Of a stretch of 64,000 nucleotides of DNA, positions 1 through 64,000 are shown piece by piece; the stretch's first letter is position 1; every line of letters begins with the position of its first letter. The DNA is from Bacteroidales bacterium (GTDB lineage: Bacteria > Bacteroidota > Bacteroidia > Bacteroidales > UBA932), in NCBI GenBank assembly GCA_017519865.1, contig JAFWRQ010000023.1, positions 1 through 64,000 on the forward strand, read 5' to 3'. Under the pieces are notes generated by a model that saw nothing but the letters and a program-made list of their open reading frames with translations, made no database searches and was not told the DNA's origin. The position numbers and the translations under genes were made by a program.

Positions 1-755
1 AGAAAACTAATCCTATCAGCAACAGAATCGGTATCACCCGTGGTTGGGACTCCAACTGGGTCGGCGGCAACTATGCAGAGAAGATCGCCGAGGACTATGA
101 GATCCGCAAATATTTGATGAACCGTCTTTCCAAGGCCAGCCTTTCAAAGATCGTCATCGAGCGCACTCTCAAGCTCATCACCGTCACCATTCACGCTGCA
201 CGTCCGGGTGTCATCATCGGAAAGGGCGGCACCGAGGTCGACAAGCTCAAGGAAGAGCTCAAGAAGGTCACCAAGAAGGATGTCCAGATCAACATCTTCG
301 AGGTCAAGCGTCCCGAGGTCGACGCCCGCATCGTGGCCGACAGCATCGCCCGCCAGATCGAGGGCCGCGTCTCCTACAGGCGCGCCATCAAGATGGCCAT
401 CGCCAACACCATGAGGGTTGGTGCCGAGGGCATCAAGGTCCAGATCAGCGGCCGCGTCGGCGGCGCCGAAATGGCCCGTTCCGAGATGTTCAAGGAGGGT
501 CGTACCCCGCTCCATACTTTCCGCGCAGACATCGACTATGCTCTCGCAGTCGCCAACACCAAGGTCGGCTGCCTCGGCATCAAGGTCTGGATCTGCAACG
601 GCGAGCGCTATGGCAAGCAGGATCTGACCCCGAACGCCGGCTATGCCGCCAACGCCCAGGCCCCTGCGGGTGGCCGTGGCGAGCGCGGTGGCCGCGGTGA
701 TCGCGGCGGACGCCGCGGCGGTGACCGCCGCCCGCGTCGCGACAGCAGCAGGTAA
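1..755 (+). CDS. rpsC: 30S ribosomal protein S3 (5' end outside window)
   Basis: Ribosomal protein S3 of the small-subunit head, at the mRNA entry channel. The frame is open from base 3 and reads [19 protein letters not shown], which is the S3 N-terminus after the first three residues, so only about three codons lie outside the window. The KH domain is clear from the GVIIGKGG loop, followed by the S3 C-terminal domain ([17 protein letters not shown]). The protein ends in an Arg/Gly-rich tail of about 35 residues, longer and more charged than the minimal S3 tail. An ATG at 117 is internal and not a start. The expected downstream neighbour rplP is absent; a terminator follows within 20 bp. Confidence 0.97.
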
Positions 756-773
756 TCATCTACCCTTTATATT

Positions 774-812
774 GACCAGGCGAGCGCTTCAGCGCCCGCC
801 TGGTCTTTTTAT
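774..812 (+). terminator. Rho-independent terminator after rpsC
   Basis: Arms GACCAGGCG (from 774) and CGCCTGGTC (ending at 805) enclose a short GC-rich loop and are followed by a run of five T. It ends the ribosomal transcript immediately after rpsC. Confidence 0.9.
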
Positions 813-827
813 TTCAGCCGCCGTGTT

Positions 828-858
828 TTGTAATTAAGGAATAATGGAACTAACTTTG
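828..858 (+). promoter_or_regulatory. Bacteroidota promoter for the outer-membrane protein gene
   Basis: TTG at 828-830 and TAACTTTG at 851-858 are separated by 20 bp, matching the Bacteroidota primary sigma consensus. The start codon at 890 leaves a leader of about 25 nt. Confidence 0.7.
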
Positions 859-889
859 TCCGGGAAGACAGTAAATACAGCCTTGTTTT

Positions 890-1654
890 ATGAATGTTAA
901 GAGAATCCTCATTTGTTCCGTGCTCATCCTTGGGACCGCAACGGTACTGTGCGCGCAAAAATACAAGGAAAGTTTCCAGGAAGTGCGTTTCGGAGTGGGT
1001 GTACGCGGTCCGGTAGACCGTTCGCTCGGATGGAACTCTTCCGAGATCGTCAGCCTGTCCTATGCGCATTACGGCCAGAAAGGCTTCGGCTACAGGTTTG
1101 GGGCGGAATTCATGCCCGAGAACATGGATGTGGACACGTATTTCGGGTTCCCGGTGGCCTTTTCGGCGCGGACGCGGGCACGCACCTTCTCCGAGTCGGT
1201 CACGACCGGGCTCGAGTCGGCTGCCGTCGGAGCCGTCCGCGACGCCGTTTATGGCTATGAACCTACGGCGCAAAGCATCCTGGGGGACTTTTTCTTCGGC
1301 CTCTTCAATCGTGCGGAATTCTTCGTCGGACTCACGCCGGGCTGCATAGCGGGGACGAATGTTCCTTTGAAGAAATCGTCCTATGATGCCCTTGCGGGAG
1401 AATGGGACAACCAGACAACGATGGCGCTCAACAGCCGCTTCTCCCTTTCTGCCGACGCCGGATTCTCGATGTCTTTCCGTATATGGCAGTTCCACCTTGG
1501 ATTCGCGCCCGCCGTCCACTATTTCCTGACCAAGAATTATGTCAGCGTCAGCACCACCGGACTTGCCGCCGGCGGCGATGTCGGAGCCAGGGTCACGGAG
1601 ACTCCGATCCGTTTCCAATATTCCGTACTGGGTTTCCTCAGTTTCTCCTTCTAG
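890..1654 (+). CDS. Secreted beta-barrel-like outer-membrane protein, function unknown
   Basis: I do not recognise a named family. The 254-residue product starts with a Sec signal peptide (MNVKRILICSVLILGTATVLCAQ; likely cleavage near residue 22). The rest has alternating hydrophobic/aromatic strands (for example FRIWQFHLGFAPAVHYF) and ends in a terminal Phe after FLSFSF, the usual C-terminal signature of an outer-membrane beta-barrel. Length and pattern fit a small 8- to 12-strand barrel. It has its own promoter at 828-858 and ends 20 bp before the promoter box of the following GH31 gene, so it need not belong to the hydrolase block. A porin-like or PorT-like role is possible but not shown. 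Confidence 0.7.
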   Translation: MNVKRILICSVLILGTATVLCAQKYKESFQEVRFGVGVRGPVDRSLGWNSSEIVSLSYAHYGQKGFGYRFGAEFMPENMDVDTYFGFPVAFSARTRARTFSESVTTGLESAAVGAVRDAVYGYEPTAQSILGDFFFGLFNRAEFFVGLTPGCIAGTNVPLKKSSYDALAGEWDNQTTMALNSRFSLSADAGFSMSFRIWQFHLGFAPAVHYFLTKNYVSVSTTGLAAGGDVGARVTETPIRFQYSVLGFLSFSF

Positions 1655-1673
1655 GGCTTTCCGGGAAATTCAC

Positions 1674-1681
1674 TATATTTG
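1674..1681 (+). promoter_or_regulatory. -7 promoter box (TATATTTG) for the first GH31 gene
   Basis: TATATTTG fits TAnnTTTG exactly and lies 28 bp before the ATG at 1710. No clear TTG is seen at the -33 position. Confidence 0.55.
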
Positions 1682-1709
1682 TTACAGACACTAAAGCAAA
1701 CCAATCAGC

Positions 1710-4127
1710 ATGAGAAACCTTATTCCTTTTCTGGTTGTTTTTTCGACCATTTCCGCTTTCGCACAGGTTAAACCTGCCGATGACGGTTTTTTGGCCACGG
1801 TCCGAGGCGTCGACGTCAAGGTCGAGTTCTATACTCCGGATATCGTCCGGGTCTTAAAAACCGCGGCAACCTCCAATCTTGAAAACAAGAAGGACTTTGT
1901 CGTGGAACTGGCACCGCAGCATCCCTCGGTTCGGGTCACTTCGTCAAACGGCATTGTCAGGGCCGTTTCCTCGAAACTGGAAGTAACCATGGACCTTGAA
2001 ACCGGCAAGATTGCGTTCAACGACCTTCAAGGCACCCGCCTGCTTGCAGAAAAGGAGTACGGCGCCCATTTCATGCCCGTACAGTTCGTCCAGCGCGTGC
2101 GTCCACAGGTCCCCCCTCCGCCTCCGTCCGGTGTCACCCCCACCCAGAGTTCCCCCGGCCAGGACACTCCCGGAACTGTCCGCCCGGGCATGCGCACGAT
2201 CATAGAGAATACCAACGAGATCTCCCAGTCGTTCATCTTGGACGAGGATGAGGTTATTTACGGCTTGGGCCAGCATCAGAACGGCATGATGAACCAGCGC
2301 GGCCAGCGTCTGGTCCTGGAGCAGAACAACATGGAGATAGCCATCCCTTATTTCACATCCGTAAAAGGATACGGAGTGTATTGGGACACCTATTCCATCA
2401 CGACCTTCGACGATACGCCCATGGGGACGTCGTTCAAGTCCGAGGCGGGCGAAGCGATCGACTATTATTTCCTTTACGGCGGTGACGGAGACGGAACCGT
2501 CGCGCGTATGCGGGAGCTGACCGGCGCTGCCAGGCTCGCGCCCTTATGGACTTTCGGCTTCTGGCAGTGCAAGGAGCGTTACAAGTCTTCCGACGAGGTC
2601 GTGGAGGTCGTCAGGAAATACCGCGACCTCGGAGTCCCGCTCGATGCCATTGTCCAGGACTGGAAATACTGGGGCGAGGAGGACAATACCTGGAATGCCC
2701 TCAGTTTCGACAATCCGGCCTTCGCTGGTTACAAGCAGATGTTCTCAGACCTCAAGGGATTGAATGCGAAGATGATGATCACCATCTGGCCCAGCGTCGG
2801 CGAAGTCACGCAGATATACAAGGACCTTCAGGGAATGGACGCCCTTTTCCCTATGCAGACGTCCCCACGCGTCGCCAAGGTATATGATATCTGGAACGAG
2901 GAGGCCAGGAACCACTTCTGGTCCTATATGAAGAAGAACATGTTCGACAACGGAATGTCCGCCTGGTGGCTTGACGGCCCGGAACCGGAGTTCTATAACA
3001 CCCAACCCAGCGATTTCAACCAGCCTACAGGTGCCGGGACCGCCCTTCGCAACGTCCGCAACACCTATCCTCTATTCGTGAGCAAGGGCGTATACGAGAA
3101 CCAGCGCAAGGTCACGTCCGACAAGCGGGTCTATATCCTCACCCGCTCGGCGTTCGCCGGCCTCCAACGCTATGGTGCCGGCTCCTGGAGCGGAGACATC
3201 CGCGCCTCCTGGGATGTCTTCAAGAAACAGATTCCAGCCGGTCTGAACTTCTCGATGTGCGGCATCCCTTACTGGAACACCGACATCGGTGCCTGGCATC
3301 CCTACGGCAATGTCTACAACACGGCCAATACAGATCCCGGATATCAGGAGTTCTACTGCCGCTGGTTCCAGTTCGCCACTTTCAACCCCATGATGCGTGC
3401 CCACGGCACCGGTTCGCCTCGCGAGATCTATCAGTTCGGCGAACGTGGCTATTGGGCCTTCGACGTGCAGGAAAAGTTCCTGAACCTGCGTTACAGCCTG
3501 CTTCCTTACATTTATTCCACTGCCTGGAGGACGACCAATGAAGGTTATTCCTTCCTCCGCCACATGTCTATGGAAGCCCCGGCCGACAGTAATACCTATG
3601 GCCTTGACGACCAGTTCATGTTCGGACAGGCTTTCCTCGTGGCTCCCATCCTTGAGGACGGTGCAGGCGAGAGCCGAACCGTCCGTCGAGAGGTTTATCT
3701 TCCTGCCGGTACGTGGGTGGACTTCTGGACGGGCGAGGCCGTGTCCGGCGGCCGCAGGGTCACAAAGGCGGCCCCCATCGACATCATCCCCGTATATGTC
3801 AAGGCAGGATCCATTGTCCCCATGACTACCGAGAAGGTCCAGTATTCGACCGAAAAGGACTGGAGCCGGCTGGAGCTTCGCGTCTATCCCGGTGCGGATG
3901 GCTCCTTCACCCTCTATGAGGATGAGTTTGACAACTACAATTACGAGAACGGTGCCTATACCGAGATCCCGCTCAGTTGGAACGATGCTGACCGGACCCT
4001 CACCATCGGGGCCAGGACGGGAAGTTACGACGGCATGCTGAAGTCCCGCAAGTTCGTCGTGGACGTTCCCGGAGGCAAACCCAAAACGGTCACTTACAAC
4101 GGCAGGGCCGTTACCGTGAAATTATAA
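1710..4127 (+). CDS. GH31 family secreted alpha-xylosidase/alpha-glucosidase
   Basis: Retaining alpha-glycosidase of family GH31, 805 residues, exported by a Sec signal (MRNLIPFLVVFSTISAFAQ). Order: N-terminal beta-sandwich, (beta/alpha)8 barrel from about residue 270, C-terminal beta domains. The predicted nucleophile is D422 in WWLDGPEPE and the acid/base is D496 in WSGDI; both lie in typical GH31 surroundings (VQDWKYWG before, GIPYWNTDIG after). With the GH3 and second GH31 genes downstream, removal of alpha-xylose from xyloglucan oligosaccharides is the likely role, but an alpha-glucosidase cannot be excluded. A proline-rich stretch at about residues 131-160 (five consecutive prolines) interrupts the N-terminal domain and is unusual. 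Probably co-transcribed with the GH3 gene 23 bp downstream. Confidence 0.88.
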   Translation: MRNLIPFLVVFSTISAFAQVKPADDGFLATVRGVDVKVEFYTPDIVRVLKTAATSNLENKKDFVVELAPQHPSVRVTSSNGIVRAVSSKLEVTMDLETGKIAFNDLQGTRLLAEKEYGAHFMPVQFVQRVRPQVPPPPPSGVTPTQSSPGQDTPGTVRPGMRTIIENTNEISQSFILDEDEVIYGLGQHQNGMMNQRGQRLVLEQNNMEIAIPYFTSVKGYGVYWDTYSITTFDDTPMGTSFKSEAGEAIDYYFLYGGDGDGTVARMRELTGAARLAPLWTFGFWQCKERYKSSDEVVEVVRKYRDLGVPLDAIVQDWKYWGEEDNTWNALSFDNPAFAGYKQMFSDLKGLNAKMMITIWPSVGEVTQIYKDLQGMDALFPMQTSPRVAKVYDIWNEEARNHFWSYMKKNMFDNGMSAWWLDGPEPEFYNTQPSDFNQPTGAGTALRNVRNTYPLFVSKGVYENQRKVTSDKRVYILTRSAFAGLQRYGAGSWSGDIRASWDVFKKQIPAGLNFSMCGIPYWNTDIGAWHPYGNVYNTANTDPGYQEFYCRWFQFATFNPMMRAHGTGSPREIYQFGERGYWAFDVQEKFLNLRYSLLPYIYSTAWRTTNEGYSFLRHMSMEAPADSNTYGLDDQFMFGQAFLVAPILEDGAGESRTVRREVYLPAGTWVDFWTGEAVSGGRRVTKAAPIDIIPVYVKAGSIVPMTTEKVQYSTEKDWSRLELRVYPGADGSFTLYEDEFDNYNYENGAYTEIPLSWNDADRTLTIGARTGSYDGMLKSRKFVVDVPGGKPKTVTYNGRAVTVKL

Positions 4128-4150
4128 ACCTATTCAAAAACTGATAGATT

Positions 4151-6412
4151 ATGAAAATCAAGATCCTTGCAGGAATGGCTGCACTGCTCTGTCTCTCCTG
4201 CTCCCAGAAGTCACCCCAGGACCTTCTGATGGTGAACGAGAAGAAAATCGACAGGATTATCGCTAAAATGACCCTTGAGGAAAAGGTCGAGATGCTGCAC
4301 AGCAAGACCATCATGTCCTCGGAGGGAGTTCCAAGCCAAGGCATCCAGGACATCAAATATGCCGACGGTCCGTTCGGCGTGCGCGAGGAGGTTGGCGACG
4401 GTTTCCGCCCCAAGGGCTGGACGACCGATTCCGCCACATACTTCCCTACGGGATCGGCCCTCGCGGCCACCTGGTCCAAGGAGATGGCCTACCTTTGCGG
4501 CAACGGCATCGGCGAGGAAGCCCGCCTGCGCGGCAAGGACGTGATGCTCGGACCGGCCATCAACATCCAGCGTCTGCCGGTCGGCGGCCGCTCCTATGAG
4601 TATCTGAGCGAGGATCCTCTACTCGCATCGGTCCTCGCTGTCGGTTATGTCTCCGGAATGCAGGACGCCGGAACCGCCGCCTGCGTCAAGCATTTCGCGG
4701 TCAATAACCAGGAGACCAACCGCGGCAGCGTCGACGCCCAGATCGACGAGCGCACCCTCCGCGAGATCTATCTCAAGCCTTTCGAGGCAGCGGTCCGCGA
4801 AGCCGGCGCGATGAGCGTTATGACAGCCTACAATAAGGTCAACGGCGACTATTGCTCTGAAAACGAACACCTGAATAACGAGATTCTCCGCGGCGAGTGG
4901 GGCTTCAAGGGCTTCACCGTATCCGACTGGGGCGGCACGCACAGCACCATGGGCGCTGCGCTGCACGGCCTCGACGTCCAGATGACGGGCAGCAGTTATC
5001 TCGGCCCCGCCCTCATCGACTCCGTCAGGGCAGGGAAGGTTCCCGAGTGGGTCGTGGACGACAAGGTCCGCGAACTTCTCCGAGTGCGCCTGGCACTCGA
5101 GCCCATACCCGAAGATGTGGCCAATACCGTGCTGGCTTCCCGTCCCGAGAGCCGCGAGTCTGCCCTTGAGATCGCCCGCAGGTCCGTCGTCCTCCTCAAG
5201 AACGACGGCGGCGTCCTTCCTCTCCCCAAGACTGTCAGGAAGATTGCCGTAATCGGCCAGAACGCCGTCCTTAAAACCCAGTCCGGAGGCGTTGGCGCAG
5301 GTGTCAAGTCTCCTTATGAGGTCACTCCTCTCCAGGGCATCCAGCGCCGCGCGGGCGACGCTATAGAGGTCGTCTATGCTCCCGGCTATAAGAACTTCGG
5401 AGGCCGCCGTCGCGGCCCTGCGGGCGCTCCCGCCGATCCGCTCGCTGCTGCCGCCATCGACGAGCCTGCCGACCCGGCCCTGCTCGCCGAGGCCGTCGCT
5501 GCCGCGAAGGACGCCGATGTCGTCATCTTCTTCTGCGGCACCAACAAGACCATCGAGTCCGAGGGCAGCGACCGCCAGGACATAAAACTTCCTACCGGAC
5601 AGGAAGAAGTCGCCGCAGCACTCCGTGCAGCCAATCCGAATCTCGTCAGCGTCATCATCTCCGGCGGTCCTTGCGACCTGCAGGAGCTCGTGAAGTCGTC
5701 TCCTGCCATCCTCCAGGGCTGGTGGAACGGTATCGAGGGCGGAACAGCCCTGGCCGAGATCCTCTTCGGTGACATCGCCCCTTCAGGCAAACTTCCTTTC
5801 ACCTTCCCCGTCAAGCTTGAGGATTCCCCGGCCTATGCCATGGGCAATTTCCCGAACGCCGATCCCACCGCCGGCGACCTCTTCACCGAGCAGTACCGCC
5901 GCGACATCACCGGCGGGGCGCAGCAGGGTGGCGACCGACGCGCCCAGAGACCATCCCCGGTTTCCAAGTATACCGAGGGAATGCTCGTAGGATACCGCTG
6001 GTACGATACCAAGGACGTTCCCGTGATGTACGCTTTCGGTCACGGCCTGTCGTATGTCGGTTTCGACTATGCCGATCTCAGGACCGACAAGTCCTCCTAC
6101 AAAGCCAAGGATGTCATCAAGGTCAGTTTTGACCTCAAGAATACCGGTGCCATGCAGGCCGACGAAGTGGCCCAGGTCTATGTCCGCCGTATCGGCACCA
6201 AGGTCGAATGGCCACTCAAGGAACTCAAGGCCTTCGACCGAGTCACCCTCGATGCCGGGGCAACAACGCGCGTATCCCTTGAGATTCCCGTCAGCAGCCT
6301 GTGCTACTGGGACGTAAGGTCTGACAAATGGAAACTTGAGGACAGCGACATCGAGATACTGGTCGGTTCCGCTTCCGACGACATCCGTCTCTCCGCCAAG
6401 GTACATATTTGA
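4151..6412 (+). CDS. GH3 family beta-glucosidase lipoprotein
   Basis: Family 3 exo-beta-glycosidase, 753 residues. The N-terminus MKIKILAGMAALLCLSC is a lipoprotein signal with the lipobox cysteine at 17, so the enzyme is probably anchored to a membrane. The (beta/alpha)8 domain carries the nucleophile D259 in GFTVSDWGG; KHFAVNNQE precedes it. The alpha/beta sandwich domain and a C-terminal fibronectin III-like domain follow (KNTGAMQADEVAQVYV). Two low-complexity insertions, at about 417-440 (Arg/Ala/Pro) and 587-603 (Gln/Gly/Arg), are not typical of the family core. Predicted to remove terminal beta-glucose (possibly beta-xylose) from oligosaccharides made by the neighbouring enzymes. Confidence 0.9.
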   Translation: MKIKILAGMAALLCLSCSQKSPQDLLMVNEKKIDRIIAKMTLEEKVEMLHSKTIMSSEGVPSQGIQDIKYADGPFGVREEVGDGFRPKGWTTDSATYFPTGSALAATWSKEMAYLCGNGIGEEARLRGKDVMLGPAINIQRLPVGGRSYEYLSEDPLLASVLAVGYVSGMQDAGTAACVKHFAVNNQETNRGSVDAQIDERTLREIYLKPFEAAVREAGAMSVMTAYNKVNGDYCSENEHLNNEILRGEWGFKGFTVSDWGGTHSTMGAALHGLDVQMTGSSYLGPALIDSVRAGKVPEWVVDDKVRELLRVRLALEPIPEDVANTVLASRPESRESALEIARRSVVLLKNDGGVLPLPKTVRKIAVIGQNAVLKTQSGGVGAGVKSPYEVTPLQGIQRRAGDAIEVVYAPGYKNFGGRRRGPAGAPADPLAAAAIDEPADPALLAEAVAAAKDADVVIFFCGTNKTIESEGSDRQDIKLPTGQEEVAAALRAANPNLVSVIISGGPCDLQELVKSSPAILQGWWNGIEGGTALAEILFGDIAPSGKLPFTFPVKLEDSPAYAMGNFPNADPTAGDLFTEQYRRDITGGAQQGGDRRAQRPSPVSKYTEGMLVGYRWYDTKDVPVMYAFGHGLSYVGFDYADLRTDKSSYKAKDVIKVSFDLKNTGAMQADEVAQVYVRRIGTKVEWPLKELKAFDRVTLDAGATTRVSLEIPVSSLCYWDVRSDKWKLEDSDIEILVGSASDDIRLSAKVHI

Positions 6413-6457
6413 TGTATTGCCGGAGACTTCCTCTTGAATGACTGACACTAAAACATA

Positions 6458-8761
6458 ATGATCGCTTATATGAAAAGAATACTATTCTGCGCCTTCTTGC
6501 TTCTGGCCGCGACGACCCTGTCCGCCCAGCGCCTGATGAACCAGGCACCGGACTTCAGCCGCGACTATGTCGACATGTCTTCCATCTATTTCTTCGCCGA
6601 GAGACTCTCCGAGTTCGATACGGCGTCCGGCGAAGGAACGGTCCAGTGGGGCCGCTACAGCCTTGAGCCCCGCCAGGCGTTCAACACCAACACGGTCGTG
6701 ATGGACCGGCTCCGCATGAAGGATTTTCCCGCAAGCGGATACGAGAACGACCCGCAGTTCCGTTTCAAGGTGGATTTCATCTCCGACCGCACCGTGCGCG
6801 TCAGGATGCTTACCTCCCTTGTCGAGCCCAAGGAGGTGGAAGAGGTGATGTTCAGTCCCGAATTCATCGCTTCCGACCCGCATGCAGCGTGGGCTTGCAC
6901 GGAGAATGAGAACGAGATCGTCTATACGAGCCCGAAGGGTTCACTGACCATTGTCAAGCAGCCTTGGCGGCTTGTGCTCAAGGACGCTTCCGGCAAGGTC
7001 CTCACCCAGACCTGGACCAGCCGCGACAATGACGTCAGCCAGGTCAAGGTCATTCCGTTCGGATTCCGCAAGGGCGGCATCGACAATGCCCGCCGCATCA
7101 ATCCCGTGTTCAGCCTTAAGGCAGGCGAGCGCATCTATGGATGCGGCGAGTCGCCGACCGGCCTGAACAAGGTCGGCCAGAAGGTCAATCTCTTCGTTAC
7201 CGACCCCCAGGGCCCGGAGACCGACGAGATGTACAAGCCCGTTCCCTTCTATTTCTCAAATCGCGGCTATGGTGTGTTCATGCACACCTCGGCACCGGTC
7301 ACCTGCGACTTCGGCGCCTCCTATGTAGGTGCGACGAAACTCTTCATGGCCGACGAGAATCTCGATTTCTTCTTCTTCATCGGCGACCCTGCCGAGATCC
7401 TGGACGAGTATACCGATGTCGTGGGCAAGACTCCTATGCCTCCGACCTGGAGTTTCGGCACCTGGATGAGCCGCATCACCTATCTTACTCAGGATGACGG
7501 CTATGAGATTGCTTCCAAGCTCCGTTCTAACCGCATTCCGGCCGACGTCATCCATTTCGACACCGGCTGGTTCGGCGTGGACTGGCAGTGCGATTACAAG
7601 TTCGCCGAAGACCGCTTCTCCAACCCGAAGAAGATGATCAAGGACCTGCTTGACGACGGCTTCCACATCAGCCTGTGGCAGCTGACCTATTTCACGCAGC
7701 ACAATACTTTCTACGACGAGTTGATAGACAAGGACCTGGTCGTGCGCAACGCCGATGGCACCATGCCGTACGAGGATGCCGTGCTCGACTTCACCAATCC
7801 CGAGACCGTGAAATGGTATCAGGGACATCTCCGCGAGTTGTTGGAGATGGGTGTCGGAGCCATCAAGGCCGACTTCGGCGAGGGTGCTCCGCTCGACGGC
7901 TTCTATCACAACGGCCGCGGCGGCCTTTACGAGCACAACCTCTATCCCGTGAGGTACAACAAGGCCGTATGGGAGGTTACGAAGGATGTCCAGAGGCCTG
8001 ACGGAGCCGTCATCTGGGCGCGTTCCGCCTGGGCCGGCTCGCAGCGTTATCCGCTCCACTGGGGCGGTGACGCCGCCAACACCAACGAGGCTATGCTCTC
8101 CACGCTGCACGCCGGCTTGAGTTTCGGCCTGTCCGGATTCCCGTTCTGGAGCCACGATATCGGCGGTTTCGTGAAGTCCACGCCCGAGGACCTTTATCGC
8201 CGCTGGCTGCCCTTCGGCTTCCTTAGTTCGCACACCCGCAGCCACGGTGAGCCCCCGACCGAACCCTGGCTCTACAATCAGGAGTTCACCGACTACTACC
8301 GCGCTTCCGCGGAGATGAAGTACAAGCTGATGCCCTATATCCTGGAGCAGGCAAAGAAGTGTACGGAGACCGGCCTTCCGATGGTGCGTGCGATGTTCAT
8401 CGAGTATCCCGACGATCCCGTCGCGTGGATGGTCGAGGACCAGTACCTCTTCGGCAGCGACATCCTCGTGGCCCCCATCTTCGACACGCCGCAGGACTAC
8501 AATGTGCCTCAGCGCCCGGTGAGCAATGAAGGGAAGCCGACTACAGGCCTCCGCCACTGGACCCGCAAAGTGTATCTCCCCGGAGGGCAGTGGGTTGATT
8601 ATCAGACGGGAAAGGTCTACAAGGCCGGTTGGAACGACATCACCACGGCCGACCTCGAGGCGGTGATCCTCGTGCGCAAGGGTGCGGTCATTCCGACCGT
8701 TCCGGTGGCACAGAGCACCAAGGATATCGACTGGAATGCGGTCAAGAACGTAAAGTATTGA
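6458..8761 (+). CDS. GH31 family alpha-xylosidase (YicI-like)
   Basis: Second GH31 enzyme, of the YicI/alpha-xylosidase branch. The nucleophile D472 lies in IKADFGEG, close to the KTDFGE signature of alpha-xylosidases; the acid/base is D538 in HWGGDAANT. WSFGTWMSR and DVIHFDTGWFG mark the barrel substrate-binding strands. Two starts are possible: ATG at 6458 or ATG at 6470 (M5, MKRILFCAFLLLAATTLSAQ); the second gives a cleaner Sec signal. It lies 45 bp after the GH3 gene in the same direction and ends with a strong terminator, so GH31-GH3-GH31 probably form one transcript. Expected substrate: non-reducing-end alpha-1,6-xylose of xyloglucan oligosaccharides. Confidence 0.9.
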   Translation: MIAYMKRILFCAFLLLAATTLSAQRLMNQAPDFSRDYVDMSSIYFFAERLSEFDTASGEGTVQWGRYSLEPRQAFNTNTVVMDRLRMKDFPASGYENDPQFRFKVDFISDRTVRVRMLTSLVEPKEVEEVMFSPEFIASDPHAAWACTENENEIVYTSPKGSLTIVKQPWRLVLKDASGKVLTQTWTSRDNDVSQVKVIPFGFRKGGIDNARRINPVFSLKAGERIYGCGESPTGLNKVGQKVNLFVTDPQGPETDEMYKPVPFYFSNRGYGVFMHTSAPVTCDFGASYVGATKLFMADENLDFFFFIGDPAEILDEYTDVVGKTPMPPTWSFGTWMSRITYLTQDDGYEIASKLRSNRIPADVIHFDTGWFGVDWQCDYKFAEDRFSNPKKMIKDLLDDGFHISLWQLTYFTQHNTFYDELIDKDLVVRNADGTMPYEDAVLDFTNPETVKWYQGHLRELLEMGVGAIKADFGEGAPLDGFYHNGRGGLYEHNLYPVRYNKAVWEVTKDVQRPDGAVIWARSAWAGSQRYPLHWGGDAANTNEAMLSTLHAGLSFGLSGFPFWSHDIGGFVKSTPEDLYRRWLPFGFLSSHTRSHGEPPTEPWLYNQEFTDYYRASAEMKYKLMPYILEQAKKCTETGLPMVRAMFIEYPDDPVAWMVEDQYLFGSDILVAPIFDTPQDYNVPQRPVSNEGKPTTGLRHWTRKVYLPGGQWVDYQTGKVYKAGWNDITTADLEAVILVRKGAVIPTVPVAQSTKDIDWNAVKNVKY

Positions 8762-8790
8762 TCTAACCTTTTCCGGGTTCTTCAACATGG

Positions 8791-8822
8791 CAGCTGCGCA
8801 ATCGTGCGCAGCTGTCTTTTTT
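8791..8822 (+). terminator. Rho-independent terminator after GH31-GH3-GH31
   Basis: Perfect 10-bp arms CAGCTGCGCA / TGCGCAGCTG with a 4-nt loop, followed by TCTTTTTT. It separates the xyloglucan-type trio from the GH9-GH26-GH2-GH5 transcript. Confidence 0.9.
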
Positions 8823-8870
8823 CTATTCATGACGGCAAAAAAAGTACTACTTATTCTAACGATGAATCTT

Positions 8871-8878
8871 TATCTTTG
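8871..8878 (+). promoter_or_regulatory. -7 promoter box (TATCTTTG) for the GH9 gene
   Basis: Exact TAnnTTTG match between the terminator and the GH9 start, giving a leader of roughly 45-50 nt. It defines a second hydrolase transcription unit. Confidence 0.65.
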
Positions 8879-8930
8879 CAGTATACTGATAACCAGTACG
8901 GGGAATTGACCGACTTAATAATCTGACACT

Positions 8931-11465
8931 ATGATTTTCAAAAGACTTATACTCATGCTTGCGGCGCTGGCCTGCACTGCGGTAACGGGTGCACAGGATT
9001 TCCACATCAACGCTTCCGGATATTTCAACAAGGACGGCGTAGACGTCATGGCGTTCAACGACTTCTATCCTGAGGGCCACCAGGGCGGTATCTCCGTCCT
9101 TATGAACGGGCATCGTGTCGCCAGCAACGGCGACATCCGTTTCGATGCCACTCCCGGCCAGTGGCAGCCTGTACCTAAACAGCTTAACCGCAGGGTTGAG
9201 GGCGACAAGGTCATCACCACCCTGTGCTTCCCGGATTCGAGCCGTCACTTCACCGGCTTCAATCCCATGATCTACCCTGACTACAGGGTTACCTATGTCG
9301 TTACGCTCCAGCCGCAGGACAAGGGCTTCCTGGTGACTGTCGATCTCGACAAACCGGTCCCCGAGGAACTCCTCGGCCGCGCCGGTTTCAACATCGAGTT
9401 CTTTCCCGGCGACCTTTTCGGCAAGCCGTGGATTATGGATAACAAGCAGGGCATCTATCCCCAGCAGCCCAACTCCCCGGTCATCACCCAGGAGAGTTAC
9501 GTTTACAGGAGCGTCGGCGATTTCCGTCCTAAGAACGCTCCGGATACGGACATCAAGCACCTGATCGGCGAGGGCTACAGCCCTTACACGGCCGATGCCG
9601 TCATCGCCGAGCCGTATGCGGTGGGCAAGGTCTTCACCTCACGCCCGGACGACCCTTACAGCCGCCTGACCATCAAAAGCCTCAACGGTGCCGACCTCAA
9701 ACTCTACGACGGCCGTATGAACCATACCAACGGATGGTTCGTGGTCCGTTCCGAGATCCCCGCCGGCGCCACCAAGGGAGCCGTCCAGTGGTACATCGAG
9801 CCCAACGTGGTCCCCGGCTGGACCTATCCCGCCGTCGTCCAGACTTCGCAGGTGGGCTATCTTCCCAACCAGAGCAAGGTCGCCATCATCGAGACCGACC
9901 GCCGCGACGCTCCGCTCGCGGGCGCGACCCTCGTACGCTATGAGGCTGACGGCGAGCATTTCGTAAAGAACTATCCTGCAGTGCCCTGGGAGGGCAGTTT
10001 CCTCCGCTACAACTATCTCAAGGTGGACTTTACCGAAATCGAGGAGGAGGGTCTCTATGCCCTCAAGTACGGTTCCAGCAAGTCTCCTATATTCCGCATC
10101 GCCCCCGACGTGTACGACAGGGGAGTCTGGCAGCCCGTCATCGAGTACTTCCTCCCTTACCAGATGTGCCACATGCGTGTCTCCGAGAAGTATAAGGTCT
10201 GGCACAACACCTGCCACATGGACGATGCCATCATGGCGCCTCCAGGCAACCACATCGACGGCTATGTCCAGCCCGAGGACTACAAGGTCCCGATGGAGCC
10301 TTATACCCGCGTCCACGGCGCCAATATCGGCGGTTGGCATGATGCCGGCGACGACGACGTCCGCCACACCACCGGCAACGAATGCTACATCCTGACCATG
10401 GCCCTGGAGAGTTTCCACCCCGAGATCGATGCCACAGCCATCGACCAGATCAAGCGCGTCTGCGAGATCCACGAGCCTGACGGCAAGAACGACATCCAGC
10501 AGCAGATCGAGCACGGTATGCTCCACGTCGTCGGCTGCTATGACGGCCTCGGAGGCCGCTTCTCGAAGGGAATCATCACGAACAATCTCCGCCAGTACGC
10601 CACCCTCGGCGATCCTTCCTATGCTACTGACGGCATTCCCAACGACGACGACCGCTGGATCTATCCCGATACAGGCAACGGCGTGAGCGTCGCCACCAAC
10701 GTGGCTGCTTCCGCCCGCGCCCTCCGCGGCCTGAACGACACCCTTGCCGCCCGCTGCGTCGAGATCGCCAAGAAAGTATTCGCCGAAGCCGAGGTCCCGG
10801 CCACCGGCCGCGGAGGCGGTGCGATGAGCAAGATGCAGCTTGCCGTCGAACTCTACCTGACCACCGGCGAGCAGCAGTATTGGGACTTCATCATCAGCAA
10901 CTGGGACGCCGTAGTGGCTTCCGCCTCGAACTGCGCATGGTACATGGCCCGTATCGAGAAGCAGATGGAGGGTGACAAGAAATACAGGAAACAGTGCGAC
11001 GCCTTCCGTGCTGCCCTCGTGAGATACCGTGACCAGCTCGACCGCCAGAGCGCCGCTACTCCGTACGGTGTTCCGTACAGCCCCAGCATCTGGGGTGCCG
11101 GCTGGGACATCCAGTCCTTCGGCTACCGCCATTATTTCCTGGCCAAGGCATATCCTGACATCTTCGCCCCCGACCAGGTCTTCGACGCCCTCAATTTCAT
11201 CCTCGGCCGTCATCCCGGTCTGAACCAGGCCTCCTTCGCAGGTGGCGTGGGCGCCGAGTCCACTACCGTCGGCTACGGCTTCAACCGCGCCGACTGGACG
11301 TACGTCCCCGGCGGCACGGTGTCCGGAACAGCCCTTATCCGTCCCGACTTCCCCGAACTGCTGGTGTTCCCGTTCCTGTGGCAGCAGGTGGAGTATGTGA
11401 TGGGAGGAGGCTCCTCGCACTACATGTTCCTCGTCCTTGCGGCGAAGGACCTGCTGGAGAATTAA
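8931..11465 (+). CDS. GH9 family endo-beta-1,4-glucanase-type hydrolase
   Basis: Inverting GH9 enzyme, 844 residues, with a Sec signal (MIFKRLILMLAALACTAVTGAQ). After about 290 residues of N-terminal beta domain comes the immunoglobulin-like CelD_N module (SQVGYLPNQSKVAII), then the (alpha/alpha)6 catalytic domain. Catalytic aspartates are D471/D474 in GGWHDAGDDD. The predicted acid is E821 in QQVEYVMGG, at the place of the family C-terminal NE motif; YVPGGTVSG and RPDFPEL just before it are typical of Bacteroidota GH9 proteins. Substrate may be xyloglucan, mixed-linkage glucan or glucomannan; the adjacent mannanases favour a hemicellulose. First gene of a unit running through GH26, GH2 and GH5. 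Confidence 0.85.
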   Translation: MIFKRLILMLAALACTAVTGAQDFHINASGYFNKDGVDVMAFNDFYPEGHQGGISVLMNGHRVASNGDIRFDATPGQWQPVPKQLNRRVEGDKVITTLCFPDSSRHFTGFNPMIYPDYRVTYVVTLQPQDKGFLVTVDLDKPVPEELLGRAGFNIEFFPGDLFGKPWIMDNKQGIYPQQPNSPVITQESYVYRSVGDFRPKNAPDTDIKHLIGEGYSPYTADAVIAEPYAVGKVFTSRPDDPYSRLTIKSLNGADLKLYDGRMNHTNGWFVVRSEIPAGATKGAVQWYIEPNVVPGWTYPAVVQTSQVGYLPNQSKVAIIETDRRDAPLAGATLVRYEADGEHFVKNYPAVPWEGSFLRYNYLKVDFTEIEEEGLYALKYGSSKSPIFRIAPDVYDRGVWQPVIEYFLPYQMCHMRVSEKYKVWHNTCHMDDAIMAPPGNHIDGYVQPEDYKVPMEPYTRVHGANIGGWHDAGDDDVRHTTGNECYILTMALESFHPEIDATAIDQIKRVCEIHEPDGKNDIQQQIEHGMLHVVGCYDGLGGRFSKGIITNNLRQYATLGDPSYATDGIPNDDDRWIYPDTGNGVSVATNVAASARALRGLNDTLAARCVEIAKKVFAEAEVPATGRGGGAMSKMQLAVELYLTTGEQQYWDFIISNWDAVVASASNCAWYMARIEKQMEGDKKYRKQCDAFRAALVRYRDQLDRQSAATPYGVPYSPSIWGAGWDIQSFGYRHYFLAKAYPDIFAPDQVFDALNFILGRHPGLNQASFAGGVGAESTTVGYGFNRADWTYVPGGTVSGTALIRPDFPELLVFPFLWQQVEYVMGGGSSHYMFLVLAAKDLLEN

Positions 11466-11480
11466 TCCTTAACACAGATA

Positions 11481-12587
11481 ATGAAACGAATCCTTTTATC
11501 CATTCTCGCTTTGGGGGCCGCGCTGACGATGTCGGCGCAGGCCTTCAGATGCGCGGATCCGGAGGCTACTCCTGAGGCGCAGAAACTCCTCGAGCGTCTC
11601 GTCAGGATCCGCGACAAGGGCATAATGTACGGCCATCAGGACGACCTTCTCACCGGCTATACCTGGTGGGAGGTCGAGGGCAATTCCGATACAAAGGCCA
11701 ACACCGGGGACTATCCGGCCATTGCCGGATGTGAGCTCGGTGAACTCGAACTCGGAAAGGACAGGAGCCTCGACTCCGTGTCCTTCGCCCATATGCGCAA
11801 GATGGCGAAGTGGTTCCACGACCGCGGCGGCATCCTTACCGTCAGCTGGCACCTTGTGAACCCCATTACCTCGCAGTGGCCAGGCGTAAAGGAGCCCAAT
11901 GGCGCCGGTTCTGCCTGGGAGGTCAAAATGCTGTCCGCCAGCGGCATGAACGCCGTTCGCAGCGTCCTGCCCGGAGGAGGGAATAATGCTATGTTCAACA
12001 CCTGGCTCGACCGTCTAGCCGACTTTTTCCTTAGCTGGAGGGACGACGACGGCAAGCTCATCCCGTTCCTTTTCCGCCCGTACCACGAGCACTCCGGCAA
12101 TTTCTTCTGGTGGGGACGGGACCGTTGCTATGACGAGGAGTATGCCGCATTGTTCCGCTATACCGTCAACTACCTGCGCGCCAAGGGCCTGCACAACATC
12201 CTCTTCATGTACAACACAGACAAGGTGTATTCGAAGGAGGAGTACCTCCGCGGCTATCCCGGAGACGCGTACTGCGACATGCTCTCCATCGACTGGTACG
12301 GCCAGGGTGCGGAGTTCAACCGCAACGTCCGCAAGGCCATGGATTTCGTTTCCCAGACAGCAGAAGAGAAGGGCAAACTCTTCGCGCTCAGCGAGTGCGG
12401 CCCCCTCAGCCTGGACCTGCAGAAGATCCTGCCGGACTATAAGTGTTCCTATGTGCTGACCTGGCGCAATGCCGTGCCCCGCAGTGTCCGGGAATCCGGT
12501 TTCCAGCCCAAGCCGGACGAACTCCTGAAAGCCTTGAAGGCTGACAAGCACTACCTCTTCTACGAAGACATAAATAACATCAAATAA
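11481..12587 (+). CDS. GH26 family endo-beta-1,4-mannanase
   Basis: Retaining mannanase of family GH26, 368 residues, a typical single-domain length, with a Sec signal (MKRILLSILALGAALTMSAQ). KGIMYGHQDD and TVSWHLVNP are hallmark strands. The acid/base is E203 in FRPYHEHSGNFFWWG and the nucleophile is E305 in FALSECGPL. No lipobox is present, so it is probably periplasmic or released. It starts 15 bp after the GH9 stop and is followed 10 bp later by the GH2 gene, so co-expression is expected. It should cleave internal mannosidic bonds of mannan, gluco- or galactomannan to mannobiose and longer oligosaccharides. Confidence 0.94.
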   Translation: MKRILLSILALGAALTMSAQAFRCADPEATPEAQKLLERLVRIRDKGIMYGHQDDLLTGYTWWEVEGNSDTKANTGDYPAIAGCELGELELGKDRSLDSVSFAHMRKMAKWFHDRGGILTVSWHLVNPITSQWPGVKEPNGAGSAWEVKMLSASGMNAVRSVLPGGGNNAMFNTWLDRLADFFLSWRDDDGKLIPFLFRPYHEHSGNFFWWGRDRCYDEEYAALFRYTVNYLRAKGLHNILFMYNTDKVYSKEEYLRGYPGDAYCDMLSIDWYGQGAEFNRNVRKAMDFVSQTAEEKGKLFALSECGPLSLDLQKILPDYKCSYVLTWRNAVPRSVRESGFQPKPDELLKALKADKHYLFYEDINNIK

Positions 12588-12597
12588 AACCTCGACC

Positions 12598-15500
12598 ATG
12601 AAGCGTTTTCCAATCATCTTAGGAACCGCCTCCCTCATCGTGATGGCAGCCTGCTCACACGAGCAGGCCGCCGGAACGAGGGGCATCGGCGTGTATCCGG
12701 GCAATCCCGATGAGTCGGCAGCCCCTTCCGTCGTTAAGGGCGACGATACATACCGCAACATCGCGCTCGGAAGGGCAACCTACCAGTCGTCCAGTTATGA
12801 CTACAACCTTACCTCGCAACTGATTACCGACGGAATAATCGACAATGGTCCGGTATCCTACGTCGATGTGATCGGGGGCGGGACGCTGGTGGACAGGCCC
12901 AACCACGAGAAACTTTTCGACGGCAAGCCCGACTCGCGTATCAATTTCAAGGCGTCGGACCCGACAGTCGAAATCGACTTCCACGGAAAGGGCGTATACG
13001 CCGACAGGATCGAGGTCCTTGGAACGGCATCAATGCCTTTCGGAAAGGAAAAGGGGGCCCAGCTGGTCTTGAAGGGGTCTCCTGACGGAAAGATATGGAA
13101 AGAACTGGGTATAGCCTCTGCGGCGGGTTTCGCGAACCGCACCGTTTCGTGCGTGTTCGATCTGGCTGCTCCTGAACTCCTGGAGGCCTTCCTGCTTGAA
13201 TTCAAGCTGCCGGATGCAAATGATTTCTCGCTTCATACGGTCAACTTCTACAAAGACGGAGAATTGCTCGACGTGCTGCCGAGCAAGGATTTCGTCAGCG
13301 CCTGGCGGAGCGCCGGTGCCGCTGACGAATGGGTGAGCGTCGACTTCGGCTACACTTCCTCGTTCGACAAACTTGTATTCCACTGGCTGAATCCCGCCGC
13401 TTCCGGCGAGGTGTTCGTCTCCGACGACGCCAGGTCATGGAATTCGGTGGAGAAGATAGACGGTTCCGAAGGCTTCAGTGAGGTAAAGCTCGCCAAGGCC
13501 GCCAAGGGGCGTTTCGTGAAGGTGGCCTTCAGCGGCTCCGCAGACGGCCGGCCGCTCGAGCTCTCGGAGCTCGAGGTCTTCGGCCGCGGCGGCTCCGCCG
13601 TGGTGCCAAAGACCGCTGCAGTGCGCCAAGGCGCCCGCCAGGACCTTTCCGGCGGCGCCTGGAGGCTCCAGCGCGCTTCGCAGGTACAGGCTGACGGCGC
13701 GACCCTTTCCGGCCCGTCCTTCGACGACGCCGGCTGGATGGTTGCGACAGTCCCCGGCACCGTGCTGGCCAGCTACGTCAATGCCGGCGCCGTGGCCGAT
13801 CCGGCCTTCGCCGACAACCAGTTCCTGGCCTCCGACTCGTATTTCCGTTCGCCTTTCTGGTACCGTGACACCTTCAACGCAACACTTGACTCCGAAAGGC
13901 AGTACCTGCATTTCGACGGCATCAACTGGAAGGCCGACGTGTACCTCAACGGCAAGTCGCTCGGCCGCATCGAGGGTGCTTTCCGTGAGGCCGAGTTCGA
14001 CGTTACTGGTATTCTCAAGGATGGCCGCAACGACCTGGCCGTCCTGATCCATGAGAACATACATTATGGGGCGGTCAAGGAACAGACCGCATATACTCCC
14101 GACCAGAACGGCGGAATCGTGGGTGCCGACAATCCCACGATGCACGCTACTATCGGTTGGGACTGGATCCCGACCGTTCGCGGCCGCGACATCGGCATAT
14201 GGGACGACGTCTACCTTGCCTACAAGGGGGCGGTGAGCATTGCCGACCCGTTCGTCCGCACCGTCCTTCCGCTTCCCGACACCACTTCCGCCGACGTCCT
14301 TGCCGAGGTCACGCTTGTCAACCACTCCGACAAACCCGTCTCCGGTTCGCTCCGTGGCTCTTTCGGCGACGTGATGTTCGACATGGCCCAGAGCCTCGCC
14401 CCGGGCGAATGCAAGCTCGTGAAACTCAGCCCCGCCGAGGTTCCCGCCCTTCACCTTAACCATCCCAAACTGTGGTGGCCGAAGGGCTACGGAGAGCAGA
14501 ACCTCTACGACGTGAAGTTCTCCTTCATCGCTGAAGGCAAGACTTCCGACGAGGTTTGCTTCCAGTCCGGCGTGCGCCAGATGGACTTTTCCGTCGACGG
14601 ATACGAACCCACGCCAGGACTTCCCGGCGGAGGCTTCGCCTCTTTCGGCAAGCCTGAACGCCTGAGCCTGTTCGTCAACGGCCGCCGTTTCATCGGCTTC
14701 GGCGGCAACTGGGGATTCCCCGAGTATCTTCTGAACTATCGCGCCCGCGAATACGACATCGCCGTGGCGTACCACGCCGACATGAATTTCACGATGATAC
14801 GCAACTGGGTGGGCATGACCGGCGACAAGGAGTTCTACGAGGCCTGCGACCGTTACGGAGTTATGGTCTGGCAGGACTTCTGGCTCGCCAATCCCTGGGA
14901 CGGTCCCGACCCGTATTATCCCGACCTCTTCTGCGACGTTGCCGAGGAGTATGTACGCCGCATCCGCAACCATCCTTCGATAGGCATCTATGTAGGCCGC
15001 AACGAGGGCAATCCTCCCGAGGCCATCAACACCTTCCTTGCGGACATGGTCTCCAAGGAGCATCCCGGAATGCACTACATACCGCATTCCGCGGCTGGTG
15101 TAGTCAGCGGCGGCGGTCCCTACAGGGCCCTTCCGGTCCGCGACTACTTCCGCCTGCACGGCCATGATACCTTCCACAGCGAACGTGGCATGCCGAACGT
15201 GATGAACTACGAGAACATCGTGCGTGCATTCGGTGCGGACAATGTCGAGCCGGTCAATACCCTGGCGCACCCGAATGCAATGTACGGCCTGCACGACTAT
15301 GCCCTTGGAGGGCTGCCCAACGTGTCTTCCGCACAGTCTGCCGAGAGTTTCAACCAGATTATCGCGAAGGCGTTCGGCGAACCCGCCGATGCCAGGGAGT
15401 TCGCAGCCCTCGCCCAGTGGATCAACTACGACGGCTACCGCGCGATCTTCGAGGGACGCAGCGAGCAGCGCCGCGGCATGATCCTGTGGATGAGCCATCC

Positions 15501-16185
15501 CGCCTGGCCGTCGATGGTATGGCAGACATACGATTATTATTTCGAACCTACGGGAGCCTATTTCGGCAGCAAGAAGGCTTGCGAGCCGCTCCACATACTG
15601 GTCAATCCCGTCAAGGAAGACGTGGAGGTGGTCAACTATCACGCTTTCGACCACAAGGGCCTCAAGGCCGCAGCGCAGCTCATCAATCTCGACGGCACGG
15701 TGGTCTGGAGCAAGGAAGCGACGCTCGACATCCGTGAGGACCAGACTGTCCCTTGCTTCCCGCTCGAGTTCCCCGACAACCTCTCAGACGCGTACTTCAT
15801 CAAGCTGGTCCTGACGGACGCCTCGGGCGAAGTCGTTTCCGACAACTTCTACTGGCGTGGCCGCGAGGAGGGCAACCTCCAGGCGCTGCGCGGCGTTGCC
15901 AAGACCTCTCCCAAGTGCAAGGTCACGCGTTCATCCTCTGACGAGGAGTACTGCTTCACGGTCAAGGTCACCAATGACGACAAGGTCCCGGCCATGATGC
16001 TGCGCCTCAAGGCCATGGACAAGGCCACCGGAGACCTTGTCCTTCCGGTCCTCTATTCCGACAATTACTTCTTCCTGATGCCGGGCGAGTCCCGTACCAT
16101 CAGCGTAAAGGTCCGTAAGGAGGACTGCGCAGGCAAGCCTTATATAACCCTCAGCGGATTCAATGTCGCTGAGACAACCATTTGA
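12598..16185 (+). CDS. GH2 family exo-beta-mannosidase/glucosaminidase-type lipoprotein with discoidin-like domains
   Basis: 1195-residue lipoprotein (signal ends MAACSHEQ, lipobox Cys near residue 20). Residues about 50-330 carry two discoidin (F5/8C)-like sugar-binding regions (for example RFVKVAFSG). A GH2 core follows: sugar-binding jelly roll (INWKADVYLNGKSLGRI), GRDIGIWDDVYL, immunoglobulin-like domain, then the TIM barrel. The predicted acid/base is E803 in GRNEGNPP and the nucleophile E862 in FHSERGMPN. The pattern is nearest the branch of GH2 containing plant endo-beta-mannosidase and exo-beta-glucosaminidase rather than beta-galactosidase. Between two mannanase genes, exo-beta-mannosidase activity is the best guess. 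Exact substrate is unknown. Confidence 0.85.
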   Translation: MKRFPIILGTASLIVMAACSHEQAAGTRGIGVYPGNPDESAAPSVVKGDDTYRNIALGRATYQSSSYDYNLTSQLITDGIIDNGPVSYVDVIGGGTLVDRPNHEKLFDGKPDSRINFKASDPTVEIDFHGKGVYADRIEVLGTASMPFGKEKGAQLVLKGSPDGKIWKELGIASAAGFANRTVSCVFDLAAPELLEAFLLEFKLPDANDFSLHTVNFYKDGELLDVLPSKDFVSAWRSAGAADEWVSVDFGYTSSFDKLVFHWLNPAASGEVFVSDDARSWNSVEKIDGSEGFSEVKLAKAAKGRFVKVAFSGSADGRPLELSELEVFGRGGSAVVPKTAAVRQGARQDLSGGAWRLQRASQVQADGATLSGPSFDDAGWMVATVPGTVLASYVNAGAVADPAFADNQFLASDSYFRSPFWYRDTFNATLDSERQYLHFDGINWKADVYLNGKSLGRIEGAFREAEFDVTGILKDGRNDLAVLIHENIHYGAVKEQTAYTPDQNGGIVGADNPTMHATIGWDWIPTVRGRDIGIWDDVYLAYKGAVSIADPFVRTVLPLPDTTSADVLAEVTLVNHSDKPVSGSLRGSFGDVMFDMAQSLAPGECKLVKLSPAEVPALHLNHPKLWWPKGYGEQNLYDVKFSFIAEGKTSDEVCFQSGVRQMDFSVDGYEPTPGLPGGGFASFGKPERLSLFVNGRRFIGFGGNWGFPEYLLNYRAREYDIAVAYHADMNFTMIRNWVGMTGDKEFYEACDRYGVMVWQDFWLANPWDGPDPYYPDLFCDVAEEYVRRIRNHPSIGIYVGRNEGNPPEAINTFLADMVSKEHPGMHYIPHSAAGVVSGGGPYRALPVRDYFRLHGHDTFHSERGMPNVMNYENIVRAFGADNVEPVNTLAHPNAMYGLHDYALGGLPNVSSAQSAESFNQIIAKAFGEPADAREFAALAQWINYDGYRAIFEGRSEQRRGMILWMSHPAWPSMVWQTYDYYFEPTGAYFGSKKACEPLHILVNPVKEDVEVVNYHAFDHKGLKAAAQLINLDGTVVWSKEATLDIREDQTVPCFPLEFPDNLSDAYFIKLVLTDASGEVVSDNFYWRGREEGNLQALRGVAKTSPKCKVTRSSSDEEYCFTVKVTNDDKVPAMMLRLKAMDKATGDLVLPVLYSDNYFFLMPGESRTISVKVRKEDCAGKPYITLSGFNVAETTI

Positions 16186-16201
16186 TAGTCAGAATTCTGT
16201 C

Positions 16202-18658
16202 ATGAAGCATCTGAAAGCGCTGATGACGGCCGCAGCCGTCATCCTTACGATGGCATCCTGTTCCGACCGTGAAGGCAGCCGTTTCACTAAAGTAGTAGAC
16301 GGCCGCTTCGAGAGGGACGGCAAGGAAGTGTCATTCGTCGGAACGAACATGTGGTACGGGCCGATCCTGGGGTCTGAGGGACGTGGAGGAAACCGTGAAA
16401 GGCTTGTCCGCGAACTCGATGAACTCAAGTCGCTCGGCGTCACGAACCTTCGCGTCCTGGTCGGGGCGGACGGGCCGGAGTATATGCCCGCCCGCACCAC
16501 GCCCGTCCTGCAGCCCGAACCGGGGGTCTACAACGACACGCTCCTGGTCGGACTCGACTATTTCCTTGCAGAACTCGGCAAGCGCGACATGCAGGCCGTG
16601 CTTTTCCTGAGCAACGCCTGGAGCTGGAGCGGAGGCTTCAACGTCTATCTCCAGTGGGCCTCGGCGGCCGACAGTTCCGCCGTGCGGCGCTGGGGCATAC
16701 AGCCGTCCGAGTTCTACAAGAGCCGGGATGCCCAGCAGATGTATTTCAACCACATCCGCAACATCGTGACACGCCGCAACACCGTCACGGGAAAGCTTTA
16801 CGAGGACGATCCGGCCATTTTCAGCTGGCAGCTTGCCAACGAGCCTAGGCCTTTCTCCCGCGAGCCGGCGGTCACGGATGCCTTCTGTAACGTGCTGGCC
16901 GAGTCCGCTGCGCTGATCAAGAGCCTGGACCCCAACCATATGGTTTCCACGGGTAACGAAGGCGCCATGGGCTGCAATGACGGCGACCTGGCGCTCGCAC
17001 GTCGCCTGAACACCTGTCCCGACATCGACTATGTCACCATCCACATCTGGCCCATGAACTGGAGCTGGGTGCATAAGGAAACCCTTGACAGGGATTTCAG
17101 CGCGGCGTTGTTGAGGACAGACTCCTATATCGACGAGCACGAGGCTTTTTGCCGTGAGCTCGGCAAGCCGATGGTCATCGAAGAGTTCGGCTTCCCGAGG
17201 GACGGGGGACTGTACGACGACGGCACTCCCACGACCCTGAAAGACCGGTATTACAAGCACGTCTTCGACCGTCTGCTGCGCTCGCGGAGCGAAGGCGGCG
17301 CCCTTGCCGGCGTCAATTTCTGGGCTTGGAGCGGCTTTGCCGTAAGGCCTGTCGGGCGATATGAATCGCGCCAGGGCGACGACTACTTCGGCGATCCCGG
17401 CCAGGAGGCTCCTGGCCTTTATTCCGTTTTCGTCAGCGACGCCGGCACCATCGGGGTCATCAGGGAGGCAACGGCCGCTATGGATGCGCCCTATGCCAGG
17501 GCACTGGTCGAGAACGACTGGATCCTTGGCAAGGACAAGCCCCTGCGCTTTGACGTGCACAACGTGGGGAAAACCCCTTCTTCCTTGACCGTAAGGCTTT
17601 CGACGGACAAGGGGGAGCCGGTAGGGGAATGGTCGGAAACAGTCCCGAAGGATGGTATCGTGCAGTTCGCTTTCGACCTGACGGACGGGTTCTACAAGGT
17701 TGAATCCACGCTCGACGGCAGGCCGGTGCGCGACTTCGTCGTGGGTATCGGCAATCCGGAGAAGGTCGTTTCCGAGCCTGACAAGGCGGACGATTTCGAT
17801 GATTTCTGGGAGAAGAGCCTCAATGAACTGGCTGCAGTGGACCCTCAGTACAGGCTTACCGAGCTGCCGGAGCACTCCAACGATGTCCGCAAGGCTTACC
17901 GCGTGGACATGATGTCCTGGGGAGGGGAGCCCATCTCCGCGCTGTTGATGGAGCCCGTCAAGGAAGGGAAGTTCCCGGTATTCATCAATTATCTGGGGTA
18001 CAACTGCGACCCGTGGTATGAGGATCCTTCAGACAACCCGGAAACCATTAAGGTTTGGCTCTGCACCCGCAGGCAGGGCTTCAACCGGGATCTTTCTGAG
18101 CCGGCCGATTTCACGGTCCGTGGCCTTGAAAGTCCTGGAACCTATTATTACCACGGAGCTTTCCTGGACGTCGTGCGGGGTGTCGACCTCGCGTGCTCGC
18201 GGCCGAAGGCCGACCTCACGCGGGTCTTCGCCGAAGGCGGCAGCCAGGGCGGGGCATTCACCCTCATAGCCGCCGCGCTGGACCCGCGCATCAAGGCCAT
18301 CGCTGCATTCGTGCCCTTCCTCAGCGACTATCCCGACTATTTCAAAGTGGCTTCCTGGCCCGGCAATGAGATTCTTCCGGCTGCCAAACGGCTGGGTATC
18401 AGCGACGGGGACCTTTATCACACCTTGTCATACTGCGATGTGAAGAACTTTACCGACCGCATCCATTGTCCGGTTCTTATGGGATTCGGGCTGCAGGACG
18501 ACACCTGCCCGCCGCATACCAACTTTGCCGGATATAACAATATTCCTTCTACGACGGAGAAGTCCTGGATATGCTTCCCTCTGAGCGGCCACCATGTCGA
18601 ACTTGAGCCCGGCTGGAATGAAGCCCGCAATGCATTTTTCGCCAGGTATTGTGATTAA
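16202..18658 (+). CDS. Bifunctional GH5_7 mannanase - CE7 acetyl esterase lipoprotein
   Basis: An upstream in-frame ATG (16163) lies inside the GH2 gene; the ATG at 16202 is preferred because it gives a lipoprotein signal (MKHLKALMTAAAVILTMASC). Residues about 30-400 form a GH5 subfamily 7-like barrel (FVGTNMWYG): acid/base E214 in WQLANEPRP, nucleophile E328 in VIEEFGFPRD. After a beta linker, residues about 530-818 match CE7 acetyl (xylan) esterases: DDFDDFWEKSL, catalytic Ser681 in GGSQGG, FGLQDDTCPP and a final GHH. The fusion suggests cleavage and deacetylation of acetylated (gluco)mannan by one molecule. It is 831 residues if the upstream ATG is used. Confidence 0.88.
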   Translation: MKHLKALMTAAAVILTMASCSDREGSRFTKVVDGRFERDGKEVSFVGTNMWYGPILGSEGRGGNRERLVRELDELKSLGVTNLRVLVGADGPEYMPARTTPVLQPEPGVYNDTLLVGLDYFLAELGKRDMQAVLFLSNAWSWSGGFNVYLQWASAADSSAVRRWGIQPSEFYKSRDAQQMYFNHIRNIVTRRNTVTGKLYEDDPAIFSWQLANEPRPFSREPAVTDAFCNVLAESAALIKSLDPNHMVSTGNEGAMGCNDGDLALARRLNTCPDIDYVTIHIWPMNWSWVHKETLDRDFSAALLRTDSYIDEHEAFCRELGKPMVIEEFGFPRDGGLYDDGTPTTLKDRYYKHVFDRLLRSRSEGGALAGVNFWAWSGFAVRPVGRYESRQGDDYFGDPGQEAPGLYSVFVSDAGTIGVIREATAAMDAPYARALVENDWILGKDKPLRFDVHNVGKTPSSLTVRLSTDKGEPVGEWSETVPKDGIVQFAFDLTDGFYKVESTLDGRPVRDFVVGIGNPEKVVSEPDKADDFDDFWEKSLNELAAVDPQYRLTELPEHSNDVRKAYRVDMMSWGGEPISALLMEPVKEGKFPVFINYLGYNCDPWYEDPSDNPETIKVWLCTRRQGFNRDLSEPADFTVRGLESPGTYYYHGAFLDVVRGVDLACSRPKADLTRVFAEGGSQGGAFTLIAAALDPRIKAIAAFVPFLSDYPDYFKVASWPGNEILPAAKRLGISDGDLYHTLSYCDVKNFTDRIHCPVLMGFGLQDDTCPPHTNFAGYNNIPSTTEKSWICFPLSGHHVELEPGWNEARNAFFARYCD

Positions 18659-18679
18659 AAGGTATTTTAGCTATATTTG
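18649..18679 (+). promoter_or_regulatory. Promoter for the carboxylesterase gene
   Basis: TTG at 18649-18651 and TATATTTG at 18672-18679 with 20-bp spacing. The TTG overlaps the last codons of the GH5-CE7 gene. It allows the esterase to be expressed separately from the block upstream. Confidence 0.65.
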
Positions 18680-18722
18680 AAAGTGCTGACAGATAATTCC
18701 TTTCACAAACAGTGTCCATAAA

Positions 18723-20348
18723 ATGAAAAAGCTCTTTATCCTGGCGGCAGTCGCGATTGCGGCGACCGTCTCATGCGGTTCCCCTAAGGGGAATCAGGCC
18801 GAAGAGGGCCAGCAACTGTTCATCGGCGACGACATCGCCGTAGCTCAGACCCAGTACGGAAAGGTACGTGGCTACATCCTTCATGACATCTATCAGTTCA
18901 AGGGCATCCCTTATGGCGCTCCGACCAGCGGCAAGAACCGCTTCATGCCTCCGCAGAAACCGGAGCCGTGGGAGGGTATCCGCAATGCCTACAACTACGG
19001 CGCTTCCGCTCCCCAGTCCTTTGGTTACTCGCGTTCCCCGGAGTCCGCGGGATTCCTCGTGGACAACTGGAATTATGACGATTTCAGCGAGGATTGCCTC
19101 CGCCTGAACGTCTGGACACCTGGCCTTGACGCCGCCAAGCGTCCGGTCATCGTATGGTTGCACGGTGGCGGATTCTCGAGCGGCAACGGCATCGAGCAGG
19201 ATGGCTACTGCGGCGAGAACCTATCCAAATACGGCGACGTCGTATTCTGTTCGCTCAACCATCGCCTCAACGTCTTCGGTTTTTCCGATTTCGCCAGTGT
19301 GGGCGGAGAGAAATACCTTCACTCCGGCAATGTAGGAATGCTTGACATCATCGCTGCCCTTCAGTGGGTGCATGACAATATCGCCAATTTCGGCGGCGAC
19401 CCGGGCAATGTCACTATCATCGGCCAGTCCGGCGGCGGCTCCAAGGTCAGCACAGTTGCCGCCATGCCTGCGGCCAAGGGCCTGGTACACAAGGGTGTTG
19501 CCCTGTCGGGCAACTCCATCCGCGGCGGCGACAAGGCAGCCGCCGAGAAGCTCGGTGAGTATATCCTCAAGGAGGCCGGCCTGAAGCCCGCCCAGATCGA
19601 CAAGCTTCAGGAGATGCCTTGGGAGGAGTATTATGCACTTGCCAACCGCGCTTCGCGCAAGATGGCTTCCGAGACCGGCATCAGCTCCGGCTTCAGGCCG
19701 GTGTCCGACGGCGTCGACATCCCGTTCGAATTCTTCGCTGCCAACGACCCCAATGTTCCGGACATCCCGATGATTTACTGCACCACTTTCCAGGAGCAGA
19801 ATCCTGACCGCACCAACGCCGCCCTCGAGGACATCACCTTCGACGGTGTTGTCCAGCAGATGACCGGCAGGTACGGCGACAATGCCCGCCAGATCGTAGA
19901 GGCCTATGCCAAGGTGTTCCCCGACCTCCGTCCCATCGAAATCTGGGCAATGCTGACCGGCGTCCGCACCAACGTCGTCCGTGCTGCCAACACCAAGCTC
20001 CAGCAGAAGTCTCCGGTCTATATGGCCTGGTTCGGCTGGCAGCCGCCGCTCTTCGACGGCCGCATGCGCGCCTTCCACTGCCTCGACATCTGCTTCTGGC
20101 TGCACAATACTGACGCCATGATCACCCATACCGGCGGCGGCTCGCGTCCGCGCGCGCTGTCGGACAAGATGTCCGACGCCCTGCTCGCGTTCATGCGCAC
20201 CGGCGATCCTAACACCAAGTCCCTCCCGGCCTGGCCGAAGTATACCGCCGAGAACGGAGAGACGATGGTTCTCAATGACGTCTGCGAGGTCAAGAACGAC
20301 CCTGACCGCGAGTGCCGTACGGTCCTGGAGACCCTTATGGGCCAGTAG
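18723..20348 (+). CDS. Type B carboxylesterase lipoprotein
   Basis: Alpha/beta-hydrolase of the carboxylesterase type B family (para-nitrobenzyl esterase-like), 541 residues, with a lipoprotein signal (MKKLFILAAVAIAATVSC). Family landmarks: YGKVRGY, FKGIPYG, SEDCLRLNVWTP, the oxyanion loop VWLHGGGFSSGNG, and the nucleophile elbow GQSGGG with Ser236; the more usual elbow is GESAGG. HCLDICFWLHN carries the probable catalytic His. It may remove acyl groups from hemicellulose or aromatic esters, but the family is substrate-diverse. It has its own promoter and terminator, so it is a monocistronic unit at the end of the hydrolase block. Confidence 0.88.
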   Translation: MKKLFILAAVAIAATVSCGSPKGNQAEEGQQLFIGDDIAVAQTQYGKVRGYILHDIYQFKGIPYGAPTSGKNRFMPPQKPEPWEGIRNAYNYGASAPQSFGYSRSPESAGFLVDNWNYDDFSEDCLRLNVWTPGLDAAKRPVIVWLHGGGFSSGNGIEQDGYCGENLSKYGDVVFCSLNHRLNVFGFSDFASVGGEKYLHSGNVGMLDIIAALQWVHDNIANFGGDPGNVTIIGQSGGGSKVSTVAAMPAAKGLVHKGVALSGNSIRGGDKAAAEKLGEYILKEAGLKPAQIDKLQEMPWEEYYALANRASRKMASETGISSGFRPVSDGVDIPFEFFAANDPNVPDIPMIYCTTFQEQNPDRTNAALEDITFDGVVQQMTGRYGDNARQIVEAYAKVFPDLRPIEIWAMLTGVRTNVVRAANTKLQQKSPVYMAWFGWQPPLFDGRMRAFHCLDICFWLHNTDAMITHTGGGSRPRALSDKMSDALLAFMRTGDPNTKSLPAWPKYTAENGETMVLNDVCEVKNDPDRECRTVLETLMGQ

Positions 20349-20372
20349 GACTGCCGTACCGCTCAGCGAACG

Positions 20373-20410
20373 CAAAAGCGCGGATTCCCATTTGGGATCC
20401 GCGCTTTTTC
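20373..20410. terminator. Bidirectional terminator between the carboxylesterase and the GT4 gene
   Basis: Arms AGCGCGGAT(T)CCC / GGGATCCGCGCT flanked by AAAA on the left and TTTTT on the right, placed between two convergent genes, so it can stop transcription from both sides. Confidence 0.85.
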
Positions 20411-20418
20411 CGTCCGCC

Positions 20419-21933
20419 TCAGGCGGAGAGTTGGTCAAGGAGAGTCGCCAGGAGACGGGTGAGGTGGCGGCGGGTATAACGCTCGAGACCTGTGGGGTTG
20501 AAAGCGGGACCGGCGCTGGAACCGGGGGCGGCGAGGTGCGCGGACCAGGCGCGGTCCACCGCGGAGCGGATGGCTGCGGACTGGTCCCAGTCGCACATGA
20601 GTCCGGTGCGTGTATCGGCGAGGACTTGCGCGGCAGCGCCGTCCTCCTGGCCGATGCCCAGCACCGGGCGCCGTGCCGCCAGGTACTCGAAAATCTTGCC
20701 CGGCAGGACGTTGCGGTATTCGGGCTCCTGCCTCAGGGGGAGGATCAGGAGGGATGCGGCGCGCTGCTCGGCGACGGCGACGTCGTGCGGCTGATATCCG
20801 AGATTGTCGAGATTGTGGCCGAGACCGCGCGCCTTTATGGCGGCGACGATGGCCTCGTCAACCTTGCCGACCAGACGGATGTGCAGGGCGCTGCGGAATG
20901 CCTCATCCTCTGCACATTTTGCCGCCAGGGCGTCCCACAGCGCCAGGGGATTGCCGTCCTCGGCAAACAGCCCTGTGTGCGTCACGCGGAACTCCGCCGG
21001 GCTGTCTGCCTGGAGAAGGTCTGTTTGAGGGTTGGAGACCTTCTCCACCTGTTCTGCGTTACAGGTGGATGAGGTTTGATTGTCCTGGGGAAGGTCTGCG
21101 GTGTTTGAGCAGACCTTCTCCACGGTAGGGGCTGAGGTGGCAGGGTAGTCGTCCTCGTCGAAGCCGTTGGTTATAAGGACGACGGGCGTGCGCGTCATCT
21201 CCTGGAACTCCCGCTGTACCAGCGGGGTGACGGAGATGACTGCCGAGGCCTCGTCCAGCACCGATTTCTCTAGCCTGTGCTGCTTGCGGTCAGCCGCCTT
21301 GCCCAGATGCAAGTGCTTATAGTAGAACATCTTGGTCCAAGGGTCGCGGAAATCGGCCACCCACGGGATGCCCGTGGCCCTGTGAAGCCCGCGCCCTATC
21401 AGGTGCATCGACTGCGGCGGGCCAGTCGTGACGATGACGTCCACAGGATGCTCTTTGAGATACTTTTTGAGGAATCGGACCGAGGGACGCACCCACCAGA
21501 CCCGGGGGTCCGGGACGAAGAGATTGCCCCTGATCCACAGCGAAAGGTTCTGTTTCCAGTTCTTACTGCCACCGGAGATAGGGTTGACTTCGCCGCCGGT
21601 CGCGCGCGCGGCGTCTGGCGCGCTTTCACCGCCCACCGCCGCGGGCGAGCCCTTGCTGCCTATCAGCGTCTGCATGTCGGTCGAGGCCTTCGAACCCATG
21701 ATACGACGATATATGCCGTAAGGCTCGGTGATAGGGCGACGGATGATCTCAGCCTCGGAGGGGATATCCGTCAGCAGAGTCTTGTCCACGGAGGACAGTT
21801 CGGGATTCTCCGGTGTGTAGACCACCGGCTGCCAACCTTCGGCAGGCAGATACTTGGCGAATTTCACCCAGCGCTGTACGCCCGACCCTCCTGCAGGCGG
21901 CCAATAGTAAGATATGACGAGAACCCTTTTCAT
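20419..21933 (-). CDS. GT4-type glycosyltransferase with a palindrome-encoded insertion
   Basis: GT-B glycosyltransferase, about 504 residues. The start is taken as the ATG at 21933 (MKRVLVISYYWPPAGGSGVQ) because the promoter box at 21941-21948 rules out the codon at 21951. N-terminal Rossmann half: RWVKFAKYLPAEGWQ, VDVIVTTGPPQS; C-terminal donor half: THTGLF, NLGYQPHD and the GT4-like EYLAARRPVLGIG. Probably acts on cell-surface polysaccharide or lipid-linked sugar; donor and acceptor are unknown. Between NGFDEDDYP and FRVTHTGLF lies an extra segment of about 40 Ser/Asn/Gln/Glu-rich residues, encoded by three adjacent DNA hairpins (21012-21121). No other glycan-synthesis gene is next to it. 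Confidence 0.85.
   Translation of the reverse strand: MKRVLVISYYWPPAGGSGVQRWVKFAKYLPAEGWQPVVYTPENPELSSVDKTLLTDIPSEAEIIRRPITEPYGIYRRIMGSKASTDMQTLIGSKGSPAAVGGESAPDAARATGGEVNPISGGSKNWKQNLSLWIRGNLFVPDPRVWWVRPSVRFLKKYLKEHPVDVIVTTGPPQSMHLIGRGLHRATGIPWVADFRDPWTKMFYYKHLHLGKAADRKQHRLEKSVLDEASAVISVTPLVQREFQEMTRTPVVLITNGFDEDDYPATSAPTVEKVCSNTADLPQDNQTSSTCNAEQVEKVSNPQTDLLQADSPAEFRVTHTGLFAEDGNPLALWDALAAKCAEDEAFRSALHIRLVGKVDEAIVAAIKARGLGHNLDNLGYQPHDVAVAEQRAASLLILPLRQEPEYRNVLPGKIFEYLAARRPVLGIGQEDGAAAQVLADTRTGLMCDWDQSAAIRSAVDRAWSAHLAAPGSSAGPAFNPTGLERYTRRHLTRLLATLLDQLSA
21012..21121. repeat. Three consecutive palindromes inside the GT4 coding sequence
   Basis: Hairpin 1: GGAGAAGGTCT (21012-21022) with AGACCTTCTCC (21036-21046). 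Hairpin 2: CCACCTGT (21045-21052) with ACAGGTGG (21061-21068). Hairpin 3: GGGGAAGGTCTGC (21087-21099) with GCAGACCTTCTCC (21109-21121), one mismatch. Hairpins 1 and 3 share their arm sequence and a TTTGAG loop motif, so they look like two copies of one unit. The reading frame stays open throughout. Confidence 0.75.
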
Positions 21934-21940
21934 ATTGCTA

Positions 21941-21948
21941 CAAATATA
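21941..21948 (-). promoter_or_regulatory. -7 promoter box for the GT4 gene
   Basis: TATATTTG on the minus strand. Its last base is only 7 nt before the ATG at 21933, so the transcript is expected to have almost no leader. Confidence 0.6.
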
Positions 21949-22014
21949 CACTTTTTCCCCGCCCTATCAAACATCACCTCCTTGAGAGGAGTGCGGTAAT
22001 TCGAGAATAATGAC

Positions 22015-22022
22015 TAACTTTG
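22015..22022 (+). promoter_or_regulatory. -7 promoter box (TAACTTTG) for mutS
   Basis: Exact TAnnTTTG match. It includes the TTG at 22020 and sits directly before an ATG at 22023, so neither can be the translation start; the mutS start is the ATG at 22044. Confidence 0.65.
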
Positions 22023-22043
22023 TATGATAAGGAATCTACGAAG

Positions 22044-24767
22044 ATGGCGAAGACGAAGGAAAAGGATCCGATGACCCCGATGATGAAACAGTTTTTCGGT
22101 TTCAAGGCGCAGTGCCCCGATGCCGTGCTGCTGTTCCGTTGCGGAGATTTCTATGAGACGTACGGCGAGGACGCCGTGATAGCCAGCAAGGTACTCGGTA
22201 TCGTGCTGACCAAGCGGTCCAACGCAACGGAGGATGCGATTCCGATGGCTGGTGTCCCGTATCACGCCATCGACGCCTATCTTCCGAAACTCATCCGTGC
22301 CGGCTACAAGGTCGCCATCTGCGACCAGTTGGAGGATCCCAAATTCGCCAAGAACATAGTCAAGAGGGGAGTGACCGAAATCGTGACTCCAGGCGTCGCC
22401 TTCGGCGAGCAGATGCTGGTCCAGAAGGAGAACAACTTCCTGGCCGGTCTGTTCTTCCGCGGTGAAAGTTGCGGCGCGGCTTTCCTGGACGTATCCACCG
22501 GAACATTCAAAGTGGCACAGGGCAGTGCCGACTATGTCGGGACGCTTCTGGCATCCTTCGCTCCGAAGGAGCTGGTCGTGCCTCGCGGCTATGAGAAGTC
22601 CGTCAAGGAGAAGTACGGCACTTCGGCTTATATCACGACGCTCGATGAGTGGGCGTTCGTGCAGGATGCCTCCGAGGACAAGTTGCGCAAACAACTGGGG
22701 GTGAGGTCCCTGAAGGGATTCGCCATCGGCTCGTGCCCTCTGGGCATCTGCGCCGCCGGCGCATTGCTCGTATATCTCGAGCAGACGCACCACAGCGGCC
22801 TTGGCAACATCTGCTCCATCTCAAGGATAGACGGTTCGAAGTTCGTGTGGATGGACAAGTTCACCTTCCGCAACCTGGAGATATTCGCTTCGGCTGCGGG
22901 CGCGGAGGGGACGGCGCTGGTCGATGTAATCGACCGCTGCAGTTCCCCTATGGGCGCCCGCCTGCTCCGTCAGTGGCTCTCGATGCCGGTCATGGACCTG
23001 GACGAACTGAACGCCCGCTACGACGTGGTGGAACACTTCGTCAAGGAGGACGACGATTTGCGCGAACTGCAGGGCCTTGTCTCCAATGTCGGCGACCTGG
23101 AGCGCATCCTGTCCCGCGCGGCGACCGGCAAGATCCTGCCGCGCGAGGTGATGCAGCTGGGGCGCTCGCTGGAGCAGACAGACCCGATAGCGGCACTGTG
23201 CCGCGGACGCGGCGTCGCGGAGCTCGACCGCATGGTCGGGGAACTGCGCGGCTGCGGCGAACTGCTCGGCGACATCCGTCGCACGATGGCCGCCAGTCCC
23301 GCCGCCCAGTTGGGCAAGGGCGACATCATCGCCGCCGGGGTCGATGCAGAGCTCGACGAGCTCCGCGACATCTCCCACGGCGGCAAGGAGTACCTCCTGC
23401 AGATGCAGCAGCGCGAGATAGACCGCACGGGTATCAGCTCGCTCAAGATAGGCTACAACAACGTCTTCGGGTACTATATCGAGGTCCGTAACACCTTCAA
23501 GGACAAGGTTCCTGAGGAGTGGATACGCAAGCAGACCCTCGTCAATGCCGAACGTTACATCACCGAGGAACTCAAGGAGTACGAGGAGAAGATCCTCTCT
23601 GCCGAAGGGCGCATCTATGAGATTGAAAGCCGGATCTATTCCGGATTGATCGCAGAAATCCAAAGCTATATCCGCGACATCCAGGCCAACTGCCAGATAC
23701 TGGCGCGGCTGGACGTCCTGTCGGGCTTCGCAGACCTGGCGGCCGACAGCCGCTACTGCCGTCCGGTCATGACGGACGGCCTCGTGCTGGACATCCGCGC
23801 CGGCCGCCATCCGGTCATCGAGAAAATGATGGGGCCGGGCGAGGAGTACGTCCCCAATGATGTATATCTGGATTCCGAACAGCAGCAGATCATCATCCTG
23901 ACGGGTCCCAATATGGCCGGTAAGTCGGCCCTCCTGCGCCAGACCGCACTCATCGTGCTGCTGGCCCAGGTAGGCTGCTGGGTGCCGGCCGACAGCGCAA
24001 CGATAGGTTATTTCGACAAGATCTTCACGCGCGTCGGTGCATCGGACAACATTTCCCGTGGCGAATCCACATTCATGGTGGAGATGCTTGAGACATCGAT
24101 GATAATGCACAACCTCTCTGAGCGTTCTCTGGTCCTGCTGGACGAGATCGGCCGCGGCACGTCGACCTACGACGGTATGTCCATAGCCCGTGCCCTGGTG
24201 GAGTACCTCCATGAGCACGGCAAGCGCGCCAAGACCCTGTTCGCGACGCATTACCACGAACTGAATGACCTCGAGAGCATCTATCCGAGGGTGAAGAATT
24301 TCCACATCGCCGTCAAGGAGGTGGGCAAGCAGGTCATCTTCCTGCGCAAGCTCAAGGAAGGCGGTGTTGCACACAGTTTCGGTATCCATGTGGCCCGGCT
24401 CGCCGGAATGCCGCGCGAGGTGCTCGACTCCGCCGAGCGCACCCTCGCGCAACTCGAAGGCGGCTCTACGCCGAAGGTCTACGGACCTGGCCTACAAGCC
24501 GCGGAGTCCGGCTCGGAGACCGCATTTACCCGGGCAGGGTCGGCGTGTACCGGAAGGGACCCTAGCCGACGCGGGCTTGAGCCGGACTCCGCGGCAGGAG
24601 GACGCTCTGAGGGCGTGGAGCCGGGATTCCAACTGTCGCTGTTCCAGCTCGACGACCCCACGCTGAGCGCGATCCGCGACAAACTGAACGCCGCCGACCT
24701 CGACAATATGACCCCCATGCAGGCCTTTGACCTGCTACGTTCAATGAAAGCAGAATTAGGATTGTAA
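22044..24767 (+). CDS. mutS: DNA mismatch repair protein MutS
   Basis: Mismatch-recognition ATPase, 907 residues from the ATG at 22044 (MAKTKEKDPMTPMMKQFF). The mismatch-binding Phe-X-Glu is in GDFYETYGED near residue 40. Connector, lever and clamp domains follow. The ATPase has Walker A TGPNMAGKS, Walker B LVLLDEIGRGTSTYDG and ATHYHEL. The C-terminal region between ERTLAQLEGG and FQLSLFQLDDP, usually a short variable linker, is enlarged by about 45 residues encoded by a large DNA palindrome (24499-24594). The frame stays open and the catalytic core is untouched, so the protein should work. The YfhO-like gene begins 1 nt after its stop, implying translational coupling. Confidence 0.97.
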   Translation: MAKTKEKDPMTPMMKQFFGFKAQCPDAVLLFRCGDFYETYGEDAVIASKVLGIVLTKRSNATEDAIPMAGVPYHAIDAYLPKLIRAGYKVAICDQLEDPKFAKNIVKRGVTEIVTPGVAFGEQMLVQKENNFLAGLFFRGESCGAAFLDVSTGTFKVAQGSADYVGTLLASFAPKELVVPRGYEKSVKEKYGTSAYITTLDEWAFVQDASEDKLRKQLGVRSLKGFAIGSCPLGICAAGALLVYLEQTHHSGLGNICSISRIDGSKFVWMDKFTFRNLEIFASAAGAEGTALVDVIDRCSSPMGARLLRQWLSMPVMDLDELNARYDVVEHFVKEDDDLRELQGLVSNVGDLERILSRAATGKILPREVMQLGRSLEQTDPIAALCRGRGVAELDRMVGELRGCGELLGDIRRTMAASPAAQLGKGDIIAAGVDAELDELRDISHGGKEYLLQMQQREIDRTGISSLKIGYNNVFGYYIEVRNTFKDKVPEEWIRKQTLVNAERYITEELKEYEEKILSAEGRIYEIESRIYSGLIAEIQSYIRDIQANCQILARLDVLSGFADLAADSRYCRPVMTDGLVLDIRAGRHPVIEKMMGPGEEYVPNDVYLDSEQQQIIILTGPNMAGKSALLRQTALIVLLAQVGCWVPADSATIGYFDKIFTRVGASDNISRGESTFMVEMLETSMIMHNLSERSLVLLDEIGRGTSTYDGMSIARALVEYLHEHGKRAKTLFATHYHELNDLESIYPRVKNFHIAVKEVGKQVIFLRKLKEGGVAHSFGIHVARLAGMPREVLDSAERTLAQLEGGSTPKVYGPGLQAAESGSETAFTRAGSACTGRDPSRRGLEPDSAAGGRSEGVEPGFQLSLFQLDDPTLSAIRDKLNAADLDNMTPMQAFDLLRSMKAELGL
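24499..24594. repeat. Palindromic element inside the mutS linker
   Basis: Perfect 16-bp arms CCGCGGAGTCCGGCTC (24499-24514) and GAGCCGGACTCCGCGG (24579-24594) enclose 64 nt, with an inner AGGGTC/GACCCT pair (24536-24541, 24558-24563). It is inserted without disturbing the frame. Confidence 0.8.
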
Positions 24768-24768
24768 T

Positions 24769-27363
24769 ATGAGCAACAGACTGAAAGGGATACTGCCCTA
24801 CGCGCTTATCGTACTGTTTTTCCTCGTGATCGCATACGCCTTCGTACCGCAGGTACTGGGCGGAAAGATCGTGAACCAGAGCGACATCTCCGGCTATGTG
24901 GGCATGTCGCACGAGATGAACGAATGGAACAAGGCACATCCTGAAGACCCGGCGTACTGGACCGACGCCATGTTCGGCGGCATGCCGACGACCACGATCT
25001 CGGCGCCGCGCCAGGGCGACTGGACGCAGGCCATCTACGATGCCCTGCTGACCGGCAAGCGCCCGGCGACCTACCTGTTCATCGCCCTGCTGGGAGGATT
25101 CCTGCTTCTGCTCTCGCTCGGTGTCGACACTTTACTGGCCGCGGGGGGTGCCATTGCCGTGGCTTTCTGCTCATACAATTTCCAGATCATCCAGGTCGGA
25201 CACAACACCAAGATGCAGGCCATCGCATTCCTGCCTTGGGCGCTGGCGGCCTTCATTTTCACGTACCGCAGCGCCTTCAAGGAGGGCAAGGGCAGGAAGG
25301 CCTGGCTGCTGAAGACTGTGCTGGGGGCCGTGCTCTTCGCCTTCGCCGTGAGTTTCCAGGTCAAGGCCAACCATCAGCAGATCACTTACTACCTTGCGCT
25401 GATGCTGGTCATCTATGCGCTGGTGCTGTTTGTCTGGCTGGTCACCGACAAGGCCCGCAGGGGTCTGCTCGGGCGGTTCTTCATCGCCTCGGCCCTGCTG
25501 GTCGCGATGGGCGTAGCCGGCATCGCCACCAATGCCAACAAATTGATACCGGTATACAAATACACGGCCCAGTCCATGCGCGGCGGCTCCGAGCTCGCTT
25601 CCGCGAGCAACGCCGCCTCCGGCGGCCTGACCCTCGACTACGCCACCGCCTGGTCGTACGGTTGGGAGGAACTCCCCAACCTCATGATTCCCAATTTCAA
25701 CGGCGGCTCATCCAGCGGCGCCGTCAATCCCAAGCACTCCGAGACCGCAAAACTCTTCAAGGATGCCGGCTACTCCAACTACAAGGATATCGTCAAGGCC
25801 TTGCCGCTGTACTGGGGTCCCCAGCCGTTTACGGCGGGACCCATGTACATGGGAGCCATCACCGTGTTCCTGTTCATCCTGGGGTTGTTCCTGTGCGAGC
25901 CGAAAGACAAGTGGTGGGTGATTGTCTGCACCGTGCTGGCGATACTGCTTGCTGTGGGCAGCCATTTCATGTGGTTTACCAAACTTTTCTACGACCACAT
26001 GCCGTTCTACAACAAGTTCAGGACGGTGTCCATGGCCCTTGTCATCCTCCAGGTTACCCTGCCGGTGCTCGGTTTCCTGGCGCTTGACAGGATCGTCAAG
26101 GGACAGACCACGGCAGAGGAGTTCAAGAAGAAGATCCCTGTCGCCGGTACCATAGTCGCCGGCTTCTGCCTGCTGCTGTACATATTCCCGTCCATCGCCG
26201 GTTCGTTTACCGGAAGCGTCGATGCCGGACAGCAGGACATCCTGGTGGATGCCCTGAAGGCCGACAGGCGTTATCTCCTGAGGGCGGACGTCCTGAGGTC
26301 CCTGATCCTGATTCTCGCAGCAGGGGGATTGCTTCGCTGGGGCTATTCCGTGCCGAAGGGCGCGCCGAAGAGCTTCGACGCGCGGACGTCGGAGGGCCGC
26401 GATGCGGCCTTTGCCCGCCGTCGCACGGCAGCGCTGCTCGTCTGCGCGCTTGTCCTGCTGGACCTCTTCACCGTCGGAAAACGTTATCTTTCTGCCGATG
26501 ATTTCGTGACCCCGCGTTCGTTCAACAGCCAGTTCGCCAAGACTACCGTGGACGACCTCATCCTGGAAGACAAGGACATCTCGTACCGCGTCCTGGACCT
26601 GACGGTCGATCCTTTCAACAGTTCACGCCGTTCCTACTGGCACAAGAATATCGGCGGATACAGTCCTGCCAAGTTGCAACGCTACCAGGAACTCATTTCC
26701 AAGTATCTGATCCCCGAAGTGCAGTCCATCTATGATGCCGCCAACGGTGCCGCCACCATCACCGACCTCGAGGCTGTGCTGCCGGACCTGCCGGTAATGT
26801 CGGCGCTTAACCTGAAGTACATCGTGCTGGGCGACGATAATATGCCGGCCTTCAACAAGAATGCCTTCGGCAACGCCTGGTTCGTCGATGGAGCGGTGCC
26901 TGCGGCGTCGTCCGACGAGGCGCTTGCGCTCGTCGGTACCACGGACCTGCGCTCCGCCGCGGTCCTGGAGCCTGCCGACGCAGCAGCGGTCGCCGGCACG
27001 GCCTTCGCTGCCGCCGCCCCCGGCGACACCGTCGTGATGACCTCCTACGCCCCGAACGAGCTGCATTTCCATTACCGTTCGGCCGGGACCAGGATGGCGG
27101 TCTTCAGCGAAGTCTACTATCCGGAGGGCTGGCACGCCAGCCTGGCGGACACGGGAGCGGAAGTTCCGGTGCTTCGCGCCGACTGGATACTCCGCGCCGC
27201 CGTCCTGCCTGCCGGAGAGCACGACCTCGTCATGCGCTTCGATCCGCCTTCGATCACCAGGAGCGTGACCATCTCCAGGGCTTCGTCGATCGGCCTTATC
27301 ATCGTGCTTCTGCTGGCAGCGGCAAAGTCCGTCTTCGTGGCGGTCCGTAAAAAGGAGGAATAG
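24769..27363 (+). CDS. YfhO family multispanning membrane protein
   Basis: 864-residue integral membrane protein resembling the YfhO family (large GT-C-like membrane proteins, poorly characterised; the Gram-positive namesake affects lipoteichoic acid glycosylation). A first TM helix at about 8-28 is followed by a soluble loop (MFGGMPTTTISAPRQGDW), then repeated hydrophobic helices to about residue 500. A large soluble C-terminal domain follows (LNLKYIVLGDDNMPAFNKNAFGNAWFV is typical), and a final TM helix precedes a basic tail (VRKKEE). Substrate unknown. It starts one base after mutS and abuts rsmA with no gap, so the three are probably co-translated. This order may be positional rather than functional. 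Confidence 0.8.
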   Translation: MSNRLKGILPYALIVLFFLVIAYAFVPQVLGGKIVNQSDISGYVGMSHEMNEWNKAHPEDPAYWTDAMFGGMPTTTISAPRQGDWTQAIYDALLTGKRPATYLFIALLGGFLLLLSLGVDTLLAAGGAIAVAFCSYNFQIIQVGHNTKMQAIAFLPWALAAFIFTYRSAFKEGKGRKAWLLKTVLGAVLFAFAVSFQVKANHQQITYYLALMLVIYALVLFVWLVTDKARRGLLGRFFIASALLVAMGVAGIATNANKLIPVYKYTAQSMRGGSELASASNAASGGLTLDYATAWSYGWEELPNLMIPNFNGGSSSGAVNPKHSETAKLFKDAGYSNYKDIVKALPLYWGPQPFTAGPMYMGAITVFLFILGLFLCEPKDKWWVIVCTVLAILLAVGSHFMWFTKLFYDHMPFYNKFRTVSMALVILQVTLPVLGFLALDRIVKGQTTAEEFKKKIPVAGTIVAGFCLLLYIFPSIAGSFTGSVDAGQQDILVDALKADRRYLLRADVLRSLILILAAGGLLRWGYSVPKGAPKSFDARTSEGRDAAFARRRTAALLVCALVLLDLFTVGKRYLSADDFVTPRSFNSQFAKTTVDDLILEDKDISYRVLDLTVDPFNSSRRSYWHKNIGGYSPAKLQRYQELISKYLIPEVQSIYDAANGAATITDLEAVLPDLPVMSALNLKYIVLGDDNMPAFNKNAFGNAWFVDGAVPAASSDEALALVGTTDLRSAAVLEPADAAAVAGTAFAAAAPGDTVVMTSYAPNELHFHYRSAGTRMAVFSEVYYPEGWHASLADTGAEVPVLRADWILRAAVLPAGEHDLVMRFDPPSITRSVTISRASSIGLIIVLLLAAAKSVFVAVRKKEE

Positions 27364-28164
27364 ATGGAAGTCCGAGCCAAGAAAGCCCTGGGGCAGCATT
27401 TCCTGACGGATCAGGGCATAGCCCAGGCCATAGTCCGGGCCCTGCGCGAGGACCCGTCCGCTCCGCGGGACGTCCTCGAGATCGGCCCCGGAATGGGCGT
27501 CCTGACGCAGTACCTTCTGAAGCGCGAGGACCTGGATCCCATGATGATAGAGATCGATACCGAGTCGGTGGAATACCTGCTGACTCATTTCAACGGGATG
27601 CAGGGACGCCTCATAGAAGGGGATTACCTCAAGCTCAACATATCGAAATTCTTCAAGGGCCCGTACCGCATCATCGGAAACTTCCCATACAATATCTCCT
27701 CGCAGATATTCTTCAAGATCCTGGACGACAAGGACCGCGTCCCCGAAGTGGTCTGCATGATACAGAAGGAGGTGGCGGACCGCATCGCCGAGAAGCCCGG
27801 CTCCAAGACCTACGGTATCCTTTCCGTGCTCCTGCAGGCCTGGTACGACATCGAGTACGTCCTCGCCGTCGGCCCAGGGGCTTTCAGCCCGCCGCCGAAA
27901 GTCCGCTCGGCCGTCATCCGTCTTACCCGCAACTCCCGCACCGACCTCGGCTGCGACGAAAAGCTGTTCAAGGCGGTGGTCAAGACGGCTTTCAATCAGC
28001 GGCGCAAAACCTTGCGCAACGCGCTGAAGCCGATGCTGCCCGCCGGTGCAGACGCCTCAGCCTTCTTCGCGGATCCGGTCTTCGACCTCCGCGCCGAGCG
28101 CCTCGGCGTCGAAGACTTCGTCGCCCTCACCCGCCGCTTTGACGGGCAGCATTCCACAGAATGA
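27364..28164 (+). CDS. rsmA: 16S rRNA (adenine1518-N6/adenine1519-N6)-dimethyltransferase
   Basis: KsgA/RsmA enzyme that dimethylates two adjacent adenines in the helix 45 loop of 16S rRNA during late 30S assembly, using SAM. 266 residues, normal length. N-terminal KKALGQHFL, SAM motif I VLEIGPGMGVLTQYL, and the catalytic NFPYNISSQI (N-L/F-P-Y motif) are all present. The C-terminal helical domain holds AFNQRRKTLRNALKP. The ATG directly follows the stop of the YfhO-like gene. The last codons overlap the first arm of a CCACAGAATG repeat (28154-28163). Confidence 0.97.
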   Translation: MEVRAKKALGQHFLTDQGIAQAIVRALREDPSAPRDVLEIGPGMGVLTQYLLKREDLDPMMIEIDTESVEYLLTHFNGMQGRLIEGDYLKLNISKFFKGPYRIIGNFPYNISSQIFFKILDDKDRVPEVVCMIQKEVADRIAEKPGSKTYGILSVLLQAWYDIEYVLAVGPGAFSPPPKVRSAVIRLTRNSRTDLGCDEKLFKAVVKTAFNQRRKTLRNALKPMLPAGADASAFFADPVFDLRAERLGVEDFVALTRRFDGQHSTE

Positions 28165-28264
28165 ATCCCACCGCCCCTGCATCCATTCTGTGGCAGCAAA
28201 AAGCACACAAACGCCGTTATAGCCGCCACAGAATGAACGTCAGCATTCTCCCATCCATTCTATG
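28154..28264. repeat. CCACAGAATG palindromic repeat cluster
   Basis: CCACAGAATG at 28154-28163 pairs with CATTCTGTGG at 28184-28193. A second CCACAGAATG at 28226-28235 is followed by a degenerate CATTCTATG at 28256-28264. The first arm includes the rsmA stop codon. No T-run follows either hairpin, so they are not standard terminators. Confidence 0.65.
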
Positions 28265-28277
28265 TCCCTAACTGCTT

Positions 28278-29102
28278 ATGTGGAAAGCTATCAAATACAT
28301 CCTTATCTTCTACGCTTTCCAGATTATTGGCGTCATTCCGACCTTTTTTCTGGGCAGCGTCAAAGAGAGTTCCTTACTGATAGGGCTGCTGTTTTCATCA
28401 GTCCTTTTCATCGTCTATGTCCTTTTGAAGAAGGAAACCCGTCCGCAACCGGGTTCCTTCACGGTGCGGCCCTGGAAGATACTGCTGCCGTGCATCTTTG
28501 TCTGGCTGGCTTTCCTGTTGCCCGAGTTCAGGATAATTGAAACCCTCGACTTACCCGATACGGTGTTTGAGGATATCGATACCGAGTCTTTTTACTCCGT
28601 TCAGGGAGTATTTGCCATAGGCATATTAGGCCCGATTGCCGAAGAGCTGCTTTTCAGGGGCGTGGTGCTGGATTCCCTCCTGCATTGGGACAGGATTGAA
28701 GGGCGTCCCTGGCTGGCCGTCATCCTGTCAGCGGTTTTATTCAGCCTTGCCCACATGAATCCCGCGCAGCTGCCTGCCACGCTTTCCATGGGTCTGTTCT
28801 TCGGATGGCTCTGCTACCGGACCGGAAGCCTCCTGCCCGGCATCGTGCTGCATGTCTTCAACAATTCCCTGCCATGTATCGCAGGCATGGTGTCGGCAGA
28901 GGAAAGCAGGTATGAGACGATGGCGGATTACTTCGGTTCGCCATGGACCGAGGACATTGCCATCGCCCTGTCGCTGATCGTATGCATAGAATGCCTGGTA
29001 GTGGTCGTTGGGATGGTGGACAGGCATTTTCCGCTCAAGAGGAGTGCTTGCATCGAGTACGGCGGCACTTTGGGTGACGGGGAGGGAGAGTCGCCGAAAT
29101 AG
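28278..29102 (+). CDS. CPBP family intramembrane metalloprotease
   Basis: Predicted intramembrane protease of the CPBP (CAAX/Abi) family, 274 residues with about seven to eight hydrophobic segments. Motif 1 is EELLFRG with E122/E123; a second motif includes H159 in SLAHMNPAQ; motif 3 is VLHVFNNSLP. These supply the family's metal-binding residues. Bacterial members are mostly uncharacterised, with roles suggested in lipoprotein or prenyl-protein processing and bacteriocin immunity. Its last 175 nt are antisense to the 3' end of the convergent DUF3810 gene. I see no clear promoter; the CCACAGAATG repeat cluster fills the upstream gap. Confidence 0.85.
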   Translation: MWKAIKYILIFYAFQIIGVIPTFFLGSVKESSLLIGLLFSSVLFIVYVLLKKETRPQPGSFTVRPWKILLPCIFVWLAFLLPEFRIIETLDLPDTVFEDIDTESFYSVQGVFAIGILGPIAEELLFRGVVLDSLLHWDRIEGRPWLAVILSAVLFSLAHMNPAQLPATLSMGLFFGWLCYRTGSLLPGIVLHVFNNSLPCIAGMVSAEESRYETMADYFGSPWTEDIAIALSLIVCIECLVVVVGMVDRHFPLKRSACIEYGGTLGDGEGESPK

Positions 29103-30121
29103 CCGTCCATCGTCATGATTATACCGATGACTCCCTGATAGTCCCGGGCTCCTTCGGAGATGCCGTTGGATTTCAGGAAGAGGTTCATTATGGCCCGTTG
29201 CGCGTCCTCGATGATACGGACGCGCTTGCTGTCCCAGAACAACTGTATGGCGGCATTGTCATCCAGGACTTTCTCCGAGAGGCTGCCTGTCCAGGCCGCA
29301 TAGCGCTCCTCCGGCAGCAGGGCGCGGGCGTTGGCGGCCACATATGGCAGAAGGGACAGATACCCGCTGTAGCGGATGTGTGGATTGTCTGACTGGCGGC
29401 AGAAGGCGTAGGCCCAATAATTGGCTTCCCCTTCGCCGGTAACTCCCGACAGATGGGCCATCTCGTGGGCCAGGGTGAAAGGATATTCTGTCTCCGGCAG
29501 ATCGAGGTTCACCTGCGATTCGCAGAAGAAGGGCCCCATCCATCCCAGTACGGTAACGGCGGAGAACAGGGGGTTCAGCAGCGGCTTCTTCACGTGCTGC
29601 CACTCCCGCAGGGGCGTATAGCCGCAATCGGCAGCCCGCCCGGCATAAAACTCCTTGACCTCCTGTTCCACGTTGGCCGTACCCCTGCCTGCCTGCTCCC
29701 GTCCGGCGTCGGCGTTCAGCGCAGCGGTATATTCCGACAGGAAGCGTTCGAAGGCCTCCTGCTCGAAATGCACGGGCGTAATGCCCATCCGTGCATACAG
29801 CGGGGTGCGGAAATAGTTGTTGCCCCAGCCTAAATACAGCCAAACCAGGAGCCAGACGGCGATGCGCAGCGTCCGAACCATCCACTTGAGGAAGCCCTCT
29901 TTCTTTCGGACAGCTCGTATGAGCACACCGAGGAAAGCCAGCACGAAGCCGGCCACGACGATTTCCTCAAGGGAAAACTTCACCCAGGAGGCCGCCCATG
30001 ACAGTGCCGCCGAGACGGGCGGATAGCAGTGCTCCGCGTAGAAATCCGCTGCCGGCGTCCAGAAGCGGCAAGCCGCCACTCCCGCCAGCAACGCCAGACC
30101 GATGAAATCTCCTTTTCGCAC
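28928..30121 (-). CDS. DUF3810 family membrane protein with HExxH motif
   Basis: 397-residue Bacteroidota/Firmicutes-type DUF3810 protein. Two or three N-terminal TM helices (to about residue 110) are followed by a soluble domain with a zinc-protease-like HEMAHLSGVTGEGEANY (HExxH plus downstream Glu). No activity is established for the family, as far as I know. The recognisable domain ends near GVIGIIMTMDGYFG. The last ~55 residues are Ser/Thr/Pro-rich low-complexity sequence lying antisense to the CPBP gene, which suggests loss of the original stop. Last gene of the minus-strand rnhB operon, 31 bp after the outer-membrane protein gene. Confidence 0.82.
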   Translation of the reverse strand: MRKGDFIGLALLAGVAACRFWTPAADFYAEHCYPPVSAALSWAASWVKFSLEEIVVAGFVLAFLGVLIRAVRKKEGFLKWMVRTLRIAVWLLVWLYLGWGNNYFRTPLYARMGITPVHFEQEAFERFLSEYTAALNADAGREQAGRGTANVEQEVKEFYAGRAADCGYTPLREWQHVKKPLLNPLFSAVTVLGWMGPFFCESQVNLDLPETEYPFTLAHEMAHLSGVTGEGEANYWAYAFCRQSDNPHIRYSGYLSLLPYVAANARALLPEERYAAWTGSLSEKVLDDNAAIQLFWDSKRVRIIEDAQRAIMNLFLKSNGISEGARDYQGVIGIIMTMDGYFGDSPSPSPKVPPYSMQALLLSGKCLSTIPTTTTRHSMHTISDRAMAMSSVHGEPK

Positions 30122-30152
30122 TTGATTACAGCAACGCTATGGATGACGTGGA

Positions 30153-30749
30153 TCAGAAGGAATAGCCCAGGTGGAGGGAGATGCCGGTGGACATTACGTC
30201 CTTGACCTTCTGTTCGGGGTTGCGGATGGTGCCGATGACGTCACTGATGCCGATCAGCCTGCGGCTGAGGAAGTGATGCGTATCCACGCCAAGGGTGATA
30301 TAGACGTTCTCTGCCAGGTCGAGTCCTATCTGGGGCTCGAAGAAGAATCCCTTGGTCTTGCCGTCAGGGTCGAAATTGATGGCTGTACCGATGTCTGCAG
30401 TTACGAACGGGCGGAATTGTCCCGGCCTGACCCGCCCGAAACGGGCGCGTACGAACAGTGGCAACACGTATTCATTGCCATATACCGGCTTCAGGACGTC
30501 GGTCTCTCCTACGAACTCGCTGGAACGTACGAAGCGCAGGCCGGCGCCGGCTCCGAGGAAGAAGCCCTTGGTGCGCTGCTTCCCCCAGACGTACGTCGCT
30601 CCGGCGGCGAAGTCCGTACCCTCCGTGAAACTTATATGGCCATATCCTTCAACGGCGTTGCGGGCCTTTTTGGACTGTTTCCAAGGCTCGAGGGCGAACA
30701 GGTTTGACGCCAGCAGCAGCGCTGCAAACACTATAAACAGCCGTTTCAT
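30153..30749 (-). CDS. Small outer-membrane beta-barrel protein, function unknown
   Basis: 198 residues with a Sec signal (MKRLFIVFAALLLASNLFA). The body shows amphipathic strands (GFFLGAGAGLRFV, VLPLFVRARFG, FFFEPQIGLDLAENVYITLGVD) and ends SLHLGYSF with a terminal Phe, as expected for an eight-strand OmpX/OmpA-type barrel. It has no peptidoglycan-binding domain. Its ATG overlaps the stop of mrp by 4 nt (ATGA), so translation is coupled to mrp. No specific role can be given. Confidence 0.78.
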   Translation of the reverse strand: MKRLFIVFAALLLASNLFALEPWKQSKKARNAVEGYGHISFTEGTDFAAGATYVWGKQRTKGFFLGAGAGLRFVRSSEFVGETDVLKPVYGNEYVLPLFVRARFGRVRPGQFRPFVTADIGTAINFDPDGKTKGFFFEPQIGLDLAENVYITLGVDTHHFLSRRLIGISDVIGTIRNPEQKVKDVMSTGISLHLGYSF

Positions 30750-31828
30750 TCTCCCTCCTTGTTTTCGAGTTTTCCTGCCAGCCTGGAGGCGATCTCCAGG
30801 AAGGCGAGGCCGTCGGGACGCGAGCCGAGGGCGACGGGCTCGCCCTCGTCGCCGCCCTCGCGGATGCCCTGGACGAGCGGGACCTGCCCCAGCAGGTCTA
30901 TGCCCAGGGCCCGCGCCATCGCGACTCCTCCGCCCTGGCCGAAGATGTAGTACTTCTCGTCAGGATGCTCTGCAGGGGTGAACCATGCCATGTTTTCGAC
31001 GAGACCCAGGACGGGTTTCTCCACGCCCTTGTTGCCGAACATGTTGACGCCTTTCTCGACGTCTGCCAGTGCGACGTTCTGCGGGGTGGTGACTATGATG
31101 GCTCCCTCCATCGGGATGTCATGGACCAGTGAGATGTGGATGTCGCCGGTGCCCGGCGGCATGTCTATGAGCAGGAAGTCGAGTTCGCCCCAATGGACCT
31201 GCAATATCATCTGTTTCAATGCGTTGCAGGCCATGGGCCCGCGCCAGATCAGGGCCTGGCCGCGGTCGGCGAAGTAGCCGATGCTCATCCATTTCACACC
31301 GAACTTCTCGGCGGGGAGTATCCACTGCCTGCCGTCCTCCTCTTCGACCGCCTCGGGTACGTGACCCTCGGTGCCGGTCATCACCGGCACGGACGGCCCG
31401 TACACGTCTGCGTCGGCGAGGCCGACCTTGTAGCCCATCCGGGCCAGGGCGACGGCAAGGTTCACCGCAACGGTGGACTTGCCGACGCCTCCCTTGCCGG
31501 AGGCTATGCCTATGATGTGCCTTATGTCCTTGACCTGTTCAAGGTCGAGGTCGAGCACGTTGGTTTTTTTCTTTGCCGGGGCTTCGTCCAGGACAATGGT
31601 CCGCACCTCGTTCTCCACTCCGGGGAACTCCCGGTTGAGGGTGGCGCGGGTGCTGCCCACGAGGTATTCGGTCAGCGGGTCACGCCGCTTGGGGAATCCC
31701 AGGGTCACCGTTATCCTGCCCCCGGCGGTCTCCACCGCGTGCACCATCCCGAGTCCTACGATATCCTTGTCGTCCCTGCCGGGATGGTGCACGGCGGCGA
31801 GCGCCTTCAAGACTTCCTGTTCAGTCAT
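30746..31828 (-). CDS. Mrp/NBP35 family Fe-S cluster carrier ATPase
   Basis: P-loop ATPase of the Mrp/ApbC family, thought to carry Fe-S clusters to apoproteins; 360 residues. N-terminal MIP18/DUF59 domain (about 1-95), then the ATPase: deviant Walker A ASGKGGVGKST, DADVYGPSVP, and Walker B region LIDMPPGTGDIHIS. The CxxC pair that binds the bridging cluster in E. coli Mrp is not seen after NMAWF; the sequence reads TPAEHPDEKYYIFG there, which I recall as common in Bacteroidota members. Cluster binding at that site is therefore doubtful. It follows the dpp7-like gene by 2 nt and overlaps the next gene by 4 nt. Confidence 0.92.
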   Translation of the reverse strand: MTEQEVLKALAAVHHPGRDDKDIVGLGMVHAVETAGGRITVTLGFPKRRDPLTEYLVGSTRATLNREFPGVENEVRTIVLDEAPAKKKTNVLDLDLEQVKDIRHIIGIASGKGGVGKSTVAVNLAVALARMGYKVGLADADVYGPSVPVMTGTEGHVPEAVEEEDGRQWILPAEKFGVKWMSIGYFADRGQALIWRGPMACNALKQMILQVHWGELDFLLIDMPPGTGDIHISLVHDIPMEGAIIVTTPQNVALADVEKGVNMFGNKGVEKPVLGLVENMAWFTPAEHPDEKYYIFGQGGGVAMARALGIDLLGQVPLVQGIREGGDEGEPVALGSRPDGLAFLEIASRLAGKLENKEGE

Positions 31829-31830
31829 TT

Positions 31831-33990
31831 TTATTTGATGATGTTCATTTCGTCAAGGAGATATCCGGCTCCGCCGAACTTGTCGAGGAGCAGGAGGACA
31901 TAGCGGATGTCGACGCAGATGCAGCGCTGCAGGTCAGGCTCGAACATCACGTCGCTGGACATCGACTCCCAGTTGCCGTCGAATGCGAGGCCGATGAGGT
32001 TGCCGTCGGCATCCATCACGGGCGAGCCGGAGTTGCCTCCGGTGATGTCACAGTTGATCAGGAAGCAGGCGGGAAGTTCACCCTTCTCATTGGCATACTG
32101 GCCGTAGTCCTTTGTCTCGTAGATCTCGTGGAGACGTGCGGGGACGCGGAACTCGTAGTCGTCGTTGTTCTCCTTCTCGATGACGCCCTTTAGGGTGGTG
32201 TAATGCTTGTAGAGCACGCCGTCCTTCGGGGAATACGACTTGACCGTACCGTAGGTGAGGCGCATCGTGCTGTTGGCGTCAGGATAGGAGGGCTCTCCGG
32301 CCTTCCACTCCATCATGCCCTTGGTGTAGGCCTTGCTGGCTTCGGCGATGGGGCCGGCGCTGGCATTGATTGCGGGGGTGAATTTCATCGCGGCTCCGGC
32401 GATCGCATTGTAGAAGTTGATGGCGGGATCCTTCAGGAAATCGTCATAAGTCTTGATCTTCTCGCGGAGTTTTTCCTCGGAAGTGAAAGCCGTGTTGTCG
32501 AAGAAATACTTCATGAAAGGCTCTACCTGCGACTCATCGAGGCCTTCGATGGCTATCTTGTCCTCAGGTTTTACATTTGCGAGATAGTGCTTCAGCAGGG
32601 CTACGCCTTCCTTCCTGTCGAGGGATTCGCTGTAGTCCTTGAACGAACGCGATACGGCTGCGATGGCGTCCTGGATGGCAGCGGCTTCGTCCTTGCCCTG
32701 GGCCTGGGCCCGGCGGTAGGCGCTGCCGAAACTGGAGGCGAAGCCGACGGCCTCGATCCTGTAGATGGACTCCGTGAGCAGGTTGTAGGCCTTGTTGGCC
32801 TCGGAAGCGGAAGCGACGGCGTCGGCTATGGTCTGGATGGCGCTGCCGTAAGCCTCGCGGCGGCTCTTCTTTTCATTAACCCATTTCATGAAATCAGCCT
32901 CCTTGCGCTCCTGGCGGCCGATGATGTCCAGTTTTTCGAAAGCGAGTTCCTCGCCCTGCCATTTCTTCCATCCGTTGGATGAACTGGCGTACTTGCTGGC
33001 ATACTGGAGGTTGACCGCAGGGTCGGCCATGCGGGCCTCCCACATGACGTCCTGACGGACGGTGCGGGCGTCGATGGCAACCCTCTGGTTGGCGATCATC
33101 TGCTTGAGCTGGGCAGCGGTCTGGAAGCGTTGGGTGCGTCCGGGATAGCCCATTATCATGGCGAAGTCGCCGTCCTGGTAGCCCTTGAGGGATACGCCGA
33201 GGGTCTTCTTGGGGCGGTAGGGGACATTGTCCGGGCTATATGCGGCGGGCTCGTTGTCACGGCCGGCGTAGACGCGGAACATCGAGAAATCGCAGGTGTG
33301 GCGGGGCCACATCCAGTTGTCGGTTTCGCCGCCGAATTTGCCGGACGATGCCGGGGGAGCGCCCACGAAGCGGACGTCGGTGTACGTCTTGTAGATGATG
33401 AGGTAGAAGACGTTGTCGTTGTAGAAGCTGGAGACGGAAGCCGAGCAGTGGGGGTTGTCGGCTTCAGCCTTCTCCATGAGAGCCCTGGCGGCCGCTTCCA
33501 TAGCGGCTTCGGCTATCTCTTCCTTGTCCTCTGCCTTCCTGTTCTGCTTGAGGGCGGCGTCATAAGCTTTTTCCAGTACGGAAGTGACGTCCGTCATGCT
33601 CTGGAGGAAGGTGACGCTTAGGCCCCTGGCGGGAAGTTCTTCTTTCAGATTCATAGCCCAGTATCCATCTTCGAGATAGTTGTGCTCGGGGGTGGAGAGT
33701 GCCTGGATGTTGCTGTAGCCGCAATGGTGGTTCGTGATGACGAGACCCTGGTTCGAGATCATCTCGCCCGTGCACCCTCCGCCGAAGTGGACGATGGCGT
33801 CTTTCAGCGAGGTATTGTTGATGCTGTAGATCTGCTCGGGGGTGAGTCGGCAACCAAGGTTGGCCATTGCTTCCGCGTTCATCTTCTGGAGAAGCGGGAG
33901 GAGCCACATGCCTTCGTCAGCGCGGGCTCCGACGGTGAGTGTCATGGCTGCCGCGACGGCGAGGAAGGTTTTTCTGAGGTTCGTTTTCAT
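31831..33990 (-). CDS. S46 family dipeptidyl-peptidase, DPP7-like
   Basis: Periplasmic serine exopeptidase that releases dipeptides from oligopeptides, 719 residues with a Sec signal (cleavage near ARADEG). Chymotrypsin-like halves carry His89 in ITNHHCGY and Ser654 in GGNSGSPV; the catalytic Asp is in the DVRFVGAPP region. The residue that sets P1 preference is Gly672 in FDGNWE; DPP11 enzymes have Arg there (FDRNWE), so DPP7-like preference for aliphatic/aromatic P1 is predicted rather than Asp/Glu. It overlaps rnhB by 4 nt and is followed by mrp after 2 nt. Such enzymes support peptide use by asaccharolytic and mixed feeders. Confidence 0.93.
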   Translation of the reverse strand: MKTNLRKTFLAVAAAMTLTVGARADEGMWLLPLLQKMNAEAMANLGCRLTPEQIYSINNTSLKDAIVHFGGGCTGEMISNQGLVITNHHCGYSNIQALSTPEHNYLEDGYWAMNLKEELPARGLSVTFLQSMTDVTSVLEKAYDAALKQNRKAEDKEEIAEAAMEAAARALMEKAEADNPHCSASVSSFYNDNVFYLIIYKTYTDVRFVGAPPASSGKFGGETDNWMWPRHTCDFSMFRVYAGRDNEPAAYSPDNVPYRPKKTLGVSLKGYQDGDFAMIMGYPGRTQRFQTAAQLKQMIANQRVAIDARTVRQDVMWEARMADPAVNLQYASKYASSSNGWKKWQGEELAFEKLDIIGRQERKEADFMKWVNEKKSRREAYGSAIQTIADAVASASEANKAYNLLTESIYRIEAVGFASSFGSAYRRAQAQGKDEAAAIQDAIAAVSRSFKDYSESLDRKEGVALLKHYLANVKPEDKIAIEGLDESQVEPFMKYFFDNTAFTSEEKLREKIKTYDDFLKDPAINFYNAIAGAAMKFTPAINASAGPIAEASKAYTKGMMEWKAGEPSYPDANSTMRLTYGTVKSYSPKDGVLYKHYTTLKGVIEKENNDDYEFRVPARLHEIYETKDYGQYANEKGELPACFLINCDITGGNSGSPVMDADGNLIGLAFDGNWESMSSDVMFEPDLQRCICVDIRYVLLLLDKFGGAGYLLDEMNIIK

Positions 33991-34607
33991 ATTGTATCGA
34001 ATAATGTTGGTTCAAGTTCTTTCGGGTGGAAACTCATACGGTGGTAAGGGGTATAGCCGTATCTTCGTATGGCTTCGATGTGTTCGCGTGTAGGATAGCC
34101 CATGTTGTGATCCCAACCGTATTGCGGGTATTCCAGGGCGATCTTCTTCATGAATTCGTCCCGCCAGGTTTTGGCGAGGACGGAAGCCGCGGCGATGCTG
34201 GCGTAGGTCGCATCGCCGTGCACGACGGTCACGTGCATATAGCCGTCAAGCGGCTTGAAGCGGTTGCCGTCGACCAGCAGGACGTCAGGCTTGACCGCAA
34301 GCCTGAGGGCGGCACGCTGCATGCCGGCGATGGACGCGTTGAGGATGTTGATGCTGTCGATCTCCTCCGGCTGCACGGCTTCCACCGCCCACGCGACGGC
34401 TTCCTGCTCGATGATGGGACGCAGGATGTCGCGCGAACGCTCGGTCATCCGCTTGGAATCGTTCAGAAGCGGATGGCTGAAGCCTTCGGGGAGGATGACG
34501 GCCGCGGCGAAAACCGGCCCGGCAAGCGGGCCCCTGCCCGCCTCGTCGCAGCCGGCCTCAACGAGGCCTTCATGCATGTATGGTTTCAGTCGGATGGATC
34601 GTGGCAT
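33987..34607 (-). CDS. rnhB: Ribonuclease HII
   Basis: Removes ribonucleotides misincorporated in DNA and RNA from RNA/DNA hybrids. 206 residues. The Asp-Glu-Asp-Asp active site is visible as AGCDEAGRGPLAGP near the N-terminus, LLVDGN in the middle and a later Asp. TYASIAAASVLAKTWRD is the conserved helix, and the C-terminal GWDHNMGYPTREH is typical of RNase HII. First gene of the five-gene minus-strand operon, with a promoter box at 34635-34642. Confidence 0.96.
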   Translation of the reverse strand: MPRSIRLKPYMHEGLVEAGCDEAGRGPLAGPVFAAAVILPEGFSHPLLNDSKRMTERSRDILRPIIEQEAVAWAVEAVQPEEIDSINILNASIAGMQRAALRLAVKPDVLLVDGNRFKPLDGYMHVTVVHGDATYASIAAASVLAKTWRDEFMKKIALEYPQYGWDHNMGYPTREHIEAIRRYGYTPYHRMSFHPKELEPTLFDTI

Positions 34608-34634
34608 GTCCGAAGCTTTTTAAGCATCATGCCA

Positions 34635-34642
34635 CAAATTTA
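34635..34642 (-). promoter_or_regulatory. -7 promoter box for the rnhB operon
   Basis: TAAATTTG on the minus strand, 27 bp before the rnhB ATG and overlapping the stop codon of the upstream XRE gene. Confidence 0.6.
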
Positions 34643-35065
34643 ATCATTTTTATATTCTTCCTGCCCTTTTTCCAGCAAAGCTACCAATGACTTGAGATTC
34701 CGGATATTGTCATCCTTCTCCTTGATCAGGTCCTTGAGAAGGTCGATCTCTTTCCTGAGTCCGTCCAGACGGGCCTCATATTCTTCCGTCAGCCCCTTCA
34801 CGCGGTCGTTGAACTGTGCACGGGCGTCCTTGAGCCTCTGGCTGATGGCCTCATCCGGCTTGAAGCCCAAGACTACTTCCTCGGGCGTGATGCCAGCCCA
34901 TTTCGCCACTTCCAGCACTGTGTCGCTTATCATGCGGGTGTTGCCCTTCTCGACACTGCGGTAGGTGTTCCTTGCCACCCCGAGTGCATCGGCCATGTCG
35001 CCCTGGGACAAATTGTGTTCCAGGCGCAGCTTCATGATATTCTTCTTTATGGATTCGTTATCCAT
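34640..35065 (-). CDS. XRE-family transcriptional regulator with C-terminal coiled coil
   Basis: 141 residues. Residues 1-65 are a Cro/CI-type helix-turn-helix (MKLRLEHNLSQGDMADALGV, then RNTYRSVEKGN as recognition-helix region). Residues about 75-135 are a continuous charged helix with heptad pattern (LTEEYEARLDGLRKEIDLLK), consistent with a dimeric coiled coil. No ligand domain is seen. The upstream region has a TAACTTTG promoter box at 35091-35098 and two tandem TGACA-N9-TGTCA dyads at 35120-35158, a plausible autoregulatory site. Targets other than itself are unknown; the divergent small gene at 35287 is a candidate. Confidence 0.85.
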   Translation of the reverse strand: MDNESIKKNIMKLRLEHNLSQGDMADALGVARNTYRSVEKGNTRMISDTVLEVAKWAGITPEEVVLGFKPDEAISQRLKDARAQFNDRVKGLTEEYEARLDGLRKEIDLLKDLIKEKDDNIRNLKSLVALLEKGQEEYKND

Positions 35066-35090
35066 CGCGGAATGGTCGGCTTTTACGAGG

Positions 35091-35098
35091 CAAAGTTA
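35091..35098 (-). promoter_or_regulatory. -7 promoter box for the XRE regulator gene
   Basis: TAACTTTG on the minus strand, 25 bp before the ATG at 35065. No clear TTG is seen upstream; that position is taken by the dyads at 35120-35158. Confidence 0.6.
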
Positions 35099-35119
35099 TC
35101 CTGGGCCATCAAAAACGCG

Positions 35120-35160
35120 TGACACATTTTTGATGTCAATGACAAATAAATGTTGTCATT
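35120..35160. promoter_or_regulatory. Tandem dyad, candidate operator of the XRE regulator
   Basis: TGACA (35120-35124) N9 TGTCA (35134-35138), then TGACA (35140-35144) N9 TGTCA (35154-35158). The second dyad extends to AATGACAA-N7-TTGTCATT (35138-35160). Centres are 20 bp apart, about two helical turns, so two dimers could bind the same DNA face. The site covers the -33 region of the XRE promoter. Confidence 0.55.
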
Positions 35161-35286
35161 CGTCCAAAAAAAGACACTTTTTTCGAAAAAAACATATATT
35201 TCTCCGTTATACCCCCCTGTATCGACGGGTATTTGTTGGAGGAATCGACCAATAGTGCCATAATTGCATTGCAAAATGACACGGAA

Positions 35287-35535
35287 ATGAGAACAGTCGA
35301 AGAATGCTATGACCTGCTGGAAAAGCTGGTCAACGAAGAGAAGATTTTCCTGGATCCCTCTTACCCTTTCGAAAGGGTATGCCGCCTCCTCGGAGTGCCG
35401 CGCGCCGGGATGGATGCGCTCCTGATGCAGGAGCTAGGGCTCGACGGGGACGCGCTTTTCGCGTCCCTGCGCGCCGCCTTGCCCGAGCGTCTGGAGAGGA
35501 AATATGGCCTAAATTGCTTTTTTCAAGAGCATTGA
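35287..35535 (+). CDS. Small helix-turn-helix-like protein, unknown function
   Basis: 82 residues from the ATG at 35287 (MRTVEECYDLLEKL); the frame is open from a TTG at 35233, but the ATG start fits better. The middle part (YPFERVCRLLGVPRAGMDALLMQELGLDGDALFASLR) resembles half of an AraC-type helix-turn-helix, with two short helices around a turn and then a longer helix. It is too short to be a full AraC regulator. It lies divergent to the XRE gene and upstream of the EF-G2-like gene, whose promoter begins only 11 bp after its stop. A near-consensus TATATTTC at 35195-35202 may drive it. Confidence 0.6.
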   Translation: MRTVEECYDLLEKLVNEEKIFLDPSYPFERVCRLLGVPRAGMDALLMQELGLDGDALFASLRAALPERLERKYGLNCFFQEH

Positions 35536-35545
35536 AACATTTTTA

Positions 35546-35576
35546 TTGGTTATGCCCTTAAAAATTTCTAACTTTG
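35546..35576 (+). promoter_or_regulatory. Strong promoter for the EF-G2-like gene
   Basis: TTGG from 35546 and TAACTTTG at 35569-35576 with 20-bp spacing, a full Bacteroidota consensus. The leader is about 50 nt. Confidence 0.8.
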
Positions 35577-35633
35577 CAAACTCCGCCGACAAACAGCGAA
35601 TTTTAGAAGAAATAACAATATAATAACTGAAAA

Positions 35634-37742
35634 ATGAAAGAGTATTCCACCAAAGACATCCGCAACGTGGTCCTTCTCGGCTCCACCAAGTCCGGCAAGA
35701 CCACCATGTCCGAGGCCATCCTTTTCGAGGGCAAGGTCATCGACAGAAGGGGCACGGTTGAGGACAAGAACACCGTCTCGGACTACACCGAGATCGAGAA
35801 GCTGAACCAGCGTTCCATCTACGGCGCTCCGCTGTATGCCGAGTTCGAAGGCAAGAAGATCAATGTCATCGACGCCCCCGGCGCAGACGATTTCTGCGGC
35901 GGCGCATTCGCTGCCTTCAAGGTCTGTGAGAACGGCGTCCTCCTCGTCAATGCCCAGCAGGGTGTCGAGGTCGGCACGGAGATCTTCGCCCGTCACGCCG
36001 GCAACGCCAAGCTCCCTCTCGTCCTCGCCATCAACCAGCTCGACAGCGAGAAGGCCGACTGGGACAACCTCCAGAACTCCCTCAAGGAGGCTTTTGGCGG
36101 CAAGCCCGTCTACGTCCAGTTCCCGGTCAACCCCGGTACCGCTTTCGACGCCTTCGTGGATGTCCTCACGATGAAATACTACAAGTTCACGGACCAGAAC
36201 GGCAAGCACACCGTCTCCGACATCCCTGCCGAGTTCGCAGACCAGGCCGAGACCATGCACGCCGAACTCGTCGAGAAGGCTGCCGAGTTTGACGAGGAGC
36301 TCATGATGAAGTTCTTCGACGAGGGCGACCTCACCGAGGAAGAGATCATCAAGGGCCTCTCCACCGGCTACGCCAACGGCGATGCATATCCCGTGTTCTG
36401 CCTTTCCGCAAAGAAAGACGTCGGTGTCCGCCGTCTTCTCGAGTTCATCACCCACCTCGGCATCGTGCCCGCAGGCAAGGAAAGCGACCCCGCATCCCTC
36501 TATATTTACAAGAACGACGTCGAGCAGCACCTCGGCGAGGTCTCGTTCTTCAAGGTCATGAGCGGCATCGTCACCACCGGTGTCGACTTCGAGGAGCCCA
36601 ATACCGGTGCCAAGGAGCGTTTCTCCGCCCTCTACGCCGTCGCAGGCCTCAAGAAGGAGTCCGTCAACTGCCTGCACGCCGGTGACTTCGGCTGCGTCGT
36701 GAAGCTCAAGAACGGCAAGGCCGGCACTACGCTCTGCGCCATCGGCGCCGGTCTCGACTACGGCAAGATCGCCTATCCCGCCCCCAAGTACCGCTGCGCC
36801 ATCAAGGCCAAGGTCCAGCAGGACGAGCAGAAGCTCGGCGACGCCCTCAAGAAGATCGCCTCCCAGGATCCCACCGTCATCGTGGAGTATTCCAAGGAGC
36901 TTCGCCAGACCATCCTCAGCGGCAACGGCGAGCAGCACATCAATGTCGTGAAGTGGAGACTCAACAACGAGTTCGGTCTCGACGTCGAGCTCTTCGCTCC
37001 GAAGGTCCCGTACCGCGAGACCATCACCAAGGTCGCCTGCGCCCAGTACCGTCACAAGAAGCAGTCCGGCGGCGCCGGCCAGTTCGGTGAGGTGCACCTC
37101 CTCGTCTGCCCTGCCGAGGGTGAGCTGAACACCAAGTTCATGATCAACGGCAAGGAAACCCAGCTCAACATCAAGACCCAGGACATCACCGAGATGGAGT
37201 GGGGCGGCAAGCTCGAGTTCTACAACTGCGTCGTCGGTGGTGCCATCGACCTCAGCTTCATGCCCGCTATCCTTAAGGGTATCAAGGAGCGCATGGTCGA
37301 AGGACCTCTCACCGGTTCCTATGCCCGCGACATCCGCGTCTTCGTCTACGACGGCAAGATGCACCCGGTCGACTCCAAGGAAATCGCCTTCATCATCGCT
37401 GGCCGCAACGCCTTCCGTGAGGCTTTCCGCAACGCCGGTCCCAAGATCCTCGAGCCTATCTACAATGTCGAGGTCATGACCCCGGCCGAGTACCAGGGCG
37501 CCTGTATGTCCGACCTCCAGAACCGCCGCGGTATCCTCGGCGACATGGGTTCCGACAAGGGCTTCGCCATCCTCAAGGCCCGCGTTCCTCTCGCTGAGCT
37601 CTACCGTTACTCCACGACCCTGAGTTCCATCACCTCCGGTTCCGCGACCTTCACCATGGAGTTCGCCGACTACCAGCCTGTCCCGGGAGACGTCCAGACC
37701 AAGCTCCTCGCCGACTACGCCGCCCAGGAGGAAGAGGACTAG
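35634..37742 (+). CDS. EF-G2-like elongation factor G paralogue with altered GTPase motifs
   Basis: 702-residue translational GTPase fold with all EF-G domains (domain IV near YRHKKQSGGAGQFGEVHL, domain V to the C-terminus). The P-loop is intact (GSTKSGKT, 16-23). Switch II, PGHxD in active EF-G, reads PGADD (82-86), so the His needed for GTP hydrolysis is missing; the NKxD guanine motif reads NQLD (134-137). Bacteroides thetaiotaomicron has an EF-G paralogue, EF-G2, described as lacking GTPase activity and needed for gut fitness; this protein fits that class by motif, not by proven orthology. Strong codon bias and the promoter suggest high expression. Confidence 0.88.
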   Translation: MKEYSTKDIRNVVLLGSTKSGKTTMSEAILFEGKVIDRRGTVEDKNTVSDYTEIEKLNQRSIYGAPLYAEFEGKKINVIDAPGADDFCGGAFAAFKVCENGVLLVNAQQGVEVGTEIFARHAGNAKLPLVLAINQLDSEKADWDNLQNSLKEAFGGKPVYVQFPVNPGTAFDAFVDVLTMKYYKFTDQNGKHTVSDIPAEFADQAETMHAELVEKAAEFDEELMMKFFDEGDLTEEEIIKGLSTGYANGDAYPVFCLSAKKDVGVRRLLEFITHLGIVPAGKESDPASLYIYKNDVEQHLGEVSFFKVMSGIVTTGVDFEEPNTGAKERFSALYAVAGLKKESVNCLHAGDFGCVVKLKNGKAGTTLCAIGAGLDYGKIAYPAPKYRCAIKAKVQQDEQKLGDALKKIASQDPTVIVEYSKELRQTILSGNGEQHINVVKWRLNNEFGLDVELFAPKVPYRETITKVACAQYRHKKQSGGAGQFGEVHLLVCPAEGELNTKFMINGKETQLNIKTQDITEMEWGGKLEFYNCVVGGAIDLSFMPAILKGIKERMVEGPLTGSYARDIRVFVYDGKMHPVDSKEIAFIIAGRNAFREAFRNAGPKILEPIYNVEVMTPAEYQGACMSDLQNRRGILGDMGSDKGFAILKARVPLAELYRYSTTLSSITSGSATFTMEFADYQPVPGDVQTKLLADYAAQEEED

Positions 37743-37760
37743 ACCTTTCAGCCAAGACAG

Positions 37761-37792
37761 AAAAAGTGCCGGTTTCCGTCCGGCACTTTTTT
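37761..37792 (+). terminator. Rho-independent terminator after the EF-G2-like gene
   Basis: AAAAAGTGCCGG / CCGGCACTTTTTT around a 7-nt loop. The next gene's -7 box begins 3 bp after the T-run. Confidence 0.88.
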
Positions 37793-37794
37793 GT

Positions 37795-37802
37795 TATCTT
37801 TG
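37795..37802 (+). promoter_or_regulatory. -7 promoter box (TATCTTTG) for the S51/ATP-grasp gene
   Basis: Exact match ending 8 nt before the ATG at 37811, so the mRNA is nearly leaderless. It excludes the alternative upstream start at 37766, which lies in the terminator. Confidence 0.65.
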
Positions 37803-37810
37803 CAGGCGCA

Positions 37811-39718
37811 ATGACGCTGATACTTACAGGGAGCCCCACCAGGTACGGGGAAGACCATATAACCGGGGACAACGGCCTGCTGGCCGAGGTGAAGTCGGCA
37901 CTGCCGCGGCGGCCGCGCGTGCTGCTGGTCAGCGCGGCGCCCAACGACAGGGGATTCACCGACTACGTACTCGAGTCCATGACGGAGTGCATATGCAGGT
38001 CCGGGATAGAACCCGCCGGGGTGACGATGCTGGACCGGCGCAATGCGGACCGCGCGCCGGCGCTGGTCCGCGCCGCGGACTGGATCGTCATGTGCGGCGG
38101 GCATGTACCTACCCAGAACCGTTTCATCCATGAGATCCGCCTGAAAGGACTCCTGAAAGGCTTTGACGGCCTGGTGATGGGGTGCAGCGCCGGGTCGATG
38201 AACTGCGCGGAACGCGTATATTCGCATCCGGAACTTCCGGGAGAGGCCGTGGACCCGTCATATCCCCGCTGGCTGGAAGGCCTCGGCCTGACTACCCGCC
38301 AGATCGTACCGCATTATGACCAGGTCCGTCACGCGGAGGTCGACGGGCTGAGGCTTTTCGAGGACATCATCTTCCCGGAGAGCTGGCGTCACGCTTTCTA
38401 CACATTCCCCGACGGGGGATACATCATCTCAAAGGACGGCCATGAGGAGATCCGCGGCCTTGCCTGGGAGATATCCAATGGCCAGATGAGACAGATATCT
38501 GATGAAAACCGAATATATACATTCATGAACGTCATTTTTATTTCCCCACACTTCCCACAGACTTACAGTCATTTCTGCTCGGGTCTGCGCGCAAATGGCG
38601 CGAACGTACTGGGCATCGCGGATGCCCCGTGGCACGAACTCAGCGACGAGTTGCGCGGTGCCCTTACAGACTATTACAAAGTCAACAACCTTGAGGATTA
38701 CGGCGAGATGTACCGGGCAGTCGCCTGGTTCGCCCATAAATACGGCAAGATCGACTGGATCGAGTCCAACAACGAGTACTGGCTTGAGCAGGATGCCCGC
38801 CTGCGCACGGACTTCAACGTCACCACCGGCATCAAGAGCGACCACGTGTCCGCCATCCGCAACAAATCCGAGATGAAGAAATACTACGCTGAGGGCGGTA
38901 TACCTACGGCGCGGCAGATAAAGGGCTCCGCCGGACAGGCCGCCGTGAGGGCCTTCGCCCGCAAGACGGGATTCCCCGTCATCGCGAAGCCCGACAGCGG
39001 CATGGGCGCTTCCGGTACCTACAAGCTGTGCTCCGAAGCGGAACTCGCCGACTGGTTCCTCTCGCATCCTGACAACTACGGTGCGTTTGTCATCGAAGAG
39101 TTCATAACCGGCCTTCTGGTGAGCTACGATGCCATTTACAATTCAGAGGGACAGCCGATATTCGAGAACAATACGGTGTTTCCCACTCCCATAATGGAGA
39201 TAGTCCACGCCAATTCCGAGACGTGCTACTGGACCAATAAGACCGTCCCGGCAAAACTCGCCGCCATAGGCCGCCGCACAGTCAAGGCCTTCGGCATCAA
39301 GGGCCGCTTCGTCCATCTGGAATTCTTCCAGCTGGACCGCGACCGCGAAGGCCTCGGCAGGAAAGGCGACTACGTCGGCCTGGAGGTGAACATGCGCCCG
39401 CCGGGAGGCTATACCCCCGACATGATGGATTTCGCGCATTCCACCGACGTGTTCAAGATCTGGGCGGACATGGTGGTCTTCGACAAGGCCGTCAAGGAGC
39501 AGGGCGAGCAGTTCTACTGCGCCTATGCCGGCCGCCGCGACTGCTACACTTACAGGCATAGCCACGAGGAGATCATGTCCCGTTACGGCTCCAATGTCTG
39601 CATGGCCGAACGCGTCCCGGCCGCCCTGGCGGACGACCTCTGCGACATGGCCTACATAGCACGCTTCAAGGACCGGAAAGAAATCGAAAAGTTCTTCGAT
39701 TTTGTCTGCCTTAAATAG
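37811..39718 (+). CDS. Fused peptidase S51-type domain and ATP-grasp ligase
   Basis: 635 residues. Residues 1 to about 225 match peptidase S51 (aspartyl dipeptidase E/cyanophycinase fold): Ser126 in GCSAGSMNC is the predicted nucleophile, and [11 protein letters not shown] is the family GG loop. Residues 239-635 match a full ATP-grasp carboxylate-amine ligase of the carbamoyl-phosphate-synthase-like type ([51 protein letters not shown] with the metal-binding Glu/Asn). An internal ATG at 38525 falls where a stand-alone ligase would begin, yet no stop separates the parts. Product unknown; an amide or peptide bond could be made by one half and cut or proofread by the other. Confidence 0.82.
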
Positions 39719-39730
39719 ACCTTTTTTTGT

Positions 39731-39738
39731 TACATTTG
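39731..39738 (+). promoter_or_regulatory. -7 promoter box (TACATTTG) for aspS
   Basis: Exact TAnnTTTG match, 26 bp before the ATG at 39765. It lies inside the longer open frame that begins at 39702, supporting the shorter start. Confidence 0.6.
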
Positions 39739-39764
39739 TTGATTGGAACAAAAGCACACGAGAT

Positions 39765-41534
39765 ATGTACAGAACCCACACTTGCGGTGAGCTGAGGCTC
39801 TCCGACCAAGGCAAGAAAGTCACCCTGGCGGGATGGGTGCAGAAATCCCGCAAACTCGGAGGAATGACCTTCATCGACCTGCGTGACCGCTACGGCATCA
39901 CCCAGCTCGTGGTCGATGCCGCCGCTCCCGCGGAGCTGGTAGAGACCGCGACCTCGCTGGGCCGCGAGTTCGTGATCCAGGTGGTCGGCACTGTCGTCGA
40001 GCGCCAGAGCAAGAACCCCAAGATGCCCACCGGCGACATCGAAGTGTCCATCGAGTCCATCAATGTCCTGAACAGATCCGTGACCCCTCCGTTCACCATC
40101 GAAGAGGAGAGTGACGGCGGCGAGGACATCCGCGCCAAATACCGTTATCTCGACCTTCGCAGGCCTCCGCTCCAGCGTGCCCTGGCCCTCCGCCACCGTC
40201 TCGCCCAGGAAATCCGCACCTATCTTGATGCCCAGGGTTTCATGGAGATCGAGACCCCCTATCTGATCAAGTCCACCCCGGAGGGTGCGCGCGACTTCGT
40301 CGTGCCGTCCCGCATGAACCCGGGCCAGTTCTACGCCCTGCCCCAGTCGCCTCAGACCTTCAAGCAGTTGCTTATGGTTGCGGGCTACGACCGTTACTTC
40401 CAGATCGTGCGCTGCTTCCGTGACGAAGACCTGCGCGCCGACCGCCAGCCGGAGTTCACGCAGATCGACTGCGAGATGAGTTTCGTGGAGCAGGAGGACG
40501 TCCTGAACATGTTCGAGGGCATGATGCGCTCGATGTTCAAGAACGCCCTCGGCGTCGACATCCCCGATCCGCTCCCGCGCATGAGCTGGTACGACGCCAT
40601 GGATTTCTACGGCTCCGACAAACCCGACATCCGTTTCGGAATGAAGATACACGAGGTCACGGACAAGGTCCAGGGCCATGGATTCTCCGTATTCGACAGC
40701 GTCGAGTACGTCGGCGCCATCGCCGCCCCCGGCTGCGCCGGCTATACCCGCAAGGAACTCGACGCCCTCACCGAATGGGTCAAGCGTCCCCAGGTCGGCG
40801 CCAAGGGCCTGGTGTACATCAAGTGCAATGAGGACGGTACTTTCAAGTCCAGCGTGGACAAGTTCTATTCTCCGGAGGAGCTGGCAGAGGTCGCCGCGGC
40901 CGTCGAGGCCAAGGCCGGAGACCTCGTGCTCGTGCTCTGCGGCCCCAAGCGCAAGACCCAGACCATGCTCGGCGTCCTGCGCATCGAGATGGGCGGCCGC
41001 CTCGGCTTCCGCGACCCCAAGGTCTTCGCTCCGCTGTGGATCGTCGACTTCCCGCTCCTGGAGTGGAGCGAAGAGGACGGCCGCTTCTACGCGATGCACC
41101 ATCCCTTCACCGCCCCCAAGCCGGAGCATGAGAAATGGTTCTATTCCGATAAGAAGGAGGACCTCGAGCGCGTCTGCGCCAATGCCTACGACTTCGTGCT
41201 GAACGGCACCGAACTCGGCGGAGGCTCCATACGTATCCACAACGCCGACATGCAGGGCCGCATGTTCGAAGTCCTCGGCATCGGCAAGGAAGAGGCCGAG
41301 TACAAGTTCGGCTTCATCATCAACGCCTTCAAGTTCGGCGCTCCGCCCCATGGCGGCCTCGCCTTCGGCTTCGACCGCGTCTGCGCCCTCTTCGGCGGCC
41401 AGGAGACCATCCGCGACTACATCGCCTTCCCGAAGAACAACCAGGGCCGCGACGTGATGATAGACTCTCCTTCCCTCATCGACCAGGTCCAGCTCGACGA
41501 GCTGCAGATCAAGACTTGCGCCAAGGAGTTATGA
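39765..41534 (+). CDS. aspS: Aspartyl-tRNA synthetase
   Basis: Class IIb aminoacyl-tRNA synthetase charging tRNA-Asp, 589 residues, of the bacterial type with a GAD insertion domain. The start at 39765 gives [11 protein letters not shown], the usual N-terminus. OB-fold anticodon-binding domain ([21 protein letters not shown]), motif 2 ([22 protein letters not shown]) and motif 3 (GLAFGFDRV) are clear. It is coupled by a 4-nt ATGA overlap to the epimerase gene that follows. Whether it is discriminating (Asp only) cannot be decided by eye. Confidence 0.97.
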
Positions 41535-42721
41535 CAGGTTTCATCGCTACGGACGCTATGATAAAGGACGTCAACGACGTCCTCGAGCACAATATCCTGC
41601 CGTTCTGGGACAGGCTCAAGGATCCTGCCGGGGGCTTCTTCGGCCAGATCGCGGGCGACGGTACCCTCATCAAGGACGCCCCCCGCGGCGCCGTACTCAA
41701 CGCCCGCATCCTCTGGACCTATTCCGCCCTCTACCGCAGGTTCCGCCGCAAGGAACACCTGATGGCCGCCGTACACGCCAAGGACTATTTCGTGGAGCAC
41801 TTCATGGACCACAAATACGGCGGAGTCTACTGGTCCCTTGACGCGAAAGGCAAGCGCCGGGTGGACAAAGCCCAGCTGTATGCCCAGAGTTTCGGCATCT
41901 ATGCCCTGGCGGAGTTCTATGCCGCCACGGGCGACGACGAAGCGCTCAAGGCGGCGGTGAACATTTACCATATCGTGGAGAGGCATTTCGCCGACCCTGT
42001 CAACGGCGGTTACATCGAGGCCCTCGGCCGCGATTTCGAGCCGCTTCAGGACATGCGCCTGAGCGAGCATGACGTCAACTGCCAGAAGACGATGAACTCC
42101 CACCTCCATCTGCTGGAGGGCTATGCGGCGCTGTTCCGCATCTGGCCCGACCCGGGCCTGAGGAAGCGGGTCGAAGCGCTGCTGGAACTGCTTGGGACAA
42201 GGATAATCAACCCTGAAACCGGACATCTTGAACTCTATTTCGACAAGGACTGGACGGTAGTGCCCGGAGGTATCTCATACGGTCACGACATCGAGACGTC
42301 GTGGCTCGCACTTGAGTGCGCGATGGCCGTGCGGAGTTTCGACACGGTTGAGCGCACCCGCGCGCTGGCGCGCCGCCTGTACGCTGCTGGCCTCGAAGGC
42401 CTCCAGCCGGACGGCAGCCTGACCTACGAGGTCAAGGCCACCGGCGAGGCCGACAACTCCCGCCAGTGGTGGGTCCAGGCCGAGTCCGTGGTGGGCAATC
42501 TCTGGGCCTGGAAGTATCTTTCCGAACCGGAAGGATACGTACGTGCCGTCAAGGCCTGGGAATACATCTCGCACCACCTCGTCGACCGCGAAGGAGGGGA
42601 GTGGTGGTGGAGCTGTGACGCTTCCGGCTCGCCGGACCGCTCTTCCGACAAGGCGGGAGAATGGAAATGCCCTTACCACAATGTCCGGATGTGCCTGCAG
42701 GTGATCGGCATTTTCGACTGA
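41531..42721 (+). CDS. Cellobiose/mannobiose 2-epimerase-type AGE family enzyme
   Basis: 396 residues from the ATG at 41531, overlapping the aspS stop. (alpha/alpha)6 barrel of the N-acylglucosamine 2-epimerase superfamily. It has the cellobiose 2-epimerase landmarks: [19 protein letters not shown] (conserved Arg), [30 protein letters not shown] and the terminal [11 protein letters not shown], the latter three carrying the family histidines. It epimerises the reducing-end sugar of beta-1,4-disaccharides at C2. In Bacteroidota mannan use, mannobiose 2-epimerase converts mannobiose to mannosylglucose for a GH130 phosphorylase; the GH26/GH5 mannanases earlier in the window make that role plausible. 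No GH130 gene is seen here. Confidence 0.85.
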
Positions 42722-42728
42722 TTTTGGT

Positions 42729-42736
42729 TATATTTG
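42729..42736 (+). promoter_or_regulatory. -7 promoter box (TATATTTG) for murB
   Basis: Exact match ending 4 nt before the GTG at 42741, so the transcript should begin at or next to the start codon. Confidence 0.6.
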
Positions 42737-42740
42737 TATT

Positions 42741-43769
42741 GTGACAAGGATAGAGACGCATAAGGACCTGACCCGCAGGAATACCTTCGGAATGAAAGTA
42801 TCCTGCGCCTGTTTCGTCGAATACGACTCGCTGGAGGACCTCTTCAGCCTGGATTTCGGCGAACTGCCGCAGCCGGTGTTCCACGTCGGGGCTGGCTCCA
42901 ACCTTCTCTTCACCGGCGACTGGCCGGGCACCCTGCTGCACTCTTGCATCAAGTTCCTCCGTCCCATGGGCCTCGAGGAGGACGAGGTGCTCGTGGAGGT
43001 CGGCGCCGGGGCCGTGTTCGACTCCTTCGTGGAGTGGGCGTGCTCACGTGGCCTCTGGGGCGCCGAAAACCTCTCGCTCATCCCCGGAGAGGTCGGCGCC
43101 GCGGCCGTCCAGAACATCGGCGCGTACGGGGTCGAGGCCGGAGACATCATCGTCAGGGTGAACTGTTTCGACCGCGAGGCGCGCGAGATGGTGACCTTCG
43201 AGAATGCCGACTGCCGCTACGGTTACCGCACGTCTTTCTTCAAGGAGGAGGGCAAGGGCCGCTACATCATCACCAGCGTCCTGTTCCGCCTGTCCCGCAA
43301 GTACAATCCGAGGCTCGAGTACGGCAATATCCGTTCTGCGTTCGACGGCCGGCAGCCGATGCATCCCGACGATGTGCGCAAGGCCGTCTCGGACATCCGC
43401 AAGGCGAAACTTCCGGATCCTGCCGAGACCGGCAGCGCCGGCAGTTTTTTCAAGAATCCCGTCATTTCCGCGGAGCATTTCGCCAGGATAGAGGAGGTAG
43501 CCCGTGCCGAGTCCGGCCCGGACGTGCGCGTTCCTCACTTCGACACCCCTGAAGGTGTCAAGGTGCCGGCCGCGTGGATGATAGAGCGCTGCGGCCTCAA
43601 GGGCTTCAGGCTCGGCGACGCGGCCGTCTATGAAAAGCAGCCCCTCGTCATCGTCAACCTCACCGGTAAGGCCGCTCCCGAAGACATCCTTGCCCTTGAA
43701 CGCAAGGTCATCGCTGCAGTTAAGGATAAATTCGGCGTGGAACTCCACCCGGAAGTCGAACACATATAA
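42741..43769 (+). CDS. murB: UDP-N-acetylenolpyruvoylglucosamine reductase
   Basis: FAD/NADPH enzyme reducing the enolpyruvyl group to form UDP-MurNAc in peptidoglycan synthesis. 342 residues. RRNTFGMKVS is the conserved N-terminal motif; the FAD domain has VGAGSNLLF and SLIPGEVGAAAVQNIGAYG; GSAGSFFKNPV carries the catalytic Ser; a type I (E. coli-like) substrate loop is present. The start is GTG: the next ATG (42792) would remove the NTFG motif. murA follows 10 bp downstream, so two consecutive-step enzymes are together. Confidence 0.95.
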   Translation: MTRIETHKDLTRRNTFGMKVSCACFVEYDSLEDLFSLDFGELPQPVFHVGAGSNLLFTGDWPGTLLHSCIKFLRPMGLEEDEVLVEVGAGAVFDSFVEWACSRGLWGAENLSLIPGEVGAAAVQNIGAYGVEAGDIIVRVNCFDREAREMVTFENADCRYGYRTSFFKEEGKGRYIITSVLFRLSRKYNPRLEYGNIRSAFDGRQPMHPDDVRKAVSDIRKAKLPDPAETGSAGSFFKNPVISAEHFARIEEVARAESGPDVRVPHFDTPEGVKVPAAWMIERCGLKGFRLGDAAVYEKQPLVIVNLTGKAAPEDILALERKVIAAVKDKFGVELHPEVEHI

Positions 43770-43779
43770 TCTGTCGCCT

Positions 43780-45090
43780 ATGTCAACGTTCACGATCGAA
43801 GGCGGCCGGAAGCTTAGCGGCGAGATTGTCCCGCAGGGAGCCAAGAACGAAGCCCTGCAGGTCATCAGCGCAGTGCTTCTGACCTCCGAGGAGGTGAGGA
43901 TCTCCAACATCCCCGAAATCCTCGATATCAAGAATCTCATCGTCATGCTCGAGGGCATGGGCGTCAAGGTGCGTCGCCTGGCCAAGGGGGATTATTCCTT
44001 CCAGGCCGACGCCATCGACACTTCCTATGTGGAGAGCCTGGATTTCGTGCGCAAGAGCGCAGCGCTTCGCGGGTCCGTTATGCTGGTGGGACCGCTTCTG
44101 AGCCGTTTCGGACGGGCTTTCTTCCCCAAGCCCGGAGGCGACAAGATCGGCCGCCGCAGGGTGGACACCCATCTCGACGGCATGGTCCGCCTCGGCGCGG
44201 CGATGCAGTACAACTCCATAGTCCGGGCCTACCACCTGTGTGCTCCTAAGGAGGGCCTTAAAGGCTGCTATATGCTGCTTGACGAGGCTTCCGTCACCGG
44301 CACGGCCAACATCGTGATGGCCGCCGTGCTCGCCGAGGGCGTCACGACCATCTACAACGCCGCGTGCGAGCCTTACGTCCAGCAGCTCTGCCGCCTGCTG
44401 ACCGCCATGGGCGCCAGGATCGAAGGCATAGGCTCAAACCTTCTGACCATCACCGGAGTGAAGGAACTGCACGGCGCCTCGCACCGCATCCTTCCGGACA
44501 TGATCGAGGTAGGCAGTTTCATCGGCCTGGCCGCCATCTGCCAGTCGTCCCTCACCATCAAGGACGTATCCTACAAGGACCTGGGCATCATCCCCGAGTG
44601 CTTCCGCCGCCTGGGAGTCAAGCTTGAACAACGCGGTGACGACATCTTCGTCCCCGAGCAGGAGTCTTACGAGATCGAATCCTTCATCGACGGGTCCATA
44701 ATGACCCTCGCCGACGCCCCCTGGCCCGGCCTTACGCCGGACCTCCTGAGCGTCATGCTGGTGGTCGCCACCCAATGCAAGGGCAGCGTGCTGATCCATC
44801 AGAAGATGTTCGAAAGCCGCCTCTTCTTCGTCGACAAGTTGATCGATATGGGTGCGCAGATCATCCTCTGTGACCCTCACCGTGCCGTAGTCATCGGCCA
44901 CGACCACCGTTTCCGCCTGAGGGCCAACAATATGACCTCGCCCGACATCCGCGCGGGTATAGCCATGCTTCTGGCGGCCATGTCCGCCAAGGGCACTTCC
45001 GTGATAGACAATATCGAGCAGATCGACCGCGGATACGAAGACATCGATATCCGCCTCAACGCCTTGGGCGCAAGTATTACCCGGGGTTAA
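43780..45090 (+). CDS. murA: UDP-N-acetylglucosamine 1-carboxyvinyltransferase with Asp at the fosfomycin-target position
   Basis: First committed step of peptidoglycan synthesis, joining PEP to UDP-GlcNAc. 436 residues from the ATG at 43780 (MSTFTIEGGRKLSGEI); a longer frame from 43630 is inside murB and is not used. GAKNEALQVISA and the EPSP-synthase-like inverse barrel repeats are present. The loop normally PGGCxIG reads PGGDKIGRR with Asp121 in place of the Cys that fosfomycin alkylates, as in naturally fosfomycin-resistant MurA enzymes. Its TAA overlaps the stop codon of the convergent gene in a shared TTAA (45087-45090). Confidence 0.95.
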   Translation: MSTFTIEGGRKLSGEIVPQGAKNEALQVISAVLLTSEEVRISNIPEILDIKNLIVMLEGMGVKVRRLAKGDYSFQADAIDTSYVESLDFVRKSAALRGSVMLVGPLLSRFGRAFFPKPGGDKIGRRRVDTHLDGMVRLGAAMQYNSIVRAYHLCAPKEGLKGCYMLLDEASVTGTANIVMAAVLAEGVTTIYNAACEPYVQQLCRLLTAMGARIEGIGSNLLTITGVKELHGASHRILPDMIEVGSFIGLAAICQSSLTIKDVSYKDLGIIPECFRRLGVKLEQRGDDIFVPEQESYEIESFIDGSIMTLADAPWPGLTPDLLSVMLVVATQCKGSVLIHQKMFESRLFFVDKLIDMGAQIILCDPHRAVVIGHDHRFRLRANNMTSPDIRAGIAMLLAAMSAKGTSVIDNIEQIDRGYEDIDIRLNALGASITRG

Positions 45091-46541
45091 TCTTCCGTTA
45101 CAGAGACATCCGCCACACCGGTGGCGAGCAGGGCCATCCTCAGTGATTCGGCCTTGAGCCGGTCGTTTACCGGAGCCGCCGTGACGACGGTCCCTTCGTC
45201 CGTCTTCCGGACAGAAGGTGCGGACCCGGTGAGCAGGCGGATGACAGTCGCTGCATAACGCGGCAGGCCGCCGTCGCCGGGCACGGATGCGCTGACAGTG
45301 ATGGAGGGCGCGGGCGGAAGCACGAGATACTCCTCGTAAGAGCCCTCCGGCAGGATGTGCGTCCGCGTACCCGACTCTTCCAGTTCGAGGAATGCGTCGT
45401 CGCCGATGCGGGTCAGCACGAGCCCGACGGATGTCTGGGCATCCTCCCCGCTTGCAGTCTGTGCCGGGGAAAGTCCCTGGACGCCGTTTCCGGCGAGGAA
45501 ACTCTGCCCGATGACCAGCAGGTTCCGGTTCGCGGCCTCAAGCCGCTGCCGCAGGCCTTCCAGTTCCTTTTCCTTCTCGAAAAGTATTGTCTCTTCCAGT
45601 TCTTCCCGCATCAGTCTCAGATACTCTTCAGCGACCGCGAGCGAGTCGCGTATGGCGCGGACGGCGGCATTGCCGGCCGTATATGCGCTCATGTCCACGC
45701 TGGTCCTGGAGCGTCTGGCCGCAGGCACCCTGCGGACCGGCTCCATCGCGGCTATGTTCCTGAGCGCGCGGGGGTCTCTTACGACCCTCCTTTCCGGTAC
45801 CGGGTCGTACGCGAGCACGTATATGTTTAAACTGTCAGCCGTGCAGTCGCGGTCCGACACGAGCACGGAGTGCGTCCCGTCACCCGCGTCAGCGTACAGG
45901 AGGTCGTCGAAGGGGGAGGAAAAGGGAAAGCCCATGTTGACCGGGTCGCTCCATTTCCCGGTGGAGCGGTCGCGTCTCATCACGTAGAGGTCGTAGCCTC
46001 CCGCGCCGACGCGGTCCTTGGCGGAGAAATACAGGGTGTTGCCGTCCCGGCTCGTGGAGCGGAAGCGCTTCACGGGGTTTTCCCCCTTGTCGGGGAACAT
46101 GTTGAAGAAGTCCTTGCGTGCGAACTGTCCCCGCGCCACCACCCGGGCAATCGAGACGGCGGACGTCATCCTGAGTCCGGCCCGGCTGCTGGACAGGGCC
46201 TTCTGGATGGTGCCGGCCTGTGAAGAGTCCGCCGACGATGCGGCGTTGAGGAGGACATCCACCGCGGAACTGAAATCGTAGGACTTGTGGAGGGAGTCGG
46301 CAAGGGCAATCTGCCGGGCGACCGCCGTCCTCCGCCGCTCAGGAGACTCCGCCAGCGACTGGCGGAGGGAGTCCACCTTGGCCTTGAGGCGCTCGGAAGA
46401 GTTGCGCCCGCCCGCCACTGTCACCGTGTCTGCCTTTGGCGGCTCTCCGGTGCCCTCCTGCTGTTGGGCGCTCAGAGTACCGGAGGCGGCCAGCAGCAAA
46501 GCGCCGGTCAGGGTGAAAACCCGTAATAGTCCTCTGTCCAT
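45087..46541 (-). CDS. PD40/TolB-like secreted protein with coiled coil and C-terminal SPOR-like region
   Basis: 484 residues from the ATG at 46541 (MDRGLLRVFTLTGALLLAASGTLSAQ, a Sec signal); the longer frame starts upstream of the promoter box at 46570-46577. Residues about 100-150 look helical (repeat-like). GNTLYFSAKDRVGAGGYDLYVMRRD and the following strands are PD40 beta-propeller-like repeats, as in OmpA-linked Bacteroidota envelope proteins. A long Glu/Leu/Arg coiled coil follows (LRLMREELEETILFEKEKE). The last ~70 residues alternate strand and helix and may be a SPOR-like domain. Role unknown, probably envelope. Convergent with murA. Confidence 0.65.
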   Translation of the reverse strand: MDRGLLRVFTLTGALLLAASGTLSAQQQEGTGEPPKADTVTVAGGRNSSERLKAKVDSLRQSLAESPERRRTAVARQIALADSLHKSYDFSSAVDVLLNAASSADSSQAGTIQKALSSSRAGLRMTSAVSIARVVARGQFARKDFFNMFPDKGENPVKRFRSTSRDGNTLYFSAKDRVGAGGYDLYVMRRDRSTGKWSDPVNMGFPFSSPFDDLLYADAGDGTHSVLVSDRDCTADSLNIYVLAYDPVPERRVVRDPRALRNIAAMEPVRRVPAARRSRTSVDMSAYTAGNAAVRAIRDSLAVAEEYLRLMREELEETILFEKEKELEGLRQRLEAANRNLLVIGQSFLAGNGVQGLSPAQTASGEDAQTSVGLVLTRIGDDAFLELEESGTRTHILPEGSYEEYLVLPPAPSITVSASVPGDGGLPRYAATVIRLLTGSAPSVRKTDEGTVVTAAPVNDRLKAESLRMALLATGVADVSVTED

Positions 46542-46569
46542 CGGTTGCGATTCAGGTGAAAACGTCCTA

Positions 46570-46577
46570 CAAAAATA
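46570..46577 (-). promoter_or_regulatory. -7 promoter box for the PD40-like gene
   Basis: TATTTTTG on the minus strand, 28 bp before the ATG at 46541. Confidence 0.6.
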
Positions 46578-46618
46578 AGAAATACTTGGAAGAAAGTTTC
46601 TTTCTAAGAAAAAAATAG

Positions 46619-46626
46619 TAAATTTG
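46619..46626 (+). promoter_or_regulatory. -7 promoter box (TAAATTTG) for secDF
   Basis: Exact TAnnTTTG match in an AT-rich divergent region, with a leader of about 70 nt before the ATG at 46703. Confidence 0.6.
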
Positions 46627-46702
46627 TGGCCTATTTTGAGTAAGTGGCGCAAAACGCCACCTTTTTAACGTGCAAACAATTAAATATTAATAGTTAAAAA
46701 TT

Positions 46703-49096
46703 ATGCAAAGTAAAGGCGCTATCAGGCTTGTAGCCATTCTCCTAGCCATCGCGTGCTTCTGGCAGCTTTCCTTTACCCTGGTGACCAACCTCCAGGAGAA
46801 AAAGGCTGAGAAGTACGCGGAGAAAGCTGCCGTCGCAGCGATGAATTCTGCCGAGTTCAACAGGATTCCCGAAGCGGAGAAGGCCTACTACCTCGATTCC
46901 ATCAGGAAAAACCAGAACAGGTGGTACACTGATTCCATCTCTTCCGAGAAAGTTTATTTCGGTTATAAGTTCAAGGACGTGAAGTCCAAGGAGATCAACC
47001 TTGGCCTTGACCTCAAGGGAGGTATGAACGTCATGCTGCAGGTGCAGCTCGAGGACCTCGTGAAGGCTCTCGCCGGTGAAAACCAGACTCCCGAGTTCAA
47101 CAGGGCCGTCACCCTCGCCAAGGAACGCAGCATAAACTCCCAGTCCGACTTCATCACCCTCTTCGGTGAGGCCTGGAATGAAGTCTCCGGCGGCCAGAGG
47201 CTCGCCCAGATCTTCGGCACCTATGAGATGCGCGACCAGATCAAGCCCGAGTCCACCGACGCCGAGGTCCTCAACGTCATCAGGAACGAGGCCGAGAGTG
47301 CTGTTTCCAACTCCTTCAACGTCCTCCGTAACCGTATCGACCGTTTCGGCGTGACCCAGCCTTCGATCCAGAAGATCGGCAATACCGGCCGCATCCTCGT
47401 CGAACTCCCTGGTGTCAAGGAGCCTGAGCGTGTCCGCAAACTCCTCCAGGGCACCGCTTCCCTCGAGTTCTGGACCACGTTCGAGTATTCCGAGATCTAT
47501 CCTTACATGGTCGAGGCCAATAACCTTCTCGCCCAGCTTCTCGCCGAGGAAGCTCCCGTCGAGGCCGAGGCCGCTGAGGGAGAGGCTGCTGCCACCCAGG
47601 CCGAGAGCCTCGTTGCCGAGGAGCTCGCCCAGCAGGAGGGCAGCGATGCCGAGATGGATGCCTACAAGAAGGCCAATCCTCTCTTCTCCATCCTCAGCCC
47701 CTCGCAGATGCGCGGCAATGCCTGCATAGGTTTCGCCAACGCCATCGATACCGCCACCGTCAACCGTTACCTTGCCATGCCCCAGGTCGCTGAGATCTTC
47801 CCTCCGGAGTTCCGCGGCATGTGGTCCGTCAAGCCCTCCGAGTATGTCCAGGGTGACAACGTCTACGAGCTCGTCGCCATCAAGGCTTCGTCCCGTGACG
47901 GCAAGGCTCCCCTCGACGGCTCCGTCGTCACCGACGCCCGCGTCGAGTATGACAGCCGCCGCGGCAACGGCGCCCCCGGTGTCTCCATGACCATGAACGC
48001 TGAAGGTGCCAACACCTGGGCCCGTCTGACCAAGGACAACATCGGCCGCCAGGTCGCCATCGTCCTCGACGGTACCGTCTATTCCTATCCTACCGTCCAG
48101 AATGAGATTTCAGGAGGTTCTTCCTCCATCACCGGCAACTTCTCCGTCGAGGAGGCCACCGACCTTACCAACGTCCTCAAGTCCGGTAAGCTTCCCGCTC
48201 CGGCCACTATCGTCCAGGAGCAGGTCGTAGGTCCTTCCCTCGGTGCCGAGTCGATCCGCAAGGGTCTCATCTCCTTCGTGATCGCCTTCTTCCTCGTGCT
48301 CGTGTACATGGTGCTCTTCTACATGGGTGCCGGTCTCGTGGCTGACTTCGCCCTCTTGACCAACGTCCTCCTCCTCTTCGGTACCCTGGCATCGTTCGGC
48401 GCCGTCCTTACCCTCCCGGGTATCGCCGGTCTCGTCCTGACCCTCGGTATGGCAGTGGACGCCAACGTTATCATCTATGAGCGCATCAAGGAAGAGCTCC
48501 GCGCAGGCAAGGGCATCGGCAAGGCCGTCCAGGACGGTTACCGCAACGCCTACTCCGCCATCATCGACGGCCAGGTGACCACCCTCCTTACCGGTATCGT
48601 ACTCTTCTTCTTCGGTTCCGGTCCTATCAAGGGCTTCGCCACCACGCTCATCATCGGTATCATCACCTCCGTCCTTACCTCCATCTTCATCACCCGCATC
48701 GTCATCGACGACCGTCTGAAGAAGGGCAAGAACATCACCTTCGAGAACAAGATCTCCAGGAACTTCCTCAAGAATACGCACGTCGACTTCCTCGGCAAGC
48801 GCAAGTATTCCTATATCATCTCCGGCGCCCTCATCCTGATCGCCCTCGGCTCCATCTTCATCAAGGGCTTCACCTATGGTGTAGACTTCACCGGTGGCCG
48901 CACCTATGTCGTGCGCTTCGACCAGCCTGTCACCGCCGAGAGTGTCCGTGCCGCTGCTGAGACCGTGTTCAACGCCGCCGATCCCGAGTCCTCCGTCGAG
49001 GTCAAGCAGTTCGGTGGAGAGTCCCAGATGAAGATCACCACCTCCTACAAGGTTGACGACGAGTCCGCGACCGTGGACCCGAGATCGAGCACATGA
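46703..49096 (+). CDS. secDF: Protein translocase SecDF, SecD part and start of SecF (frameshifted)
   Basis: Proton-driven accessory of the Sec translocon that pulls proteins into the periplasm; fused SecD-SecF is usual in Bacteroidota. Present: TM1, the periplasmic domain with NLGLDLKGGMNVML, TM2-6 with GLVLTLGMAVDANVIIYERIKEE, and SecF TM1 with GFTYGVDFTGGRTYVVRF. An Ala/Glu-rich insertion occupies about residues 281-321 of the SecD periplasmic domain. After ESATVD the frame is lost: one base appears missing in the GGACCCGAG stretch (49075-49083), adding seven foreign residues (PRSST end) and a TGA. The remainder of SecF continues in the next frame from about 49078. Confidence 0.92.
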   Translation: MQSKGAIRLVAILLAIACFWQLSFTLVTNLQEKKAEKYAEKAAVAAMNSAEFNRIPEAEKAYYLDSIRKNQNRWYTDSISSEKVYFGYKFKDVKSKEINLGLDLKGGMNVMLQVQLEDLVKALAGENQTPEFNRAVTLAKERSINSQSDFITLFGEAWNEVSGGQRLAQIFGTYEMRDQIKPESTDAEVLNVIRNEAESAVSNSFNVLRNRIDRFGVTQPSIQKIGNTGRILVELPGVKEPERVRKLLQGTASLEFWTTFEYSEIYPYMVEANNLLAQLLAEEAPVEAEAAEGEAAATQAESLVAEELAQQEGSDAEMDAYKKANPLFSILSPSQMRGNACIGFANAIDTATVNRYLAMPQVAEIFPPEFRGMWSVKPSEYVQGDNVYELVAIKASSRDGKAPLDGSVVTDARVEYDSRRGNGAPGVSMTMNAEGANTWARLTKDNIGRQVAIVLDGTVYSYPTVQNEISGGSSSITGNFSVEEATDLTNVLKSGKLPAPATIVQEQVVGPSLGAESIRKGLISFVIAFFLVLVYMVLFYMGAGLVADFALLTNVLLLFGTLASFGAVLTLPGIAGLVLTLGMAVDANVIIYERIKEELRAGKGIGKAVQDGYRNAYSAIIDGQVTTLLTGIVLFFFGSGPIKGFATTLIIGIITSVLTSIFITRIVIDDRLKKGKNITFENKISRNFLKNTHVDFLGKRKYSYIISGALILIALGSIFIKGFTYGVDFTGGRTYVVRFDQPVTAESVRAAAETVFNAADPESSVEVKQFGGESQMKITTSYKVDDESATVDPRSST

Positions 49097-49767
49097 TCTT
49101 CGACGGACTCAAGGGCCTGTACTCCGAGAACATCACCTACGATGATTTCGTGGACACCGCCAACAACCCGAACGGTATCATTTCGTCCGACAAGGTTGGA
49201 GCCTCCATCGCCAGTGACATCAAGCGTTCCGCAGTCATCTCCGTCATCCTCGCCCTCCTCATCATCTTCGCCTACATCGCATGGCGCTTCAAGGGCTGGG
49301 CCTGGGGTCTCGGTGGTGTGGTTTCGCTTGCGCATACCGCCATCATCATCATCGGCTTCTTCTCCCTGTTCTCGGGCATCCTGCCGTTCAACCTCGATGT
49401 TGACCAGACGTTCATCGCCGCTATCCTGACCATCATCGGATACGCCATCAACGACAACGTGGTTATCTTCGACCGTATCCGTGAGAATCTCGGCCTGCAT
49501 CCCAATGCCGACTTCAAGGATACCGTCAACACTTCGTTGAACGCCACCCTCACCCGTACCTTGAACACTTCCGTGTCGACCCTCCTCCCTATGCTCACCA
49601 TCGCGATCTTCGGAGGCGAGTCCATCAGGGGTCTCTCCGTAGCCCTCTGCCTCGGTGTCCTCATCGGTACCTACGCATCCATCATGATCGGTACTCCTGT
49701 CATGTACGATGTGAGCCGTCGCAGGGCCAGCAAGGCGGAAGCCGCCAAGAAGGCAGCCAAGAAATAG
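49093..49767 (+). CDS. secDF: Protein translocase SecDF, C-terminal SecF part (after frameshift)
   Basis: Continuation of SecF, 224 residues from the first ATG in the new frame (MIFDGLKGLYSENITYDD). The frame is already homologous a few codons earlier (EIEH). It contains the remaining SecF TM helices (SVILALLIIFAYIAWRF, ILTIIGYAINDNVVIFDRIRE) and a basic C-terminus. Its ATG overlaps the TGA of the upstream part (ATGA at 49093-49096). As an independent protein it would begin inside the periplasmic domain without a signal, so it is better seen as part of one gene broken by a deletion or a base-calling error. Confidence 0.88.
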   Translation: MIFDGLKGLYSENITYDDFVDTANNPNGIISSDKVGASIASDIKRSAVISVILALLIIFAYIAWRFKGWAWGLGGVVSLAHTAIIIIGFFSLFSGILPFNLDVDQTFIAAILTIIGYAINDNVVIFDRIRENLGLHPNADFKDTVNTSLNATLTRTLNTSVSTLLPMLTIAIFGGESIRGLSVALCLGVLIGTYASIMIGTPVMYDVSRRRASKAEAAKKAAKK

Positions 49768-49794
49768 GCTTACCAAAAAGATATCAACAAAAAG

Positions 49795-49826
49795 CAGCCG
49801 GCCCTTTCAAAAGGCCGGCTGTTTTT
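49795..49826 (+). terminator. Rho-independent terminator after secDF
   Basis: CAGCCGGCC (49795-49803) / GGCCGGCTG (49813-49821) with a CTTTCAAAA loop and five T. Confidence 0.9.
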
Positions 49827-49827
49827 C

Positions 49828-49835
49828 TATCTTTG
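49828..49835 (+). promoter_or_regulatory. -7 promoter box (TATCTTTG) for dnaE
   Basis: Exact match, one base after the T-run of the secDF terminator and 18 bp before the dnaE ATG at 49854. Confidence 0.62.
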
Positions 49836-49853
49836 TTACTCAAACACGAGCCT

Positions 49854-52800
49854 ATGCCTTTCGTCCATCTTCACGTCCACACCCAGTACTCCATCCTCGA
49901 CGGCTTCTCTGATATGGGGAAGCTTTTCAAGCGTGCCGTCGAGCTCGAAATGCCCGCGATCGCCATCACTGACCACGGCAACATGTACGGTGTCAAGGAG
50001 TTCTTCAAGGTGGCCGGAAAGCATAAGAACGAGGATGGAAGCTACAAGGTCAAGCCCATCGTCGGCTGCGAGATATACGTCACGCGCCACTATGACCACA
50101 AACTCAAGGACGCCAACCACCGGGCATACTATCACCTGATCCTTCTGGCCAAGAATCCTACCGGCTACAGGAACCTCATGAAGATAGTCTCGATCGGACA
50201 CATCGAAGGCTCGTATTACGGCAAGCCTCGCGTTACGCACGAGATCGTCGAAAAGTATCATGAAGGGCTGATCTGCTGTTCCGCCTGCCTGGCGGGAGAG
50301 ATTCCGCGTGCGCTGGTCTCAGGCGACTGGGATGGTGCGTGCAAGGCGGTGGAGTGGCACAAGGGCGTCTTCGGGGACGACTACTATCTCGAGGTCCAGC
50401 TTCACAAGACCGAGGTTCCCGGCCAGTCTCTCGACGTCTATGAGCATCAGAAAGTGTCCAACGAAGGCATTTTCCGTCTGGCGGAGCAGTACGGCATCAA
50501 GGTTGTGGCCACCAACGACGCGCACTTCGTGCGCAAGGAGGACGGCCCGGCCCACGACCGTCTCATCTGCCTCACGACCAATGCCATGGTGGACGACCCG
50601 AACCGTCTTCGCTATACCCAGCAGGAGTATCTCAAGAGCGAAGAGGAGATGGCAGCGCTCTTCCCTGACCATCCTGAGGTCCTGGCCAACACGCTGGAGG
50701 TGGCGGACAAGGTGGAGGTCTACTCCATCGACCGCGACCACGTGCTTCCCAAGTTCAAGATTGACCCCGCGTTCCTTGCGGACATCGACACTTATCTGGA
50801 GAAGTATAAGGACGTCATCGATGAGGGCCGCTGCGACAAGAAAGGCAACTATCGCGGGGACGACTTCTGCAAGTCCGTCGCCTACCTGTGCCATCTGTGT
50901 TACAAGGGCGCTCACGAGCGCTACGGCGAAAGTCTCACGGATGAGCAGAAGGAGAGGCTGGACTTCGAGCTCAAGACCATCTGCCGCATGGGCTTCCCGG
51001 ACTACTTCCTGATTGTCCAGGACTACATCGCCGCGTCGCGCGCGATGGGGTCCCTTGTGGGCCCCGGACGCGGCTCCGCAGCCGGCTCCGTCGTCGCTTA
51101 CTGCCTGAGGATCACCAACCTGGACCCTATCAAATACAATCTCCTGTTCGAGCGCTTCCTAAATCCGGACCGCATCTCCATGCCTGATATCGACGTCGAC
51201 TTCGAGGACCTCACCAAGGCCCACGAATACGTCGAGAAGACCTATGGCGCCGACCACGTGTCACGCGTCATCACTTTCGGTACCATGGCTGCCAAGAGCG
51301 CCATCAAGGATGTCGCCCGCATCAGCAACGTCTCCATCGACGAGTCCAACCGTCTCTCCAAGATGGTCCCGGACCGTCTCAGCGAAAGGGTCGAGAAGGA
51401 GTACCCCTTCAACCCCAAGTTCGACGATTTGAAGCCGGGCTTCAAGAAGATTGAGCGGGACGGAAAGACTTTCCAGAGGGGCATGGAGGAGGTTGACGTC
51501 AAGGTCAACCTTAACAACTGCTTCCGGCTGGTGCCGGAGTTCCGCAATGAACTCGAGAATGGGCCGGAGATCAACCGCGAGGTGCTGGAGTACGCCCGCC
51601 AGATGGAAGGATGCATACGCCAGACAGGCCAGCATGCCTGCGCGACTATCATCGGCCCGGCCAAGCTCACCGACTACATCCCCATCTGCCTCTCCAAGGA
51701 CAAGGAAACGGGCCTGGACGTATGGACCTCGCAGTATGACGGCCATTACATCGAGGATGTCGGCATGCTCAAGATGGACTTCCTCGGGCTCAACACCTTG
51801 TCCATAATCCACACCTGCCTTGACACCATCAAGCAGCGCCACGGCGATGACATAGACATAGAGGCGATACCCATCGACGACAAGCTCACATACGAGTTGT
51901 ATGGCCGCGGAGACACGATGAGCGTGTTCCAGTTCGAATCCGAAGGCATGAAGAACTGGCTTCAGAAGCTGCATCCCGAACGTTTCGAGGACCTCATCGC
52001 TATGAACGCGCTCTACCGTCCGGGACCTATGGACTATATCCCGGACTTCGTCGACCGCAAGCTCGGCCTCAAGCCCATCGAGTACGACCTGCCGGAGATG
52101 GAGGAATACCTCGCCGAAACCTACGGCGTCACGGTGTACCAGGAGCAGGTCATGCTTCTCTCCCGCAAGCTTGCCTCTTTCACCAAGGGTGAGGCGGACA
52201 AGCTCCGCAAAGCCATGGGCAAGAAACAGATAGCCGTGATGATGGAACTCAAGGACAAGTTCATGAAGCAGGGCGTCGAGAACGGCCATCCCGAAAAGAT
52301 CCTGGACAAGATATGGAAGGACTGGGAGAAATTCGCCCAGTACGCTTTCAACAAGTCGCACGCCACCTGCTATGCATGGGTGAGCTACCAGACGGGCTGG
52401 CTCAAGGCGCATTATCCTGCCGAGTTCCAGGCCGCCAACCTCTCATGCAACCTTTCGAAGGGTGATGAGATCAAGAAGATCATGGCCGACTGCAAGGCCC
52501 ACAAGATCAAGGTTTTGAACCCGGATGTGAACGAGAGTCTGGCCCACTTTACCGTCAACAAGGCCGGAAGCATCCGCTTCGGACTCGCCGGCATCAAGGG
52601 TTTCGGCTCCAATATCGTGGATATGATCATCAAGGAGAGGGAGGAGAACGGTCTCTTCGAGGACGTGTTCGACTTCATGGAGCGGATGGGCGGTATCATC
52701 AACCGTCGTTCGCTCGAGTCGCTGGTGTACGCCGGCGCTTTCGATTCCTTCGGCTACAAGCGCACACAGTTCTTCCTTCCGGGAGCGAGCGGCGACCTGT

Positions 52801-53621
52801 TCATCGACGAACTCGCCCGCTACGCCGACAACTACCGCAACGACGCCGTCGACAGCGCTTTCTCGCTGTTCGGCGACGTGGAGGAGATGCGCCCCAAGCG
52901 TCCTGCGATGCCGGCTCCGCCGGCCGAGGAGGACACCCTGGCGCTGCTTCAGCAGGAGAAGGAACTCGTGACGATGTACATCTCCGCACATCCCCTGGAC
53001 CGCTACGCCTTCGAGATTGACAATTTCACGACCTGCGAAGTGGGCGATATCCAGGCGAGGATTGATGAGTGCGAGCAGACGCGCAAGAACGGCAGCGTCT
53101 GCTTCGCCGGTATCGTCGTAGACTCCAAGCAGGGCTCGACGCGCAGCGGCTCGCCCCTGCTGCGGGCTACGATCGAGGACTTCGACGGCTCGTACGAACT
53201 GGCGTTGTTCGGAAAGGACTGCGAGACGTGGCTGCCGCTCCTCGGCCTGCATTCCGAGGTGTTCGTAGAGGCCGACATCAAGGAGAAGTATTTCCTCAAA
53301 CCGGAGGAACGCGCCCAAGGCAAGACCGCTCCTTATGCGCTGAGGATCAAGAAAGTAAGCATGTTGGGCAATGTCAATGAATCCATGCTGAAAACCTTCG
53401 CCATCAACCTCACGACGCCACAGTTGAACGAGTCTTTCCGCAAGGACCTGGTGAAACTCCTGAGGGACAACAAAGGCAAGACGGAGCTGCACATGTATCT
53501 CTACGATCCCCAGACCAGGTACAACGTCGAGTTCAAGTCGCGCAAGTTCCACGTGGCGGTGACTAACGATTTCATCTACGGTCTCCGCGACCTGGGCATC
53601 ACCTATACTGTCAATCGATAA
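49854..53621 (+). CDS. dnaE: DNA polymerase III alpha subunit
   Basis: Replicative polymerase of the DnaE1 type, 1255 residues from the ATG at 49854 (a TTG at 49833 is in the promoter). N-terminal PHP domain with the HLHVHTQYSILDG metal motif (H5, H7, H9 region). Palm: GPGRGSAAGSVVAYCL and PDIDVDFED with catalytic aspartates. Fingers: ALYRPGPMDYIPDFVDRK, TVYQEQVMLLSRKLA, FNKSHATCYAWVSYQTGWLKAHYP. Helix-hairpin-helix and C-terminal OB-fold (about residue 1090 onward) follow. Its last 11 nt overlap the 3' end of the convergent Ntn-hydrolase gene. Confidence 0.97.
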   Translation: MPFVHLHVHTQYSILDGFSDMGKLFKRAVELEMPAIAITDHGNMYGVKEFFKVAGKHKNEDGSYKVKPIVGCEIYVTRHYDHKLKDANHRAYYHLILLAKNPTGYRNLMKIVSIGHIEGSYYGKPRVTHEIVEKYHEGLICCSACLAGEIPRALVSGDWDGACKAVEWHKGVFGDDYYLEVQLHKTEVPGQSLDVYEHQKVSNEGIFRLAEQYGIKVVATNDAHFVRKEDGPAHDRLICLTTNAMVDDPNRLRYTQQEYLKSEEEMAALFPDHPEVLANTLEVADKVEVYSIDRDHVLPKFKIDPAFLADIDTYLEKYKDVIDEGRCDKKGNYRGDDFCKSVAYLCHLCYKGAHERYGESLTDEQKERLDFELKTICRMGFPDYFLIVQDYIAASRAMGSLVGPGRGSAAGSVVAYCLRITNLDPIKYNLLFERFLNPDRISMPDIDVDFEDLTKAHEYVEKTYGADHVSRVITFGTMAAKSAIKDVARISNVSIDESNRLSKMVPDRLSERVEKEYPFNPKFDDLKPGFKKIERDGKTFQRGMEEVDVKVNLNNCFRLVPEFRNELENGPEINREVLEYARQMEGCIRQTGQHACATIIGPAKLTDYIPICLSKDKETGLDVWTSQYDGHYIEDVGMLKMDFLGLNTLSIIHTCLDTIKQRHGDDIDIEAIPIDDKLTYELYGRGDTMSVFQFESEGMKNWLQKLHPERFEDLIAMNALYRPGPMDYIPDFVDRKLGLKPIEYDLPEMEEYLAETYGVTVYQEQVMLLSRKLASFTKGEADKLRKAMGKKQIAVMMELKDKFMKQGVENGHPEKILDKIWKDWEKFAQYAFNKSHATCYAWVSYQTGWLKAHYPAEFQAANLSCNLSKGDEIKKIMADCKAHKIKVLNPDVNESLAHFTVNKAGSIRFGLAGIKGFGSNIVDMIIKEREENGLFEDVFDFMERMGGIINRRSLESLVYAGAFDSFGYKRTQFFLPGASGDLFIDELARYADNYRNDAVDSAFSLFGDVEEMRPKRPAMPAPPAEEDTLALLQQEKELVTMYISAHPLDRYAFEIDNFTTCEVGDIQARIDECEQTRKNGSVCFAGIVVDSKQGSTRSGSPLLRATIEDFDGSYELALFGKDCETWLPLLGLHSEVFVEADIKEKYFLKPEERAQGKTAPYALRIKKVSMLGNVNESMLKTFAINLTTPQLNESFRKDLVKLLRDNKGKTELHMYLYDPQTRYNVEFKSRKFHVAVTNDFIYGLRDLGITYTVNR

Positions 53622-54687
53622 GCGCTTTCCGCCCTCCGAGACGGAAATTGTATGCCTTGTCGAAATTGCGGCGGAAGTAATATGTCGCCGTAAGGTCTTC
53701 CAGGTTCAGCAACACGGTCCATTGCGTGCCGGCAAAACTGCCGGAAGGGGTCTGGCTGACCGACTCCATGGCGTTTTTCAGGCTTTCCGTGTCAAACACG
53801 CCCAGGTATTCCACGTATTCGTCTTCAAGGATATCATATCGGTTGTCCCCGGGTATCAGCCCTTCACCGAACTTTGCGTCGGAAAGATAATGGTTGGTTA
53901 CGATGGGGGTATCGGTCACGACGAGTTCCCCGTCGATGTATTCTGCCACCACCGAGCGTCCTGAGGCGTCGGAGATGGCATAATGGTGCGCCGTGCCGAT
54001 GTCGGAGTGCATGTCAATGCTCTCAAGCAGGACGATGGCTTCGTCGACCGTAGCAGCCCTGTTCAGGACATAACGCAGGGCGGAGGTGGTCGTGAGGTCG
54101 GGCTTGCCGCGGTCCTGATGCGTCTCGGCATCGTCTCCCGCCATCAGGTCCGCAATCGCCAGTCCCTTCTCGTTCATTCCGTCCAGAGAGACGAACAAGC
54201 AGCTGAGAGCCATGTATTTATGGGCGAAGGAGTCCGGTTTCCAGTCTTCGCCGAAACCGAGGAACCGCAGGTTGAAGGTGGAGATGGATTCATATCCGTT
54301 CCTCGGGCGGCTGTGAAGGATCAATGCAGTGGATTCCGAGAAATCGAAGTTACGGCCCATCAGGAAGCGGTCCTCGGGGTCCCGTACGGTAAAGGCGGAA
54401 CAGCCGTAGGCTTCCGCTTCTTCCGCAATCTCCGGAGTCCGGGCGAAGCCTTTGGACAGGAACTGGAATATGTAGCGGCTGATCTCCAGGGAACTGCGGG
54501 CTCCTCCGGACCGTATGAGCCCTTCGAAACCGTCGTCTCCTTTGAATTCCATGTAATACAGTCCGTCGTCCAGTTGTTTGACGGACATAGCGCCTTTGAC
54601 CAGGGGGCCGAATACGGCCCAGGCGCCGACCAGTATCGCCAGCCCGGCGAGACCGAAGATATGGGAGAGGATTTTCCGGGTTTTCAT
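53611..54687 (-). CDS. Membrane-anchored Ntn hydrolase of the choloylglycine hydrolase/acyltransferase (C45/C59-like) group
   Basis: 358 residues from the ATG at 54687 (MKTRKILSHIFG); the 54705 codon is inside the promoter box. One N-terminal TM helix (residues 10-30) anchors a periplasmic domain. Cys96 in AYGCSAFTV is the likely nucleophile, followed by GRNFDF, the usual strand of linear-amide C-N hydrolases (penicillin V acylase, bile salt hydrolase, IAT-like). SLDGMNEKGLAIADL and NRAATVDEAI are also typical. If the family mechanism holds, Cys must become N-terminal by cleavage, or the enzyme is inactive; this is not visible. Substrate unknown; a bile-salt role is not supported specifically. 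Confidence 0.78.
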   Translation of the reverse strand: MKTRKILSHIFGLAGLAILVGAWAVFGPLVKGAMSVKQLDDGLYYMEFKGDDGFEGLIRSGGARSSLEISRYIFQFLSKGFARTPEIAEEAEAYGCSAFTVRDPEDRFLMGRNFDFSESTALILHSRPRNGYESISTFNLRFLGFGEDWKPDSFAHKYMALSCLFVSLDGMNEKGLAIADLMAGDDAETHQDRGKPDLTTTSALRYVLNRAATVDEAIVLLESIDMHSDIGTAHHYAISDASGRSVVAEYIDGELVVTDTPIVTNHYLSDAKFGEGLIPGDNRYDILEDEYVEYLGVFDTESLKNAMESVSQTPSGSFAGTQWTVLLNLEDLTATYYFRRNFDKAYNFRLGGRKALID

Positions 54688-54698
54688 AATCGTGTATT

Positions 54699-54729
54699 TT
54701 GACAAATATAGCGAAAAAACCTATTTTTG
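54699..54729 (+). promoter_or_regulatory. Promoter for the ThiL-like gene
   Basis: TTG at 54699-54701 and TATTTTTG at 54722-54729 with 20-bp spacing, 22 bp before the ATG at 54752. The TTG lies beside the divergent minus-strand box at 54703-54710. Confidence 0.65.
54703..54710 (-). promoter_or_regulatory. -7 promoter box for the Ntn-hydrolase gene
   Basis: TATATTTG on the minus strand, 15 nt before the ATG at 54687. It lies within the spacer of the plus-strand promoter, so the two promoters overlap. Confidence 0.6.
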
Positions 54730-54751
54730 TATCCAGTAAAAGAAGTACGCC

Positions 54752-55771
54752 ATGGCAGGAAAAGATTTCTCGGATTTAGGCAGGGTGGAAGCCCTTCGTG
54801 CCCTTTATGAGGGAACGCCGTTCGAGGCGTTCGGGCAGAACCGCTTCGAGGCGGCGGGACGCGAATACGTCGCTTACGCGTCTAAGGTGATGCTCGAGGG
54901 CATCGATTTCGACCTCGTGTATTTCCCCCTGAAGCATCTGGGATACAAGAGCGTGCTCGGCGCTACTGGCGAACTGTACGCGCAGATGGCGCATCCGGCC
55001 GCGCTGAGCGTGCGGCTGGGCGTGTCCGCCAAACTGGACTTCGCCCAGGTGCGTGAGCTCTGGGAGGGTGTGGTCGCAGCGGCGAAGGAGCACGGCTACC
55101 GGCAGGTGGACCTTGACCTGATGCCGTCGCGCAACGGGCTGTGCATCAGCGTCTCCGCCGTAGGCGAGACAGCGCTGCTGACAGCCAAGCGGCGGCCTGC
55201 GCCCAAGTCCAAGGACCTGCTCTGCGTCAGCGGGCCGCTCGGCGCCGCGTACCTAGGCATGCAGGCGCTGGAGCGCGAACGCCGCCGTTTCGACGCCGGT
55301 GAGGGCGACCACGCCGGTCGCGAACAGGCGCTTTCGCAGTACAAGATGCTCGTGGCGGCGTACCTCAAGCCCGAGGTCCCGGCCACTGCGGTCTCGCAGC
55401 TCGAGGCCGCGGAAATAGTCCCCTCGGCCGGGTGCTTTGTCACCCGCGGCCTCGCGGACGCCGTCAAGCGGCTCGCCCGCGACACCGGCCTCGGCGCCAA
55501 GGTCTACGCCGACAAGATTCCTTTCGAGGGCAATTCCTTCCAACTCGGCAAGGAACTCGGCATAGATCCCATTTCGGCAGCAATGAACGGAGGCGACGAT
55601 TTCCGACTGCTTTTCACCGTGCCCATCCTCTCCCTCGAGAAGTTCCGCAGGGAGTTCCAGACCTTCGACATCATTGGACATCTTGCCCAGCCTGAAGCGG
55701 GCGCGGTGCTCGTGACGCCCGAAGGCGTCGAGCTCCCGCTCCGCGCCCCCGGCTGGCCCGACGCCGACTAA
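54752..55771 (+). CDS. ThiL-like protein lacking the kinase active-site aspartates
   Basis: 339 residues, homologous along its length to Bacteroidota thiamine-monophosphate kinase (ThiL, AIR-synthase fold): LEGIDFDLVYFPLKHLGYKSV, DLLCVSGPLGAAYLGMQALERE, AAMNGGDDFRLLFTVPI and IGHLAQPEAGAVLVTPEG fit closely. The motifs binding Mg-ATP are replaced, however: GDDAA region reads FEAAGREY, SDxxA(M) reads TGELYAQM, GGDTT reads DLDLMPS, and MDISDG reads CFVTRG. Kinase activity is therefore unlikely. It may be a pseudoenzyme or a ligand-binding partner. Standing alone with its own promoter, it is not in a thiamine operon. Confidence 0.72.
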   Translation: MAGKDFSDLGRVEALRALYEGTPFEAFGQNRFEAAGREYVAYASKVMLEGIDFDLVYFPLKHLGYKSVLGATGELYAQMAHPAALSVRLGVSAKLDFAQVRELWEGVVAAAKEHGYRQVDLDLMPSRNGLCISVSAVGETALLTAKRRPAPKSKDLLCVSGPLGAAYLGMQALERERRRFDAGEGDHAGREQALSQYKMLVAAYLKPEVPATAVSQLEAAEIVPSAGCFVTRGLADAVKRLARDTGLGAKVYADKIPFEGNSFQLGKELGIDPISAAMNGGDDFRLLFTVPILSLEKFRREFQTFDIIGHLAQPEAGAVLVTPEGVELPLRAPGWPDAD

Positions 55772-56000
55772 CCCCTCCCGTTCCCCCCGGCTCCTCCTCC
55801 CTCCACTTTATCCCTCACACCTCCTCCCTCACAGCCCCCCAGGCATCCCCTTCTCTCATTCCGCCCCGTTCCGCCCACGGCTCCCCCCTTCCTGCCGGCA
55901 CCCCGTCCCTTTCCCCCAGGCTAACCCCACCTGGTGTCCCCGGCTAGTCCTCCTGTCCCCCCCTGGCCCTCCGATACGCCTGTCACTGTCCCGCCGGCCT
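55772..56000 (+). other. C-rich, G-poor non-coding tract, candidate Rho-dependent termination region
   Basis: About 230 bp directly after the ThiL-like stop with long runs of C and few G or A on the plus strand; no ORF worth calling. A C-rich, G-poor nascent RNA is the property of Rho utilisation sites, and no intrinsic terminator is present here. It could also simply be drifting non-coding sequence. Confidence 0.35.
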
Positions 56001-56059
56001 GGCCCTCTGGCGACTTTCCTGGTACGCAATTGCTCTCATCTGGCTGTTACGCCTTTCCC

Positions 56060-56162
56060 AAGCACAAATAGGGCTGTTTTGTGCTTGTTTTCCGTCAGGA
56101 TAAGCACAGAACCATTGTTTTTGTTCTTATTTGGCTGTTGGAAGCCCGAAATAAGAACAAAA
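56060..56162. repeat. Palindromes on the 3' side of the RAYT-like gene
   Basis: AAGCACAAA (56060-56068) pairs with TTTGTGCTT (56078-56086). A half copy AGCACAGAA follows at 56103-56111. Then TTTTGTTCTTATTT (56119-56132) pairs perfectly with AAATAAGAACAAAA (56149-56162). Both palindromes share the core AAGMACA and GGCTGTT-like loops. The 56001-56059 and 56163-56222 stretches show nothing else. Confidence 0.8.
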
Positions 56163-56222
56163 TGACCCTTTCTGTTCTTCGAATTCCTTCATGGGCCGGA
56201 GGGGACGTCCGACAGGGGTTCG

Positions 56223-57170
56223 TTACTGGAACAGACCGCGCAGCAGACCCGGGTCCAGCTTCAGAAAGCGGATAATCTGCTTGTCGCTGGCGTTGTAGTC
56301 GAAGTGCATCCTCCTGGCAATGTCCGTCTTACCGTCCTTCGGGAGCATGGAGGGGGCGGCGACTCCGTAGAGGGTCCTGCACAGGTTGACGACAACGGTA
56401 TACAATTCATTGTCCGTGTACATTATCCTGTCCCCGAACTCTTTGGCGGCGCGCCGTTGCCCGTCCGTGTCCCTCGAGATGGCGTGGAAATAATGGTGGG
56501 CATCCCTGAACAAGGCTTCTGCTTCTTGAATGTGGCAGCACTCCAGTGGGGAGACATACCCGTCTATCATCGCGAGCCCGGCATTACTGTCAAACTCCCT
56601 GGTGTGGAAACACGTCCAGATGTCCCTGACTTTGAGTCTTGTTTCACTCCGTTCATGCTCTCTCTTTGCGTAACGGTTGAAAAAGAATCGGTTGGCTCCC
56701 CAGGGATAAGTATATGGCGTCTCCATTTCGTTGACCAGGAATCCGTTGCGGTTGTTGTACGCGATTACGCTCCTTATGTCTTTCAGGTCGCCGATCAGCC
56801 GCAACTGACAGGTCCATGACCGGAGTGAGACGCTCCTTCCCTTAAACTGCAGGTATCGTTCAAGTAGCCGGGACAGTTTCTTGAAGAACAGCCTGATGTC
56901 CTCCTCTTCCCCTGCCAGCGTAGCGTGGAGATGGTTGTTCATCCACTCGAATGTAAGTACCTTGATGCCTGGGAAAGACAATGCACAAAGGGCGAACAGG
57001 GTCATCCCGGCACGGAATTCATCCTCATTTGAGAAAATGATTTCGAAGTCTTCCGGCGTATAGAGGTGCCAGCAATGTCCCAGTCTTCTGAAATGGTACT
57101 CGCATAGGGACTCGGCCTCCTGGAAGGACCGCCGTTCCTTGTCTTCCTGAAATTGTCTCATCGTTTTCAT
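56223..57170 (-). CDS. RAYT-like single-tyrosine HUH transposase
   Basis: 315 residues, related to the Y1 (IS200/REP-associated) transposase superfamily. The HUH metal motif is NNHLHATL (H80, H82) in a strand after KVLTFEWM, where typical members read MPNHVHLL. The likely catalytic tyrosine is Y138 in SVIAYNNRNGF, matching the position of the YxxxNP segment of RAYTs. PYTYPWGANRFFFN downstream is a feature I associate with a Bacteroidales subgroup. The C-terminal ~120 residues (DKQIIRFLKLDPGLLRGLF) may form a DNA-binding helix-turn-helix. It has a promoter box at 57195-57202. Domestication (REP dispersal) rather than self-transposition is the usual state of this family. Confidence 0.78.
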   Translation of the reverse strand: MKTMRQFQEDKERRSFQEAESLCEYHFRRLGHCWHLYTPEDFEIIFSNEDEFRAGMTLFALCALSFPGIKVLTFEWMNNHLHATLAGEEEDIRLFFKKLSRLLERYLQFKGRSVSLRSWTCQLRLIGDLKDIRSVIAYNNRNGFLVNEMETPYTYPWGANRFFFNRYAKREHERSETRLKVRDIWTCFHTREFDSNAGLAMIDGYVSPLECCHIQEAEALFRDAHHYFHAISRDTDGQRRAAKEFGDRIMYTDNELYTVVVNLCRTLYGVAAPSMLPKDGKTDIARRMHFDYNASDKQIIRFLKLDPGLLRGLFQ

Positions 57171-57194
57171 AGTTGTCGGTTATATGGTTCAGGC

Positions 57195-57202
57195 CAAAGA
57201 TA
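57195..57202 (-). promoter_or_regulatory. -7 promoter box for the RAYT-like gene
   Basis: TATCTTTG on the minus strand, 24 bp before the ATG at 57170. Confidence 0.55.
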
Positions 57203-57261
57203 AGGAATAAGACGTCCGACCTTCGATAGATTCATATTTTTTTTGAAAATACCCCCCGAAA

Positions 57262-57381
57262 AAGAACAGATCAGGCAGATTTGTTCTTATTTCAGCTTGC
57301 GCAGAGCGGAAAAAGAACAAACCGGGGCTTGTTGTGCTTTATTTAAACAACAACAAGCACAGAAGACGCTGTTCTGTGCTT
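57262..57381. repeat. Palindromes on the 5' side of the RAYT-like gene
   Basis: Four nested or adjacent hairpins: AAGAACA/TGTTCTT (57262-57268, 57282-57288); TTTGTTCTT/AAGAACAAA (57280-57288, 57313-57321); GCTTGTTGT/ACAACAAGC (57327-57335, 57350-57358); AAGCACAGAA/TTCTGTGCTT (57355-57364, 57372-57381). The arms use the same AAGMACA core as the copies beyond the gene's 3' end. Confidence 0.8.
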
Positions 57382-57409
57382 GCAGTCGGTGATGCCGGAC
57401 CAGGGCCGT

Positions 57410-58453
57410 TTATAAGGAAAGGGAACTGGACGCGAAATAGGAGTTCTGGATGTCGGCGGACAGCATGACGCTGCAGACGAGGACGGCCAGAACGGTGACG
57501 GCGATGAGCCAAAGGACGAATATCACCAGGCCGGGATGCCAGGACGGCGACTTGAAGTTGAAAATCATCATTATGCTGCCGTAGAGTATGCCGATGAAGG
57601 GTAGTATGCAGACGAGGGCCGCAAGACAGATTACCCAGGGGGTAATGATTATGTCCTCCAACTGCGGCCACTCCCTGGTCACCCTGTCGATGCCTATCTC
57701 GAAAGCGTTGCTGAGGCCGGCCCAATCCCAGCCGAACAGCCCGAGTCCGCAGGCGAACAGCCCGGCGATTGCCACGATGAGCAGAATAATGCCTATCACG
57801 ACTTCGAATGCGCGGCCTATGCCGTTCCATTCAGCGGAACGGCCTATCCTGCCGGCGGCTTCACCGAGCTCGGCCGCGCCTTTCTCAATGGAGCGGCGGA
57901 TGCTCTCGGCTGTGCCGTCCTCGCCCTTCTGCTCCCAGCGCTGGCGGGCAGTCCGCGCCGCCGGCATACAGACCCACAGGATTAAGTATAGAACGGGGAA
58001 TGAAATGGAGACAACAGGTGTTTCGATATTCACTCCGCCGAAGAATCCCAGCAGGGAGAAAACCAGGAATATGATGCGGAAGATTGCCGGGTCGAGGTTG
58101 AAGTAGCTGGCCAGGCCGCTGCAGACGCCGGCAACACGGGCGTTCTCCATGTCGCGGTATAGCTTTTTCCTGGGCTTTTCCTCGGCTTCGGCCTGTTCCG
58201 GTTCCTCTTCCTCGATGCGCTCCGGCCGACCGAGGATGCCCATTATCTGATTGACGGTGTCCAGTGTGACGACACCGTCCCTGGGGGTCTTTTCAAGCAG
58301 GAGCTCGGCCATCCTTTCCTCTATACCCTCGACAATCTCGGGATTGGGGTAGTGTTCGGACATCTCCTTAAGGTATGCCGCGACGGCCTGCGAGGCCTCT
58401 TTCTCCAAGGTGAATGCGTATCCACCTATGCTGACTTTTTCTATCTGTTTCAT
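57410..58453 (-). CDS. PspC domain membrane protein
   Basis: 347 residues from the ATG at 58453 (MKQIEKVSIGGYAFTLEKEA); the longer frame runs back into the padR gene. The N-terminal ~110 residues are cytoplasmic and end in an acidic EEEEPEQAEAEEK stretch. A PspC domain follows (KLYRDMENARVAGVCSGLASYFNLD, then a TM helix), and then several more TM helices (VVIGIILLIVAIAGLFACG, WVICLAALVCILPFIGILYG, VIFVLWLIAVTVLAVLVC). PspC proteins sense or counter envelope stress. It overlaps padR by 4 nt, so it is last in a PspC-PadR-PspC operon. Confidence 0.85.
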   Translation of the reverse strand: MKQIEKVSIGGYAFTLEKEASQAVAAYLKEMSEHYPNPEIVEGIEERMAELLLEKTPRDGVVTLDTVNQIMGILGRPERIEEEEPEQAEAEEKPRKKLYRDMENARVAGVCSGLASYFNLDPAIFRIIFLVFSLLGFFGGVNIETPVVSISFPVLYLILWVCMPAARTARQRWEQKGEDGTAESIRRSIEKGAAELGEAAGRIGRSAEWNGIGRAFEVVIGIILLIVAIAGLFACGLGLFGWDWAGLSNAFEIGIDRVTREWPQLEDIIITPWVICLAALVCILPFIGILYGSIMMIFNFKSPSWHPGLVIFVLWLIAVTVLAVLVCSVMLSADIQNSYFASSSLSL

Positions 58454-58779
58454 CCTCTGAGTGTATTGATGGCCTTGACCATTTCCTGCCAGGCGGTGTC
58501 CATGTCCCTGAGTTGTTCCCGACCCTTGTCGGTGATGCAGTAATACTTGCGTGGAGGCCCCTGGGTGGACTCCTCCCACCGGTAGGTCAGCAGACCCTGG
58601 TTCTTCTGCCTGATCAGCAGGGGATAGAGCGTCCCCTCGACCACGATCATGTCGGCGGCCTTAAGCTCGTCTATTATGACCGAAGCATAGGCTTCGCGCT
58701 TGGCGAGGATGCACAGGATGCAGTACTCCAGCACGCCCTTGCGCATCTGTGCGCGTACATTGTCTACATTGCTTTCCAT
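58450..58779 (-). CDS. PadR family transcriptional regulator
   Basis: 109 residues, a winged helix-turn-helix of the PadR (subfamily 2, short) type: RKGVLEYCILCILAKREAYASVIIDEL, EGTLYPLLIRQKNQGLLTYRW with the characteristic wing, and GPPRKYYCITDKGREQL. It is sandwiched between two PspC-domain genes, 7 nt after the first and overlapping the second, so it probably controls this operon. A candidate dyad lies around the operon promoter (59362-59405). Confidence 0.93.
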   Translation of the reverse strand: MESNVDNVRAQMRKGVLEYCILCILAKREAYASVIIDELKAADMIVVEGTLYPLLIRQKNQGLLTYRWEESTQGPPRKYYCITDKGREQLRDMDTAWQEMVKAINTLRG

Positions 58780-58786
58780 ATCGACA

Positions 58787-59356
58787 CTATTTCTTGCGGG
58801 CGAATTTCGCCAGGTTTTCCGCGGACGGGGTGAGGCCGCGCATCTCGCACTGCTCAGCCGGTGTGACGGCCTTTGGAACCACTATCCACAGCACGATATA
58901 AGCCCAGAGGCCGGCGGTGGCTGCGAATATTGCAACGAGCATAAGGATACGGATCAGGGTGACGTCCACGTCGAAATACTGGGCGAGGCCGGCGCAGACG
59001 CCGGCTACGCGGGCGCCCTCAGGGTCGCGGTAGAGCTTGTGCGGCACAGCCGCAGCGCTCTTAGCGCCCCCGGCGCCCGATTCCCCGGCTCCGCCGGGCA
59101 CTTCGCTCCCGTCGGGCATCCCCAATTGGCCGATGACCTCCTCCACCAGGGTGAGATCCACCACACGGGCTCCGGAACCGACCTTTTCCGTGAACAGCTC
59201 TGCGATCCGCGACTCCAGGTCATCCATCACCTCAGCCGCAGGTACATCTTTAAGACGGGTCTGGAAAAGCTTCAGATAGGCTTCCAGACGATTGTAAGCA
59301 TCTTCATCGAGAGTAAAACTCCTTCCGCCGATACCGGCATTGACAGTCTTTTTCAT
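58787..59356 (-). CDS. PspC domain protein, short form
   Basis: 189 residues. The N-terminal half (MKKTVNAGIGGRSFTLDEDAYNRLEAYL) is homologous to the start of the longer PspC protein in the same operon, followed by a Gly/Ala/Ser-rich linker (GGAGESGAGGAKSAAA). The PspC domain is HKLYRDPEGARVAGVCAGLAQYFDVD with one or two TM helices (ILMLVAIFAATAGLWAYIVLWIVV). First gene of the operon. The two PspC proteins probably arose by duplication and may form a complex. Confidence 0.88.
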   Translation of the reverse strand: MKKTVNAGIGGRSFTLDEDAYNRLEAYLKLFQTRLKDVPAAEVMDDLESRIAELFTEKVGSGARVVDLTLVEEVIGQLGMPDGSEVPGGAGESGAGGAKSAAAVPHKLYRDPEGARVAGVCAGLAQYFDVDVTLIRILMLVAIFAATAGLWAYIVLWIVVPKAVTPAEQCEMRGLTPSAENLAKFARKK

Positions 59357-59361
59357 TTCCT

Positions 59362-59405
59362 AAAGTATTTTTCGATGCAAAGATATAAAGAAATTTTAAT
59401 ACTTT
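59362..59405. promoter_or_regulatory. Inverted repeat around the pspC-padR promoter, candidate PadR operator
   Basis: AAAGTATT (59362-59369) and AATACTTT (59398-59405) are perfect 8-bp arms that bracket the -7 box. PadR operators usually contain ATAC/GTAT-type half sites, which these are. Confidence 0.4.
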
Positions 59406-59409
59406 GCAA
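59378..59409 (-). promoter_or_regulatory. Promoter of the PspC-PadR-PspC operon
   Basis: On the minus strand TTG (59409-59407) and TATCTTTG (59385-59378) are 21 bp apart; the leader is about 15-20 nt. Confidence 0.68.
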
Positions 59410-59487
59410 TACAAGGTACTAAAATTTTCAAAAATCTTTTGCAGGGAAGAAGGCTGCAAAGGAGGGGGGTTGAGAGAGGGGGAGTCC

Positions 59488-60627
59488 TTAGAGATTGATT
59501 CTCAGTCCGGTAGCAATCGAAAATGTGAGAGGATGCTCGCTGCGGTATGTATTCAGCACACGGCTCTCAGAAGGGAATGTCCAGCCGATTTCTGGCTCCA
59601 AGTATAGGCTAAGCCTGTCAGAAAGCTTGAATTGAAGGCCTCCTGCTCCGATGGCGGAGAAAGAAATCCCGTCCTTTTTCAGAGGTGTTCCGTCAAGGGA
59701 TGCACCTAGGCAGATATCTCCGGACACTCCGCCGCCGACATATACATCCATCCATTTTCCGGACGCTATGGTCCAATCCAGACGCAAAGGTATGCCAAGA
59801 TAGTGCGCGAATTGCATTTTGTTTCCTGAATGCTCGAGAGTGAAACTTGAGGCATACAGGCTGTACTCCAGCCCCGTCGTTACGCCAAGTCTTTCAGCAA
59901 CGGGTATCCTTGTCGAAAGGCCTGCTTTCAAAGGTATATAGTGGGTATGGCGGAGAATACTCTCCTTTGTGATGTCCGGAGATCCGGGTATGTAATCATG
60001 TGTATAGGTTTCAGTCGGGATGGTGGATTCTGTATGTCCTTCTTCCCGGATAAGATGTGTCACCAGGGCTCCGACAGCACTTCCGCCCATCACCGTACCG
60101 GCGGCACCACCTGTTCTAAAACTTGCTTTTCCGACTTCAGAACTCTCTTGTACAGGAGGCAGGCTTATCGTGACGACCGGTTCATTGACCGGTCTGTTGT
60201 CGGGCTCGCGAGGAGGGACTTCATCCTCCTTGTTCTTAGGAATTATGACAGGACTCTCGCCAGGGACTTGCGGATCAATGATTTTATGCTTCGGTGCATG
60301 GGCATTGGCCAGAAGACCGTTGTATGGCTGTTCTGTTGGCGGAGCATCTGTTTCGTTCCGGTCAGGAGTCCAAGCTGAAGTTGCGGGAGTCTGGGGGACG
60401 ACCTGGACGGCTTCCTCCTGTTCTTTCGGTTGTCGGAGGAATAGGACCGCGGCGAGCCCAGCGGCGGCGGCGATAGTCGCCGCCAGCCACACCGCGGTGT
60501 GTCGCCGCGGTGGCAGCGCGCCTTCGGCGCCAGCCCGCCGCGCCCGGAAGCGCTCGAGATTACCTTCCGGAAGGGTACTTTCGTATCCTTCCAGCTTATC
60601 CTTCATTATTTCTTCCCAACCCTTCAT
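59488..60627 (-). CDS. Single-pass membrane protein with C-terminal beta-barrel-like domain, partner of the ECF sigma factor
   Basis: 379 residues. The cytoplasmic N-terminus (WEEIMKDKLEGYESTLPEGNLERF) has the pattern of Bacteroidota anti-sigma-like proteins. One TM helix is at about 44-65 (AVWLAATIAAAAGLAAVLFL). A long Pro/Glu-rich stretch follows to about residue 170. The C-terminal ~170 residues form amphipathic strands (LGVTTGLEYSLYASSF, FKLSDRLSLYLEPEIGW, IATGLRINL) like a porin/OmpW-type barrel. It overlaps the sigma gene by 4 nt, so a regulatory partnership is likely. How a barrel-like domain sits behind an inner-membrane helix is unclear. Confidence 0.75.
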   Translation of the reverse strand: MKGWEEIMKDKLEGYESTLPEGNLERFRARRAGAEGALPPRRHTAVWLAATIAAAAGLAAVLFLRQPKEQEEAVQVVPQTPATSAWTPDRNETDAPPTEQPYNGLLANAHAPKHKIIDPQVPGESPVIIPKNKEDEVPPREPDNRPVNEPVVTISLPPVQESSEVGKASFRTGGAAGTVMGGSAVGALVTHLIREEGHTESTIPTETYTHDYIPGSPDITKESILRHTHYIPLKAGLSTRIPVAERLGVTTGLEYSLYASSFTLEHSGNKMQFAHYLGIPLRLDWTIASGKWMDVYVGGGVSGDICLGASLDGTPLKKDGISFSAIGAGGLQFKLSDRLSLYLEPEIGWTFPSESRVLNTYRSEHPLTFSIATGLRINL

Positions 60628-61184
60628 CTTTCCGAATCTTTCAGATAGATTTTGACAGCTTCTTTCAATTGCTTCCTGGCCTTGGCCAGAATCCCTGCCG
60701 AGCCTTTTTCGCTGATACCCAGCATTTGTCCTATCTCTTTGTGCGAATACCCTTCAATACAGTAGAGGTTCAGCACGGCTCTCCGAGTCTCCGGCAGCCT
60801 AGAGATCAGCTCCAGCAGTTTCTCTTGCGGCACCGACTCCATTTCGTCCGCGCTAAGATCATCGGCGGAATCCTCTTCCAAATGGTCCAGGGGTACCATC
60901 CTCCACCTGTGCCTCCGGATGTGGTTTATAGCCTTGTTTACGGCGATCTTCCTTATCCATGCATATAGCGAGCCTCGGCCTGTGTAATTGAATGTCCGGA
61001 TCTTGTCAAGTGCCTGGATGAGGGCATCCTGCATCAGGTCCTCCGCTTCCTTGACATCGCCGCAGTACCTGCGACAAAGCGTATAGACTCTCGCTGCATA
61101 TCTCCTATACAGCTCATCCTCCGCCTTTATGTCTCCTTTGGCGCAGTACCCGGCAAGTGCCTGCTCATCAAGTTCTTTATACAC
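60624..61184 (-). CDS. ECF-type RNA polymerase sigma factor
   Basis: 186 residues with sigma region 2 (DELYRRYAARVYTLCRRYCGDVKEAEDLMQDALIQAL, then GRGSLYAWIRKIAVNKAINHIRR) and region 4 (LPETRRAVLNLYCIEGYSHKEIGQMLGISEKGSAGILAKARKQL). No region 1 or 3, so an ECF (group 4) factor. The downstream gene encodes a membrane protein overlapping by 4 nt and is the likely anti-sigma. The target promoters are unknown. Confidence 0.95.
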   Translation of the reverse strand: MYKELDEQALAGYCAKGDIKAEDELYRRYAARVYTLCRRYCGDVKEAEDLMQDALIQALDKIRTFNYTGRGSLYAWIRKIAVNKAINHIRRHRWRMVPLDHLEEDSADDLSADEMESVPQEKLLELISRLPETRRAVLNLYCIEGYSHKEIGQMLGISEKGSAGILAKARKQLKEAVKIYLKDSER

Positions 61185-61205
61185 CGGACATGTCTATATC
61201 ACTTG

Positions 61206-61234
61206 TAAAGATACACAAAAAACGGCTCTTTCAA
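61206..61234 (-). promoter_or_regulatory. Possible promoter of the ECF sigma gene
   Basis: TTG (61234-61232) and TATCTTTA (61213-61206) on the minus strand, 18 bp apart; one mismatch to TAnnTTTG. The start codon is at 61184. Confidence 0.45.
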
Positions 61235-61255
61235 GGAACTGAATATTCACCCTCG

Positions 61256-61627
61256 CTATTCTTTCTTCTTGTAAACAATAGAGAATTCACTAAAGGTTTT
61301 ATTGTCTTGCCATTCCTCATGATAAAAAGTGATTTCTTTAGTTTGCTCGTTGAGGACAGCTTTTGTAATAATGACCTTAAGACCTTCGATCTGACTACTA
61401 ACGATTCCTTTCCCTTTATTCAGGGATATCAAGTTCTCATTCAATGAGTAGTCTCCACTGGTGTGCAGTTCGCCGTAAGAATAGAAACTGACCTTGTCCT
61501 TGCTGAAACTGACAACAAAGAAGGGGTTTGACGCGTCAACCCATTCAGTGCCGGCAAGTGTATCATTCTCTTTACTGCAAGATATGAGGCAGACCATAAG
61601 AGAAAGGATGAATAGATAGTGTTTCAT
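61256..61627 (-). CDS. Small lipoprotein, unknown function
   Basis: 123 residues with a lipoprotein signal (MKHYLFILSLMVCLISC, Cys 17). The mature part is beta-rich (GTEWVDASNPFFVVSFSKDKVSFYSYG, ITFYHEEWQDNK), suggesting a small lipocalin-like or META-like barrel, but I recognise no family. Base composition is clearly more AT-rich than in its neighbours, which hints at later acquisition or weak codon selection. It lies 10 bp after the stop of the TonB-type receptor gene in the same direction. Confidence 0.7.
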   Translation of the reverse strand: MKHYLFILSLMVCLISCSKENDTLAGTEWVDASNPFFVVSFSKDKVSFYSYGELHTSGDYSLNENLISLNKGKGIVSSQIEGLKVIITKAVLNEQTKEITFYHEEWQDNKTFSEFSIVYKKKE

Positions 61628-61637
61628 ATATCATTTA

Positions 61638-63635
61638 TCAGAAGTTGATTCGGTAACTGAGGTTGGGGAGGATGGGGACCAGGGCAAGCTCCTTCCAGGT
61701 TTCTTCCTTCGTGTCGTAGTAGATCGTGAAGGGATTGTAATGGTTCAGGACGTTGAAGATGCCGACGTTCAGTTCCTGCGCCGTCCTGCCTCTCTGCCAC
61801 TTGAATTGATATCCGACATCCAGACGGATCAATGTCGGCATTTGGTAATTGTTTACTGATGAGTAATACTCCAACGGAATCTCGTTCCCCTTAGGCCCCA
61901 CGACGGTATATCGTTCGCCCCTTCCATTGATCCAGTTGCCATCCTGCCAGGTGAAATTCAAGCTGATTCCTTTCCATTGCGCAGACAGATTCCCCACAAA
62001 ACGACGGTCGAAAGGAGCATGGAATGGCTTCCCGTCATTTATCACAGAAAAGCCTTTCCTGGTTGATTTCGAAAGGGTTGCAGAAGCTTGGACCCGTAGT
62101 TCGTTTCCTTGATACAGGTACATCATCTCGATTCCTTTTGAATCTCCCTTGCCCAGGTCCACGTCGCTTTGCCAGGAGGAAATGCCTGAATTGAACAAAT
62201 TGCGCGCGTCCTTGTAATAGACGACGTTGTTCAGTTCCTTGATGTACGCGCCGGCTGAGATCAAGTGGTCACCGAAGTTTGCCTCCAGCCCGGCATAGCC
62301 TTGCCGCATCTGTTCGGCGGGGATGTTTCTTACCGAAGGGACGAGCAGGTCCATCGACCAGCCGACCGGGAGACCTTCAAGGGTATGGTAATACTGTGAC
62401 ATGGCATCGGCGGTGGCCTCGAGAGCCAGAAAAGGGAGGAACTGCCATTTCCCCTTCAGGCTGATGTCCAGTGAGAACATCGTCGTATCGCTCCTGAAGA
62501 CTGTGGGGCGAAGGGTGCCCTCCCAACTGAGTCTCTTCGAGTTTTGCAAAGCCTGCAGGTAGCTTGACGCCATCAGGACGCGCTTACGGTTAACAGCCCC
62601 CGCCACCTCTCCCGGGCGGAATGCCGCATAACGAAAGCTGCCTCCCGTTTTCCACCCGGTGGTACCCTCCGTATTCCTTTCGAAATCCTCTGAAAGCGTA
62701 ATCTCGTCTAGCATCGAACGTAGAGAGAAATGGTTCTCCGTGCCGTGGTATTCATTTGACAGTTCCTGGGTGCTGACGTATGAATTATAGGAAACAGAAA
62801 GGTCAGATTCCCCCTTTTCCCCAGCACTGTGGTAATGTGCGGAGCCGATCAGGTTGCGCCAACCCATCTTCTCTCCAGAACCGTCCGGCATACTGAAGCC
62901 ATAATGGTCCAATGATGCGAGAATGGAGGCTGTCAGCCACTTTCCGCTTCCTGCATTCCAATGGATTTTCCCGTAGAGGTCGCCAATTCCGGCAGCGAAA
63001 TGATTCAGACTGCCTAAATGACCGTCCATCAGGCCTTTGAGTGCGACATATTCCAGTCCCAACGGGGAAATCCGCCCGGACAGAGCGTATGTTATTTTAT
63101 CCGAGACGGGCCCCGATATATGGCCGCCGGTCAGGAAATTATTGAGGGACAATGTCGTATGATTACGGTCTTCGGGTGGTTGTTTGGAAGAAATGGCGAT
63201 GTGTGAGGCGGTAAAATTCCCATTATTACCTCCGAATCCTCCCTTTGCAAAAGAAACGGATTCGATGGCATCGTTCGGAATCACCGTGGTCAATCCTAAC
63301 ACGTGGGAATAACCGTACACCGGTACTCCGTCAATAGAAACCAGGTTCCCACCCATATTGCCGCCCCGGACAAAAGATGCTGAAGTTCCATCAGCTCCCG
63401 TGGAAACACCGGGCAGATATTGGATCCATCGGATCGGGTCCCCCTCGCCCATAGGCGACGCGGAGGCCCTGATGGCTTCCTGCGTCGACTGGATATAACC
63501 GGCGTCCAAATGTATACGCCGCAATCCGGTGACGATGGACGCCGGCAATGTGTCCCTCTGCTCAAGCTGCGCACACAGGGCAGGACTTGTCACTAGAATC
63601 AGGGACAAGCCAATAATGAATAGGCCCTTTACCAT
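61638..63635 (-). CDS. TonB-dependent receptor-like outer-membrane protein
   Basis: About 665 residues from the ATG at 63635 (MVKGLFIIGLSLILVTSPALCAQ, a Sec signal); an earlier ATG at 63653 is possible. The plug domain is present (DPIRWIQYLPGVSTGADGTSASFVRGGNMGGNLVSIDGVPVYG), followed by a beta-barrel to the end (LVPILPNLSYRINF with terminal Phe). No CarboxypepD-like N-terminal domain or clear TonB box is seen. The barrel is shorter than a SusC (about 1000 residues). It overlaps the DUF4249 gene by 7 nt; receptor plus DUF4249 lipoprotein is a recurrent Bacteroidota pair, of unknown cargo. Confidence 0.85.
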   Translation of the reverse strand: MVKGLFIIGLSLILVTSPALCAQLEQRDTLPASIVTGLRRIHLDAGYIQSTQEAIRASASPMGEGDPIRWIQYLPGVSTGADGTSASFVRGGNMGGNLVSIDGVPVYGYSHVLGLTTVIPNDAIESVSFAKGGFGGNNGNFTASHIAISSKQPPEDRNHTTLSLNNFLTGGHISGPVSDKITYALSGRISPLGLEYVALKGLMDGHLGSLNHFAAGIGDLYGKIHWNAGSGKWLTASILASLDHYGFSMPDGSGEKMGWRNLIGSAHYHSAGEKGESDLSVSYNSYVSTQELSNEYHGTENHFSLRSMLDEITLSEDFERNTEGTTGWKTGGSFRYAAFRPGEVAGAVNRKRVLMASSYLQALQNSKRLSWEGTLRPTVFRSDTTMFSLDISLKGKWQFLPFLALEATADAMSQYYHTLEGLPVGWSMDLLVPSVRNIPAEQMRQGYAGLEANFGDHLISAGAYIKELNNVVYYKDARNLFNSGISSWQSDVDLGKGDSKGIEMMYLYQGNELRVQASATLSKSTRKGFSVINDGKPFHAPFDRRFVGNLSAQWKGISLNFTWQDGNWINGRGERYTVVGPKGNEIPLEYYSSVNNYQMPTLIRLDVGYQFKWQRGRTAQELNVGIFNVLNHYNPFTIYYDTKEETWKELALVPILPNLSYRINF

Positions 63636-64000
63636 TCGAAATCGTTGCCCCATGATCCGGGCTTGTTATGCTTGATCCAAGGAAGTTCCTGTTCTGTTTT
63701 CGCCCCAAAAATCCCTATTCCATTTTCGATGTTGCCGTGAATGTTTTCCCTGGAAAACAAGCTGGCAAAGTCCTGCATAGAGGCCTGGCGCGACTCTTCC
63801 GTCAGCAATTCCTTCAGATAGCGGTCGTATTCTTCTGAGACAGAGATGAAAAGGATGTAACCATCCGTTGAAGAAGAGGGCTCAATACCGAATGTCGATC
63901 CTTGAAAGGATCCGGCAATGGAAAAAAAACCTTTCGGATCTGCTGCCGTTCTATTATCATCCTCCGTTATGGGAGGGATACGCAGGAACGTATCGTGCAA
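63629..64000 (-). CDS. DUF4249 family protein, C-terminal part (5' end outside window)
   Basis: The frame is open to the window edge; the visible 123 residues are the C-terminus. LKELLTEESRQASMQDFASLFSRENIHGNIENGIGIFGA is the conserved end of DUF4249 proteins, which are secreted Bacteroidota lipoproteins encoded with TonB-dependent receptors. The full-length family is about 300-400 residues, so roughly two thirds lie beyond 64000. The 7-nt overlap with the receptor gene implies translational coupling. Confidence 0.8.
   Translation of the reverse strand: MHDTFLRIPPITEDDNRTAADPKGFFSIAGSFQGSTFGIEPSSSTDGYILFISVSEEYDRYLKELLTEESRQASMQDFASLFSRENIHGNIENGIGIFGAKTEQELPWIKHNKPGSWGNDFEW

Follow-up and report, generated by a model that had tools for sequence, protein, structure and literature searches.

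A probable RAYT-type HUH/Y1 transposase family of Bacteroidales and its enzyme-linked palindrome arrays

Results

Six palindromes flank a single gene

The window (the whole stretch of 64,000 nucleotides of Bacteroidales DNA that was analysed) contains a gene for a 315-aa protein flanked by six 27-nt palindromes of the form AAGMACA-N13-TGTKCTT, three per side, whose outer limits are exactly 56060–57381 (Table 1). With up to two mismatches allowed, six such palindromes were found in the window against a chance mean of 0.30 and a largest shuffle count of 2. A preceding sequence-only reading had described at least two palindromes on one side of the gene and four on the other; the flanking copies are real, while the full-length ones divide three plus three. 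Its statement that both core variants occur on both sides holds, the order being C/C, C/A, A/A, gene, A/A, A/C, C/C, with linkers mirrored about the gene. Matching of core types across linkers was considered as a rule and rejected: it holds by eye for four of four linkers in the window, but arrays in a related genome (G081, below) break the pattern. A search against Rfam returned two matches only, both under the gathering score, and no known RNA.

Table 1. Features of the transposase locus, with positions in the window
Feature	Position	Strand	Basis or observation
Palindrome 1, type C/C	56060..56086		Folds alone at -7.0 kcal/mol (DNA parameters), z -3.7
Linker, 15 nt (centre-to-centre 42)	56087..56101		Sequence
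Palindrome 2, type C/A, one arm mismatch	56102..56128		Alone z -0.5, no better than shuffles
Linker, 24 nt (centre-to-centre 51)	56129..56152		Sequence
Palindrome 3, type A/A	56153..56179		z -2.1; 9/200 shuffles fold equally well
Doublet, 78 nt, can form one long REPIN-like hairpin	56102..56179		-16.7 kcal/mol, z -5.3
RAYT-like HUH/Y1 protein, 315 aa	56223..57170	minus	ORF and family homology
HLH (HUH) motif, H80 and H82	56925..56933	minus	Both H invariant, 84/84
Y138 and N142 (Y---N, then G in the window protein)	56745..56759	minus	Both invariant, 84/84
C-terminal domain, residues 170-315	56226..56663	minus	Without significant Pfam or PDB sequence match
Palindrome 4, type A/A	57262..57288		z -5.7
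Linker, 24 nt	57289..57312		Sequence
Palindrome 5, type A/C, one arm mismatch	57313..57339		Alone z 0.4, no better than shuffles
Linker, 15 nt	57340..57354		Sequence
Palindrome 6, type C/C	57355..57381		z -4.2

Folded alone and compared with shuffled sequences, three of the six palindromes are clearly better (z -3.7 to -5.7) and one moderately so; the two mixed-type palindromes fold no better than shuffles, which counts against the reading proposed in the Discussion. The doublet at 56102–56179 can fold as one long hairpin, whereas its counterpart on the other side (57262–57339) does so weakly (z -2.5). With one 24-nt linker per side, the window holds too few linkers to tell direct from inverted order.

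The enzyme has a RAYT-homologous Y1 domain and an additional C-terminal domain

The sequence-only reading had likened the protein to REP-associated tyrosine transposases (RAYTs), assigning an HUH motif to H80 and H82 and a candidate catalytic tyrosine to Y138. The residues lie where it put them: H80, H82, Y138, and N142 are conserved without exception across 84 family members, a set made up of the window gene, its six own-genome paralogues, and the better-scoring members among the matches listed in 200 relatives. N142 is followed by G in 54 of these proteins, the window protein among them, by A in 13, and by P in 7. The canonical Y---NP motif is usually absent, and two of the seven members with P are distant paralogues within the window genome.

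Taken alone, the window protein gave no convincing match to a Pfam, NCBIfam, or PHROGs family and none, by sequence, to a solved structure; it is the family profile, not this protein by itself, that places the HUH motif and catalytic tyrosine in a RAYT-homologous Y1 domain. Across 69 members, the NCBIfam model REP_Tyr_transpos matches 13 (best E 1.4e-6) and Pfam Y1_Tnp matches 25 (best E 1.2e-5), the window protein matching neither, while the NCBIfam IS200 model fits three. Profile–profile comparison with eight shorter Bacteroidota Y1 proteins (183–239 aa), themselves found through a match to the window-enzyme family, gave a probability of 98.8 and E 6e-17 over residues 29–169; these relatives match the N-terminal part only, and five of the six scanned pass the Pfam Y1_Tnp cut-off. 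Together with the dispersed, enzyme-linked palindromes described below, this homology of the catalytic domain bears out the RAYT-like reading.

The C-terminal portion (residues 170–315, about 145 aa) has no significant Pfam or PDB sequence match, nor did any Pfam helix-turn-helix (HTH) model match it in 16 members. By eye, its end reads like an HTH, and 16 aligned members share invariant positions there (K112, Y123, A125, Q129, R132, and L134). The family evolves under purifying selection, with dN/dS of about 0.04–0.25 in the eight close pairs with finite dS out of nine computed; dS is saturated between the window enzyme and that of G081. PADLOC found no defence-system match in the three family members scanned.

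The family is frequent in one Bacteroidales family and occurs as divergent paralogues

Among the matches listed, members of the enzyme family occur in at least 102 of 200 relatives, all from a single genus out of 80 sampled. When the taxonomic family was sampled, the family model matched 262 of 398 genomes at E 1e-10. A more cautious figure is 239, because 23 genomes match no more strongly than shorter RAYT-like proteins do (best E weaker than 1e-20; these include all listed genomes of genus g281). In a class-wide sample, 11 of 394 other genomes match, over the N-terminal part of the model only. Source records describe uncultured Bacteroidales, most of which, to judge by isolate name, come from the rumen, other parts of the gut, or horse faeces; some go under the names Candidatus Cryptobacteroides, Cacconaster, and Egerieousia. 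The system is thus larger than first described from the window, being frequent in one Bacteroidales family. A relative of 45% identity is encoded on the 39.7-kb IMG/VR contig L185, which may be a phage or a misassigned piece of chromosome; it is the sole relative found there by two peptide patterns.

The window genome (G000) encodes seven members, the best paralogue being 49% identical to the window enzyme. Each of the three nearest paralogues (49, 47, and 34% identical) is flanked by a different palindrome (GGGMGCR..., GGGCCC..., and GTGTGCA..., respectively), 27 nt wide by eye, although nested widths of 29, 25, and 25 were returned by the automatic search. When up to two mismatches are allowed, the GTGTGCA... 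palindrome recurs at 14 places in the genome and its control at one; the three sites inspected away from the gene are all intergenic by frame reading. Three distant paralogues (L056, L057, and L016; 21% identical) have one, one, and two hairpin copies beside them rather than 51-nt arrays, and two of the three carry the canonical Y---NP. Outside the family, the short Bacteroidota RAYT-like genes L236 and L240 have flanking palindromes of the CAAGGTTTTGAAAACCTTG type.

Flanking arrays share one plan, one register, and a direct order

Palindromes were sought automatically up to 450 nt from the gene in 122 loci, including those with a flank truncated by a contig end: the first 84 and additions from 73 further loci, of which 28 were already in the set, one (L175, broken) was dropped, and six partial matches (L177, L179, L180, L181, L183, and L184) were left out. 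At least three copies of one palindrome lie beside the gene in 80 of the 122, and on both sides in 68, as against 0 of 610 dinucleotide shuffles and 2 of 91 flanks taken at least 900 nt away. The other 42 loci have no three palindromes, which counts against the proposed reading. Of 267 intervals between adjacent copies, 190 measure 51 nt, 32 measure 50 nt, and 27 measure 52 nt, so that 249 fall within 50–52 nt; eight more lie near 102, 153, or 204 nt. The largest arrays reach 15 copies beside one gene.

The units follow a common plan of arm, A-tract, short G/C-rich centre, T-tract, and complementary arm. Positions 8–14 from the centre pair in 0.69–0.96 of units, compared with 0.26–0.39 when partners are drawn from another locus; pairing and arm conservation are partly built in, because units were picked by arm pairing. 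Within loci (n = 63), variation is 0.03 at arm positions 10–12, 0.39–0.45 at the centre, and about 0.5 in linkers: the arm is nearly fixed, and centre and linker vary as if unconstrained. A canonical REP with a GTAG or CGTC tag was rejected, no tetranucleotide being conserved at the foot over the family: GT[AG]G occurs at 38 of 830 feet versus 83 of 830 in shuffles, and in at least half of the units at 6 of 80 loci, and CGTC at 57 versus 45 in shuffles of the same 830 feet.

Linkers within one flank resemble each other directly (0.72) rather than as reverse complements (0.31; 276 pairs), and the arrays on the two sides of the gene, upstream and downstream, run the same way in 37 of 47 loci and in opposite directions in 10. 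The gene therefore usually sits in a lattice of direct repeats, unlike the arrangement in BIMEs, and the direct likeness of linkers led us to reject a BIME-type alternating inverted order for the family. The BIME-like pairing of substrates suggested from the window is right in part only: the first doublet folds into a strong hairpin and the second into a weak one, and the units of the family are direct repeats.

Arm sequence usually follows the enzyme

Greedy grouping yields about 30 arm types among the 80 loci. At least six of seven arm bases are common in 17 of 18 enzyme pairs that are at least 70% identical, a count of pairs and not of independent events. The share of pairs with a common arm is 24% of 41 at 60–70% enzyme identity and 10% of 91 at 50–60%, near background, and enzyme identity is correlated with arm likeness overall (Mantel r 0.25, p 0.0005). 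The correspondence is not a strict one: one group with CGGGAGC arms keeps its arm at 56–60% enzyme identity, some enzymes at 65% identity differ in arm, and genome G021 has an AAGMACA arm, with a loop two bases longer, beside an enzyme only 36% identical to that of the window. The palindrome family thus appears usually to be specific to its enzyme and to co-vary with it, with these exceptions.

Paralogues within one genome have similar arms in 1 of 33 pairs. Avoidance of shared arms among such paralogues was considered and rejected, since this frequency is not below the 3–10% background of pairs under 60% identity. Within the protein, local identity at residues 171–200 and 251–280 is correlated with similarity of the arms (r as high as 0.39, against a 95% permutation limit of 0.27). 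Negative correlations of equal size also occur, so that these segments are at most hinted to be candidate arm readers.

The same palindrome is dispersed in the genomes that carry close enzymes

The AAGMACA palindrome had been expected to recur across the genome and to track the transposase, and both expectations were borne out. In G000 (2.1-Mb assembly, 75% complete), 13 exact copies lie in four places (six at the gene, four on contig C12, one on C21, and two on C37), against none for the reversed control. Allowing one mismatch adds the neighbours C21:821, C21:914, and C37:5649 to these arrays; allowing two gives 35 places versus 14 for the control, so that the excess shrinks and the control is no longer empty. 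The three places away from the gene are intergenic, as judged from plain frame lists with small overlapping frames (roughly 100–180 aa) disregarded. Among 200 genomes, clusters occur in two only, G000 and G081 (20 exact copies), the two whose enzymes are 67–100% identical to the window enzyme, that of G081 (67%) being the closest among the matches listed. Isolated hits (one or two) occur in 13 other genomes, and the reversed control gives one hit in each of eight genomes.

Several of these arrays lie upstream of genes. Possibly, then, the protein could act as a regulator of duplex DNA, its HTH-like C-terminal end binding the palindromes as operators and each paralogue governing a regulon of its own; 7-bp palindromic half-sites at a fixed 27-nt width resemble dimer operators, and the invariant positions at the C-terminal end would suit such a role. 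We regard this as unlikely, since H80, H82, and Y138 are nuclease residues that a regulator would not need to keep in 84 of 84 members, and since arrays are also found between convergent genes (L221), inside a coding frame, and in up to 15 copies beside one gene.

The coding-frame case is a ComF-like gene of G081 (L222 1636–2811), in which an array with five recognised palindromes lies in one frame, 51 nt being equal to 17 codons. The linker that holds the array is 149 residues long, against 14–64 in 23 other loci. No other ComF locus among the best 30 matches contains three such palindromes; of these 30, two lack the motif and one a usable start, and both linker ends were found in 23. Downstream of the ComF-like gene (L222 2880–3483), a second repeat with a 51-nt period and another arm overlaps a 287-nt repeat.

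The gene is stable in place while arrays and spacing change

In three species, represented by G000, G081, and RUG470, the gene lies between the same neighbours. Proteins named from a reading of their sequences as ThiL-like and PadR-like are 88–91% identical and the PspC-like one 72–74%, compared with 67–68% for the transposase, which points to a gene that is vertically inherited and fast-evolving. At L113 and L114, the RUG470 and G081 gene bodies are 96–100% identical; from about 100 nt inside the start leftwards through the spacer, identity drops abruptly to 44–58%, with arms and 51-nt spacing still kept in the left flank. This drop has the appearance of a replacement or recombination edge.

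The stability of the locus bears on whether the gene and its palindromes are an intact insertion sequence of the IS200/IS605 type, with the palindromes as its ends. Such elements (ISDra2, IS608) have an HUH/Y1 catalytic core and hairpin substrates, the latter putative in the window family, and their two ends lie in same-strand orientation, much as the flanking hairpins do in 37 of 47 loci; a profile match to the ISDra2-type transposase chain 2xm3 (E 0.0011) points the same way. The window gene, unlike them, is not multicopy, is stable in place, and has several hairpins per side. There is one copy per type, no paralogue in the genome exceeds 49% identity, the gene keeps its place in three species, and REP_Tyr_transpos fits more members than the IS200 model does. 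An intact element is therefore highly improbable, and we rejected it on the grounds of single copy and synteny.

Two dispersed arrays occupy the same sites in G000 and G081, with arms mostly kept, loops and linkers different, and, at the truB-like site, a copy number of four versus three. In eight hand-picked pairs of orthologous palindromes, 110 of 112 arm positions are alike but only 19 of 56 centre positions; this set excludes a third pair at the purA site, in which visual comparison shows agreement at about 11 of 14 arm positions, and also the gene's downstream array. The TruB-like protein of G000 (L014 4472–5536) has a Ser/Pro-rich stretch with, by eye, a repeat of about 12 residues, and in G081 an unrelated stretch. 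Two further G081 arrays were sought in G000 and gave no clean empty site, which counts against the proposed reading. For C1:441178, the aligned blocks are separated by 23 bases in G000 and by 915 in G081, so that G000 is missing the whole 0.9-kb spacer; for C1:405036, G000 has the two sides on separate contigs, with the gene end followed by a different hairpin.

Ordinary terminators or structural repeats, expanded by replication slippage and merely hitch-hiking with the enzyme, would be another origin for such arrays. Tandem arrays can grow in this way, some neighbouring 51-nt units are nearly identical, and both terminator-like matches of the region overlap palindromes, but these matches are at chance level (two found, mean 1.9). 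Slippage neither carries arrays to other loci nor keeps arms while loops and linkers vary freely, and same-genome paralogues mostly differ in their arms where close orthologues share them. This explanation is very improbable.

Spacing has changed between the species. Every one of the five G000 arrays (on C12, C19, C21, and C37, with the two gene flanks counted apart) alternates between 51 and 42 nt (6 and 5 intervals). Spacing is 51 or 52 nt in 21 of 23 G081 intervals and a multiple of 51 in the other two, and it is 51 or 52 nt beside the RUG470 gene. Copies with one mismatch are counted here, and the 11 arrays of G081 are those other than the ComF array and isolated hits. Alignment shows the spacing gap at two sites common to G000 and G081. 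That several arrays have changed together suggests that the resident enzyme sets the spacing, but selection and re-seeding are indistinguishable here.

Discussion

We propose, as the probable explanation, that the window gene, inherited vertically and present in single copy, encodes a RAYT-type HUH/Y1 transposase that acts on single-stranded DNA and has its own 27-nt palindrome as substrate. The enzyme should act on hairpins, because it is homologous to RAYTs, which cut single-stranded REPs in the one biochemical comparison, of three enzyme–REP pairs, given in the available part of PMC8266576. When the region is single-stranded, as on the lagging strand, each palindrome would fold into a hairpin with a stem of about 10 bp and a loop of about 7 nt. 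Probably acting as a dimer, the enzyme would recognise its own 5–7 bp arm and cut near the foot through Y138, and rejoining of ends at equivalent places would allow units to be lost, duplicated, or moved by one repeat (51 nt). Equivalent cuts, one marked by each hairpin, would account for both the strict register and the direct order. The arm would serve as an identity tag that changes with a diverging enzyme lineage, while plan and 51-nt register stay. The substrate, the cleavage, the dimer, the unit-wise mobility, and any role of the C-terminal domain are what we infer from homology and from the arrangement of the repeats.

We found no description of this enzyme family in the open-access literature. 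The 2018 classification of TnpA-Y1 proteins (PMC6006769, as far as its available text goes) already assigns to every enzyme a repeat family of its own, so that the window system is a variant of the RAYT/REP theme. Its closest counterpart there is the Bacteroidetes subclass 2.6, which comprises short RAYTs with a listed length of 179 aa and atypical palindromes. Phylum, an NH[LIV]H motif, atypical flanking palindromes without GT[AG]G, and copies elsewhere in the genome are common to both. The window enzyme differs in its length (315 versus about 179 aa) and added C-terminal domain, and its family in having P after N142 in only 7 of 84 members and in its tandem direct 51-nt arrays. In the abstract of the same paper, large C-terminal domains are tied to subclasses without REPs; the window family joins such a domain to flanking palindromes, two features listed apart in the portion of that source available to us. 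TIRYT subclass 2.1, which has a DnaA-like or HTH C-terminal domain, likewise contains long proteins, and the C-terminal region of the window enzyme looks DNA-binding by eye. By the available account (PMC6006769), no REP-like structures lie beside subclass 2.1 genes, unlike those of the window family, which is also without a Pfam HTH match in 16 members.

The RAYTs of REPIN and BIME systems in enterobacteria, pseudomonads, and stenotrophomonads resemble the window family, according to the parts of PMC3116915, PMC2817692, and PMC8266576 at hand, in having a palindrome family for each RAYT that co-evolves with it, a gene that changes faster than its neighbours, and doublets that can form hairpins; fast evolution and vertical inheritance of RAYT genes are reported in PMC2817692. 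The window family departs from those systems in its lack of a GTAG tag, its direct order, and a register fixed at 51 nt over many arm types. The tens to hundreds of REPs of the RAYT papers also contrast with 13–20 exact copies in G000 and G081, which counts against our reading. Repeats with CGTC are described in five phyla, including Bacteroidetes, in the available part of PMC3733652.

A more specific scheme is conceivable, though we hold it with considerable doubt: the family may consist of mutually specific single-strand recombinases in which recognition is divided, the HUH core taking the shared plan (A-tract, G/C centre, and 51-nt register) and the C-terminal domain the private 7-bp arm. 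Direct-repeat arrays would then be addressable sites at which 51-nt units are excised, added, or carried elsewhere, even in frame into genes. Were this true, the change from 51/51 to 51/42 in the five G000 arrays would be the work of the resident enzyme acting in trans.

The family bears on the choice of palindromes by RAYTs, and on how enzyme and target can change in step without parting. It offers a natural panel of about 30 arm types with one plan and one spacing, in which enzyme pairs range from less than 30% to 99% identity, and which could be used to find the residues that read the arm and to test whether RAYTs move repeats. With many enzyme–palindrome pairs in related bacteria, the evolution of enzyme–target pairs becomes directly testable.
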